This document shows, piece after piece, positions 1-33,728 of a DNA stretch of 33,728 nt. Origin of the DNA: Bacteroidales bacterium (GTDB lineage: Bacteria > Bacteroidota > Bacteroidia > Bacteroidales > UBA932); the NCBI GenBank assembly GCA_017544265.1, contig JAFYEM010000061.1:1-33728 (forward strand). The letters are read 5' to 3'. Both the position numbers and the translations under genes were made by a program. Within the stretch, counting starts at the first letter, position 1, and every line of letters begins with the position of its first letter. The notes below the pieces were generated by a model. The model was not told the origin of the DNA. It was given only the letters and a program-made list of their open reading frames with translations, and ran no database searches.

Positions 1-743
1 ATCCGCCTTCGCGTTTTCTGGACGCCCGGGGACATACCAGGACGGACGAACTTGTGGACAGGGTCGGCGGGATGCTTGACGAGGGGGCCGATATTATTGA
101 CATAGGCGCGGTCTCCACAAGGCCCGGGTCCATAATCCCCGATGAGCAAGAGGAGTGGCGTCGGCTGAAACCGGCGCTGAAGGCCGTCCGGTCTGCGTTT
201 CCCTCGGCAGCAATTTCCATAGACACCTTTCGCGCCGGTATCGTCGGGCGTGCAGTCGATGAGATTGGCACGGTCATTGTCAATGACATATTCGCCGGCA
301 AGGCGGACGAAAATATGCTTCCGGCCGTCGGCCGGCTCGGACTGAGCTATGTTGCTATGCATATACAGGGAACACCGGCAAGCATGCATGATAATTATGT
401 CTATGAAGACGTTACGGCGGCGGTAGTCAAGTATTTCCGGGACTTTTCGCTCAAGGCGGCGGAAAATGGGATAAAGGACTGGATTCTTGACCCCGGATTC
501 GGATTTTCAAAGAATGTCTCGCAGAGTCTGGAACTGCTGCATTCCATGGAAGCGCTTAAGGTATTCAATCGTCCGATACTTGTGGGAATATCCCGAAAAC
601 GAATGACTTACCAGCCGAAAGGTCTAAGCCCCGAAAAAGCTTTGGAAGAGACACTGACGCTGCAGAGAGAAGCTGTTGAAAGGGGAGCGACCATACTCAG
701 AGTGCACGATGTCACTGCGGCGACAAAACTTAAGACAATATGA
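1..743 (+). CDS. folP: Dihydropteroate synthase, 5' end missing
   Basis: Condenses 6-hydroxymethyl-dihydropterin diphosphate with p-aminobenzoate in folate synthesis, in the cytoplasm. The frame is open from position 3, so the gene begins upstream of the window; a GTG at 54 is in frame but lies inside the conserved domain. The DHPS signatures follow in order: DIIDIGAVSTRPGS (pterin site), SIDTF, VNDIFAG, MHIQGTPASMH, DPGFGFSKN, ILVGISRKRM (the SRK loop contacting pABA and phosphate) and ILRVHDV at the end. Only the first strand and the start of loop 1 are absent. The stop TGA (741-743) overlaps the ATG of the next gene (740). A housekeeping folate gene translationally coupled to a pectinase is unusual and suggests shared transcription, although an independent promoter cannot be excluded. 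Confidence 0.92.
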   Translation, partial: PPSRFLDARGHTRTDELVDRVGGMLDEGADIIDIGAVSTRPGSIIPDEQEEWRRLKPALKAVRSAFPSAAISIDTFRAGIVGRAVDEIGTVIVNDIFAGKADENMLPAVGRLGLSYVAMHIQGTPASMHDNYVYEDVTAAVVKYFRDFSLKAAENGIKDWILDPGFGFSKNVSQSLELLHSMEALKVFNRPILVGISRKRMTYQPKGLSPEKALEETLTLQREAVERGATILRVHDVTAATKLKTI

Positions 744-2119
744 AACACATTTTTGTAACACTTTTAGCTGCAGCCTTATCCATTTCGGCTGCCTGGGCAG
801 TGGATTTTAACGCTTTTTACAAGGATCTTCCTTTTCCCGTCCAGGCACCCGCACAGGTGCAGATTCCCGCCAGCAGTGTGTCTATTCTGGATTTCGGCGG
901 CAATGGTGACGGAATAGCCGACAATACAGAAGCGTTCGCCAATGCACTTGCCGCCCTGGAAAAAATGGGCGGAGGCCGGCTGAACGTTCCCCGCGGGATT
1001 TTTCTGACCGGACCTATCGTGCTGAAAGACAGGATGGAACTGCATCTGGAAAGGGGCGCGATGATTCTTTTCACGCCGGACAGGGCTGTCTATATCAACA
1101 AGGGAAGGGCGGTGCCGTGCATCAGTGCCAGCAAGCGGTGTGACATCGCAATTACCGGCGAAGGCGTAATTGACGGCAACGGTGCTTTCTGGCGTCCGGT
1201 GAAGCGCTCGAAAGTCAGTGATGTGGAGTGGAAGGACTATCAGAGGATGGGCGGCACGGTAATAGACAATAAGCTATGGTATCCGTTTGAACTGAAGCAT
1301 ATTCCGGATATTGCAGGCAATCCCAAAGACCAGGAGAAGATGCGCAATCATCTGATTCGTTTCACCGACTGTGAAAGGATTCTGGTTGAAGGAGTTACGC
1401 TCCAGAATTCTCCGAAATTCCATCTGGTTCCGCAGCGATGCAAGGATGTTACCCTTTCGGGAATAACAGTCCGCTGCCCTTGGAATGCGCAGAACGGCGA
1501 CGGGATAGACCTGATGAACACCAGCAGGGTGTTGATCGCCCGCTGCATGGTGGATGTGGGCGATGACGGAATCTGCCTCAAGGCAGGTGCGGGTCAGGAT
1601 GGTTTCGACAGGGGACCGTGCGAAGATATACTGATTGTGGAGAATACGGTTTTCCATGCCCACGGCGGCTTTGTCATCGGTTCGGAATTTTCCGGAGGCG
1701 TCAAAAACACCGTGGTGCGGGGAAATACGTTTTCAGGGACTGATACAGGTCTTCGCTTCAAGAGCGCCCCTGAACGTGGAGGGAAGACGGAAAACCTGAG
1801 TATCAGTGATATAACCATGAACGGAATCCGTGATGAAGCTATTGTTTTCGAGACTTCCTATGCCGACCGTCCGGCCGGTAACGAGAATGCCCAGGCTGCA
1901 AAGACTAAAAACTGGCTGCCGGAGTTCGCCGGCATAGACATACGCAATGTGGTTTGCCGTGACTGCCGGATTGCGGTGCGTGCGTCTGGAAGTGCCTCCG
2001 AGATTCACGATAATACTATTTCGGACAGCGTGTTTTTCTTTTCTGAGAAGGGGCTTGATTCAGCCCCGGGCATGCTCAGGCTCAAAGGTGTCCGGATGGT
2101 GACATATCCTGCCCAGTAG
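740..2119 (+). CDS. GH28 polygalacturonase (secreted)
   Basis: Probably hydrolyses alpha-1,4-galacturonosyl bonds in homogalacturonan or galacturonate-containing oligomers. A signal peptide covers about residues 1-20 (cleavage after AWA), with no lipobox, so the enzyme is probably periplasmic or secreted. The parallel beta-helix carries the GH28 catalytic set: NGDGID with Asp254, VGDDGICLK with Asp275/Asp276, HGGF with His308, and LRFKS with Arg339/Lys341. The second Asn-x-Asp residue is Gly rather than Thr, as in many bacterial exo-type GH28s. Length (459 aa) is normal. After its signal peptide it shares an FYKDLPF-type motif with the next GH28 (FSSLYEDLPF), so the two look like paralogues. 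It overlaps folP by 4 nt and is separated from the second GH28 by a promoter, so it may be controlled apart from the main operon. Endo versus exo action cannot be decided here. Confidence 0.92.
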   Translation: MKHIFVTLLAAALSISAAWAVDFNAFYKDLPFPVQAPAQVQIPASSVSILDFGGNGDGIADNTEAFANALAALEKMGGGRLNVPRGIFLTGPIVLKDRMELHLERGAMILFTPDRAVYINKGRAVPCISASKRCDIAITGEGVIDGNGAFWRPVKRSKVSDVEWKDYQRMGGTVIDNKLWYPFELKHIPDIAGNPKDQEKMRNHLIRFTDCERILVEGVTLQNSPKFHLVPQRCKDVTLSGITVRCPWNAQNGDGIDLMNTSRVLIARCMVDVGDDGICLKAGAGQDGFDRGPCEDILIVENTVFHAHGGFVIGSEFSGGVKNTVVRGNTFSGTDTGLRFKSAPERGGKTENLSISDITMNGIRDEAIVFETSYADRPAGNENAQAAKTKNWLPEFAGIDIRNVVCRDCRIAVRASGSASEIHDNTISDSVFFFSEKGLDSAPGMLRLKGVRMVTYPAQ

Positions 2120-2189
2120 TTGTCCCGGGGAAGGGCATATTCTCCGGCAAAGTCCCCGTTGTCATAAATTCCGAATACAGTTTGTCTCA

Positions 2190-2220
2190 TTTGTTTAGCG
2201 GTAAAATTTTGCTATATTTG
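2190..2220 (+). promoter_or_regulatory. Bacteroidota sigma-ABfr-type promoter of the pectin operon
   Basis: A -33 box TTTG (2190-2193), a 19-nt spacer and a -7 box TATATTTG (2213-2220) match the Bacteroidota consensus TTTG-N19-TAnnTTTG. The second GH28 starts 27 nt downstream. No comparable promoter is visible in the short or overlapping junctions that follow until exuT, so this element could drive about 18.5 kb. Confidence 0.8.
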
Positions 2221-2247
2221 CATATTAACGCGCGTATTTGATAACAC

Positions 2248-3705
2248 ATGAGGCTAAAACCCCTATTTTCAGCGTTTTTGGCTGTGCTCTCCATCGCTTG
2301 CAGCCGGAACGAATTTTCCTCCCTTTACGAGGATTTACCTTTTGATATGCCCAAATTGGAGCGTCCGTCGATTCCCGGAAGGACAATTTCTGTTGCCGAC
2401 AAAGGTGCTGTCGGAGACGGAGTCGTGCTCAATACCGCAGTATTTGCGGAGGCTATAGGCGAGCTCGCGGAAAATGGCGGCGGGACTCTGACGGTGCCGG
2501 CCGGAATCTATCTTACAGGGCCGATAACTCTAAGAAGCAATATCTGCCTCAATCTTGAGAAGGGGGCTGTGCTTTCTTTTTCCACCGACCCCGCTGATTA
2601 CCCAGTCATAGATACGAATTTCGAGGGCCTGGATGTGCGTCGCTGCACTTCACCCATCAATGCCAGCGGTGCGCATGACATTGCGATTACCGGCGAGGGT
2701 ATCATCGACGGAAACGGAGATGCCTGGAGGGAGGTCAAGCGCCGCAAGGTGGGGGATGACCAGTGGAAGATGGTCATGAAAAGAGGCGGGGTGCTTTCGG
2801 ACGACGGCAAGGTCTGGTTCCCGGACGAGGGCTACAAGGCCGCCCGTGCTACTGCCGGCACCCTGAACAAACCCTCTGACGATCTTGACGAGAGTGAAAT
2901 CATTACTTTCCTGCGCCCTGTGATGGTCTCTTTCAGGGAGTGCGAGAATGTCCTGCTGGAGGGGGTCACTTTCCTGAATTCGCCCTGCTGGAACATTCAT
3001 CCGCTCTGGTGCAAAAATTTGATTGTCAAGGATATTATTGTCCGCAATCCGCATTACAGCACCAATGGCGACGGTATAGACATAGACGCCTGCGAGAATG
3101 TGATACTGACTGGTTCGACCTTCGACGTGGGTGACGACGCGATCTGCATCAAATCCGGAAAGGACGAGGACGGACGCCGCCACGCCCGCGTCTGCCGCAA
3201 TCTTGTCATTGACGGATGCACTGTCTATCACGGGCATGGCGGCTTCGTGGTCGGCAGCGAAATGTCCGGCGGAGTGGAGAATATCGCAGTGCGCAACTGC
3301 ACCTTCCTCGGCACCGACGTGGGACTGCGCTTCAAGAGCACCAGGGGCCGCGGCGGAGAAGTGAAGAATATTCTCTGCGAGAACATCCGGATGAAGGATA
3401 TCGTGACCTATGCGGTGATTTTCAATCTATATTATGCCGGAGTCGCCGCAACCGAAATGTCGCAGGGCGGGCTGGTTGAAGAAGTCAAGGCGGATGAAAC
3501 CACTCCTGATTTCCACGACATTACGATACGCGGCATCAAGTGCGCAGGAGCCGCCCAGGCAGTCTATCTCAACGGCCTCCCCGAACTGCCGCTCAGGAAC
3601 ATAAGCATAAGCGATTCCGATTTTGCGGCTGAAAAGGGCGTCGAGATGCACAACAGCGTCGATATCACCATTGATGGAGTGAAGGTTAACGGAAAAGAAG
3701 TATGA
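2248..3705 (+). CDS. GH28 polygalacturonase (lipoprotein)
   Basis: Second pectin-backbone hydrolase, 485 aa. A lipoprotein signal ends in SIAC (Cys18), so the protein is membrane-anchored; the following SRNEF has only weak acidic character, so surface display is uncertain. GH28 residues are present: NGDGIDID with Asp275, VGDDAICIK with Asp296/Asp297, GHGG with His330 and LRFKST with Arg361/Lys363. Compared with the first GH28 it has a longer insert around residues 185-215 (rich in acidic residues), which may shape the substrate cleft. It is the first gene after the promoter at 2190-2220, and its stop overlaps the next start by 4 nt. Linkage specificity (homogalacturonan, xylogalacturonan or rhamnogalacturonan) cannot be read from sequence. 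Confidence 0.93.
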   Translation: MRLKPLFSAFLAVLSIACSRNEFSSLYEDLPFDMPKLERPSIPGRTISVADKGAVGDGVVLNTAVFAEAIGELAENGGGTLTVPAGIYLTGPITLRSNICLNLEKGAVLSFSTDPADYPVIDTNFEGLDVRRCTSPINASGAHDIAITGEGIIDGNGDAWREVKRRKVGDDQWKMVMKRGGVLSDDGKVWFPDEGYKAARATAGTLNKPSDDLDESEIITFLRPVMVSFRECENVLLEGVTFLNSPCWNIHPLWCKNLIVKDIIVRNPHYSTNGDGIDIDACENVILTGSTFDVGDDAICIKSGKDEDGRRHARVCRNLVIDGCTVYHGHGGFVVGSEMSGGVENIAVRNCTFLGTDVGLRFKSTRGRGGEVKNILCENIRMKDIVTYAVIFNLYYAGVAATEMSQGGLVEEVKADETTPDFHDITIRGIKCAGAAQAVYLNGLPELPLRNISISDSDFAAEKGVEMHNSVDITIDGVKVNGKEV

Positions 3706-5378
3706 GAATTCTCGCAGCTATGGCCGCCACATGGTTTATCTGTTCTTCGTTCACCATCCATCTGATGGGGGACAGCACCATGGCGCAGAAAGACCTTTCC
3801 AAAGGCACGCCCGAACGCGGCTGGGGCATGTTGTTCCAGAATTTTCTGGACCCCTCGGCGGTCAAAGTAGTCAATTACGCCCAGAACGGCCGCAGTACCA
3901 GGAGTTTCCGCGACCTCGGGCTCTGGGACAAGGTCTATGAGGCCGTCCGCCCCGGAGACTATGTCTTCATCCAGTTCGGGCACAACGACGCCAAGGAGTC
4001 CGACCCCACCCGTTACGCACCAGCTTTCGGTGCCTATCAGGACAATCTTCGGGTTTTTATCGACGGGGTGAGGGAAAAAGGCGGCACGCCGGTGCTGCTT
4101 ACGCCTGTGGCGAGGCGCTGGTTCAAGGACGGGAAACTGGACAGGGAGTGCCACGGGGACTATCCCGAGGCCATGAGGCAGGTCGCCGAGGAAAAGGGCG
4201 TCACCCTGCTGGACATAACGACACTCACGCTGGACTGGCTTGAAGAACTCGGAGACGAGGCCTCCAGGCCGTATTTCATGCACCTGCCGGCCGGGAAATA
4301 TGCCTGCGCGCCCGAAGGCAAGACAGACAATACCCACACCGTCGCCGCAGGTGCCCGCAAAGTCACTGAAATAGTGTGCGCCGCCATAGGGGAGCAGCTT
4401 CCCGAAATCGCCCGTCACCTTCGCCGCTTCGACATAGTGGTCGATGCGAACGGCTGCGGGGACTATATGACAGTGCAGGAGGCAATTGACGCTTGTCCGG
4501 ATTACAGCCATAAGGAAATCACCACCGTTCATATCAACGCGGGTGTCTATAATGAGGAGGTCGTGATTCCGCACAACAAGTTCCGCCTGCATATCAGCGG
4601 CGACGGAGCCGAAAACACCATAATCACTTTCGGCAAATACGCGAAAAAGAACTGGCCCGGCCGCGATTTTCCCATCGGCACGTCCGGCAGCGCTTCCGTC
4701 TATGTCCACGCGAGTTACATAAGCTTCGAGGACCTGACCTTCGAGAATTCCTCCGGTGATGGAAAAGACATTGCACAGGCTGTGGCCGTTTTCACGGACG
4801 GCGACTTCCTGTTTTTCCGGCGCTGCCGCTTCATAGGGAACCAGGACACCCTCTATACCTACGGCCGCTATGGAAAAGACGGCGGAATCAAACGCAATTA
4901 TTTCCTGGACTGCTATATAGAGGGCACCACTGACTTTATCTTCGGCCCGTCCATCGCCTACTTCGAGAACTGCACCTTGCATTCCAAAAAGAACAGCTAT
5001 GTCACTGCGGCCAGCACACTTAAGGGCCAGAAATACGGCTACGTGTTCCGCAACTGCCGGCTCACAGCGGAACCCGGCATAGACAGATGCTATCTTGGCC
5101 GGCCATGGGGGGCTTATGCGAAGACGGTTTTCATCGACTGCGAAATGGGCGCCCATATACTTCCCGAAGGCTGGCATGACTGGGAAAAGGAAGGCAAGCC
5201 TGACACGAAGAAGAATTCTTTTTACGCTGAATACGGTTCTTCGGGGCCCGGCGCAAGGGGGCCGAGGGTCAGATGGAGCCACAGGCTGAGCGCTTCAAAG
5301 CTGAAAGACTATACCTTTGAAAATGTAATGTATCAGCCGCAGGACGGCATACGCTGGAATCCGCTGGACAACAGATGA
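3702..5378 (+). CDS. Bifunctional pectin esterase: CE12 acetylesterase fused to CE8 methylesterase
   Basis: Two esterases in one 558-residue chain. The N-terminal SGNH/GDSL domain (about residues 18-235) has the CE12 rhamnogalacturonan/pectin acetylesterase blocks GDST (Ser25), GHND (His94, Asn95) and DNTH (Asp209, His212). The C-terminal parallel beta-helix (about 240-550) is a CE8 pectin methylesterase with AQAVA (Gln359), GNQDTLY (Gln381, Asp382), GTTDFIFG (Asp411) and GRPWG (Arg467, Trp469). Both active sites look complete. An N-terminal hydrophobic stretch (MRILAAMAATWFICSS) could be a signal peptide, but it runs close to the GDST block, so the mature end is short. Removing acetyl and methyl groups would open pectin to the adjacent PL1 and GH28 enzymes. 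It overlaps both neighbours by 4 nt. Confidence 0.93.
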   Translation: MRILAAMAATWFICSSFTIHLMGDSTMAQKDLSKGTPERGWGMLFQNFLDPSAVKVVNYAQNGRSTRSFRDLGLWDKVYEAVRPGDYVFIQFGHNDAKESDPTRYAPAFGAYQDNLRVFIDGVREKGGTPVLLTPVARRWFKDGKLDRECHGDYPEAMRQVAEEKGVTLLDITTLTLDWLEELGDEASRPYFMHLPAGKYACAPEGKTDNTHTVAAGARKVTEIVCAAIGEQLPEIARHLRRFDIVVDANGCGDYMTVQEAIDACPDYSHKEITTVHINAGVYNEEVVIPHNKFRLHISGDGAENTIITFGKYAKKNWPGRDFPIGTSGSASVYVHASYISFEDLTFENSSGDGKDIAQAVAVFTDGDFLFFRRCRFIGNQDTLYTYGRYGKDGGIKRNYFLDCYIEGTTDFIFGPSIAYFENCTLHSKKNSYVTAASTLKGQKYGYVFRNCRLTAEPGIDRCYLGRPWGAYAKTVFIDCEMGAHILPEGWHDWEKEGKPDTKKNSFYAEYGSSGPGARGPRVRWSHRLSASKLKDYTFENVMYQPQDGIRWNPLDNR

Positions 5379-6523
5379 TGAAAAGAATTGGCATAATACT
5401 GCTTTTCGCCTTGGCTGCCTGCACAGCCAGGGCCCCGTTGTCTCAGAGGATAGTCGAAAGTGAGATTGCAAGATGCCCCGATGCGACTTACCTGGACGGC
5501 CAGCAGGGGAAACTGAAGTGGAACTATACCACAGGACTGGAACTTAACGCCTTCCTCGAGGCCGGCTATGTGGATTATGTGAGCACCTGGTACGATGCGA
5601 TTATAGACTCCACCGGTGCGATAGGCGGAAAATACAGGAAGGAAAACTATTCTTCAGACCATATCTGCCCCGGAGTGGCTCTGCTGAAACTATGTGAAGC
5701 AGGCGGGGAAAAGCGCTATAAAACGGCTCTCGATACGCTCTATTCCCAGATCCGGCACATGCCGAGAACACCCGAAGGGGGATTCTGGCACAAAAAGATA
5801 TATCCCAATCAGATGTGGCTGGACGGGCTGTATATGGTGGAACCTTTCTATGCTGCCTATACCTGCCGTTTCGTAAGCGACCCTGCCGAGAAGCAGAGTA
5901 ACCTGGACGACATAGCGGCGCAGTTCTCGCTGATACGCGAGAAGACCTGTGACAGTTCCACAGGGCTTCTGCGCCATGCCTGGGACAGTTCCCGTGAAAT
6001 GTTCTGGTGCGACAAGACCACCGGCCGGAGCGCCCACTGCTGGGGCCGCGCCCTGGGATGGTACATGATGGCCCTTGTGGACGTAATTGAAATTATCCCG
6101 GGAGGGGAGTGCAGGGACAGACTTGCCGCGATTTTCAAAGAACTCTGGGAAACGATCCCTGCTTACGCTGACCCCGTTACCGGAATGTGGTATCAGGTGA
6201 TGGACGCGCCCGGAAGGGAGGGTAATTATCTCGAAGCGAGCTGCAGCGCGATGTTCGCATATTCCCGCCTGAAAGGCGTCCGGCTCGGCCTGTTGCAAGA
6301 TAAAAAAGCTGCCGTGGATACTTTCAAAGGCCTTTTACGGACGTTTGTCAGCGAGAAGGACGGTCTTGTCACTCTGCACAGCTGCTGCGAAGTGGCCGGT
6401 CTGGGCGGAAAGCAGAAGCGCAGCGGGGACTATGACTATTATATTAATGAACGCGTGTGCGACAACGACCCCAAGGGTATAGGACCTCTTATAATGGCCG
6501 CGCTTGAATACGAAATACTATGA
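5375..6523 (+). CDS. GH105 unsaturated (rhamno)galacturonyl hydrolase (lipoprotein)
   Basis: Removes the 4,5-unsaturated galacturonate left by pectate or rhamnogalacturonan lyases from the non-reducing end of oligomers, by hydration of the double bond. The lipobox LAAC (Cys16) is followed by TARAP without acidic residues, which favours a periplasm-facing lipoprotein. The (alpha/alpha)6-barrel family hallmarks are present: MWLDGLYM with the likely catalytic Asp150, HAWD (201-204) and HCWGRALGWYMMAL. Length (382 aa) is normal for YteR/YesR-type enzymes. Its product rearranges to 5-keto-4-deoxyuronate, the substrate of KduI encoded at 23255-24097. It overlaps the CE12-CE8 gene and the PL1 gene by 4 nt each. 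Confidence 0.92.
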   Translation: MMKRIGIILLFALAACTARAPLSQRIVESEIARCPDATYLDGQQGKLKWNYTTGLELNAFLEAGYVDYVSTWYDAIIDSTGAIGGKYRKENYSSDHICPGVALLKLCEAGGEKRYKTALDTLYSQIRHMPRTPEGGFWHKKIYPNQMWLDGLYMVEPFYAAYTCRFVSDPAEKQSNLDDIAAQFSLIREKTCDSSTGLLRHAWDSSREMFWCDKTTGRSAHCWGRALGWYMMALVDVIEIIPGGECRDRLAAIFKELWETIPAYADPVTGMWYQVMDAPGREGNYLEASCSAMFAYSRLKGVRLGLLQDKKAAVDTFKGLLRTFVSEKDGLVTLHSCCEVAGLGGKQKRSGDYDYYINERVCDNDPKGIGPLIMAALEYEIL

Positions 6524-8394
6524 GAAAAATGATTGCTTTACTTGCCGCAGCGATGCTGCTCGGTGCATGTCAGGATGAAAACCTTTCGGGCGGCGGCAAG
6601 TCCTTCACGGCTCCGTCCGGTATTCAGCTGCACAGCGCTACCGATTCCAGGCTTATCATAGAGTGGGATGAGGTTGTCGGAGCCGACGGATATGAATGGA
6701 AGCTCCTGAAAAGGGAGAAAGAAGTCCGCAGCGGTCGTGAAACCATATTCAAGAGGGCTGAAATTACTGGTTTGGCAAAAGGGACGAAATATGTTTTCCA
6801 GGTGCGTGCGACCGCGGGGAGCAAGACTTCGGACTGGTCCTCTCCCTTCGAGGTGAGCACTGCCGGAGAACCCGTGGATACGGGGAATTACGAGGAATTC
6901 GGGATTCCGGACTATGAAGAGGACGACATCGCGAGGGCTTTCCCCGGAGCTGAAGGCGGCGGAATGTTCACCACCGGCGGCCGCGGGGGCAAGGTCCTGC
7001 ATGTGACTACCCTTGCAGATGACGCCAAGAATCCCCCCGAGGGCTCGCTCCGCTGGGCCGTGAACCAGAGCGGCGCGAGGACGGTGGTATTCGATGTGGC
7101 AGGTATCATAACCCTCAAGGACGATCTTAAAATCAGTCACGGCAGCATCACGATTGCCGGCCAGACTGCCCCCGGCGACGGTATCTGCCTGAAAGACTAT
7201 ACCGTGAACATCTCCGCCGGAAATGTCATAATCCGTTTCATGCGCTTCCGCCTCGGCGACCAGGCACCGTGGAGCGACGCGGATATCGCGGCGGACAAGG
7301 CCGACGGCGAGGACTGCATCTGGGGCCGCTATCAGGAGCGGGTCATAATAGACCACTGCTCGATGAGCTGGAGCATAGACGAAGGCGCTTCTTTCTATGG
7401 CAACGAGTATTTCACTCTCCAGTGGTGCATAATTGCCGAGTCTATGAAGAATTGCAGGCTCCACTCCAAGGGCAATCACGGCTATGGTGGAATCTGGGGC
7501 GGCAAAAACGCCAGTTTCCATCACAATCTGCTCGCGCATCACGACAGCCGCAACCCGCGTCTGGACCATCCGCATATCTATGAGAACCATACCTCTCCGG
7601 CGCGTCGCGGAAATGTGGACTACCGCAACAATGTAATCTATAACTGGGGCGGAAACAATACCTATGGCGGCGAAGGCGGCAGCTTCAACGTGGTCGGGAA
7701 CTATTACAAACTCGGGCCCGACTCCTCCGGAAAGGACTATATCCTGGACCTGAACTCTGTCTATGCCAGTTGCTCCAAGTGCGGCAAGTCTAAGATAGAC
7801 GAAGGTTATCCCTCTGTCTATGTGGACGGCAACCGTTATGAAGAAATCAGCAGCCGGAATAATAAAATCTACTGGCATGACGGCGAGGGCCATGCGAATT
7901 ACGGGACCACCTTGTCACAGGCTCTGCCGATAAGCGGTTTGAGCAACGGCTCCCTCGTCCCGGCGAAAGTGACCTCCCACAGTTATGAAAAGGCCAGGGA
8001 TGTGGTCTGTGCAAATGCGGGCGCTTCCCTCAGACGAGATGCTGTGGATGTGAGAATCGCTTCCGACGTGCTTTCCCCCACATCCTCCCACAAGGGTACC
8101 GGCGGAGCGATTATTAAAGATATCAATGACGTCAGGTCAAAGTACGGTTACGCCTGGCCGGAGTATTCTGCCACCGAAGAGCAGAGGACGGCCCGCAAGG
8201 ACAGCGACGGAGACGGCATTCCTGATACCTTCGAAGATATGTGGGGGCTGGATAAGAACAAGGCCTCGGACGGGGCCGATACGGACCTGGACATTCACGG
8301 TCGTTATACCAACCTGGAAATGTACCTCCATTATCTCGTGAAGGATATCGTGAAGGCGGGTAACGCCTACGGACAGTATATTACTTTAAACTAA
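6520..8394 (+). CDS. PL1 pectate lyase with N-terminal FN3 domain (surface lipoprotein)
   Basis: Cleaves de-esterified homogalacturonan by beta-elimination, generating unsaturated ends for the GH105 enzyme. The lipobox LLGAC (Cys17) is followed by QDEN, an acidic stretch typical of Bacteroidota surface export. A fibronectin type III domain spans about residues 32-115. The PL1 right-handed beta-helix starts at AFPGAEGGG (about 144) and contains SLRWAVNQ, ITIAGQTAPGDGICLK, IDHCSMSWSIDE and SRNPR with the catalytic arginine region Arg344-Arg347. The C-terminus has a calcium-binding DSDGDGIPDTFED loop, as seen in other Bacteroidota PL1 proteins. Length is 624 aa. It is followed by susC after 19 nt. 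Confidence 0.93.
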   Translation: MRKMIALLAAAMLLGACQDENLSGGGKSFTAPSGIQLHSATDSRLIIEWDEVVGADGYEWKLLKREKEVRSGRETIFKRAEITGLAKGTKYVFQVRATAGSKTSDWSSPFEVSTAGEPVDTGNYEEFGIPDYEEDDIARAFPGAEGGGMFTTGGRGGKVLHVTTLADDAKNPPEGSLRWAVNQSGARTVVFDVAGIITLKDDLKISHGSITIAGQTAPGDGICLKDYTVNISAGNVIIRFMRFRLGDQAPWSDADIAADKADGEDCIWGRYQERVIIDHCSMSWSIDEGASFYGNEYFTLQWCIIAESMKNCRLHSKGNHGYGGIWGGKNASFHHNLLAHHDSRNPRLDHPHIYENHTSPARRGNVDYRNNVIYNWGGNNTYGGEGGSFNVVGNYYKLGPDSSGKDYILDLNSVYASCSKCGKSKIDEGYPSVYVDGNRYEEISSRNNKIYWHDGEGHANYGTTLSQALPISGLSNGSLVPAKVTSHSYEKARDVVCANAGASLRRDAVDVRIASDVLSPTSSHKGTGGAIIKDINDVRSKYGYAWPEYSATEEQRTARKDSDGDGIPDTFEDMWGLDKNKASDGADTDLDIHGRYTNLEMYLHYLVKDIVKAGNAYGQYITLN

Positions 8395-8413
8395 CCATTA
8401 TAATAACCGATCA

Positions 8414-11400
8414 ATGAAAAGTTTAGCTAAGAAAATCTTTCTTGCACTCTTCTGCCTGGGAACGGGAGTATCGCTTTTCGCCCAGAACACCGTCAAGGGT
8501 GTCGTCAGGGATGAAGCCGGCGAACCGCTCATCGGTGCGAGCGTGACCGTGGAGGGGACCTCCATCGTCACAATCACCGGCATCGACGGAGATTATGTGA
8601 TTTCCGTTCCGGCAGATGCAGTGAACCTTGCATTCTCGTTCATCGGCCTGAAGGACCAGGTGGTCCCCATCGAAGGCCGCAGCGAGATTGATGTTGTCCT
8701 GCTTCAGGACTCCACCTTCCTGGACGAAGTGGTCGTCGTGGGTTATGCTACCGTAAAAAGGCGTGACCTGCTCGGCTCCGTGTCGTCTGTTGGCAGCGAA
8801 AAACTCGCGGAAATGCCTGTTGCTGCTGTCTCTGAGGCTCTTACCGGCAAGATGGCCGGTGTTTCCGTGGTCACTACCGAAGGCGACCCTGACGCGGATA
8901 TCAAGATCCGTGTCCGCGGCGGTAGTTCGATTACCCAGAACAATTCCCCGCTCTATATCGTGGATGGTTTCCCGGTGGAGTCGATCAATGACATCGCCTC
9001 CTCCGAAATTGCCTCGATAGACGTACTGAAGGATGCTTTCTCCACTGCGATCTATGGTTCCAGGGGTGCCAACGGCGTTGTCATCGTCACTACCAAGAAC
9101 GCCGAGAAGGACCGTAAGGTTTCAATCCAGCTGAATGCCTATTACGGCATGAAGAAGATGGCAAACCGCAACGCCATCAAGGTTATGGACGTGGAGAACT
9201 ATGCAAAACTCCAGTATGAGCAGTACGCCATAAGCAAGGAACTTCCCAACAAATACGAGCCTTATTTCGGCAAGTTCTCCGAGATGGACCAGTATGAAGG
9301 AATGGAAGGAAATGACTGGCTGGACGCCGTGTTCGGCCGCACCGGAGACACTTTCTCCGCGGATCTGACTATTTCCGGCGCTGGCGAGCGCTACAGCTGG
9401 TCACTGGGTTATGCACACCTTGGCGAGACAGCAATCATGAAGGGTTCATCCTTCATGAGGGACAATCTCAAGTTCAAGGCCAACTTCAAGACTTCCAAGA
9501 ACATCAGCATCGACGCCAATGTCCGTTACTCCAGGGTCAATATCCGCGGCGCGGGCGCCAACAGCATCAATGATTCCGGCACCACTGCAGGACAGGGCCG
9601 TCTGAAGCATGCCATACAGTTCCAGCCTATTCCGGTTACCAGCATAGGCGGTGACGATGACGACGAATCAATGGCGAGCTACAAGGTCTCCCCCCTGAAG
9701 AGCGTGGAGGACAATGACAGCAGGCGCCTGAGGACCACCCTGAACGTGAATGCCGCGTTCAACTGGACCATAATCAAGAATCTCAAGCTCAAGATTGAGG
9801 GAGGACTGGAGGACTACCGCCAGAGCGACGACCGTTTCTACGGCACCAGCACCTATTACAGCGTCTCCAACAGCAAGGTTCTGGGCACTCCTTCCAACCA
9901 GCATAAGGAGAACTTCCGCACCCGGTTCCGCAACACCAACACCCTTAATTACGATTTCAAGAAGCTACTCAAAAACGATGACCATCAGCTCACGGCCCTC
10001 ATCGGCGAGGAACTCACCATCACCAAGAGCAATACCATCAACATGATGGTGGACGGTTTCCCTGTGTTCTTCAACTCGGAGCTGGCATGGAACTTCATGT
10101 CCTCCGCTTCCGGAAAATCGCTCGGGGCAGACGGAGTGACCAACAACGCTTCACTTAGCAACAATTACGCTGCCAATGACAACATGCTCTCATTCTTCAC
10201 CCGGGTGAACTATGAGTACAAGCACCGCTATTCCATAGGCGCGACCTTCCGTGCAGACGCATCGTCCAAGTTCAGCAATCCATGGGGCTTCTTCCCCTCC
10301 GCGGCCGTGTCATGGACCATTTCCCAGGAGCCTTTCATGTTCGCGGCCCGCAACTGGCTGGACCAGCTGAAACTGCGTTACAGCTTCGGTACCGCCGGCA
10401 ACAACAATATCCCCGGAGGCATGCTGAGCAAGGAATATGCTTCTTCGTCCACCACCTACATCAGCACCGGAGGCTCCTACTGGGCGCCCAAGACTGATGA
10501 AAACGGCAAGGCTACGATGAACAACCCGGACCTCAAGTGGGAGACAACCTATACCCACAATATCGGCCTCGACTTCGGCTTCTTCAATGGACGTCTTTCC
10601 GGTAGCATCGAAGTATATCAGAATGACACCAAGGACCTTCTGATTAATTTCCCCATCTCCGGAGCAGGCTACAACACCCAGTACCGCAATGCCGGTTCCA
10701 CCCGCAACCGCGGTATTGAAATTTCCCTCAACGCCCCTGTAATCACCACCAGGGATTTCTCGCTGAACCTGGCTGCAAACGTCGCCTTCAACAAGAACGT
10801 GGTAACAGACCTCGGCGGCCTGGATGTGTACAATTCCTCATCCTACTGGGCATCCAAGGATATCCAGGATGACTATAGAGTGGAAAAAGGCCAGCCTCTT
10901 GGAAATATGTACGGCTACGTGAGCGACGGCTTCTATACAACTGACGATTTCGTCGGCTATGTGGACGGCAAATGGGTGCTGAAAGAAGGAGTGGCCAACT
11001 CCAGCCCCGTAATCGGCGAGAACTATCTGATGCCGGGCGCCATGAAACTCAAGAATATCGACGGCTCAGCGGACAACATGGTCACCGCCTCCGACCGAAA
11101 GGTCATAGGAAACGCCATGGCGGACGTCACCGGCGGTTTCTCCCTGAGTGCATTCTGGAAGGGAATAGACCTAAGCATGAACTTCAACTACATGATTGGC
11201 AATGATGTCTATAACGCCAACAAGATTGAGTTCAACACTGTCCATAACAACTATTATTTCAACCTGACCAGGGATATGGAAGTTGGCAAGCGCTGGACCA
11301 TAATCGACTGGAGTAACGGCGAAGTTATGACCGATCTCGCTAAAATCGCCGAGGCCAACTCCGGCAAGAAGATGTGGAACCCGGTCATGGGCAACGCGGT

Positions 11401-11671
11401 GTTCTCCGACTGGGCTGTCGAGGATGCATCATTCCTCCGCCTGCAGAGCGCGACCATCGGATATACCCTCCCCGAGGCCCTCACCTCGAGGATTCATCTC
11501 CGCAAAGTCCGTGTCTATGTGACCGGAACCAACCTCTTCTGTCTCACCAAGTACTCCGGATATGATCCGGAAGTGGATACCCGCCGTACCACACCACTTA
11601 CTCCCGGTGTGGACTATTCCGCCTATCCCAAGAGCATAGGCGTAGTGGCCGGCCTTAACCTTACTTTCTAA
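8414..11671 (+). CDS. susC: SusC-family TonB-dependent outer-membrane transporter
   Basis: Imports pectic oligomers across the outer membrane using TonB energy, with the SusD protein as lid. A signal peptide ends at about LFAQ (residue 23). It is followed by a carboxypeptidase-regulatory-like beta-sandwich (NTVKGVVRDEAGEPLIGASV), the SusC signature DEVVVVGYATVKRRDLLGSV near residue 105, a plug domain with RVRGGSSIT and SIDVLKDAFSTAIYGSRGANG, and a long 22-strand barrel region ending in the terminal aromatic residue (NLTF). No STN domain is seen, so direct sigma/anti-sigma signalling is unlikely. Length (1085 aa) is normal. Oligogalacturonide as substrate is inferred from the neighbouring enzymes. 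Confidence 0.95.
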   Translation: MKSLAKKIFLALFCLGTGVSLFAQNTVKGVVRDEAGEPLIGASVTVEGTSIVTITGIDGDYVISVPADAVNLAFSFIGLKDQVVPIEGRSEIDVVLLQDSTFLDEVVVVGYATVKRRDLLGSVSSVGSEKLAEMPVAAVSEALTGKMAGVSVVTTEGDPDADIKIRVRGGSSITQNNSPLYIVDGFPVESINDIASSEIASIDVLKDAFSTAIYGSRGANGVVIVTTKNAEKDRKVSIQLNAYYGMKKMANRNAIKVMDVENYAKLQYEQYAISKELPNKYEPYFGKFSEMDQYEGMEGNDWLDAVFGRTGDTFSADLTISGAGERYSWSLGYAHLGETAIMKGSSFMRDNLKFKANFKTSKNISIDANVRYSRVNIRGAGANSINDSGTTAGQGRLKHAIQFQPIPVTSIGGDDDDESMASYKVSPLKSVEDNDSRRLRTTLNVNAAFNWTIIKNLKLKIEGGLEDYRQSDDRFYGTSTYYSVSNSKVLGTPSNQHKENFRTRFRNTNTLNYDFKKLLKNDDHQLTALIGEELTITKSNTINMMVDGFPVFFNSELAWNFMSSASGKSLGADGVTNNASLSNNYAANDNMLSFFTRVNYEYKHRYSIGATFRADASSKFSNPWGFFPSAAVSWTISQEPFMFAARNWLDQLKLRYSFGTAGNNNIPGGMLSKEYASSSTTYISTGGSYWAPKTDENGKATMNNPDLKWETTYTHNIGLDFGFFNGRLSGSIEVYQNDTKDLLINFPISGAGYNTQYRNAGSTRNRGIEISLNAPVITTRDFSLNLAANVAFNKNVVTDLGGLDVYNSSSYWASKDIQDDYRVEKGQPLGNMYGYVSDGFYTTDDFVGYVDGKWVLKEGVANSSPVIGENYLMPGAMKLKNIDGSADNMVTASDRKVIGNAMADVTGGFSLSAFWKGIDLSMNFNYMIGNDVYNANKIEFNTVHNNYYFNLTRDMEVGKRWTIIDWSNGEVMTDLAKIAEANSGKKMWNPVMGNAVFSDWAVEDASFLRLQSATIGYTLPEALTSRIHLRKVRVYVTGTNLFCLTKYSGYDPEVDTRRTTPLTPGVDYSAYPKSIGVVAGLNLTF

Positions 11672-11683
11672 AGGACATTGAAG

Positions 11684-13528
11684 ATGAAAAAGTTATTCAG
11701 CATAGTCATTAGCCTCGCAGTAATCTCCGCACTTGCGTCTTCCTGCGACAAACTCCTCAAACCGGAGTCTCCTTCCACCTTCGATGCCGAGACCATCTAT
11801 TCCAACTATTCTCTCGCCGAAGGTACCATTTTCGGTATCACCGAGACTTTCGCCATAGACAAGTCCTACCGTAACCGCTTTCTGGTATGGTACGGTTTCA
11901 ACACCGACATAGAGTGGTACAACACCTATAAACCCGGCGGTGACAATGACAAGACGGAAATCACGACCTACGACTGTCTTCCCGCCAACAAGGAACTCAA
12001 TCATGAAGAGGGATGCTACACCCAGATGTACAAAGGCATCGAACGGGCGAACCTCGCCATCGAGGGGCTCCGCAAATACGGCAAGGTCGGCGAAAAGGAA
12101 GACATGGCCTACCTGCTCGGTGAAGCCCTGACCCTCAGAGCTATGATTTATTATGACCTCTGCAAGGCCTGGGGTGATGTCCCTGCCCGTTTTGAACCGC
12201 TTACGAGTGAAACCATTTTCCTGCCTAAGTCCAGCAGGGACGTGATTTTTAAACAGATTCTTTCCGATCTGGACGAGGCAATCGGCTACCTGCCATATCC
12301 CGGCAAGTCTTCCGCTACTTCCCGTACTGACCGCATTAACAAGGTGTTCGCAGAAGGTTTATATGCCCGCATAGCCCTAATGGCTTCGGGTAAGGCCCTG
12401 CGTCCCGCTGAAGGAAAGGTAGGCACCCATAACCTCGGTTCGGTTGGTTTCACCAACGACAAGGAGCTTGGCAAGGATGTCCTCTATCCGAAGGCTCTTG
12501 CGCATCTTGAGGATGCCATTTCAAACGGCGGATGCTCCCTTGATCCGGATTTCGGGGCTTACTGGAAGCGCCAGAGCGCCAAGCAGAACATCCTTTTCGA
12601 TGGTGAAACTCTTTATGTGATTCCTTTCGGCAACGCCCGCGGACAGTGGAACAACTATTTTGCACTGCGCGCAGAAACCGGTTCCCGCTACAATACTTAC
12701 ACAAGCGCCCGCGGCGGTTCCGCAGGTCCTCTTCCTTATTTCTGGTGGAAGTACGATCCCAGGGACGTGCGTCGCGACATCACTTGTGTGAACTACAAGT
12801 GGAGCAGTGACGATGTGCTTGAACCTGCCGGTGTATCAAACTGGTATTTCGGCAAATACCGCTTCGAATGGGGTGATGCCCCCGCATCAAACGCTGATGA
12901 CGGAGTGAAACCTGTGGTCATGCGTTATGCGGACGTGCTGCTGATGGCGGCCGAAATCGAGAATGAACTCCACCCGGCATCAGCAAAGGCAAAAGAATGG
13001 CTTCTGGAAGTTCGTAAAAGGGCATTCCGGGGCAATGAGGCACTTGCCCGTGACTATGTCAACGCACTTGGCGGCAAGGACGATTTCTTTAACGCTATAG
13101 TTGACGAGCGCGCTTTCGAGTTCTGCGGAGAATTCCTTCGCAAGGCCGACCTGATCCGCTGGGGCAAACTCAAAACCCAGCTCGATGTCGCAAAAGAAGA
13201 GCTCCGTGCCCTTCGTGACGGAACCGGCGAATACAGCGGCCGCAACGATGACATTTATTACAAGTATGACAATGCCACCGAGTCCATAGCCATCTACGGT
13301 TTCAACGCCGGAGAGAGCGGCGATCCAGGTGACGATTGGATCAAGAAATCAGAGTATTTCTCCAAGGTGAAGGATGCCTCCGGGGCGGACACCGGACTTT
13401 ACGAGAAGCGTATCGAAGGACTTTATGCCCATGGCGAAGATGTCGAATGGTACATGTACTGGCCGATTTTCAGCGCCCAGATCAACGGAAGCCAGAATTT
13501 TGTTGTAAACGACTATAAGTATGAATAA
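11684..13528 (+). CDS. susD: SusD-family surface glycan-binding lipoprotein
   Basis: Forms the hinged lid of the SusC transporter and binds the oligosaccharide at the cell surface. The ATG at 11684 is chosen over the in-frame TTG at 11678, because it starts a normal signal (MKKLFSIVISL) with the lipobox ALASSC (Cys21 from this start). The SusD fold is visible from the TPR-like helices around EGLRKYGKVGEKEDMAYLLG and LRAMIYYDLCKAWGDVP, and from the C-terminal RYADVLLMAAEIENEL and VDERAFEFCGEFLRKADLIRWGKL motifs, which are highly characteristic of RagB/SusD. Length is 614 aa. It starts 12 nt after susC and overlaps the next gene by 8 nt. Ligand specificity (pectin) is from context only. Confidence 0.95.
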   Translation: MKKLFSIVISLAVISALASSCDKLLKPESPSTFDAETIYSNYSLAEGTIFGITETFAIDKSYRNRFLVWYGFNTDIEWYNTYKPGGDNDKTEITTYDCLPANKELNHEEGCYTQMYKGIERANLAIEGLRKYGKVGEKEDMAYLLGEALTLRAMIYYDLCKAWGDVPARFEPLTSETIFLPKSSRDVIFKQILSDLDEAIGYLPYPGKSSATSRTDRINKVFAEGLYARIALMASGKALRPAEGKVGTHNLGSVGFTNDKELGKDVLYPKALAHLEDAISNGGCSLDPDFGAYWKRQSAKQNILFDGETLYVIPFGNARGQWNNYFALRAETGSRYNTYTSARGGSAGPLPYFWWKYDPRDVRRDITCVNYKWSSDDVLEPAGVSNWYFGKYRFEWGDAPASNADDGVKPVVMRYADVLLMAAEIENELHPASAKAKEWLLEVRKRAFRGNEALARDYVNALGGKDDFFNAIVDERAFEFCGEFLRKADLIRWGKLKTQLDVAKEELRALRDGTGEYSGRNDDIYYKYDNATESIAIYGFNAGESGDPGDDWIKKSEYFSKVKDASGADTGLYEKRIEGLYAHGEDVEWYMYWPIFSAQINGSQNFVVNDYKYE

Positions 13529-16358
13529 GTTCAAATACATATTGACTGCCCTTGCGGCCATCGCCGCCGCATCATGCGCCAAGGAGTTCAATGAGATTAC
13601 GGAGGTACCCCTCAAGCGCTGCCTCGAACCCATGGACCTCAAGGTTACAGTGGACCGGAAAACCGGTTACAAGACTACCTTCGAGTGGAAGGTGACAAAG
13701 GATGCGGAGGCATATATCCTGGATGTGGAGAGAGTTTTCGAAGATGAGAATGGTGAAGCAGCCGGAAGATCCAGGGCCCTGTATGATACCATTCCTGCCA
13801 GGATGGTCCCCTTCGTTACCGAAGATATCGAACCCGGCGGAACCTACACTTTCATGGTCCGTGGAATATCCTCGACTAAAGATGATTCCGCGTGGGCTAA
13901 ATACGAAAAGACCTTCAAGACCTTTGCCGTTAAAGACCCGCTCGGACTTGTGGTACTGGAGCGTACTGCAAATTCAATCACGGTCTCGTGGTCAAAGGAA
14001 TTAGCTGACTATATGGATGTTTCCGATATCGTCGCAACACCCGCACACGGTGAAGGCGAGATCGCGATAGTCCCCGATGCGGCAGCTCTTAAGGCTGCGA
14101 CGGCGACTGTCTCAAATCTGGAAGCTTCTACCCAATATGAAATTACCCTCTTCTTCAAGGGCGCCATCCGGGGAAACGTATCTGCATGGACACTCCCGGA
14201 TTATTCCCAGGCCGTGGAACTGAAGGATACAGCCCATTTCCGCGCACTTGTCGAGGGCGGGGCGGACAAACTCGTCCTCCCTTACGGAGACACGGCTTTC
14301 GTAATTAAAAATGTGGTTCTGAACCATCCCCTTACTCTTCTCGGCAAACCGTCCGCTGACGGTGAGGCCCCTGTAGTCACAGGGCATTTCCGCCTTAAGG
14401 AAGGCGCTAACCTGATCCGTCTCGAGTCCCTGAACTTCGACGGTGAGTTAAACGGGCAGAAATACCAGTACGGACGGCTGATTCAGCTGGACGCTGACAT
14501 AAAGAACGCCCCTGTTAGCATTGATGTCATAAATTGCAAGATGGTCTCCTACGTGGACGGTCTGTATTATGGCAACAAGGAGGCCACCGTGTCGAGTTTC
14601 ACGGTGGACGGCCTGGTCGCTACCGATTTCAAGGGCAGCGGCGGCGAGTTCATCGACATACGCAAAGGTTCCTACGGGTCCATGGCCATACGCAACAGCA
14701 CCTTCGATACCGGCGGCCGCGTGTTCCTCCGTATCGACAAGGATCTTCCCGTGACAAGCCTCGTATTTGAAAACAATACGGTCAACACCGTCGCATCTTC
14801 CGGGAACAGCCTGCTTTACGTGAGGGGAGAGATTGGCAGCTATACCTGCGCCAACAACCTCTTCCTCAACGAGACTGGCCGGCTGCTGCTGAAAGATGCC
14901 TCCTGCAAGGTACCTGTATTCAAGAACAACTGGTTCTATAACTGCGGAGCCGCAGACAGCGACTTCTTCAAGTCTGCGCAGAGCGCCCTGGACGGCGATG
15001 AGGACAATCTCGGGACTAATATCCTGAAGGATGACCCCTGCAACGACGTGGCATGGCATGATTTCACCGTGGTGAACGAGGACCTTGTGGAACTCAAGGT
15101 CGGAGATCCCCGCTGGCTCGTGGAGGTGGAGAAAGTTCCTGAAGACCTCACCCAGGATGTAACCAAGGCAGTAAAGACCTGGGATCTGACGGACAGCGAA
15201 ATATTCCGCAAGGCTGCGAAAGAGGACATGGTCCGCGACGGCATCCGCTTCTATGTGCAGAACACGCCCGTCATCTTCGAGGCCGACGGTTTCCTCTTCA
15301 GCGGTGCCGCCACGCTAGCTGCTGGCGCGCCTGTGGACTGCGGAATAGGCATAAAGGTCGATGAGCCCGGCGCGCTTGTGCTCACTACAGGTGACGCCGG
15401 CGACGCAGCCGCGATGGCTGTCGTAAGCCGCGACGGAAAGCCCGCCATAGGCATCCCTGTATCGTCTTCCGCCATGAAGGTCATATTTGACGACATTGCC
15501 GCCGAGACCATGATTTATGTCTATGGTACCGGCGCAGTGAAGCTCAAGGCCCTTACCTGGACCGATGAAATTGACGACAGCGCACCTGCGCCGCTTGCCA
15601 ATCCTGAGCTCTCAATAAATGCGGAAACATTCAATGAGGATGCTGAGGGCGATGTTACTGTCAGCTGGACTGCCGTTCCGAAGGCTGCTTCTTATGCGAT
15701 TACACTCGACGGTGTCGCAAAGGATCCCGTGACAGAACCTTCATGGTCGATGGCGGTATCCGCCCTGACGCTTGGCAAACACACTGTCGGTGTCACAGCC
15801 CAGCCCGATCCTTCAGACAAGAAGAGCCTGCCTTCGGAAGAAGTGACAGTTTCCTTCAATATCCGCGAGGTTTTGAAACCGGTTACCGTGGAGACCAAGT
15901 GGGATTCCCTGTACTTCCACGCCTGCGCAGACAAATTCGGCAAGAATGTGGTTGTGAAGGCAGACTACGTGGAGAACAATATGGGATATGTCAATGGCGG
16001 CGGCTCCGGTTTCAAGTATGACCGTACCAGCATCCCTTCCAGCGAGAATGCGGTTTACCGCTGTCAGATGGCTGGAAGCGGCACATATTCCGGCGGAGTC
16101 ACCAAGTGCGGCATGCAGATCCAGGTCGCCGGCCCCGGCACCTTTGAAATCCATGCGGCCAGCGGCAGCAATACCGACGATCGCAAACTTATTCTCAATG
16201 GTGTCGAGTATGACGTCCCTGCCGGGAAAGACGGAGACGGGAAGGTCCAGGAACCCAGGACTATCACAATAGAAGTCGATGCTGCCGGCAAGATAGGCTG
16301 GTGCTCCAAGAGTGGCGGCATAAATGTCTTCTATGTCAAATGGACTCCAAAGAATTAG
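13521..16358 (+). CDS. DUF4957/DUF5123 multidomain surface lipoprotein of pectin loci (SusE-position)
   Basis: Likely an accessory surface glycan-binding protein; no catalytic residues are recognised. The lipobox AAASC (Cys19) is followed by AKEFNE, consistent with surface export. Two FN3-like modules (about residues 35-130 and 135-215) precede a right-handed beta-helix-like segment matching DUF4957/DUF5123 (about 230-500; motifs HPLTLLGKPSADGEAPVV, GGEFIDIRKGSYGSMAIRNS and NNWFYNCG). Such proteins sit beside SusD in many Bacteroidota pectin loci. The rest (about 540-945) has two beta-sandwich-looking modules separated by a third FN3 (about 700-785). These modules end similarly in GAVKLKALTW and GGINVFYVKW, which suggests a duplicated carbohydrate-binding domain. 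At 945 aa it is long for this family. The function is inferred from position and family. Confidence 0.82.
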   Translation: MNKFKYILTALAAIAAASCAKEFNEITEVPLKRCLEPMDLKVTVDRKTGYKTTFEWKVTKDAEAYILDVERVFEDENGEAAGRSRALYDTIPARMVPFVTEDIEPGGTYTFMVRGISSTKDDSAWAKYEKTFKTFAVKDPLGLVVLERTANSITVSWSKELADYMDVSDIVATPAHGEGEIAIVPDAAALKAATATVSNLEASTQYEITLFFKGAIRGNVSAWTLPDYSQAVELKDTAHFRALVEGGADKLVLPYGDTAFVIKNVVLNHPLTLLGKPSADGEAPVVTGHFRLKEGANLIRLESLNFDGELNGQKYQYGRLIQLDADIKNAPVSIDVINCKMVSYVDGLYYGNKEATVSSFTVDGLVATDFKGSGGEFIDIRKGSYGSMAIRNSTFDTGGRVFLRIDKDLPVTSLVFENNTVNTVASSGNSLLYVRGEIGSYTCANNLFLNETGRLLLKDASCKVPVFKNNWFYNCGAADSDFFKSAQSALDGDEDNLGTNILKDDPCNDVAWHDFTVVNEDLVELKVGDPRWLVEVEKVPEDLTQDVTKAVKTWDLTDSEIFRKAAKEDMVRDGIRFYVQNTPVIFEADGFLFSGAATLAAGAPVDCGIGIKVDEPGALVLTTGDAGDAAAMAVVSRDGKPAIGIPVSSSAMKVIFDDIAAETMIYVYGTGAVKLKALTWTDEIDDSAPAPLANPELSINAETFNEDAEGDVTVSWTAVPKAASYAITLDGVAKDPVTEPSWSMAVSALTLGKHTVGVTAQPDPSDKKSLPSEEVTVSFNIREVLKPVTVETKWDSLYFHACADKFGKNVVVKADYVENNMGYVNGGGSGFKYDRTSIPSSENAVYRCQMAGSGTYSGGVTKCGMQIQVAGPGTFEIHAASGSNTDDRKLILNGVEYDVPAGKDGDGKVQEPRTITIEVDAAGKIGWCSKSGGINVFYVKWTPKN

Positions 16359-16362
16359 ACTT

Positions 16363-17778
16363 ATGGCTTTTATAGACAAAGACTTCATGTTGCAGTCCAG
16401 GACTGCGCAGAAACTCTATCACGAGCATGCAGAGGGTATGCCCATAATAGATTATCACTGTCATCTCGTACCTAAGCAGATTGCCGAGAACATCCAGTTC
16501 CGCGACATTACCCAGCTCTGGCTGGTGGACGGTCACTACGGCGACCACTACAAGTGGAGAGCCATGAGGGCCAACGGGGTGAGTGAGGAATACCTCACGG
16601 GAGGCACAAGGTCCTCCTGGGAGACATTTGAAAAGTGGGCGGCTACAGTACCCTATACCATGCGCAATCCGCTTTATCACTGGACTCATCTGGAACTGAG
16701 CCGTGTCTTCGGCATAGACAAACTTCTCTGCCCCGCGACTGCCCGCGAAATTTTTGAGGAGTGCAACGCACTTCTTGCAACCGAGCAGTTCCGCGGCCAG
16801 GCCCTTATCCGCCGCTTCAACGTCGAGGTCGTCTGCACTACAGACGACCCGGCGGATGACCTGCGCTACCATAAGATGATTCTCGAGCATCCTTTCGGCA
16901 CCAGGGTGATTCCCGCATGGCGTCCGGACAAGGCTATGGCAATCGAGGACCCGAAGGCGTACAAGGCCTATCTCGCGCAGCTCGGCGAGGCCGCAGGCAT
17001 GGAAATCAATTCCTATTCGGACCTTATCGACGCCCTTCAGAAGCGCCATGACTTCTTCGAGTCCATGGGCTGCCGGCTTTCAGACCACGGTCTGGAGACT
17101 TTCTACAGCGCACCCTACAAGCAGCTTGAGATAGACCTCATCTTCAAGTCGGTGCTGCTCGGAAAGACTCCTGACGCAGTCGCTCTGGACAAGTTCCGCA
17201 GCGCTTTCCTCCACGACATGGCAGTGATGGACGCGAATTCCGGCTGGACGCAGCAGTTCCACGTGGGAGCAATCCGCAACAACAACTCCAGGATGTTCAG
17301 GCTGATCGGCCCGGATACCGGCTACGACGCTATCCACGACCTCCCCACGGCGGCTGCTGGTCACCGTTTCTTCGACCGTCTCGAAGCCGAGGGCTCCCTC
17401 GCCAAGACCATTCTCTACTGCCTCAATCCCAAGGACAACGAGGTTATGATGACAATGGCCTATACCTTCAACGACGGCACCGTGCCCGGCAAGATGCAGT
17501 TCGGCTCGGGCTGGTGGTTCCTCGATCAGGAGGACGGAATGCGCAAGCAGATGAACGCGCTTTCGACCCTTGGACTGCTGAGCCGCTTTGTGGGAATGCT
17601 CACGGACAGCCGTTCGTTCATCTCCTATCCCCGCCACGAATACTTCCGCAGGATACTCTGCGACGTGATTGGCAAGGATGTGGAAGAAGGCAAGCTTCCT
17701 GCTTCCGAACTTGATTTCATCGGCGGAATGATAGAGGATATCTGTTACTTTAACGCTAAAAACTACTTTAAATTTTGA
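16363..17778 (+). CDS. uxaC: Uronate (glucuronate/galacturonate) isomerase
   Basis: Interconverts D-galacturonate and D-tagaturonate (or glucuronate and fructuronate), the first step of intracellular galacturonate catabolism. Amidohydrolase-fold enzyme of 471 aa. The ATG at 16363 is chosen because the protein then begins MAFIDKDFMLQS, like other Bacteroidota UxaC. An in-frame ATG at 16324 would overlap the previous gene by 35 nt. Family features are the metal-binding DYHCHL (His32, His34), the CTTDDPADDLRYH strand, QFHVGAIRNNNSRMF, and the C-terminal SRFVGMLTDSRSF and YPRHEYFRRILC. It begins 4 nt after the DUF5123 stop and ends in a TTGA overlap with uxaA, so the import genes and catabolic genes form one unit. 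Confidence 0.95.
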   Translation: MAFIDKDFMLQSRTAQKLYHEHAEGMPIIDYHCHLVPKQIAENIQFRDITQLWLVDGHYGDHYKWRAMRANGVSEEYLTGGTRSSWETFEKWAATVPYTMRNPLYHWTHLELSRVFGIDKLLCPATAREIFEECNALLATEQFRGQALIRRFNVEVVCTTDDPADDLRYHKMILEHPFGTRVIPAWRPDKAMAIEDPKAYKAYLAQLGEAAGMEINSYSDLIDALQKRHDFFESMGCRLSDHGLETFYSAPYKQLEIDLIFKSVLLGKTPDAVALDKFRSAFLHDMAVMDANSGWTQQFHVGAIRNNNSRMFRLIGPDTGYDAIHDLPTAAAGHRFFDRLEAEGSLAKTILYCLNPKDNEVMMTMAYTFNDGTVPGKMQFGSGWWFLDQEDGMRKQMNALSTLGLLSRFVGMLTDSRSFISYPRHEYFRRILCDVIGKDVEEGKLPASELDFIGGMIEDICYFNAKNYFKF

Positions 17779-19247
17779 AGTACATCAAAATCAATCCCGA
17801 CGACAACGTCGCGGTCGCTCTCCAGGACCTCGTCCGGGGGGAGGCCGTTGAGGGCGTAACCCTTCTGCAGGATGTCCCGAGGGGCCACAAGGTGGCCCTG
17901 AGGGACCTCGCTGCGGGCGACAATGTAATAAAATACGGTTTCCCCATCGGACATGTGACGGCCCCTGCGCCGGCTGGTTCCATGGTGGACCACAGTGTAA
18001 TCAAGACCAATCTTGAGGGCCTTCTGGAGTATTCTTATGCTCCTGCACTGAATGAAATCCCCGAAGCTCCCGCGAAGCGTACATTCAGGGGATACCGCCG
18101 CTCCGACGGTCAGGTTGGAATTCGCAACGAGATATGGGTGATACCTACGGTTGGCTGCGTCAACGGTATCTGCGAGAAGATTGTAAAGACCTTCCTTTCA
18201 GAAACTGAATTGCATGGCGTGGACGCCGTGGTGTGCTTTCCGCACAATTACGGCTGTTCCCAGCTCGGGGACGACCATGAGAACACCCGCACGGTGCTTG
18301 CCGATATGGTGCACCATCCCAATGCCGGGGGCGTGCTGGTGGTGAGCCTGGGCTGTGAAAACAATCAGCTGGACGCTTTCAGGCAGCTGGTGGGCCCGGT
18401 GGACGAAACCAGGGTAAGGATGTTCGCCTGCCAGAAAGTAGAGGACGAGATTGCCTACGGTTTGCAGATGCTCCGAGAAATCTATGCGATCGTCTGCCGC
18501 GATGAAAGGACCGTGGTTCCCGTGAGCGAACTTCGGGTCGGGCTTAAATGCGGCGGCTCCGACGGACTCAGCGGAATTACGGCGAATCCTCTGCTGGGTG
18601 TATTCTCCGACTGGATTGTCGCCCAGGGCGGAACCACGGTACTGACCGAGGTACCTGAAATGTTCGGTGCGGAAACCATTCTTATGAACCGCTGCCAGGA
18701 CAGGGCAACATTCGAGAAAACCGTCAGTCTCATCAATGATTTCAAGGAGTATTTCATGCGGCAGGGAATGCCTGTCTATGAGAATCCCTCCCCGGGAAAC
18801 AAGGCGGGGGGCATCTCCACCCTTGAAGAGAAGAGCCTCGGCTGCACCCAGAAATGCGGAAAGAGCCTGGTCCGAGGAGTTCTTCGCTACGGAGAACGCC
18901 TGAGCGTGAAGGGTTTGAATCTTCTGAGCGCACCCGGCAACGACCTTGTCGCCTCGACAGCCCTTGCCGCCTCCGGCTGCCAGATAGTGCTCTTCACTAC
19001 CGGACGCGGGACTCCCTTCGGGAGTTTCGTGCCCACCATGAAGATATCGACAAATACCCCTCTTGCCGAGGGAAAACCCAGATGGATAGACTTCAATGCC
19101 GGTGTGCTCGCCGAGGGTGAGCCTATGGAACAAGTCGCGTCCCGTTTCATTGATTTCACCCTTGCAGCCGCTTCAGGCGAACTCGTGAACAACGAGCGCA
19201 GCGGCATACGCGAGATCGCAATATTCAAAACAGGAGTAACACTTTAA
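17775..19247 (+). CDS. uxaA: Altronate dehydratase
   Basis: Dehydrates D-altronate to 2-keto-3-deoxygluconate (KDG), the third step of the galacturonate branch. The start is a TTG at 17775 overlapping the uxaC stop (TTGA). Homology supports it, because KYIKINPDDNVAVALQDL is the usual N-terminus of UxaA; no ATG lies close by. An N-terminal SAF domain (about 1-95) is followed by the UxaA catalytic domain with HNYGCSQLGDD, HPNAGGVLVVSLGCENNQ, KCGGSDGLSGITANPLLG and TGRGTPFGSFVPTMKI. The Cys residues in these motifs are typical metal ligands of the family. At 490 aa it is full length. The next gene, uxaB, follows after a 72-nt gap that contains a hairpin. Confidence 0.94.
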   Translation: MKYIKINPDDNVAVALQDLVRGEAVEGVTLLQDVPRGHKVALRDLAAGDNVIKYGFPIGHVTAPAPAGSMVDHSVIKTNLEGLLEYSYAPALNEIPEAPAKRTFRGYRRSDGQVGIRNEIWVIPTVGCVNGICEKIVKTFLSETELHGVDAVVCFPHNYGCSQLGDDHENTRTVLADMVHHPNAGGVLVVSLGCENNQLDAFRQLVGPVDETRVRMFACQKVEDEIAYGLQMLREIYAIVCRDERTVVPVSELRVGLKCGGSDGLSGITANPLLGVFSDWIVAQGGTTVLTEVPEMFGAETILMNRCQDRATFEKTVSLINDFKEYFMRQGMPVYENPSPGNKAGGISTLEEKSLGCTQKCGKSLVRGVLRYGERLSVKGLNLLSAPGNDLVASTALAASGCQIVLFTTGRGTPFGSFVPTMKISTNTPLAEGKPRWIDFNAGVLAEGEPMEQVASRFIDFTLAAASGELVNNERSGIREIAIFKTGVTL

Positions 19248-19271
19248 AATAATTATATGAAAACAAAAAGC

Positions 19272-19294
19272 CAAGGAGCAGGCCCTGGTCCTTG
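19272..19294 (+). other. Intergenic stem-loop between uxaA and uxaB
   Basis: CAAGGA (19272-19277) and CAG (19279-19281) pair with CTG (19285-19287) and TCCTTG (19289-19294) around one G/G mismatch and a GCC loop. The stem lies 25 nt before the uxaB ATG and is not followed by a T run, so it is more likely an mRNA processing or stability element than a terminator. It could be coincidental. Confidence 0.4.
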
Positions 19295-19319
19295 CGCTTA
19301 TAACAGAAAGCGAATAATT

Positions 19320-20762
19320 ATGGAAAGACTAAATCGTAAAACAGCGCCTCAGGCAAAGAGCTACACTGAAAAAGTCATTCAGTTCGGTGAGGGGAATTTC
19401 CTCCGTGCTTTCATCGACTGGATAATCTGGAAAACCAACCAGAAGACGGATTTCAACGGTTCTGTCGTGGTTGTCCAGCCCATCGAAAAGGGTATGGTCG
19501 AATGGCTCAATGAGCAGGACGGCCTGTATCATCTCAATCTCCAGGGCCTCCTGGACGGAAAGCCCGTGGACAGCGTGGATCTTATCGACGTGGTGTCCCG
19601 CGGCCTTAATCCCTATACTGATTTCAAGGCCTATCTCGCACTTGCGGAGCAGCCCGAGATTCGTTTCGTAATCTCCAATACCACCGAGGCAGGTATAGCC
19701 TTCGACCCTTCATGCCGCCTGGATGACGCCCCGGCCTCGTCCTATCCCGGGAAGCTGACCCAGCTGCTGTATCACCGCTGGGAACACTTCAAGGGAGCAA
19801 AGGACAAGGGACTTGTCATCTTCCCCTGCGAGCTTATCTTCGAAAACGGTAAGCATCTGAAAGAATGCATCCGCCAGTATATTGACATGTGGAACCTTGG
19901 ACCTGACTTTGCCGCGTGGTTTGAGGACGCCTGCGGGGTATATTCAACACTTGTGGACAGGATAGTCCCCGGATATCCCCGCGACAATGCCGCTGAACTC
20001 TGCGAGAGGGCCGGTTACGACGACCATCTTCTGGACAAGGCGGAGATTTTTCATCTCTGGGTTATCGAAGCTCCGAAGGAAGTGGCCGAGGAGTTCCCTG
20101 CTGACAAGGCGGGCCTGAACGTGCTGTTCGTGCCTTCCGAGGCCCCTTATCACGAGAGGAAGGTTACACTTCTGAACGGTCCGCATACCGTTCTTTCGCC
20201 GGTCGGCTATCTCAGCGGGCTCAATACGGTGAAGGAATGCTGCGAGGATCCCGAAATTGGTGCATTTGTGCGCAAGGTCATGTTCGAGGAACTGCTTCCT
20301 ACTCTGAATCTCCCCCAGGATGAATTGCTCAAGTTCGCCAACGATGTTATGGACCGCTTCCGCAATCCTTTCGTCAAGCACTTCGTGACTTCCATCATGC
20401 TCAACTCCTTCCCCAAATTCAAGACCCGCGACCTCCCCGGTCTGAAGACCTATCTGGAACGCAAGGGAGAGCTTCCCAAAGGCCTGGTTCTCGGTCTTGC
20501 CGCCATCTGCACCTACTACAAGGGCGGAAAGAGGGGAGAGGACGAGATCGTTCCCAATGACGATCCGAAGATCATGGAGCTTCTGAAGAATCTCTGGGCA
20601 GTTGGTGATGTGCGCAAGGTCGCCGAAGGTGTTCTTGCGGAAAAGTACATCTGGGACGAGGACCTCAACGCCATTCCCGGCCTCACCGGGCTCCTGGCAT
20701 CTGACCTCGAACTGATTCAGTCCCGGGGTATGCGTGCAGCTGTTGAATCCATCATTTTGTAA
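19320..20762 (+). CDS. uxaB: Tagaturonate reductase (altronate oxidoreductase)
   Basis: NADH-dependent reduction of D-tagaturonate to D-altronate, linking UxaC to UxaA. Polyol-specific long-chain dehydrogenase (mannitol dehydrogenase family) of 480 aa. The ATG at 19320 (MERLNRKTAPQAKSY) gives the usual N-terminus. An upstream in-frame ATG at 19257 would add 21 residues (KTKSQGAGPGPCAY) that overlap the hairpin and look non-coding. The Rossmann signature VIQFGEGNFLRAF is followed by VISNTTEAGIAFDPS, the substrate-domain KVTLLNGPHTVLSPVGYLSG (with the catalytic-region Lys and Asn-Gly-x-His) and NPFVKHFVTSIMLNSFPKF. UxuB (fructuronate reductase) is related, but this length and the operon partners favour UxaB. 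Confidence 0.93.
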   Translation: MERLNRKTAPQAKSYTEKVIQFGEGNFLRAFIDWIIWKTNQKTDFNGSVVVVQPIEKGMVEWLNEQDGLYHLNLQGLLDGKPVDSVDLIDVVSRGLNPYTDFKAYLALAEQPEIRFVISNTTEAGIAFDPSCRLDDAPASSYPGKLTQLLYHRWEHFKGAKDKGLVIFPCELIFENGKHLKECIRQYIDMWNLGPDFAAWFEDACGVYSTLVDRIVPGYPRDNAAELCERAGYDDHLLDKAEIFHLWVIEAPKEVAEEFPADKAGLNVLFVPSEAPYHERKVTLLNGPHTVLSPVGYLSGLNTVKECCEDPEIGAFVRKVMFEELLPTLNLPQDELLKFANDVMDRFRNPFVKHFVTSIMLNSFPKFKTRDLPGLKTYLERKGELPKGLVLGLAAICTYYKGGKRGEDEIVPNDDPKIMELLKNLWAVGDVRKVAEGVLAEKYIWDEDLNAIPGLTGLLASDLELIQSRGMRAAVESIIL

Positions 20763-20786
20763 AATAAAAAATACAATGTATATTTG
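20756..20786 (+). promoter_or_regulatory. Promoter of the hexuronate transporter gene
   Basis: TTTG (20756-20759), a 19-nt spacer and TATATTTG (20779-20786) form a perfect Bacteroidota promoter. The -33 box lies inside the last codons of uxaB, and exuT starts 36 nt after the -7 box. The transporter can therefore be expressed separately from the long operon upstream. Confidence 0.8.
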
Positions 20787-20821
20787 ACTGTTGCCATGTA
20801 TTTTTTGTTCTTTACAATAAT

Positions 20822-22276
20822 ATGAGTACACAGAAAAAACTTATGACAAACTGGCGCTGGTGGATATGCAGCCTGCTGTTTGTCGCCACGACTGTGAATT
20901 ACCTGGACCGTCAGGTACTTTCCCTGACCTATGAGGAATTCATCAAACCAGAGTTCCATTGGACTGACGCTAATTATGGAACCATCACCTCTTTCTTCTC
21001 CATCTTTTACGCCATCGCCTGCCTCTTCGCCGGCAAGTTCGTGGACTGGATGGGAACTAAGAAAGGCTATCTCATTTCCATCGGAGTGTGGTCCCTGGGT
21101 GCCGTGATGCACGCCGGCTGCGGAATCGCTACAACATGGTTTGTCAGCGACATAGACTCCGTGGCAGCTCTCAGAGCTGTTCAGGCAGGGTCCAACGTGG
21201 CCCTTGCCGTTTCGACCACCTCAGTCTTCCTCTTCCTGCTGTGCCGTGGCATCCTGGCGCTCGGTGAAGCAGGAAACTTCCCCGCAGCCATCAAGGTGAC
21301 GGCCGAATACTTCCCGAAGAAGGACAGGGCATTCGCTACTTCCATTTTCAATGCCGGAGCTTCGGTGGGCGCTCTCGCCGCTCCGCTCTGCATCCCTCCG
21401 CTGGCGAAGGCTTTCGGATGGGAATGGGCTTTCATAATCATCGGCGGCCTGGGCTTCATCTGGATGTTCTTCTGGCAGTTCATGTATGAAAAGCCGGAGA
21501 AATCGCCACGAGTCGGAGAGGCTGAATTGGAGTATATCCATTCTGATGATGCCGCTGAAGCTGCTGAGAAGGCTGCAATAGCCTCCGAAAAGAGCATACC
21601 TATGATCAAGTGTTTCCGTTACAGGCAAACATGGGCTTTCATCACCGGAAAATTCTTCACGGACGGCGTATGGTGGTTCTTCCTCTTCTGGGCACCATCC
21701 TATTTCAGCAACCAGTTCCACGCCCCGGCCACTTCCGGGCTCGGTCAGGGATTGATTTTCACTCTCTATGCGATTGTGACGGTGATTTCCATTTTCGGCG
21801 GCTATCTTCCGAAATTATTCGTGGAGAGAAAGGGTATGCATCCCTACAGCGGACGTATGCTAGCCATGCTGATTTTTGCATTCTTCCCGATTGCGGCCCT
21901 CTTCGCCCAGCCTCTTGGCGTCAGTTTCAACACTCCCTGGTGGCCAGCCATACTCATCGGCCTCGCCGGTGCAGGACATCAGGCCTGGAGTGCCAACCTC
22001 TTCTCCACTATCGGGGACATGTTCCCCAAGAGCACCATTGCGACCATAACCGGAATAGGTGCGATGGCGGGTGGAATCGGGTCTATGATAATCCAGAAGG
22101 CAGCCGGCAACCTCTTCACCTATGCTGAAAGCCAGGGCGCCGCATTCACCTTCCTTGGTTTCGAAGGCAAGCCTGCTGGCTATTTCATTATGTTCTGCTT
22201 CTGCGGTCTGGCATACCTGACTGCATGGGTAATAATGAAATCTCTCGTGCCCAAGTATAAACCTGTCGAGGTATGA
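20822..22276 (+). CDS. exuT: MFS hexuronate transporter (ExuT-like, anion:cation symporter family)
   Basis: Inner-membrane importer for galacturonate and/or glucuronate, probably by proton symport. About 12 hydrophobic helices are visible in 484 residues. The family start WRWWICSLLFVATTVNYLDR is the conserved TM1 end of ACS-family transporters. FAGKFVDWMGTKKGY is the MFS loop 2-3 motif, and GILALGEAGNFPAAIKVTAE is typical TM4-5 of ExuT/GudP-type proteins. A cytoplasmic loop (about 225-265) carries acidic and Ala-rich sequence. It sits directly after uxaCAB, so monomeric uronate is the best substrate guess; glucuronate or other sugar acids are alternatives. It converges on the DUF4861 gene across a shared terminator-like hairpin. 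Confidence 0.9.
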   Translation: MSTQKKLMTNWRWWICSLLFVATTVNYLDRQVLSLTYEEFIKPEFHWTDANYGTITSFFSIFYAIACLFAGKFVDWMGTKKGYLISIGVWSLGAVMHAGCGIATTWFVSDIDSVAALRAVQAGSNVALAVSTTSVFLFLLCRGILALGEAGNFPAAIKVTAEYFPKKDRAFATSIFNAGASVGALAAPLCIPPLAKAFGWEWAFIIIGGLGFIWMFFWQFMYEKPEKSPRVGEAELEYIHSDDAAEAAEKAAIASEKSIPMIKCFRYRQTWAFITGKFFTDGVWWFFLFWAPSYFSNQFHAPATSGLGQGLIFTLYAIVTVISIFGGYLPKLFVERKGMHPYSGRMLAMLIFAFFPIAALFAQPLGVSFNTPWWPAILIGLAGAGHQAWSANLFSTIGDMFPKSTIATITGIGAMAGGIGSMIIQKAAGNLFTYAESQGAAFTFLGFEGKPAGYFIMFCFCGLAYLTAWVIMKSLVPKYKPVEV

Positions 22277-22356
22277 CGGCAAGCAGAGCTATGGACTCGT
22301 CTATGAGGATGACCAGACCGAAGTCAGCGGCCATAGCGATTGCGCTAAAAAACTAA

Positions 22357-22387
22357 CTGGAGCAGAGGCGTCAGCCTTCTCCTCCAG
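22357..22387. terminator. Probable bidirectional terminator between convergent operons
   Basis: CTGGAG (22357-22362) pairs with CTCCAG (22382-22387), with an inner AGGC/GCCT extension and a GTCA loop. It lies in the 133-nt gap between the exuT stop and the DUF4861 stop. T-rich flanks are modest on both strands (upstream CTAAAAAACTAA gives Ts on the minus transcript), which suits termination of the - operon best. Nothing else is clearly supported in this gap. Confidence 0.55.
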
Positions 22388-22409
22388 CAGTATTATATTC
22401 GGCTGGTAA

Positions 22410-23258
22410 TTACTTCGCCAGAGCGAACCAGTCCCCGGAAGTCTTGATGTTGCCCTTCGACCAGCATGAGCCGAAACGGTAGCGGAGAGCCTCTCCGGGG
22501 GCTATGGTTTTAATGAGCAGGGCGTGGTCCAGTTCTTCGGAAACAATCAGCTCTTCGGCGCCGGGAAGAATGACGGCGACTCCAAGCATCCCGTCCTCGG
22601 GTTCAATGCTCTGGTCCGAAGCTTTTTCCCAGATGGCATAGCTTGACGGAGTCTCAGAAGCGGCTTCAATGGTATTCTGCGCTGAGTGCAGTTTGATTCC
22701 TGCAGCTATACTGAGGGAGTCAGTACCGGTAAAGCTGTAGTAGTCCGCAACATCCGCGAAATATGAGTCCTCAGACAGGGTGACTTCCTTGCGGAGGCAT
22801 ACCTTTATCCCTTCCGCGGCTTCCCATTCCGGATATTCCAGGGCAAAAGAAACCTTTCCGGGTTCCTGGACAAGAATCTCCGATGAACGGTAATTGGTAG
22901 CCGGATAGCAGATGCGTCCGTCGATAAAGGGAGCAGAAGCTCCGCCGCCGAGGGAAACAGCCACTTTGTAGCAGTCTTTGCCGCCGTGGTCGTGGTGGTA
23001 GTAGTCGGGGCTCTTCTGAGCCTCGGCGTACCAGCTGTCAGCGACCAGCGCGCCGGGAAGTTTCACCCAGATGTCGATTCCCGGGGATGTGGGATTGCCT
23101 TCGAGGGCCTTTCCGTAGAAACGTCCGGCAACCAGGTTGTTTTCAAACACGAAATCATCGGCACGTTCCGGCACGGCGCGTGCCATTACTTTTACCTCGG
23201 GGGCGCTCTTGCATGCAAACAGCAGCGGCAGGGCGAGTAAAATCAGATACTTTTTCAT
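22410..23258 (-). CDS. DUF4861 family lipoprotein
   Basis: Lipoprotein of 282 aa (lipobox LLFAC, Cys16, then KSAPEV) matching the DUF4861 family by overall pattern: GIDIWVKLPGALVADSWY, a His-rich YYHHDHGGKDCYKV segment, GRICYPATNYRSSEIL, and a C-terminal GEALRYRFGSCW. It has an all-beta, aldose-epimerase-like appearance, but I do not recognise an experimentally fixed activity. It is the last gene of the kdg-kdu operon, overlapping kduI by 4 nt, so a role in handling uronates or their unsaturated derivatives in the periplasm is a reasonable inference. The HHDH cluster is a candidate metal or active site. Alternatives are sugar binding or mutarotation. Confidence 0.75.
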   Translation of the reverse strand: MKKYLILLALPLLFACKSAPEVKVMARAVPERADDFVFENNLVAGRFYGKALEGNPTSPGIDIWVKLPGALVADSWYAEAQKSPDYYHHDHGGKDCYKVAVSLGGGASAPFIDGRICYPATNYRSSEILVQEPGKVSFALEYPEWEAAEGIKVCLRKEVTLSEDSYFADVADYYSFTGTDSLSIAAGIKLHSAQNTIEAASETPSSYAIWEKASDQSIEPEDGMLGVAVILPGAEELIVSEELDHALLIKTIAPGEALRYRFGSCWSKGNIKTSGDWFALAK

Positions 23259-24097
23259 TTCAAATCAGTTGTGGCGCACCAGTCCATGTCATTATAGTCG
23301 TCATTTTCTCCGCACATTCCCCAGATGAAGGTATAGTTGCGGGTAGCGCAGGCGCTGTGGATGCTCCACTGTGGAGAGATCACAGCCTGTTCGTTATGCA
23401 TCCAGATGTGGCGCGTCTCCTGGGGCTGTCCCATAAAGTGGCAGACTGCGGCATCCTCGGGAAGGTCGAAATAGAAATAGACCTCCATGCGGCGGTCATG
23501 GGTGTGGGCCGGCATGGTGTTCCAGGTGCTTCCCGGTGCGAGTTCGGTCATACCCATCTGGAGCTGGCAGCAGGGAACGACTTCCTTGACCAGCAGGCGG
23601 TTGATTGTGCGCTCGTTGCTTTCCTCCAGTGAACCCAGATGCATTACGACCGCATCTTTCTTCGAGACCTTTTTTATTCCGGTTTCGCGGTGTGCGGTCG
23701 CGGAATTGAAGTAGAAATGCGCAGGAGCGTTCTTGTCTATGCTTTTGAAAGACACGTGCCGGTCGCCGCGGCCGATGTAGATAGCCTCTTTGTGGGGAAT
23801 CGTGAACTCCTCGTCGCCGATTTTGACTATGCCTTCGCCGCCGACATTGATTATGCCCAATTCGCGGCGGGAGGTGAAAAATTCGCTGCGGAGAATCTCC
23901 GGAGGAGTGAGGACGAGTTCCTCGTCCACGGGAACTGCGCCGCCTGCAATGATGCGGTCGAACATAGAATAGACCATATTTATCTCGTCTTTTACCATCA
24001 GGTTTTCAACGAGATAATGTTTCCGCAGAGTCGCGGTGTCATAGTGTTTCGCATCGTCCTGGTGGGACGGGTAGCGAACTTCGCAATTTATTCTCAT
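23255..24097 (-). CDS. kduI: 5-keto-4-deoxyuronate isomerase (4-deoxy-L-threo-5-hexosulose-uronate ketol-isomerase)
   Basis: Converts 5-keto-4-deoxyuronate, which forms spontaneously from unsaturated galacturonate, into 2,5-diketo-3-deoxygluconate. Cupin enzyme of 280 aa, the usual length. The N-terminus ([20 protein letters not shown]) and [12 protein letters not shown] are typical. The zinc site is visible as [15 protein letters not shown] (His198, His200, Glu205), with a further His expected in [13 protein letters not shown]. The next enzyme of this route, KduD, is not found in the window, so the pathway must be completed elsewhere. It overlaps the GT2 gene upstream and the DUF4861 gene downstream by 4 nt each. 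Confidence 0.96.
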
Positions 24098-25491
24098 ATA
24101 GCTTTTTTTGAATTTAGTGCTTGACGTGCTTTAAGTTCCCAAGTGCGGATGCGGTCCTTGTAATAATTATTCGCATTGACCTTCTCTATGGAAAGGTCGC
24201 TGTCCGAGTTGCCTTCCCAGCGGCGGCAGTTGTACAATACGTCCCAGATGCGGCCTATTTTGTAGTGGCGGCTGATGCGGAGTCCAAGGGCATAGTCCTC
24301 TCCATACTTGGTGGTCGGGAAGTTGAGTTCCCTCAGAAGCGGCACCCAGAAGCCTCTGGGGGCGCCGAGGCCGTTGACGCGAAGGGCGTTGTTGCGCCCG
24401 TTCCCGGGAGTCCATTCGCGGTGCTCCACCACGAACGGCGGCAGTGGCTTTCCGTTGAAATCAGTAATTGCGTAGCAGCCTATGACCATGGCCGCGCGCT
24501 GCTCCCTGAAAGCATCTACGAACTTCTGGACCGTGTCCGTCCCGCTATAGACATCGTCAGAGTCCAGCTGGATGGCGAAGCGGCCGCAGAGAGGATGGTG
24601 TATGGCGGCGTTCCAGTTGCCGCCGATTGCGTGCCAGGATGGATCCTGGGCGATATAGACAAGTCGCGGATCGTCTGCGAACGAACGGATTATGTCTATG
24701 GTGCCGTCGATGGAGTTGTCATCGACCACTATCACATTGAAAGGGAAATCAGTCTTCTGTGAGAGCGCCGAACGGATGGCGTCCGCAATGGTTTTCGCCC
24801 TGTTCTTGCAGGGGATGACGACGGACGCCTCCACGGGAAATTCACCCTCGAGAGGGTTTATCCGACGGAATGACCTCGGACCGAGATACGCTCCCACGGC
24901 CTTAAGGTGCGCAGTGACTGCGTCTTCCATTTCAATCTGGGAGCGGCGGTTTTTCGGATCCACATAGTCAAACTGCTTCTCCCCTGATGTGCGAAGGTCA
25001 GTTTCAATCTCGTAATACAGGAATTCGCTGACATGATCTATCCTGCCGAGCCGGGAAAGGCGCAGCCTCAGGTCATACAGGCCGGCGGCCATATAGTCCT
25101 TGTCCATCTCTCCGGCGGCCTTCCTTAAAGCGTCGCGGCGGATAAGAAGAAGGGCGCCGAAGTCGAAGTCGTCACGAAGCGAACCCTCCTGATAGTCTAT
25201 GACAGGAGCCGGCTGGGTTATTCCCCCCTTGGTGATGAAGCGGTCTGAATAGAGCATCACCGCCTTTGTGTCGGCGGCAATCTGAAGCAGCCTTTCCAGC
25301 GAGTAGGAAACCAGTTTCAGGCTGTCCTGGCGTGTAAATAGCAGAATGTAGGGGGCTTTCGCATCCCTGGCTATGGTCTTGATGGTGGCGGTCGCGCTCA
25401 TGGGCGTTTCCACCATGGTTACTCTCCGTACAGGCTTTTCTTTTAGCAGCGGTGCGGCATCCAGCCCGGCGGGAATATAGGCGTCAATCAT
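24094..25491 (-). CDS. Two-domain GT2-family glycosyltransferase
   Basis: Protein of 465 aa with two GT-A-like regions and no signal peptide or clear membrane helix, so it is cytoplasmic. The N-terminal half (about 1-215) has a degenerate fold ([38 protein letters not shown]). The C-terminal half (about 218-400) is a canonical GT2 domain with [33 protein letters not shown], the metal-binding QLDSDD and [12 protein letters not shown]. It presumably transfers a sugar from a nucleotide donor to a cell-envelope acceptor, but donor and acceptor cannot be read. Its place inside a uronate-catabolic operon, overlapping both neighbours by 4 nt, is unexpected. It may instead belong functionally with the two DUF4230 genes just upstream. 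Confidence 0.88.
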
Positions 25492-26069
25492 TTGAATTCA
25501 ATTTTAACATCCCTGAATCCGAGGACCTTGCAGATATGGAAGAGATTTGAACGGGCGGACAGTTCCGCAGAGGCGAGAATGCCGTTTTCAAGTGCATTTT
25601 CCCGCAAAGTGTCATAGGCCTTCTGCATTACATCCACGGACTGCTCATGCAGCCATTTGCCCTTCTCCACAAGAGTCTCCACGTCCTGCTGGCGGACAAT
25701 TGTTTCCAGTATTATCGCATGGGGAAGCCGGAGTGTCAGTACATTGTCTGCCACTTTTATGTCTTCCGGAACAGCTTCTTTGAGGTTGAATCCGGCCCTG
25801 ACGGTTCCCTTGACACTTTTAATCAGGTAACTCTTTGTGAGGTGGGGCGTCCTGTCGTCGGTGAAGACAATCTCCCCGGAAGCGTCCCGGCTGGTCTTCA
25901 CGAGGAGTTCCTCGTAGTAGCGTGCGGTAGTGAGCTCACCGATTTTGTGAATCTCCTCCACTATGTTGTCGGTGGATTCAATCCTGATACGCCGTGCCCG
26001 TTCGCGCAGCCATATTGCCGCGACCACCGCCGCAAGGACGATAATTATCAGAACAAGAAGCGTTTTCAT
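25488..26069 (-). CDS. DUF4230 protein with N-terminal membrane anchor
   Basis: Protein of 193 aa with one N-terminal transmembrane helix (about residues 2-21, [17 protein letters not shown]) followed by a basic stop-transfer RERARR. A DUF4230-type domain covers the rest ([46 protein letters not shown]). DUF4230 proteins are common in Bacteroidota and some Firmicutes; their function is unknown to me. The opening residues of the domain, just after the helix, suggest that it faces the periplasm. It lies in tandem with a second DUF4230 gene that lacks the anchor, with 4-nt overlaps on both sides. A pair of one anchored and one soluble copy suggests a hetero-oligomer, which is inference. Confidence 0.85.
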
Positions 26070-26581
26070 TTGAACTCAATGTCTATATCGGTGAAACCTG
26101 CGCCGCTCAGAAGGGTGCGGAGTATCTCTTCGGCCCCTCTTTCGGCATCATCCAGAATACCGACGCTGCGGATAAGTTCGCGGTCGTTGTATATATCGTC
26201 TTCGGCCTGGCGCAGAAAGTCGTTTCGCTCTGCATCAGTGAAATCGCTGCGGAACAGACCCACACCGTACCATTCCTCCACGACTTCTTCCGGGGGGATG
26301 TTGAAGCTGAGCACTTCCGCGTGCGGAAGGGTGATTTTGACGCTGCTGCGACGGATATCGACCTTGACATTGTCTTCGGAGAATCCTTCGAGGCGGATTC
26401 CGGCCTTGAGCGTCGCCAGGCAGGTCATCACTATGGTCCTGCTGCCGATTTTATAGAACTCACCCTTGTCGTTGGCTTTGACGACCTTGCGGATTTTACA
26501 CTCCACGGTACCGAGTTCCGCCATTTCAGTTACCTTGGCGACCCGGTCGCGGATCTGCGCTTTTGTCCAGTTTTTAAGCAT
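26066..26581 (-). CDS. DUF4230 protein, no membrane anchor
   Basis: Protein of 171 aa, related to the following gene: both contain the ELxTxxxxxxKVVKA/[15 protein letters not shown] region, an AGxxLxxxxxDNVKV segment and an LPHA(E/I)xL motif, and both end in (D)IEFK. It lacks the N-terminal helix of its neighbour, starting MLKNWTKAQIRDRVAKV, so it is predicted cytoplasmic unless a start further upstream is used. It overlaps the end of kdgA by 8 nt and the next DUF4230 gene by 4 nt. Function unknown; its location implies co-expression with the KDG pathway. Confidence 0.8.
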   Translation of the reverse strand: MLKNWTKAQIRDRVAKVTEMAELGTVECKIRKVVKANDKGEFYKIGSRTIVMTCLATLKAGIRLEGFSEDNVKVDIRRSSVKITLPHAEVLSFNIPPEEVVEEWYGVGLFRSDFTDAERNDFLRQAEDDIYNDRELIRSVGILDDAERGAEEILRTLLSGAGFTDIDIEFK

Positions 26582-27239
26582 TCTTGAACCAGGCTATGGA
26601 TTTGCGGCAGAGCTCTGAGACGGCATCCCATTTGCCTTCTTTCAATACTTCTTTCGGGAAGAGTTTGGAACCCATGCCCACTGCGGTGACTCCGCTCTTG
26701 GACCATGCCGTGAGGTTTTCCTCCGTGGGTTCAACTGCTCCGGTGCACATAATCATGGCCCAGGGCAGGGGAGCGAGGATATTCTTTACGAAGGCGGGGC
26801 CGCCGACGGTTCCTGCGGGGAATACTTTCACCAGGTCGCAGCCTTTCTCCATGGCATGGACTATTTCAGTCACTGTGCCGCATCCTGGGCTGTATGGAAC
26901 TCCCCGGCGGTTGGCGAGCGGAATCACATCCTCCACGATGCATGGAGACACCAGGAAGTCGGCGCCGAGCTGGATGTAGAGGGCCGCTGTAGGGGCGTCC
27001 AGTATGGTTCCCGCGCCGAAGGCCATGTCCGGGCACTGTTCGCGAACGAATGCTATAACTTCCTTGAATACCCTGTGGGCTCCGTCACCGCGGTTTGTGA
27101 ATTCGAAAGCGCGGATGCCGCCGTCATAGCAGGCTTTCACCACCTTCCTGGTCAGCTCGACATCGGCGTTGTAGAACACCGGAACTATCCCGGTGCCTTT
27201 GATGATACCTATGGTATCTATTTTCTTGAACTTTGACAT
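26574..27239 (-). CDS. kdgA: 2-keto-3-deoxy-6-phosphogluconate aldolase
   Basis: Class I aldolase splitting KDPG into pyruvate and glyceraldehyde-3-phosphate, the last step joining uronates to glycolysis. TIM-barrel protein of 221 aa. The Schiff-base lysine is Lys138 in CDLVKVFPAG. The general-base glutamate is Glu46 in AFEFTNRG, and GAGTILD and the C-terminal GVTAVGMGSKLF phosphate-binding strand are present. The FTNRGDGAH variant of the helix is the common Bacteroidota form. Encoded 12 nt after kdgK, forming the core of the - strand operon. Confidence 0.95.
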   Translation of the reverse strand: MSKFKKIDTIGIIKGTGIVPVFYNADVELTRKVVKACYDGGIRAFEFTNRGDGAHRVFKEVIAFVREQCPDMAFGAGTILDAPTAALYIQLGADFLVSPCIVEDVIPLANRRGVPYSPGCGTVTEIVHAMEKGCDLVKVFPAGTVGGPAFVKNILAPLPWAMIMCTGAVEPTEENLTAWSKSGVTAVGMGSKLFPKEVLKEGKWDAVSELCRKSIAWFKNA

Positions 27240-27251
27240 AATTTTCAGTCT

Positions 27252-28289
27252 CTACCGTGAAACCCGGCCGCTTCCTCCGCCTTTGACAAGAGCTTCCACC
27301 TCGGATACGCTGACACGGTTGTAGTCCCCGGGGATGGTATGTTTGAGGCAGGACGCCGCAGCCGCAAATTCAATAGCTTCCTGGTCGGTGGGATAGGAAA
27401 GCAGACCGTAGAGCAGTCCGCCCATGAAGGAGTCGCCTCCGCCAACGCGGTCCACGATATGGGTGATGTCATAGCGGCGGCTCTGCCAAAGAGTCTTTCC
27501 GTCATAGAGAACGCCGCCCCAGGTATTGTGGTTGGCGTTTATGGAGCCGCGAAGGGTGATGGCGACTTTCTTGCAGCGGGGGAAGCGCTGCATAAGCTGG
27601 CGGCATACGCTGACAAATGCAGTCTGGTCTATCTCTCCGCCGGTTTTTTCAGCATCGAAGCCCTCCGGTTTGATGCCGAATTCCTTCTCCGCGTCCTCTT
27701 CGTTGCCGAGAATCAGGTCGCAGCCCTCGACAAGTGCCGGCATGACCTCGGCGGCAGTCTTTCCGTATTTCCAAAGTTTCTTGCGATAGTTTAAATCGCA
27801 GCTGACCTTGACGCCCAGTTCGTTGGCTGTCTTTATGGCTTCCAGGCAGGCATCGGCAGCGCCTTGGGACAGGGCGGGAGTTATGCCGGTCCAGTGGAAC
27901 CAGTCGGCGCCTTTCAGAACATTCTTCCAGTCCACCATGCCGGGACGTATCTCCGAGATAGCGGAATAGGCCCTGTCATAGACCACTTTCGAGCCGCGCG
28001 CCACGGCACCGGTTTCAAGATAATATATGCCTATGCGGTCGCCGCCATAGACAATGCCGTCCACTCCCACGCCGAAACCGCGGAGTTCACTTACGCACAT
28101 TGCGGAGATATCGTTGTCGGGGAGCCTCGTCACGAAATGGGCGTCGATGCCGTAATTCGCGAGCGATACGGCCACGTTAGCCTCACCGCCGCCGAAAGTT
28201 GCCTCGAAAGAATGGGCCTGGGAAAATCTCTGGTATCCCGGGGTGGCGAGCCGAAGCATAACCTCGCCGAATGTTACTACTTTGGACAT
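27252..28289 (-). CDS. kdgK: 2-keto-3-deoxygluconate kinase
   Basis: Phosphorylates KDG to KDPG using ATP. PfkB/ribokinase-family protein of 345 aa. The N-terminus VVTFGEVMLRLATPGYQRF and FGGGEANVAVSLANYG form the substrate site, while DRVGGGDSFMGGLL holds the anion hole and catalytic Asp286. A Bacteroidota-typical insertion around NANHNTWGGVLYDGKTLWQS is present. It is the first gene of the - operon, with a promoter about 40 nt upstream. Both uronate branches in this window (UxaA product and, via KduD encoded elsewhere, KduI product) converge on this enzyme. Confidence 0.94.
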   Translation of the reverse strand: MSKVVTFGEVMLRLATPGYQRFSQAHSFEATFGGGEANVAVSLANYGIDAHFVTRLPDNDISAMCVSELRGFGVGVDGIVYGGDRIGIYYLETGAVARGSKVVYDRAYSAISEIRPGMVDWKNVLKGADWFHWTGITPALSQGAADACLEAIKTANELGVKVSCDLNYRKKLWKYGKTAAEVMPALVEGCDLILGNEEDAEKEFGIKPEGFDAEKTGGEIDQTAFVSVCRQLMQRFPRCKKVAITLRGSINANHNTWGGVLYDGKTLWQSRRYDITHIVDRVGGGDSFMGGLLYGLLSYPTDQEAIEFAAAASCLKHTIPGDYNRVSVSEVEALVKGGGSGRVSR

Positions 28290-28327
28290 ACCTTGTGAGT
28301 TTCTTTTAGTGTTACTTCTCTAACTTA

Positions 28328-28358
28328 CAAATATAAGCATTTAACTTGACATTTGAAA
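28328..28358 (-). promoter_or_regulatory. Promoter of the kdgK operon
   Basis: Read on the - strand: TTTC (28358-28355, one mismatch to TTTG), a 19-nt spacer, then TATATTTG (28335-28328). The kdgK ATG begins 38 nt downstream. It probably drives seven genes to position 22410. No other promoter is visible in the overlapping junctions. Confidence 0.7.
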
Positions 28359-28372
28359 CTCACTTTTCTCAT

Positions 28373-29641
28373 TTATGCCAGGCCCGGCCGGCAGGGCTTG
28401 CCAATGGAGCGTCGATAGGCATAATAGAGCTCCTCCGTAGCCAGAGCCATCTTGGTCACCGAGAACTTTTTGTCGTGAGGATAGATGTACCAGGTGTCCA
28501 TAAGGGTGTTCAGATCCACGCAGTCGCCATATTTCCCGAGATATTCGTACTCGATATGGCATGAATAGAGCGATGGGACCGGAATCTTCATCTCAAAGGG
28601 CTCGCCGTCCTTGTCCTTCCCGTGGACGCTGAAGCCATTCATATCGTGTACCAGCACACCCTCGCCAAGCGGAATGAAAGCTTTGGCGTTGGGGAGAGAA
28701 TTCACATGGACCGGAAGTTCTCCGGAAGAATAGCTTCCTTTTTCGATTTCCTCGCGCACATTCTGTCTTTCCCACTCATACCAGTCAGGGATGTGGTTGA
28801 ATTCGGTTTCTCCCTCCAGCGCCCTGATCTCTCCCAGCAGGGTCATCTCCCAGGTCTTTCCGCAATGGTTGCAGCGGATCTGGTTGAGAGAAGAGGACAT
28901 TTCGTACTCGGTCCCGCAGTGGGGGCACTGGTACAGGACTTTGTGAAGTCCCTCGGCCCGGCGCTTGAAAGGGGTTATGATGCCCTTTTTCTTCTGCCAT
29001 GCGAAGTCGTCGTACTGGAAGGCCTCGACTATCTTGTCATTAATTTCATCGATTGTGGCCTCCTGAAGCTGTGTGGGTGTGAAAAGAAGAGTAAAGTCCG
29101 CTTCGGTCGGCCTGACATGGCGTTCCGCAAGGTTCCAGAACGGGGAATTGACATGATGCCCGTGGCATATCAGGCTCGCGACCGGAACGTTCATCATTTT
29201 GCAGAGTTTTCCCAGCGAAGAGGGAAGCACAGCGGTGGTGCCGCAAAGAGAATAGCGGGCTTCCGGATAAATGACAGCCACGTCGCCGTTGTCTATGACT
29301 TTCTTTATCTGGCGGACAAGCACGGTGTCTGAAGTGAATTTTCTCTTGCAGATGCACCCGACATTCCTCAGAAGCCATTCCCTGCCTATGAAACCGTCTA
29401 TCGCGACGACATAGTTCGCCCTGTCCGGAAAGATGGTTTTCGTGGCCACCTTGAAATCCATGAAAGCATTGTGGTTGCAAAGCAGGATATACGGGGGCTT
29501 CAGTCCTTCGGTACCGTTGCGGTGGATTATGGTCTTGTGGAGTATGGTGGCAGGCAGGCTCAGAAGCAGGGTAATTGGCCTTAAGAACCAGCGGGTCCGG
29601 ATAGGATCCCTCATCATGTCGAATCGTGGAAAATCTTTCAT
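28373..29641 (-). CDS. PlsC-type acyltransferase with internal zinc ribbon
   Basis: Lysophospholipid/glycerol-phosphate acyltransferase family protein of 422 aa. The catalytic H-x4-D motif is NHNAFMD (His57, Asp62), followed by DGFIGREWLLRNVGC, a YPEARYS motif (equivalent to the EGTR block) near residue 125, and PVASLICHGHHVNSP. A hydrophobic stretch near residues 22-35 may touch the membrane. Unusually for PlsC, a zinc ribbon (CPHC, then CNHC about 17 residues later) lies at about residues 240-262 and is followed by a 160-residue domain of unknown role. It is likely to act at the inner-membrane cytoplasmic face in lipid acylation; the acceptor is unknown. It has its own promoter, so it is not part of the pectin system. 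Confidence 0.85.
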   Translation of the reverse strand: MKDFPRFDMMRDPIRTRWFLRPITLLLSLPATILHKTIIHRNGTEGLKPPYILLCNHNAFMDFKVATKTIFPDRANYVVAIDGFIGREWLLRNVGCICKRKFTSDTVLVRQIKKVIDNGDVAVIYPEARYSLCGTTAVLPSSLGKLCKMMNVPVASLICHGHHVNSPFWNLAERHVRPTEADFTLLFTPTQLQEATIDEINDKIVEAFQYDDFAWQKKKGIITPFKRRAEGLHKVLYQCPHCGTEYEMSSSLNQIRCNHCGKTWEMTLLGEIRALEGETEFNHIPDWYEWERQNVREEIEKGSYSSGELPVHVNSLPNAKAFIPLGEGVLVHDMNGFSVHGKDKDGEPFEMKIPVPSLYSCHIEYEYLGKYGDCVDLNTLMDTWYIYPHDKKFSVTKMALATEELYYAYRRSIGKPCRPGLA

Positions 29642-29691
29642 AGGTTCAGGATAGTCAGTCTGTTACGGCGTTTTTTTTGTCTCCGAAGTCC

Positions 29692-29723
29692 CAAATATAA
29701 AAACTGTTTTGAATATTTCCAAA
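29692..29723 (-). promoter_or_regulatory. Promoter of the PlsC-type gene
   Basis: On the - strand, TTTG (29723-29720), a 20-nt spacer and TATATTTG (29699-29692). The ATG is 50 nt further. It interleaves with the divergent tRNA promoter. Confidence 0.7.
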
Positions 29724-29739
29724 ACATTGCTTATCTTTG
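29708..29739 (+). promoter_or_regulatory. Promoter of tRNA-Ser
   Basis: TTTG (29708-29711), a 20-nt spacer and TATCTTTG (29732-29739), 10 nt before the mature tRNA 5' end, as expected for a tRNA promoter. Its -33 box lies between the two boxes of the opposing promoter. Confidence 0.75.
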
Positions 29740-29749
29740 CCGTCCCAAA

Positions 29750-29834
29750 GGAGGTGTGGCCGAGTGGTCGATGGCGGCAGTCTTGAAAACTGTTGAACGG
29801 CAACGTTCCGGGGGTTCGAATCCCTCCGCCTCCG
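29750..29834 (+). tRNA. tRNA-Ser (anticodon TGA)
   Basis: An 85-nt class II tRNA. Acceptor GGAGGTG pairs with CGCCTCC, with discriminator G. The D arm holds GCCGAGTGGTCGATGGC. The anticodon stem-loop has TGA at 29784-29786, followed by AA. There is a long variable arm (about TTGAACGGCAACGTTCC), and a T arm with GGGGGTTCGAATCCCTC. The large variable arm and UGA anticodon identify serine. No CCA is encoded, as usual in Bacteroidota. Its 3' end marks the change from core-like to accessory-like DNA. Confidence 0.97.
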
Positions 29835-29840
29835 CGCTAT

Positions 29841-29969
29841 GCAAAGCAAATACCGGATGCCGCACGCCAGTGCGGCATTTGTGTATGGCGACGCATCCGT
29901 CGAAAGCGGCTTTCGAAAGGGTGTGGCGACAGACACAAAGCGACATCAGAGCATCCGGTTTTGCTTTGC
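29841..29969 (+). repeat. Folded element with 19-bp inverted-repeat arms downstream of tRNA-Ser
   Basis: The arms are 29841-29860 and 29951-29969. One is the reverse complement of the other over 19 bases with a single extra T. Between them lie smaller hairpins: a perfect 9-bp stem (29857-29865 with 29870-29878), CGACG/CGTCG around CATC, and CGAAAG/CTTTCG around CGG. The segment CGGATGC (29854-29860) can pair either with GCATCCG at 29893-29899 or with GCATCCG at 29951-29957, so two folds compete. It could be a processed tRNA trailer, a small RNA or a repetitive element (MITE/REP-like). No protein is supported in 29835-30048. Confidence 0.6.
29857..29880 (+). terminator. Candidate terminator of tRNA-Ser
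   Basis: Perfect 9-bp stem ATGCCGCAC/GTGCGGCAT with a GCCA tetraloop, followed by a short T-rich tail (TTGTGT). It begins 22 nt after the tRNA and overlaps the left arm of the larger folded element by four bases. Confidence 0.45.
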
Positions 29970-30048
29970 TCTCGGAGACTAAGGGAAGTGCGAAGGAGCG
30001 TAGCGACTGAGCAAATCCCTCTTTTGCCTCCGTGTCTACAAGATGTGT

Positions 30049-30273
30049 CTACCCGGCAACAATTTTCCCTTCCCTCAGTTCGCGCTGAAGGATAGAATAT
30101 ACATAAGCTGTGCTTTGAGAGAAAAGACCCGTCTCCAAATCTAGGACTTTCGTATATGTGTCGGAATTATAAACAGCGTCCAAAGCTTCATTCATGGACA
30201 TCTTATGCTCTTCCATCAACTTGAGGACAAGGTCCTTGACCAGTTCCTCAATCATAAAGGATTCCTGGCTCAT
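30049..30273 (-). CDS. Small protein of DUF3990 cassette (third gene)
   Basis: Protein of 74 aa: acidic and helical at the start (MIEELVKDLVLKLMEEHKMS), then NSDTYTKVLDLETGLFSQS and AYVYSILQRELREGKI. I recall similar small proteins beside DUF3990 genes, but know no assigned function. The ATG overlaps the DUF3990 stop by 4 nt, so it is translationally coupled. It may be an antitoxin or immunity partner of the DUF3990 protein, which is inference. A direct repeat GTGTCTAC occurs at 30032-30039 and at 30045-30052, the second copy overlapping its stop codon. Confidence 0.75.
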   Translation of the reverse strand: MSQESFMIEELVKDLVLKLMEEHKMSMNEALDAVYNSDTYTKVLDLETGLFSQSTAYVYSILQRELREGKIVAG

Positions 30274-30746
30274 ACTCTCTTAAGATATTTGATGGAACGC
30301 TCTGTGGCAAAGAAATACTGATATGTGATGCCTTGCTTGTATTTTAGCTCTTCCAAGAATGCGTCAATTGTAATAATGCCAGCAAGAAGGCGGCGAATCT
30401 GAAACCCAACATCGTCATTGGCTATGGGACCATGTACGATATCGTAGTTGTGACTTTGTGTACGAGTTCCGTTGGCGCGGTTTGCCAAAATGAAGTCGGC
30501 CCATTCCTTCGAATAGAATTGGAAATCTTTCAGCACAAGGCTATCTTTCTTGGCAGAGGCCTCATCGTATTCAAAAACAGACACAACAGGGTCTCCGCCA
30601 TACAGCCGTACCCTACGGCTCGCCATTCGCTCTGCCTGGTCTTTGCTTGCAGTGAGATAAAATCCAACCCCGAAGTCCTTGCCAACCTCGGATCTGTTTA
30701 AGTCAATTTCATTGACCTCGACATTGGAGCCGTGATACAGTATCAT
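30270..30746 (-). CDS. DUF3990 protein (ADP-ribosyltransferase-like fold, candidate toxin)
   Basis: Protein of 158 aa. The ATG at 30746 (MILYHGSNVEV) is preferred over the longer start at 30773, because LYHGS is the conserved first motif and the ATG overlaps the DUF3791 stop (ATGA). DUF3990 features are LYHGSN, VGKDFGVGFYLTASKDQAERMA, SVFEYD, WADFILANR and YDIVHGPIANDDV. The family belongs to the ADP-ribosyltransferase-like group as I recall. His in LYHGS and Tyr in GFYLT fit the H-Y part of the catalytic triad, and the third acidic residue is not certain. It is flanked by two small genes with 4-nt overlaps, an arrangement typical of toxin-antitoxin modules. Target and toxicity are unknown. 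Confidence 0.82.
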   Translation of the reverse strand: MILYHGSNVEVNEIDLNRSEVGKDFGVGFYLTASKDQAERMASRRVRLYGGDPVVSVFEYDEASAKKDSLVLKDFQFYSKEWADFILANRANGTRTQSHNYDIVHGPIANDDVGFQIRRLLAGIITIDAFLEELKYKQGITYQYFFATERSIKYLKRV

Positions 30747-30955
30747 GCCAACGCCCCTCCATTGTTCCTGCAATATAGTGCGACATCAGCCACTACGTCC
30801 TCAAAAGACAACGTGTGCTCTACATCATAGAATTCCAGAAGGAAATCTATGCCCTTGTAGCGTGCAAGATACCGATAGGCCTGGGGATTGGACAGGCAGA
30901 ACCGCTCAGCGAAATCACTGATAACCGCCACGATATATGATACTTGCCTGTCCAT
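30743..30955 (-). CDS. DUF3791 small protein (candidate antitoxin)
   Basis: Protein of 70 aa starting at the ATG at 30955; a TTG at 30964 is in frame but sits inside the -7 box. The sequence QVSYIVAVISDFAERFCLS, AYRYLARYKGIDFLLEFYD and EHTLSFEDVVADVALYCRNNGG fits the DUF3791 family pattern. It is the first gene of a three-gene cassette and overlaps DUF3990 by 4 nt. DUF3791 and DUF3990 genes are repeatedly adjacent in gut bacteria as far as I recall, supporting a functional pair. Confidence 0.82.
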   Translation of the reverse strand: MDRQVSYIVAVISDFAERFCLSNPQAYRYLARYKGIDFLLEFYDVEHTLSFEDVVADVALYCRNNGGALA

Positions 30956-30961
30956 ACACCG

Positions 30962-30969
30962 CAAAGTTA
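30962..30969 (-). promoter_or_regulatory. -7 box of the DUF3791/DUF3990 cassette
   Basis: TAACTTTG on the - strand matches TAnnTTTG. No good TTTG lies 19-21 nt upstream. The box ends only 6 nt before the ATG at 30955, so transcription would start at or next to the start codon, suggesting a leaderless message. Confidence 0.5.
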
Positions 30970-31077
30970 CGAAAACTATTTCTTATTTGCACGAGAAAGT
31001 GCTCTTTTGTTTATGCCGTTTCCTTTTAAGCCTCCGCACCCAAGGGATGCCGGAGAGAATCTACTAAATCCAGTGAG

Positions 31078-31102
31078 CAGGGTGTTGTAAACAAGCCCTT
31101 GC
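31078..31102 (-). terminator. Weak hairpin after the secreted-protein operon
   Basis: GCAGGG (31078-31083) faces CCCTTGC (31096-31102), with TTG/CAA pairs inside and a TAAA loop, just downstream of the stop at 31105. No strong T run follows on the - strand, so a terminator role is only possible. Nothing else is supported between 30970 and 31104. Confidence 0.3.
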
Positions 31103-31104
31103 TA

Positions 31105-32340
31105 TTAAAACCAGCTGCTATTTAAGTATTCTGTCGAACGGTGTTCCAGATTCCCATCGAAATCATAGTATTCCACATCCGCATATCCATCGCGATATGT
31201 CCATATTTCCTTAATGATCAGATTTCCCGAACTCAGCTTCCGATATTTCTTTGTCTGCCTCCTGCTTCCATTCGAGAAGAAATCCATTACTGCAACATTC
31301 CCCATACGACTGATGTCCGAATCAGAAAAGTATGTAACCTTTTGTCTCTTAACGGTCTTGTTGTCTGGATAATACTCTAGATAGTCAATTATCATCTTAT
31401 CTAGGTATTTGTAATCTGACCATTCGTATCCGATTTTTTTTGTTAAAAGTCCCGCCGCATTATAATATTCATCTCTGCCAATCCGCCCCTCTCGGACATC
31501 GTTGCCGGAATAATAATATCTTTTTCGTCGCAGAATCTTGTCATAGATATAAAAACTGGAATCATCTCTGCCTCTATCAAAATGTTCATCCTTAATAGCT
31601 TTTGAATACCAGTCGCTATACTCACAATTATGTATCAACCGTCCACCCTTGTACTCTTTCTCCAGAAGTCCGTATTCATTGTATATTTTACCATCTATCA
31701 GTTTCCCGTTCCTATAGCATAGCCGTGGCTCCCCATGCGGCCCGTCAAACACCACGTAATCATAATTATGTTTCTTACGATAGTCGGCCCGATATAAGGA
31801 ATCATCCACGAATTTTCGTCTTCCAGCTAACGAGTCTTTTACAAATGCAGTTCGAAATTGTATTGAATCTGAAACGAAGCGATCTCTTCGGGCAAGGGAA
31901 TCTTTTATACTGCGTTCTTTCGCCTCTTTTCTGGCTTGATAATCATCGTCATACAGACTTCTGCCCAGTAGCTCCCAGTCTTCCTGAAAATACTTCATCT
32001 GCTTTTTTTTGCTGAGGTTCTCATAATCCCTTCCCCTGGCCATATACTTGGCACACAAGTCTACATATGCGTTCCAATCCCCCTTGTAGGTTGATTTCAA
32101 TTCGGGATGAGTCGATTTGGTTTGATTGATAAACGTGTATAACTTTTTGGCAGTAGGTACGACCGGCTCGTGAGTGTATGGCTTGATTACCAACGGCCCT
32201 CCGGTACTTTTGGGGAAGTACCGCATAGGGGTATATTCGCGGGGTTGATATTTATCGTAATTATTCGGGTCCGATGCTGTCTGGGCAGAAAGATATAGTT
32301 CAGGTAATAGGAACAGCACAAAAAAGGAAAAACGTTTCAT
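31105..32340 (-). CDS. Secreted protein of unknown function
   Basis: Protein of 411 aa that I do not recognise. A signal peptide (MKRFSFFVLFLLPELYLSAQ, cleavage about residue 20) is followed by a Pro/Tyr-rich stretch, then a strongly charged helical region (about 130-195: ARKEAKERSIKDSLARRDRF and two further DSL.R.-type repeats). The C-terminal half is rich in Tyr and beta-strand-like short repeats (YNEYGLLEKEYKGGRLI, YYNAAGLLTKKI, YYDFDGNLEHR) of the N-x-x-G-x-L kind seen in MORN/YwqK-like or Rhs-like secreted proteins. It is probably exported to periplasm or surface. It follows the 176-aa gene by 18 nt. Codon use is more A/T-rich than in the pectin genes, consistent with transfer. Confidence 0.7.
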   Translation of the reverse strand: MKRFSFFVLFLLPELYLSAQTASDPNNYDKYQPREYTPMRYFPKSTGGPLVIKPYTHEPVVPTAKKLYTFINQTKSTHPELKSTYKGDWNAYVDLCAKYMARGRDYENLSKKKQMKYFQEDWELLGRSLYDDDYQARKEAKERSIKDSLARRDRFVSDSIQFRTAFVKDSLAGRRKFVDDSLYRADYRKKHNYDYVVFDGPHGEPRLCYRNGKLIDGKIYNEYGLLEKEYKGGRLIHNCEYSDWYSKAIKDEHFDRGRDDSSFYIYDKILRRKRYYYSGNDVREGRIGRDEYYNAAGLLTKKIGYEWSDYKYLDKMIIDYLEYYPDNKTVKRQKVTYFSDSDISRMGNVAVMDFFSNGSRRQTKKYRKLSSGNLIIKEIWTYRDGYADVEYYDFDGNLEHRSTEYLNSSWF

Positions 32341-32358
32341 GGAGTCAGAATGTTATGA

Positions 32359-32889
32359 TTATTCCATCTGGGCGGACATTGATTGCCAAAGTCCTCTTAA
32401 AGATTTCAACGCGATACTTGTAATCCATGATCCCGCCAAACCGTACATAATTCCCCCTATAGCAAGTGCCGTTCCACCAACGGCCCAAGGGACCCAAGTC
32501 GGGTATGGAGGAACCTCCACATTGTAAAAATTCCTTATTCCGATGGTGGCTGGATCAGGGGGATTTGCTGCATAATAGTCAGCCTCTTCCAAAGTCAATC
32601 CTGTTATTCTTCGTAGAAACAGGCCTGGTGACTCATATAAATCCACACAATATTCGACTTTGGTTCTTTTGGCCATCTTCATTACCCCATAAAGAGACGC
32701 GGTGGCAATGGGAGCTGCAATCATCGTCCATTCCGCAGTTTTTCTCAGACTTTGAGCTGCCGGCGATTTTATCTTAGCGGTCGCGCTGGATGCTTTTGGC
32801 GCATACTGCGCTCTCAAGCACAGCGGCAACATAATAAGCAGAAGCAGCAATATGGAGCGTCTTGTCAGTTTTTTACAGGGTTGTTCCAT
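32359..32889 (-). CDS. Membrane-associated exported protein of unknown function
   Basis: Protein of 176 aa, not recognised. A signal peptide or anchor (SILLLLLIMLPLCLRAQ, about residues 13-28) is followed by Ala-rich sequence and at least two more hydrophobic stretches: MIAAPIATASLYGVM (about 56-70) and WVPWAVGGTALAIGGIMYGLAGSWI (about 132-156). Probably in or on a membrane. The start overlaps the preceding small gene by 25 nt, and the 411-aa secreted protein follows, so the three likely form one transcript. Confidence 0.6.
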   Translation of the reverse strand: MEQPCKKLTRRSILLLLLIMLPLCLRAQYAPKASSATAKIKSPAAQSLRKTAEWTMIAAPIATASLYGVMKMAKRTKVEYCVDLYESPGLFLRRITGLTLEEADYYAANPPDPATIGIRNFYNVEVPPYPTWVPWAVGGTALAIGGIMYGLAGSWITSIALKSLRGLWQSMSAQME

Positions 32890-33158
32890 AGTGCATTAGT
32901 AGTTTTATTTCCGTTTATGGTTTCAATATGTCTTTGTCCATTTGCGACCTTTGTGATTCTCGAATTGCTGGTCAGATACCAACGGGCAATCCATGAATGA
33001 AGGCCACGAAAAGTTGTATGAGTCAATACTTGTTGATACTGCGGCGCACAATAGTAGCTGACCGCTTTGATGAACTGCGCCGATGTAAATTGACTCGGAA
33101 GCGAATTAAGGATGTTATTCAGTACCCTGTCAATAATCGCGGCAAGATTACGATACAT
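32865..33158 (-). CDS. Small protein of unknown function, possible DNA-binding
   Basis: Protein of 97 aa from the ATG at 33158 (MYRNLAAIIDRVLNNIL). The frame is open upstream to a start at 33308, but those 50 residues coincide with inverted repeats and look non-coding. The pattern LPSQFTSAQFIKAV, RGLHSWIARWYL, NSRITKVANGQRHIE is compatible with a small winged-helix domain (helix, helix, basic wing); this is a weak structural guess. It is the first gene of a three-gene - strand operon behind a long structured leader. Confidence 0.5.
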   Translation of the reverse strand: MYRNLAAIIDRVLNNILNSLPSQFTSAQFIKAVSYYCAPQYQQVLTHTTFRGLHSWIARWYLTSNSRITKVANGQRHIETINGNKTTNALWNNPVKN

Positions 33159-33443
33159 GATGATTCCTGTTCTCCGGCGCTCCACTTCTCCGGTGATATA
33201 CAATACAAAAGTGTGGAGCCGCTTCGCCTCCACTGTATGGGGTTCTGGTAGGACCTTGAGAATGGATTTGACCGATACTCCACACTCTACATATGTAAAG
33301 CAAGCCATACAACTTGATTACAATCAATGCCGAGCGGAGCGCTTCAACCATCGTCCCTCTCAAAAATTTACCAGATTTCATACAAGGACAACGCGAAACA
33401 CTTTCGCTGTATGTATGCCGGGTTACCCGGCAGGACAAAGTTA
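33159..33443 (-). promoter_or_regulatory. Promoter -7 box and structured leader of the unknown operon
   Basis: On the - strand TAACTTTG (33443-33436) fits the -7 box; the -33 region is only T-rich. Directly downstream is a perfect 17-nt palindrome TGCCGGGT-T-ACCCGGCA (33416-33432), positioned like an operator over the transcription start. The about 270-nt leader then holds GCGAAA/TTTCGC (33393-33407), TTGATT/AATCAA (33314-33327), and CTCCAC copies that can pair alternatively (33212-33217 with 33228-33233, or 33210-33218 with 33279-33287). No ORF in this stretch is convincing. Confidence 0.45.
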
Positions 33444-33449
33444 GAAAAT

Positions 33450-33481
33450 TTTGTGGATATTAAAAAAAAACTCTATATTTG
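33450..33481 (+). promoter_or_regulatory. Promoter of the AbiF-like RNA
   Basis: TTTG (33450-33453), a 20-nt spacer and TATATTTG (33474-33481) match the Bacteroidota consensus. The folded RNA begins within about 10 nt of the -7 box, as expected for a transcript whose 5' end is the RNA itself. It lies back to back with the - strand -7 box at 33436-33443. Confidence 0.75.
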
Positions 33482-33486
33482 CAGTA

Positions 33487-33540
33487 ACAGTACTCGCCAC
33501 GCTTCCCGTAGAACAGCGTACCAGGGCGGGTCTTTTGCTT
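33487..33540 (+). ncRNA. AbiF-type structured RNA (candidate antitoxin RNA)
   Basis: Outer stem ACTCGCC (33492-33498) pairs with GGCGGGT (33525-33531) over 7 bp including one G-U. Immediately inside, ACGCT (33499-33503) pairs with AGCGT (33515-33519). The inner loop carries TCCCG (33504-33508), which could reach GGG near 33524-33526 as a pseudoknot competing with the outer stem. A U-rich tail (TCTTTTGCTTT) follows. It has its own promoter and sits about 10 nt before an abiF start codon. This is the place and general shape of the AbiF RNA motif known upstream of Abi_2/AbiF genes, where the RNA is thought to act as antitoxin. The assignment is from memory of the motif; no covariance search was run. 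Confidence 0.65.
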
Positions 33541-33549
33541 TATTAGACC

Positions 33550-33728
33550 ATGTTGAAGTACACGAAAACACCCATGGATCTGCCTGACCAGATCGCTGTG
33601 CTCATCATGCCAGAACCTGGAACCGGGTCTTCTCTATCAAACCCCAGTTACCATCAAAACTTCCCAATGCGTGGATTACAGGAAGCGTAGGTTCACCTTC
33701 AAAACTCTATCCGCAATTGTGTTGCCTC
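33550..33728 (+). pseudogene. abiF: abiF (Abi_2 family HEPN protein), internally deleted and frameshifted, 3' end beyond window
   Basis: The ATG at 33550 opens MLKYTKTPMDLPDQIAVL, the normal N-terminus of Abi_2/AbiF proteins. After about 17-18 residues this frame turns into unrelated sequence and stops near 33690. The frame shifted by one base then reads CAHHARTWNRVFSIKPQL (from 33597), followed by LYPQLCCL at the window end, which is the C-terminal HEPN region of the same family. An intact protein is about 300 residues with this motif near 200, so roughly 170-190 residues are missing. The arginine normally five residues before the first His of HH (R-N-x-C-A-H) is not retained: the joined frame reads P-D-R-C-A-H. 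The N-terminal and C-terminal parts meet within GATCGCTGTGCTC, so short homology may have guided the deletion. The RNA and promoter upstream look intact. Confidence 0.75.

What the first reader, a model, noticed from the sequence alone, without database searches (positions are those of the whole stretch)
33450..33728. AbiF-like RNA with intact promoter beside an abiF gene that has lost its middle
A good promoter drives a short nested stem-loop that ends about 10 nt before an abiF start codon. The coding part jumps from the N-terminal signature (YTKTPMDLPDQIAVL) to the C-terminal HEPN signature (CAHHARTWNR) in a different frame. AbiF (Abi_2) proteins are HEPN toxins paired with an RNA antitoxin and have been proposed as relatives of Cas13. 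Here the toxin is broken and the RNA kept. It could be a recent deletion under toxin pressure, a solitary antitoxin protecting against other abiF elements, or a re-used small RNA.
Basis: partly seen in the sequence, partly recalled or inferred. Interest (0 to 1): 0.75.

Follow-up and report, generated by a model that had tools for sequence, protein, structure and literature searches.

The report
Antitoxin RNA outliving its broken toxin
An uncultured Bacteroidales bacterium keeps a small RNA antidote and its promoter while the toxin gene they belonged to has lost its middle; the same state recurs in related bacteria, and many bacterial viruses carry the antidote RNA with no toxin gene found.

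Summary
Observation confirmed, with a caveat about the contig end. The window is a whole contig (G000:C45) that stops inside the feature. A promoter (33450-33481) precedes an abiF-type antitoxin RNA (hairpin 33493-33530). Rfam does not find it. A covariance model from 13 other abiF leaders, window left out, has it as its only window hit (66 bits, E 1e-15). The abiF toxin gene (Abi_2, HEPN) starts at 33550 and lacks 580 nt, out of frame, relative to the intact orthologue in L184 (aligned parts 95-98% identical): codons 19 to about 211 are gone, catalytic Arg included. It is not unique: in the family 18 of 39 assessable abiF RNAs lack an intact abiF; in species genomes 38 of 87. Stems and promoters of toxin-less bacterial copies are somewhat more decayed, as expected of relics of toxin-first loss. 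The surprise is in viruses: 84 of 86 viral records with the RNA core show no Abi_2 gene (many are fragments), the outer stem still covaries, and 10 of 15 named phage loci read have it beside tRNA genes. I read these as candidate anti-AbiF decoys; that is inference.

The parts
33363..33449 (+). Leader upstream of the promoter, conserved with the orthologous loci L184 (from 33363) and L159 (from 33374); DNA upstream of it is not alignable with the stored DNA of these loci
   Evidence: blastn of the window against L184 and L159
33450..33481 (+). Bacteroidota-type promoter: TTTG 33450-33453, 20-nt spacer, TATATTTG 33474-33481
   Evidence: read from the sequence; a TTTG and a TAnnTTTG element precede most of the homologous RNAs; consensus itself recalled
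33483..33540 (+). abiF-type antitoxin RNA; outer stem 33493-33498/33525-33530, bulged A 33499, inner stem from 33500/to 33518, six-base 3' bulge 33519-33524, U-rich tail
   Evidence: R1 66 bits, E 9.8e-16, window not in the model; covariation in the 13 model sequences
33550..33603 (+). abiF N-terminal remnant, 18 codons from the ATG
   Evidence: same 18 residues as in the intact L184 orthologue
33595..33604 (+). Deletion junction; imperfect 10-base repeats mark both ends in L184; 580 nt absent
33603..33728 (+). abiF C-terminal remnant from about residue 212, out of frame with the start, cut by the contig end
   Evidence: identical to L184 over 126 nt; tblastn to plasmid Abi proteins; 57% to a plasmid AbiF
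33550..33690 (+). 46-codon reading frame left by the deletion (18 AbiF residues, then out of frame)
   Evidence: no Pfam match

Best explanation
A decaying AbiF toxin-antitoxin locus of the RNA-antitoxin (type III-like) kind. The abiF toxin gene was inactivated by a 580-bp out-of-frame deletion between short imperfect direct repeats, while the antitoxin RNA and its promoter stayed intact. Likely course (inferred): cells that lose the RNA, or both parts at once, are exposed to toxin already made; cells that lose only the toxin gene survive because the RNA still neutralises it. So the viable way out of the module is toxin first, leaving an orphan antitoxin gene that then decays slowly and may meanwhile neutralise AbiF that arrives on plasmids or phages. 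Shown here: identity of the RNA, identity of the gene, the deletion in this contig, recurrence of the state in relatives. Inferred: transcription, toxicity, the survival advantage, neutralisation in trans.
For: RNA: R1 hit of 66 bits with the window left out. Gene: L184 carries the orthologue intact, 299 aa, Abi_2 183 bits, 8vz6 E 2.3e-67; gap of 580 nt, frame lost, Arg207 of RNCCAH lost. Orthologue L159 keeps leader, promoter and RNA while similarity stops 13 nt into the gene. Recurrence: 18 of 39 assessable RNAs in the family and 38 of 87 in species genomes lack an intact abiF; eight of the latter keep both gene ends and lose the middle. Toxin-less copies: outer stem complete in 33 of 38 against 49 of 49, strict -7 element 26 of 38 against 43 of 49 (p 0.014 and 0.035). 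RNA antitoxin acting in trans on AbiF is published for RCd22 (PMC12373285: abstract, section 7, section 13 part 1, passages).
Against: The junction lies about 125 nt from a contig end and no reads were available. Retention of the RNA is expected anyway from its small size next to a 900-nt gene. Of four further broken abi_2 loci with upstream DNA, R1 found only one weak hit (18.4 bits, E 0.024), so the RNA is not always seen to be kept. Without the doubtful L151 the promoter difference is p 0.057. The post-segregational step was not tested.
Confidence: 0.72

Rival explanations
1. Maintained solitary antitoxin: the RNA is kept by selection as a guard against AbiF toxins on incoming plasmids and phages, and the loss of the cell's own toxin was harmless or useful.
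For: RNA structure and promoter intact in the window. Syntenic toxin-less RNAs with similar sequence in two species of one genus, G047:C54 and G110:C55. Intact abiF genes on Bacteroides plasmids. Antitoxin RNA can act in trans (PMC12373285, passages).
Against: The deletion looks recent, so an intact RNA says little. Toxin-less bacterial copies show more broken stems and -7 elements than toxin-bearing ones. Some are visibly decayed (L088, L080).
Confidence: 0.13
2. Artefact: a chimeric read, fragment or strain mixture at the end of the contig, and the organism has an intact abiF.
For: The contig ends about 125 nt past the junction. Intact alleles with 126 of 126 identical bases on the right side exist in another assembly. 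Short repeats at junctions are also where amplification chimeras form (recalled).
Against: Other contig ends overlap by 105, 119 or 141 nt (86 readable ends), so the assembly graph used long words and should not join across a 10-base imperfect repeat. No other abiF piece in the genome: PF07751 0 matches, a full AbiF query finds only the window (E<=10). Local divergence from L184 is low on both sides. The same kind of internal deletion occurs in eight other assemblies.
Confidence: 0.12
3. Re-use: the RNA now controls or serves another gene or process, for instance by terminating transcription upstream of a new neighbour.
For: In L159 the same RNA is followed by what reads like a HEPN/nucleotidyltransferase gene pair (read from the DNA, not searched against a library).
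Against: Nothing downstream can be seen in the window because the contig ends inside the abiF piece. Toxin-less loci have varied genes downstream.
Confidence: 0.03

Closest known systems
abiF RNA, Rfam RF03085
   Same: Same nested architecture (6-bp outer stem, bulged base, 3-bp inner stem, six-base 3' bulge) just upstream of abiF; R1 aligns both subtypes, and L019 and L023 (both used to build R1) also match RF03085.
   Different: Loop and inner stem sequence differ (CGCUUCCCGUAGAACAGCG instead of AGCCUCUNNACNAUGCU). RF03085 does not find the window, 8 of 10 relatives' leaders given to it, or 3 of 3 nearest loci.
AbiF/Abi_2 HEPN toxins with RNA antitoxin: PbAbiF (8vz6) and AbiF of Clostridioides difficile with RCd22 (PMC12373285)
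   Same: The intact orthologue L184 aligns end to end with 8vz6 (E 2.3e-67) with the R...H pair aligned; RNA upstream of the gene.
   Different: In the window the toxin is broken. RCd22 has two abiF motifs and a separate terminator (section 7), here there is one motif.
pseudo-ToxI of phage TE (PMC5086642, one passage)
   Same: A phage RNA that imitates an RNA antitoxin and lets the phage escape a type III system; a precedent for reading toxin-less phage abiF RNAs as decoys.
   Different: Different RNA and toxin, and found as escape mutants, whereas phage abiF RNAs are in natural genomes of many phages. Not a precedent for the bacterial window locus.
abiF sRNA of cyanophage S-CREM1 (PMC9964418, passages)
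   Same: A toxin-less phage abiF RNA already in print, between tRNA genes.
   Different: The passages seen report it as probably functional without proposing a decoy role.

Membership tests
abiF RNA (RF03085) | Reaches Rfam's gathering score (37 bits) | tested here: not met
   No match in the window, none at E<=5 in 33300-33728
abiF RNA (RF03085) | Homologous to RNAs upstream of abiF by sequence and structure | tested here: met
   R1 from 13 other abiF leaders: 66 bits, E 9.8e-16; 99% identity over 122 nt with the leader of the intact L184 gene
abiF RNA (RF03085) | Stem supported by compensatory change | tested here: met
   13 sequences: 117 of 117 cells paired, 17 cells changed on both sides, covariation score 0.45, each reached by 0 of 500 shuffles; but number of pairs with a double change (4) reached by 51 of 500 and further pair types (7) by 342 of 500
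AbiF / Abi_2 toxin (PF07751) | Pfam match of the encoded protein | tested here: not met
   Window pieces: 0 families even at E<=10; own genome: 0. The intact orthologue L184 does match, 183 bits
AbiF / Abi_2 toxin (PF07751) | HEPN catalytic R-x4-H in one frame | tested here: not met
   Arg207 lies in the lost stretch; His212 is out of frame
Type III-like toxin-antitoxin system | Intact toxin gene beside an RNA antitoxin | tested here: not met
   Toxin broken; RNA and promoter intact
Type III-like toxin-antitoxin system | RNA neutralises the toxin | not testable with these tools
   Published for RCd22 (PMC12373285)
Phage anti-AbiF decoy RNA (proposed) | RNA present and structure kept without a toxin gene | tested here: met
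   84 of 86 viral records without Abi_2 (many fragments); outer stem 72.6% paired against shuffle maximum 55.7%
Phage anti-AbiF decoy RNA (proposed) | Disarms host AbiF during infection | not testable with these tools
   Needs a plaque assay

The most novel reading that the evidence does not exclude
Solitary abiF RNAs are a selected class of their own. Phages of unrelated hosts (Mycobacterium, Synechococcus, Acinetobacter, Arthrobacter, a marine Paracoccaceae) carry an abiF antitoxin RNA without an abiF gene, often inside tRNA operons, as a decoy that disarms host AbiF; co-transcription with phage tRNAs would fit a HEPN toxin that attacks tRNA. Toxin-less bacterial copies such as the window's would be the cellular counterpart: antitoxins that outlive the toxin and shield the cell from new abiF elements.
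Probability: 0.35. Interest if true: 0.82.

Novelty: new variant of a known kind. Interest (0 to 1): 0.52.

Why it matters
AbiF is the proposed ancestor of Cas13 (PMC12737573, passages). If its antitoxin RNA often outlives the toxin in bacteria and travels alone in phages, then the way cells leave an RNA-antitoxin addiction module can be read from genomes, phages have a widespread, short and testable candidate anti-AbiF element, and the RNA half of the proposed AbiF-to-Cas13 transition has a life of its own, which bears on how an antitoxin RNA could become a guide. The window is one clean, apparently young example, with one orthologous locus that is intact (L184) and another that has lost the whole gene (L159).

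Tried and rejected
Folding alone as evidence for the RNA: rejected (z -1.38). Rfam as the test: negative for this subtype, so an own model was built. Two R1 hits of 28-29 bits (G084:C4, G107:C27) were dropped from the counts: each is a simple terminator-like hairpin just before a gene that reads like hisG (label recalled). Other R1 hits under about 32 bits are less certain one by one (for example G216:C263) and were kept. L151 (Thermoguttaceae), 1 of 6 outer pairs, is probably a chance match; it is kept in the counts and left out where said. A k=127 assembly-graph explanation of the contig end was tested and dropped: end overlaps are 105, 119 and 141; 86 ends were readable, 18 short contigs read as N, and C62-C65 were not fetched. 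The window region against named phages: no match. My AbiF HMM called L264 broken while Pfam finds a full 300-aa Abi_2 there, so it can miss or split divergent AbiF; the bacterial 'none' and 'broken' classes were not re-checked with Pfam, the viral ones were. Some 'broken' genes may be sequencing errors in drafts (single stop or frameshift: L174, L181, L122, L180). tRNA proximity of viral solitary RNAs: 17 of 66 within 100 nt against 3.3 by random placement, but 15 of 60 against 9.0 when dereplicated and compared with non-ORF DNA, so only a modest excess; toxin-bearing bacterial loci 0 of 49. In toxin-less viral RNAs 27 of 56 distinct stems have fewer than 5 of 6 pairs in the fixed register used. 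A common lost core of the internal deletions was not pursued, since long internal deletions share a centre anyway. No structure prediction was run.

Full report
What was checked. The window is a complete contig (G000:C45, 33,728 bases) of a 1.87-Mb, 65-contig draft genome estimated 90.5% complete. The feature lies at the very end of that contig. It belongs to a Bacteroidales family that includes Candidatus Coprenecus; this is inferred from G203:C65, a same-family contig, and DXAW01000079.1 having the same length, 32,146 bases.

The RNA. Rfam finds nothing at 33300-33728 even at E<=5, and folding alone is weak. The leaders of abiF genes in relatives, however, mostly carry the same nested hairpin after a TTTG...TAnnTTTG promoter; some Abi_2 genes (L028, L029, L035, L040) have no such hairpin. 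From 13 leaders, the window left out (two of the 13 stand before broken genes, L003 and L005), I built model R1. All 117 pair cells are standard, 17 are changed on both sides and the covariation score is 0.45, each reached by 0 of 500 shuffles; the number of pairs with a double change (4) was reached by 51 of 500 and the number of further pair types (7) by 342 of 500. R1 hits the window once, at 33483-33540, 66 bits, E 9.8e-16. Of 10 relatives' loci given to Rfam, two, L019 and L023, match RF03085; both are among R1's 13 sequences. I take the window's RNA to be a subtype of the abiF RNA that Rfam's model does not reach.

The gene. The two coding pieces are the start and the C-terminal part of AbiF. 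The best relative is L184, contig JAEEHS010000050.1 of MAG Tb.RUG.128: same leader, promoter and RNA, and an intact 299-aa AbiF. That protein matches Pfam Abi_2 (183 bits) and the solved Abi family protein 8vz6 (E 2.3e-67). Against L184 the window lacks 580 nt. The loss starts after codon 18, ends near residue 211, shifts the frame and removes Arg207 of RNCCAH, which aligns with Arg210 of 8vz6, one of the two residues whose double change inactivates PbAbiF (PMC12373285, discussion). Ten-base imperfect repeats lie at both ends. Near the junction the loci differ at 2 of 131 positions on the left and 0 of 126 on the right, so the event looks recent. No other abiF piece was found in the genome.

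Is the deletion real? No reads could be examined. The contig stops about 125 nt past the junction. Exact end overlaps between other contigs are 105, 119 and 141 nt (86 ends readable, 18 short contigs masked, C62-C65 not fetched). That points to assembly with long words, which should not join two places across a 10-base imperfect repeat. I think a real deletion likelier than an artefact and leave 0.12 for the latter.

How common is this? R1 gave 50 matches in 40 of 299 same-family genomes. Two look like terminators and were dropped. Of the other 48, 21 have an intact abiF downstream, 9 a broken one, 9 none, and 9, the window among them, lie too near a contig end. At least four loci occur in both sets (equal contig lengths: L109, L150, L164, L181). 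Eight of the broken ones (L113, L126, L152, L155, L156, L170, L175, L188) keep both gene ends and lose part of the middle, as the window does; L175 and, in the family set, G151:C12 do so in frame. L159 keeps the window's leader, promoter and RNA while similarity stops 13 nt into the gene. Of four further broken abi_2 loci with upstream DNA to read, R1 found one weak hit (L456, 18.4 bits, E 0.024), so retention is not universal.

Relic or guard? In the species-genome set the outer stem is complete in 49 of 49 toxin-bearing and 33 of 38 toxin-less loci, and a strict -7 element is present in 43 of 49 and 26 of 38 (p 0.014 and 0.035; 0.031 and 0.057 without L151). Toxin-less copies thus decay, slowly. 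The simplest account is toxin-first loss: the RNA must stay while toxin is still around and is dispensable afterwards. That an abiF RNA neutralises AbiF in trans is published for RCd22 (PMC12373285; abstract, sections 7 and 13 part 1, and passages).

Where the trail led. The RNA core also occurs in viral contigs: 6 stretches of the window's type and 91 of the RF03085 type, 80 of which were stored. Two of these 86 records hold an Abi_2 gene (1 of 50; 1 of 36); many records are fragments, and by their lengths some are copies of named phages (Acj61, LittleE, Lolly9). Twelve of 14 phage or viral loci that I picked pass Rfam's abiF threshold (LittleE is there twice). In the toxin-less viral RNAs the outer stem, which was not part of the search pattern, still pairs: 56 distinct stem pairs, 72.6% of cells against a shuffle mean of 49.4% and maximum of 55.7% in 2000, and 39.9-53.9% when slid by one or two bases; 29 of 56 have at least 5 of 6 pairs. 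BLAST of named phages with one probe finds 88 records, 67 of them Mycobacterium phages, with duplicate records and some short matches that may be chance; another probe finds Acinetobacter phage Acj61 and Roseobacter phage CRP-143 among 7 records. Acj61, CRP-143 and LittleE, searched whole, show no Abi_2 gene. Of 15 named phage loci that I picked and read, 10 have an annotated tRNA within 100 nt of the RNA; in S-CREM1, Bromden, Chaser, Douge, Estes and others a tRNA gene starts 3-5 nt after it (several are close relatives). Across viral contigs tRNA proximity is 15 of 60 against 9.0 expected in non-ORF DNA, a modest excess.

What is in print. The S-CREM1 paper reports its abiF sRNA as not previously identified in cyanophages and thinks it probably functional; it also counts three phage genomes among the Rfam members (PMC9964418, passages). 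A phage RNA mimic that defeats a type III system has a precedent in pseudo-ToxI (PMC5086642, one passage). Cas13a cleaving tRNA anticodons and phage tRNAs evading defence are known to me here only from search listings (PMC11042736, PMC11555353). In the held library two papers contain 'abif rna' and two contain both abiF and RF03085; searches with solitary and antitoxin-RNA terms, mycobacteriophage and phage-tRNA or anti-defense terms listed no title or abstract start that proposes phage abiF RNAs as decoys. Most subscription papers are not in that library, and I did not see the paper on the origin of Cas13 from AbiF.

Verdict. The window is an apparently young, clear case of an RNA antitoxin left behind by its toxin. 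By itself it is a variant of a known module. The recurrence of toxin-less abiF RNAs, above all in phages, is the part that deserves bench work.

Noticed in passing
L320, L321, L322, L443-L454; viral loci L223-L308: abiF antitoxin RNAs in phages with no Abi_2 gene found, in 10 of 15 named phage loci read within 100 nt of a tRNA gene.
   Followed up: partly
L034, L037, L042, L051, L053, upstream of abiF: Another leader type (e.g. GTTGCCATCCCATAAGAACTGGCGCGGCTC) that shares a TCCCRTA(A)GA motif but seems to lack the six-base 3' bulge: perhaps a further abiF RNA subtype not modelled by R1.
   Followed up: no
L087 (G047:C241) 1879-1936 and 2073-2128, minus strand: Two abiF RNAs of different subtypes in tandem with only a short abiF N-terminal remnant between them; the same genome has several more toxin-less abiF RNAs.
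   Followed up: no
L090 (G047:C54) and L102 (G110:C55): Similar toxin-less abiF RNAs before the same downstream gene in two species of one genus; a candidate for testing selection on a solitary bacterial copy.
   Followed up: no
L022, L024, L025 (Bacteroides and Phocaeicola plasmid records): C-terminal abiF remnants of about 55% identity to the window's piece; in L022 one lies beside the resistance gene cfxA. Described only.
   Followed up: no
window 30049-30964: A DUF3990 gene (ADP-ribosyltransferase-like weak second match) with a DUF3791 gene, near a tRNA at 29750-29834; possibly another small conflict module.
   Followed up: no
L159, downstream of the orthologous RNA: What reads like a HEPN/nucleotidyltransferase pair follows the toxin-less RNA (not searched against a family library).
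   Followed up: no
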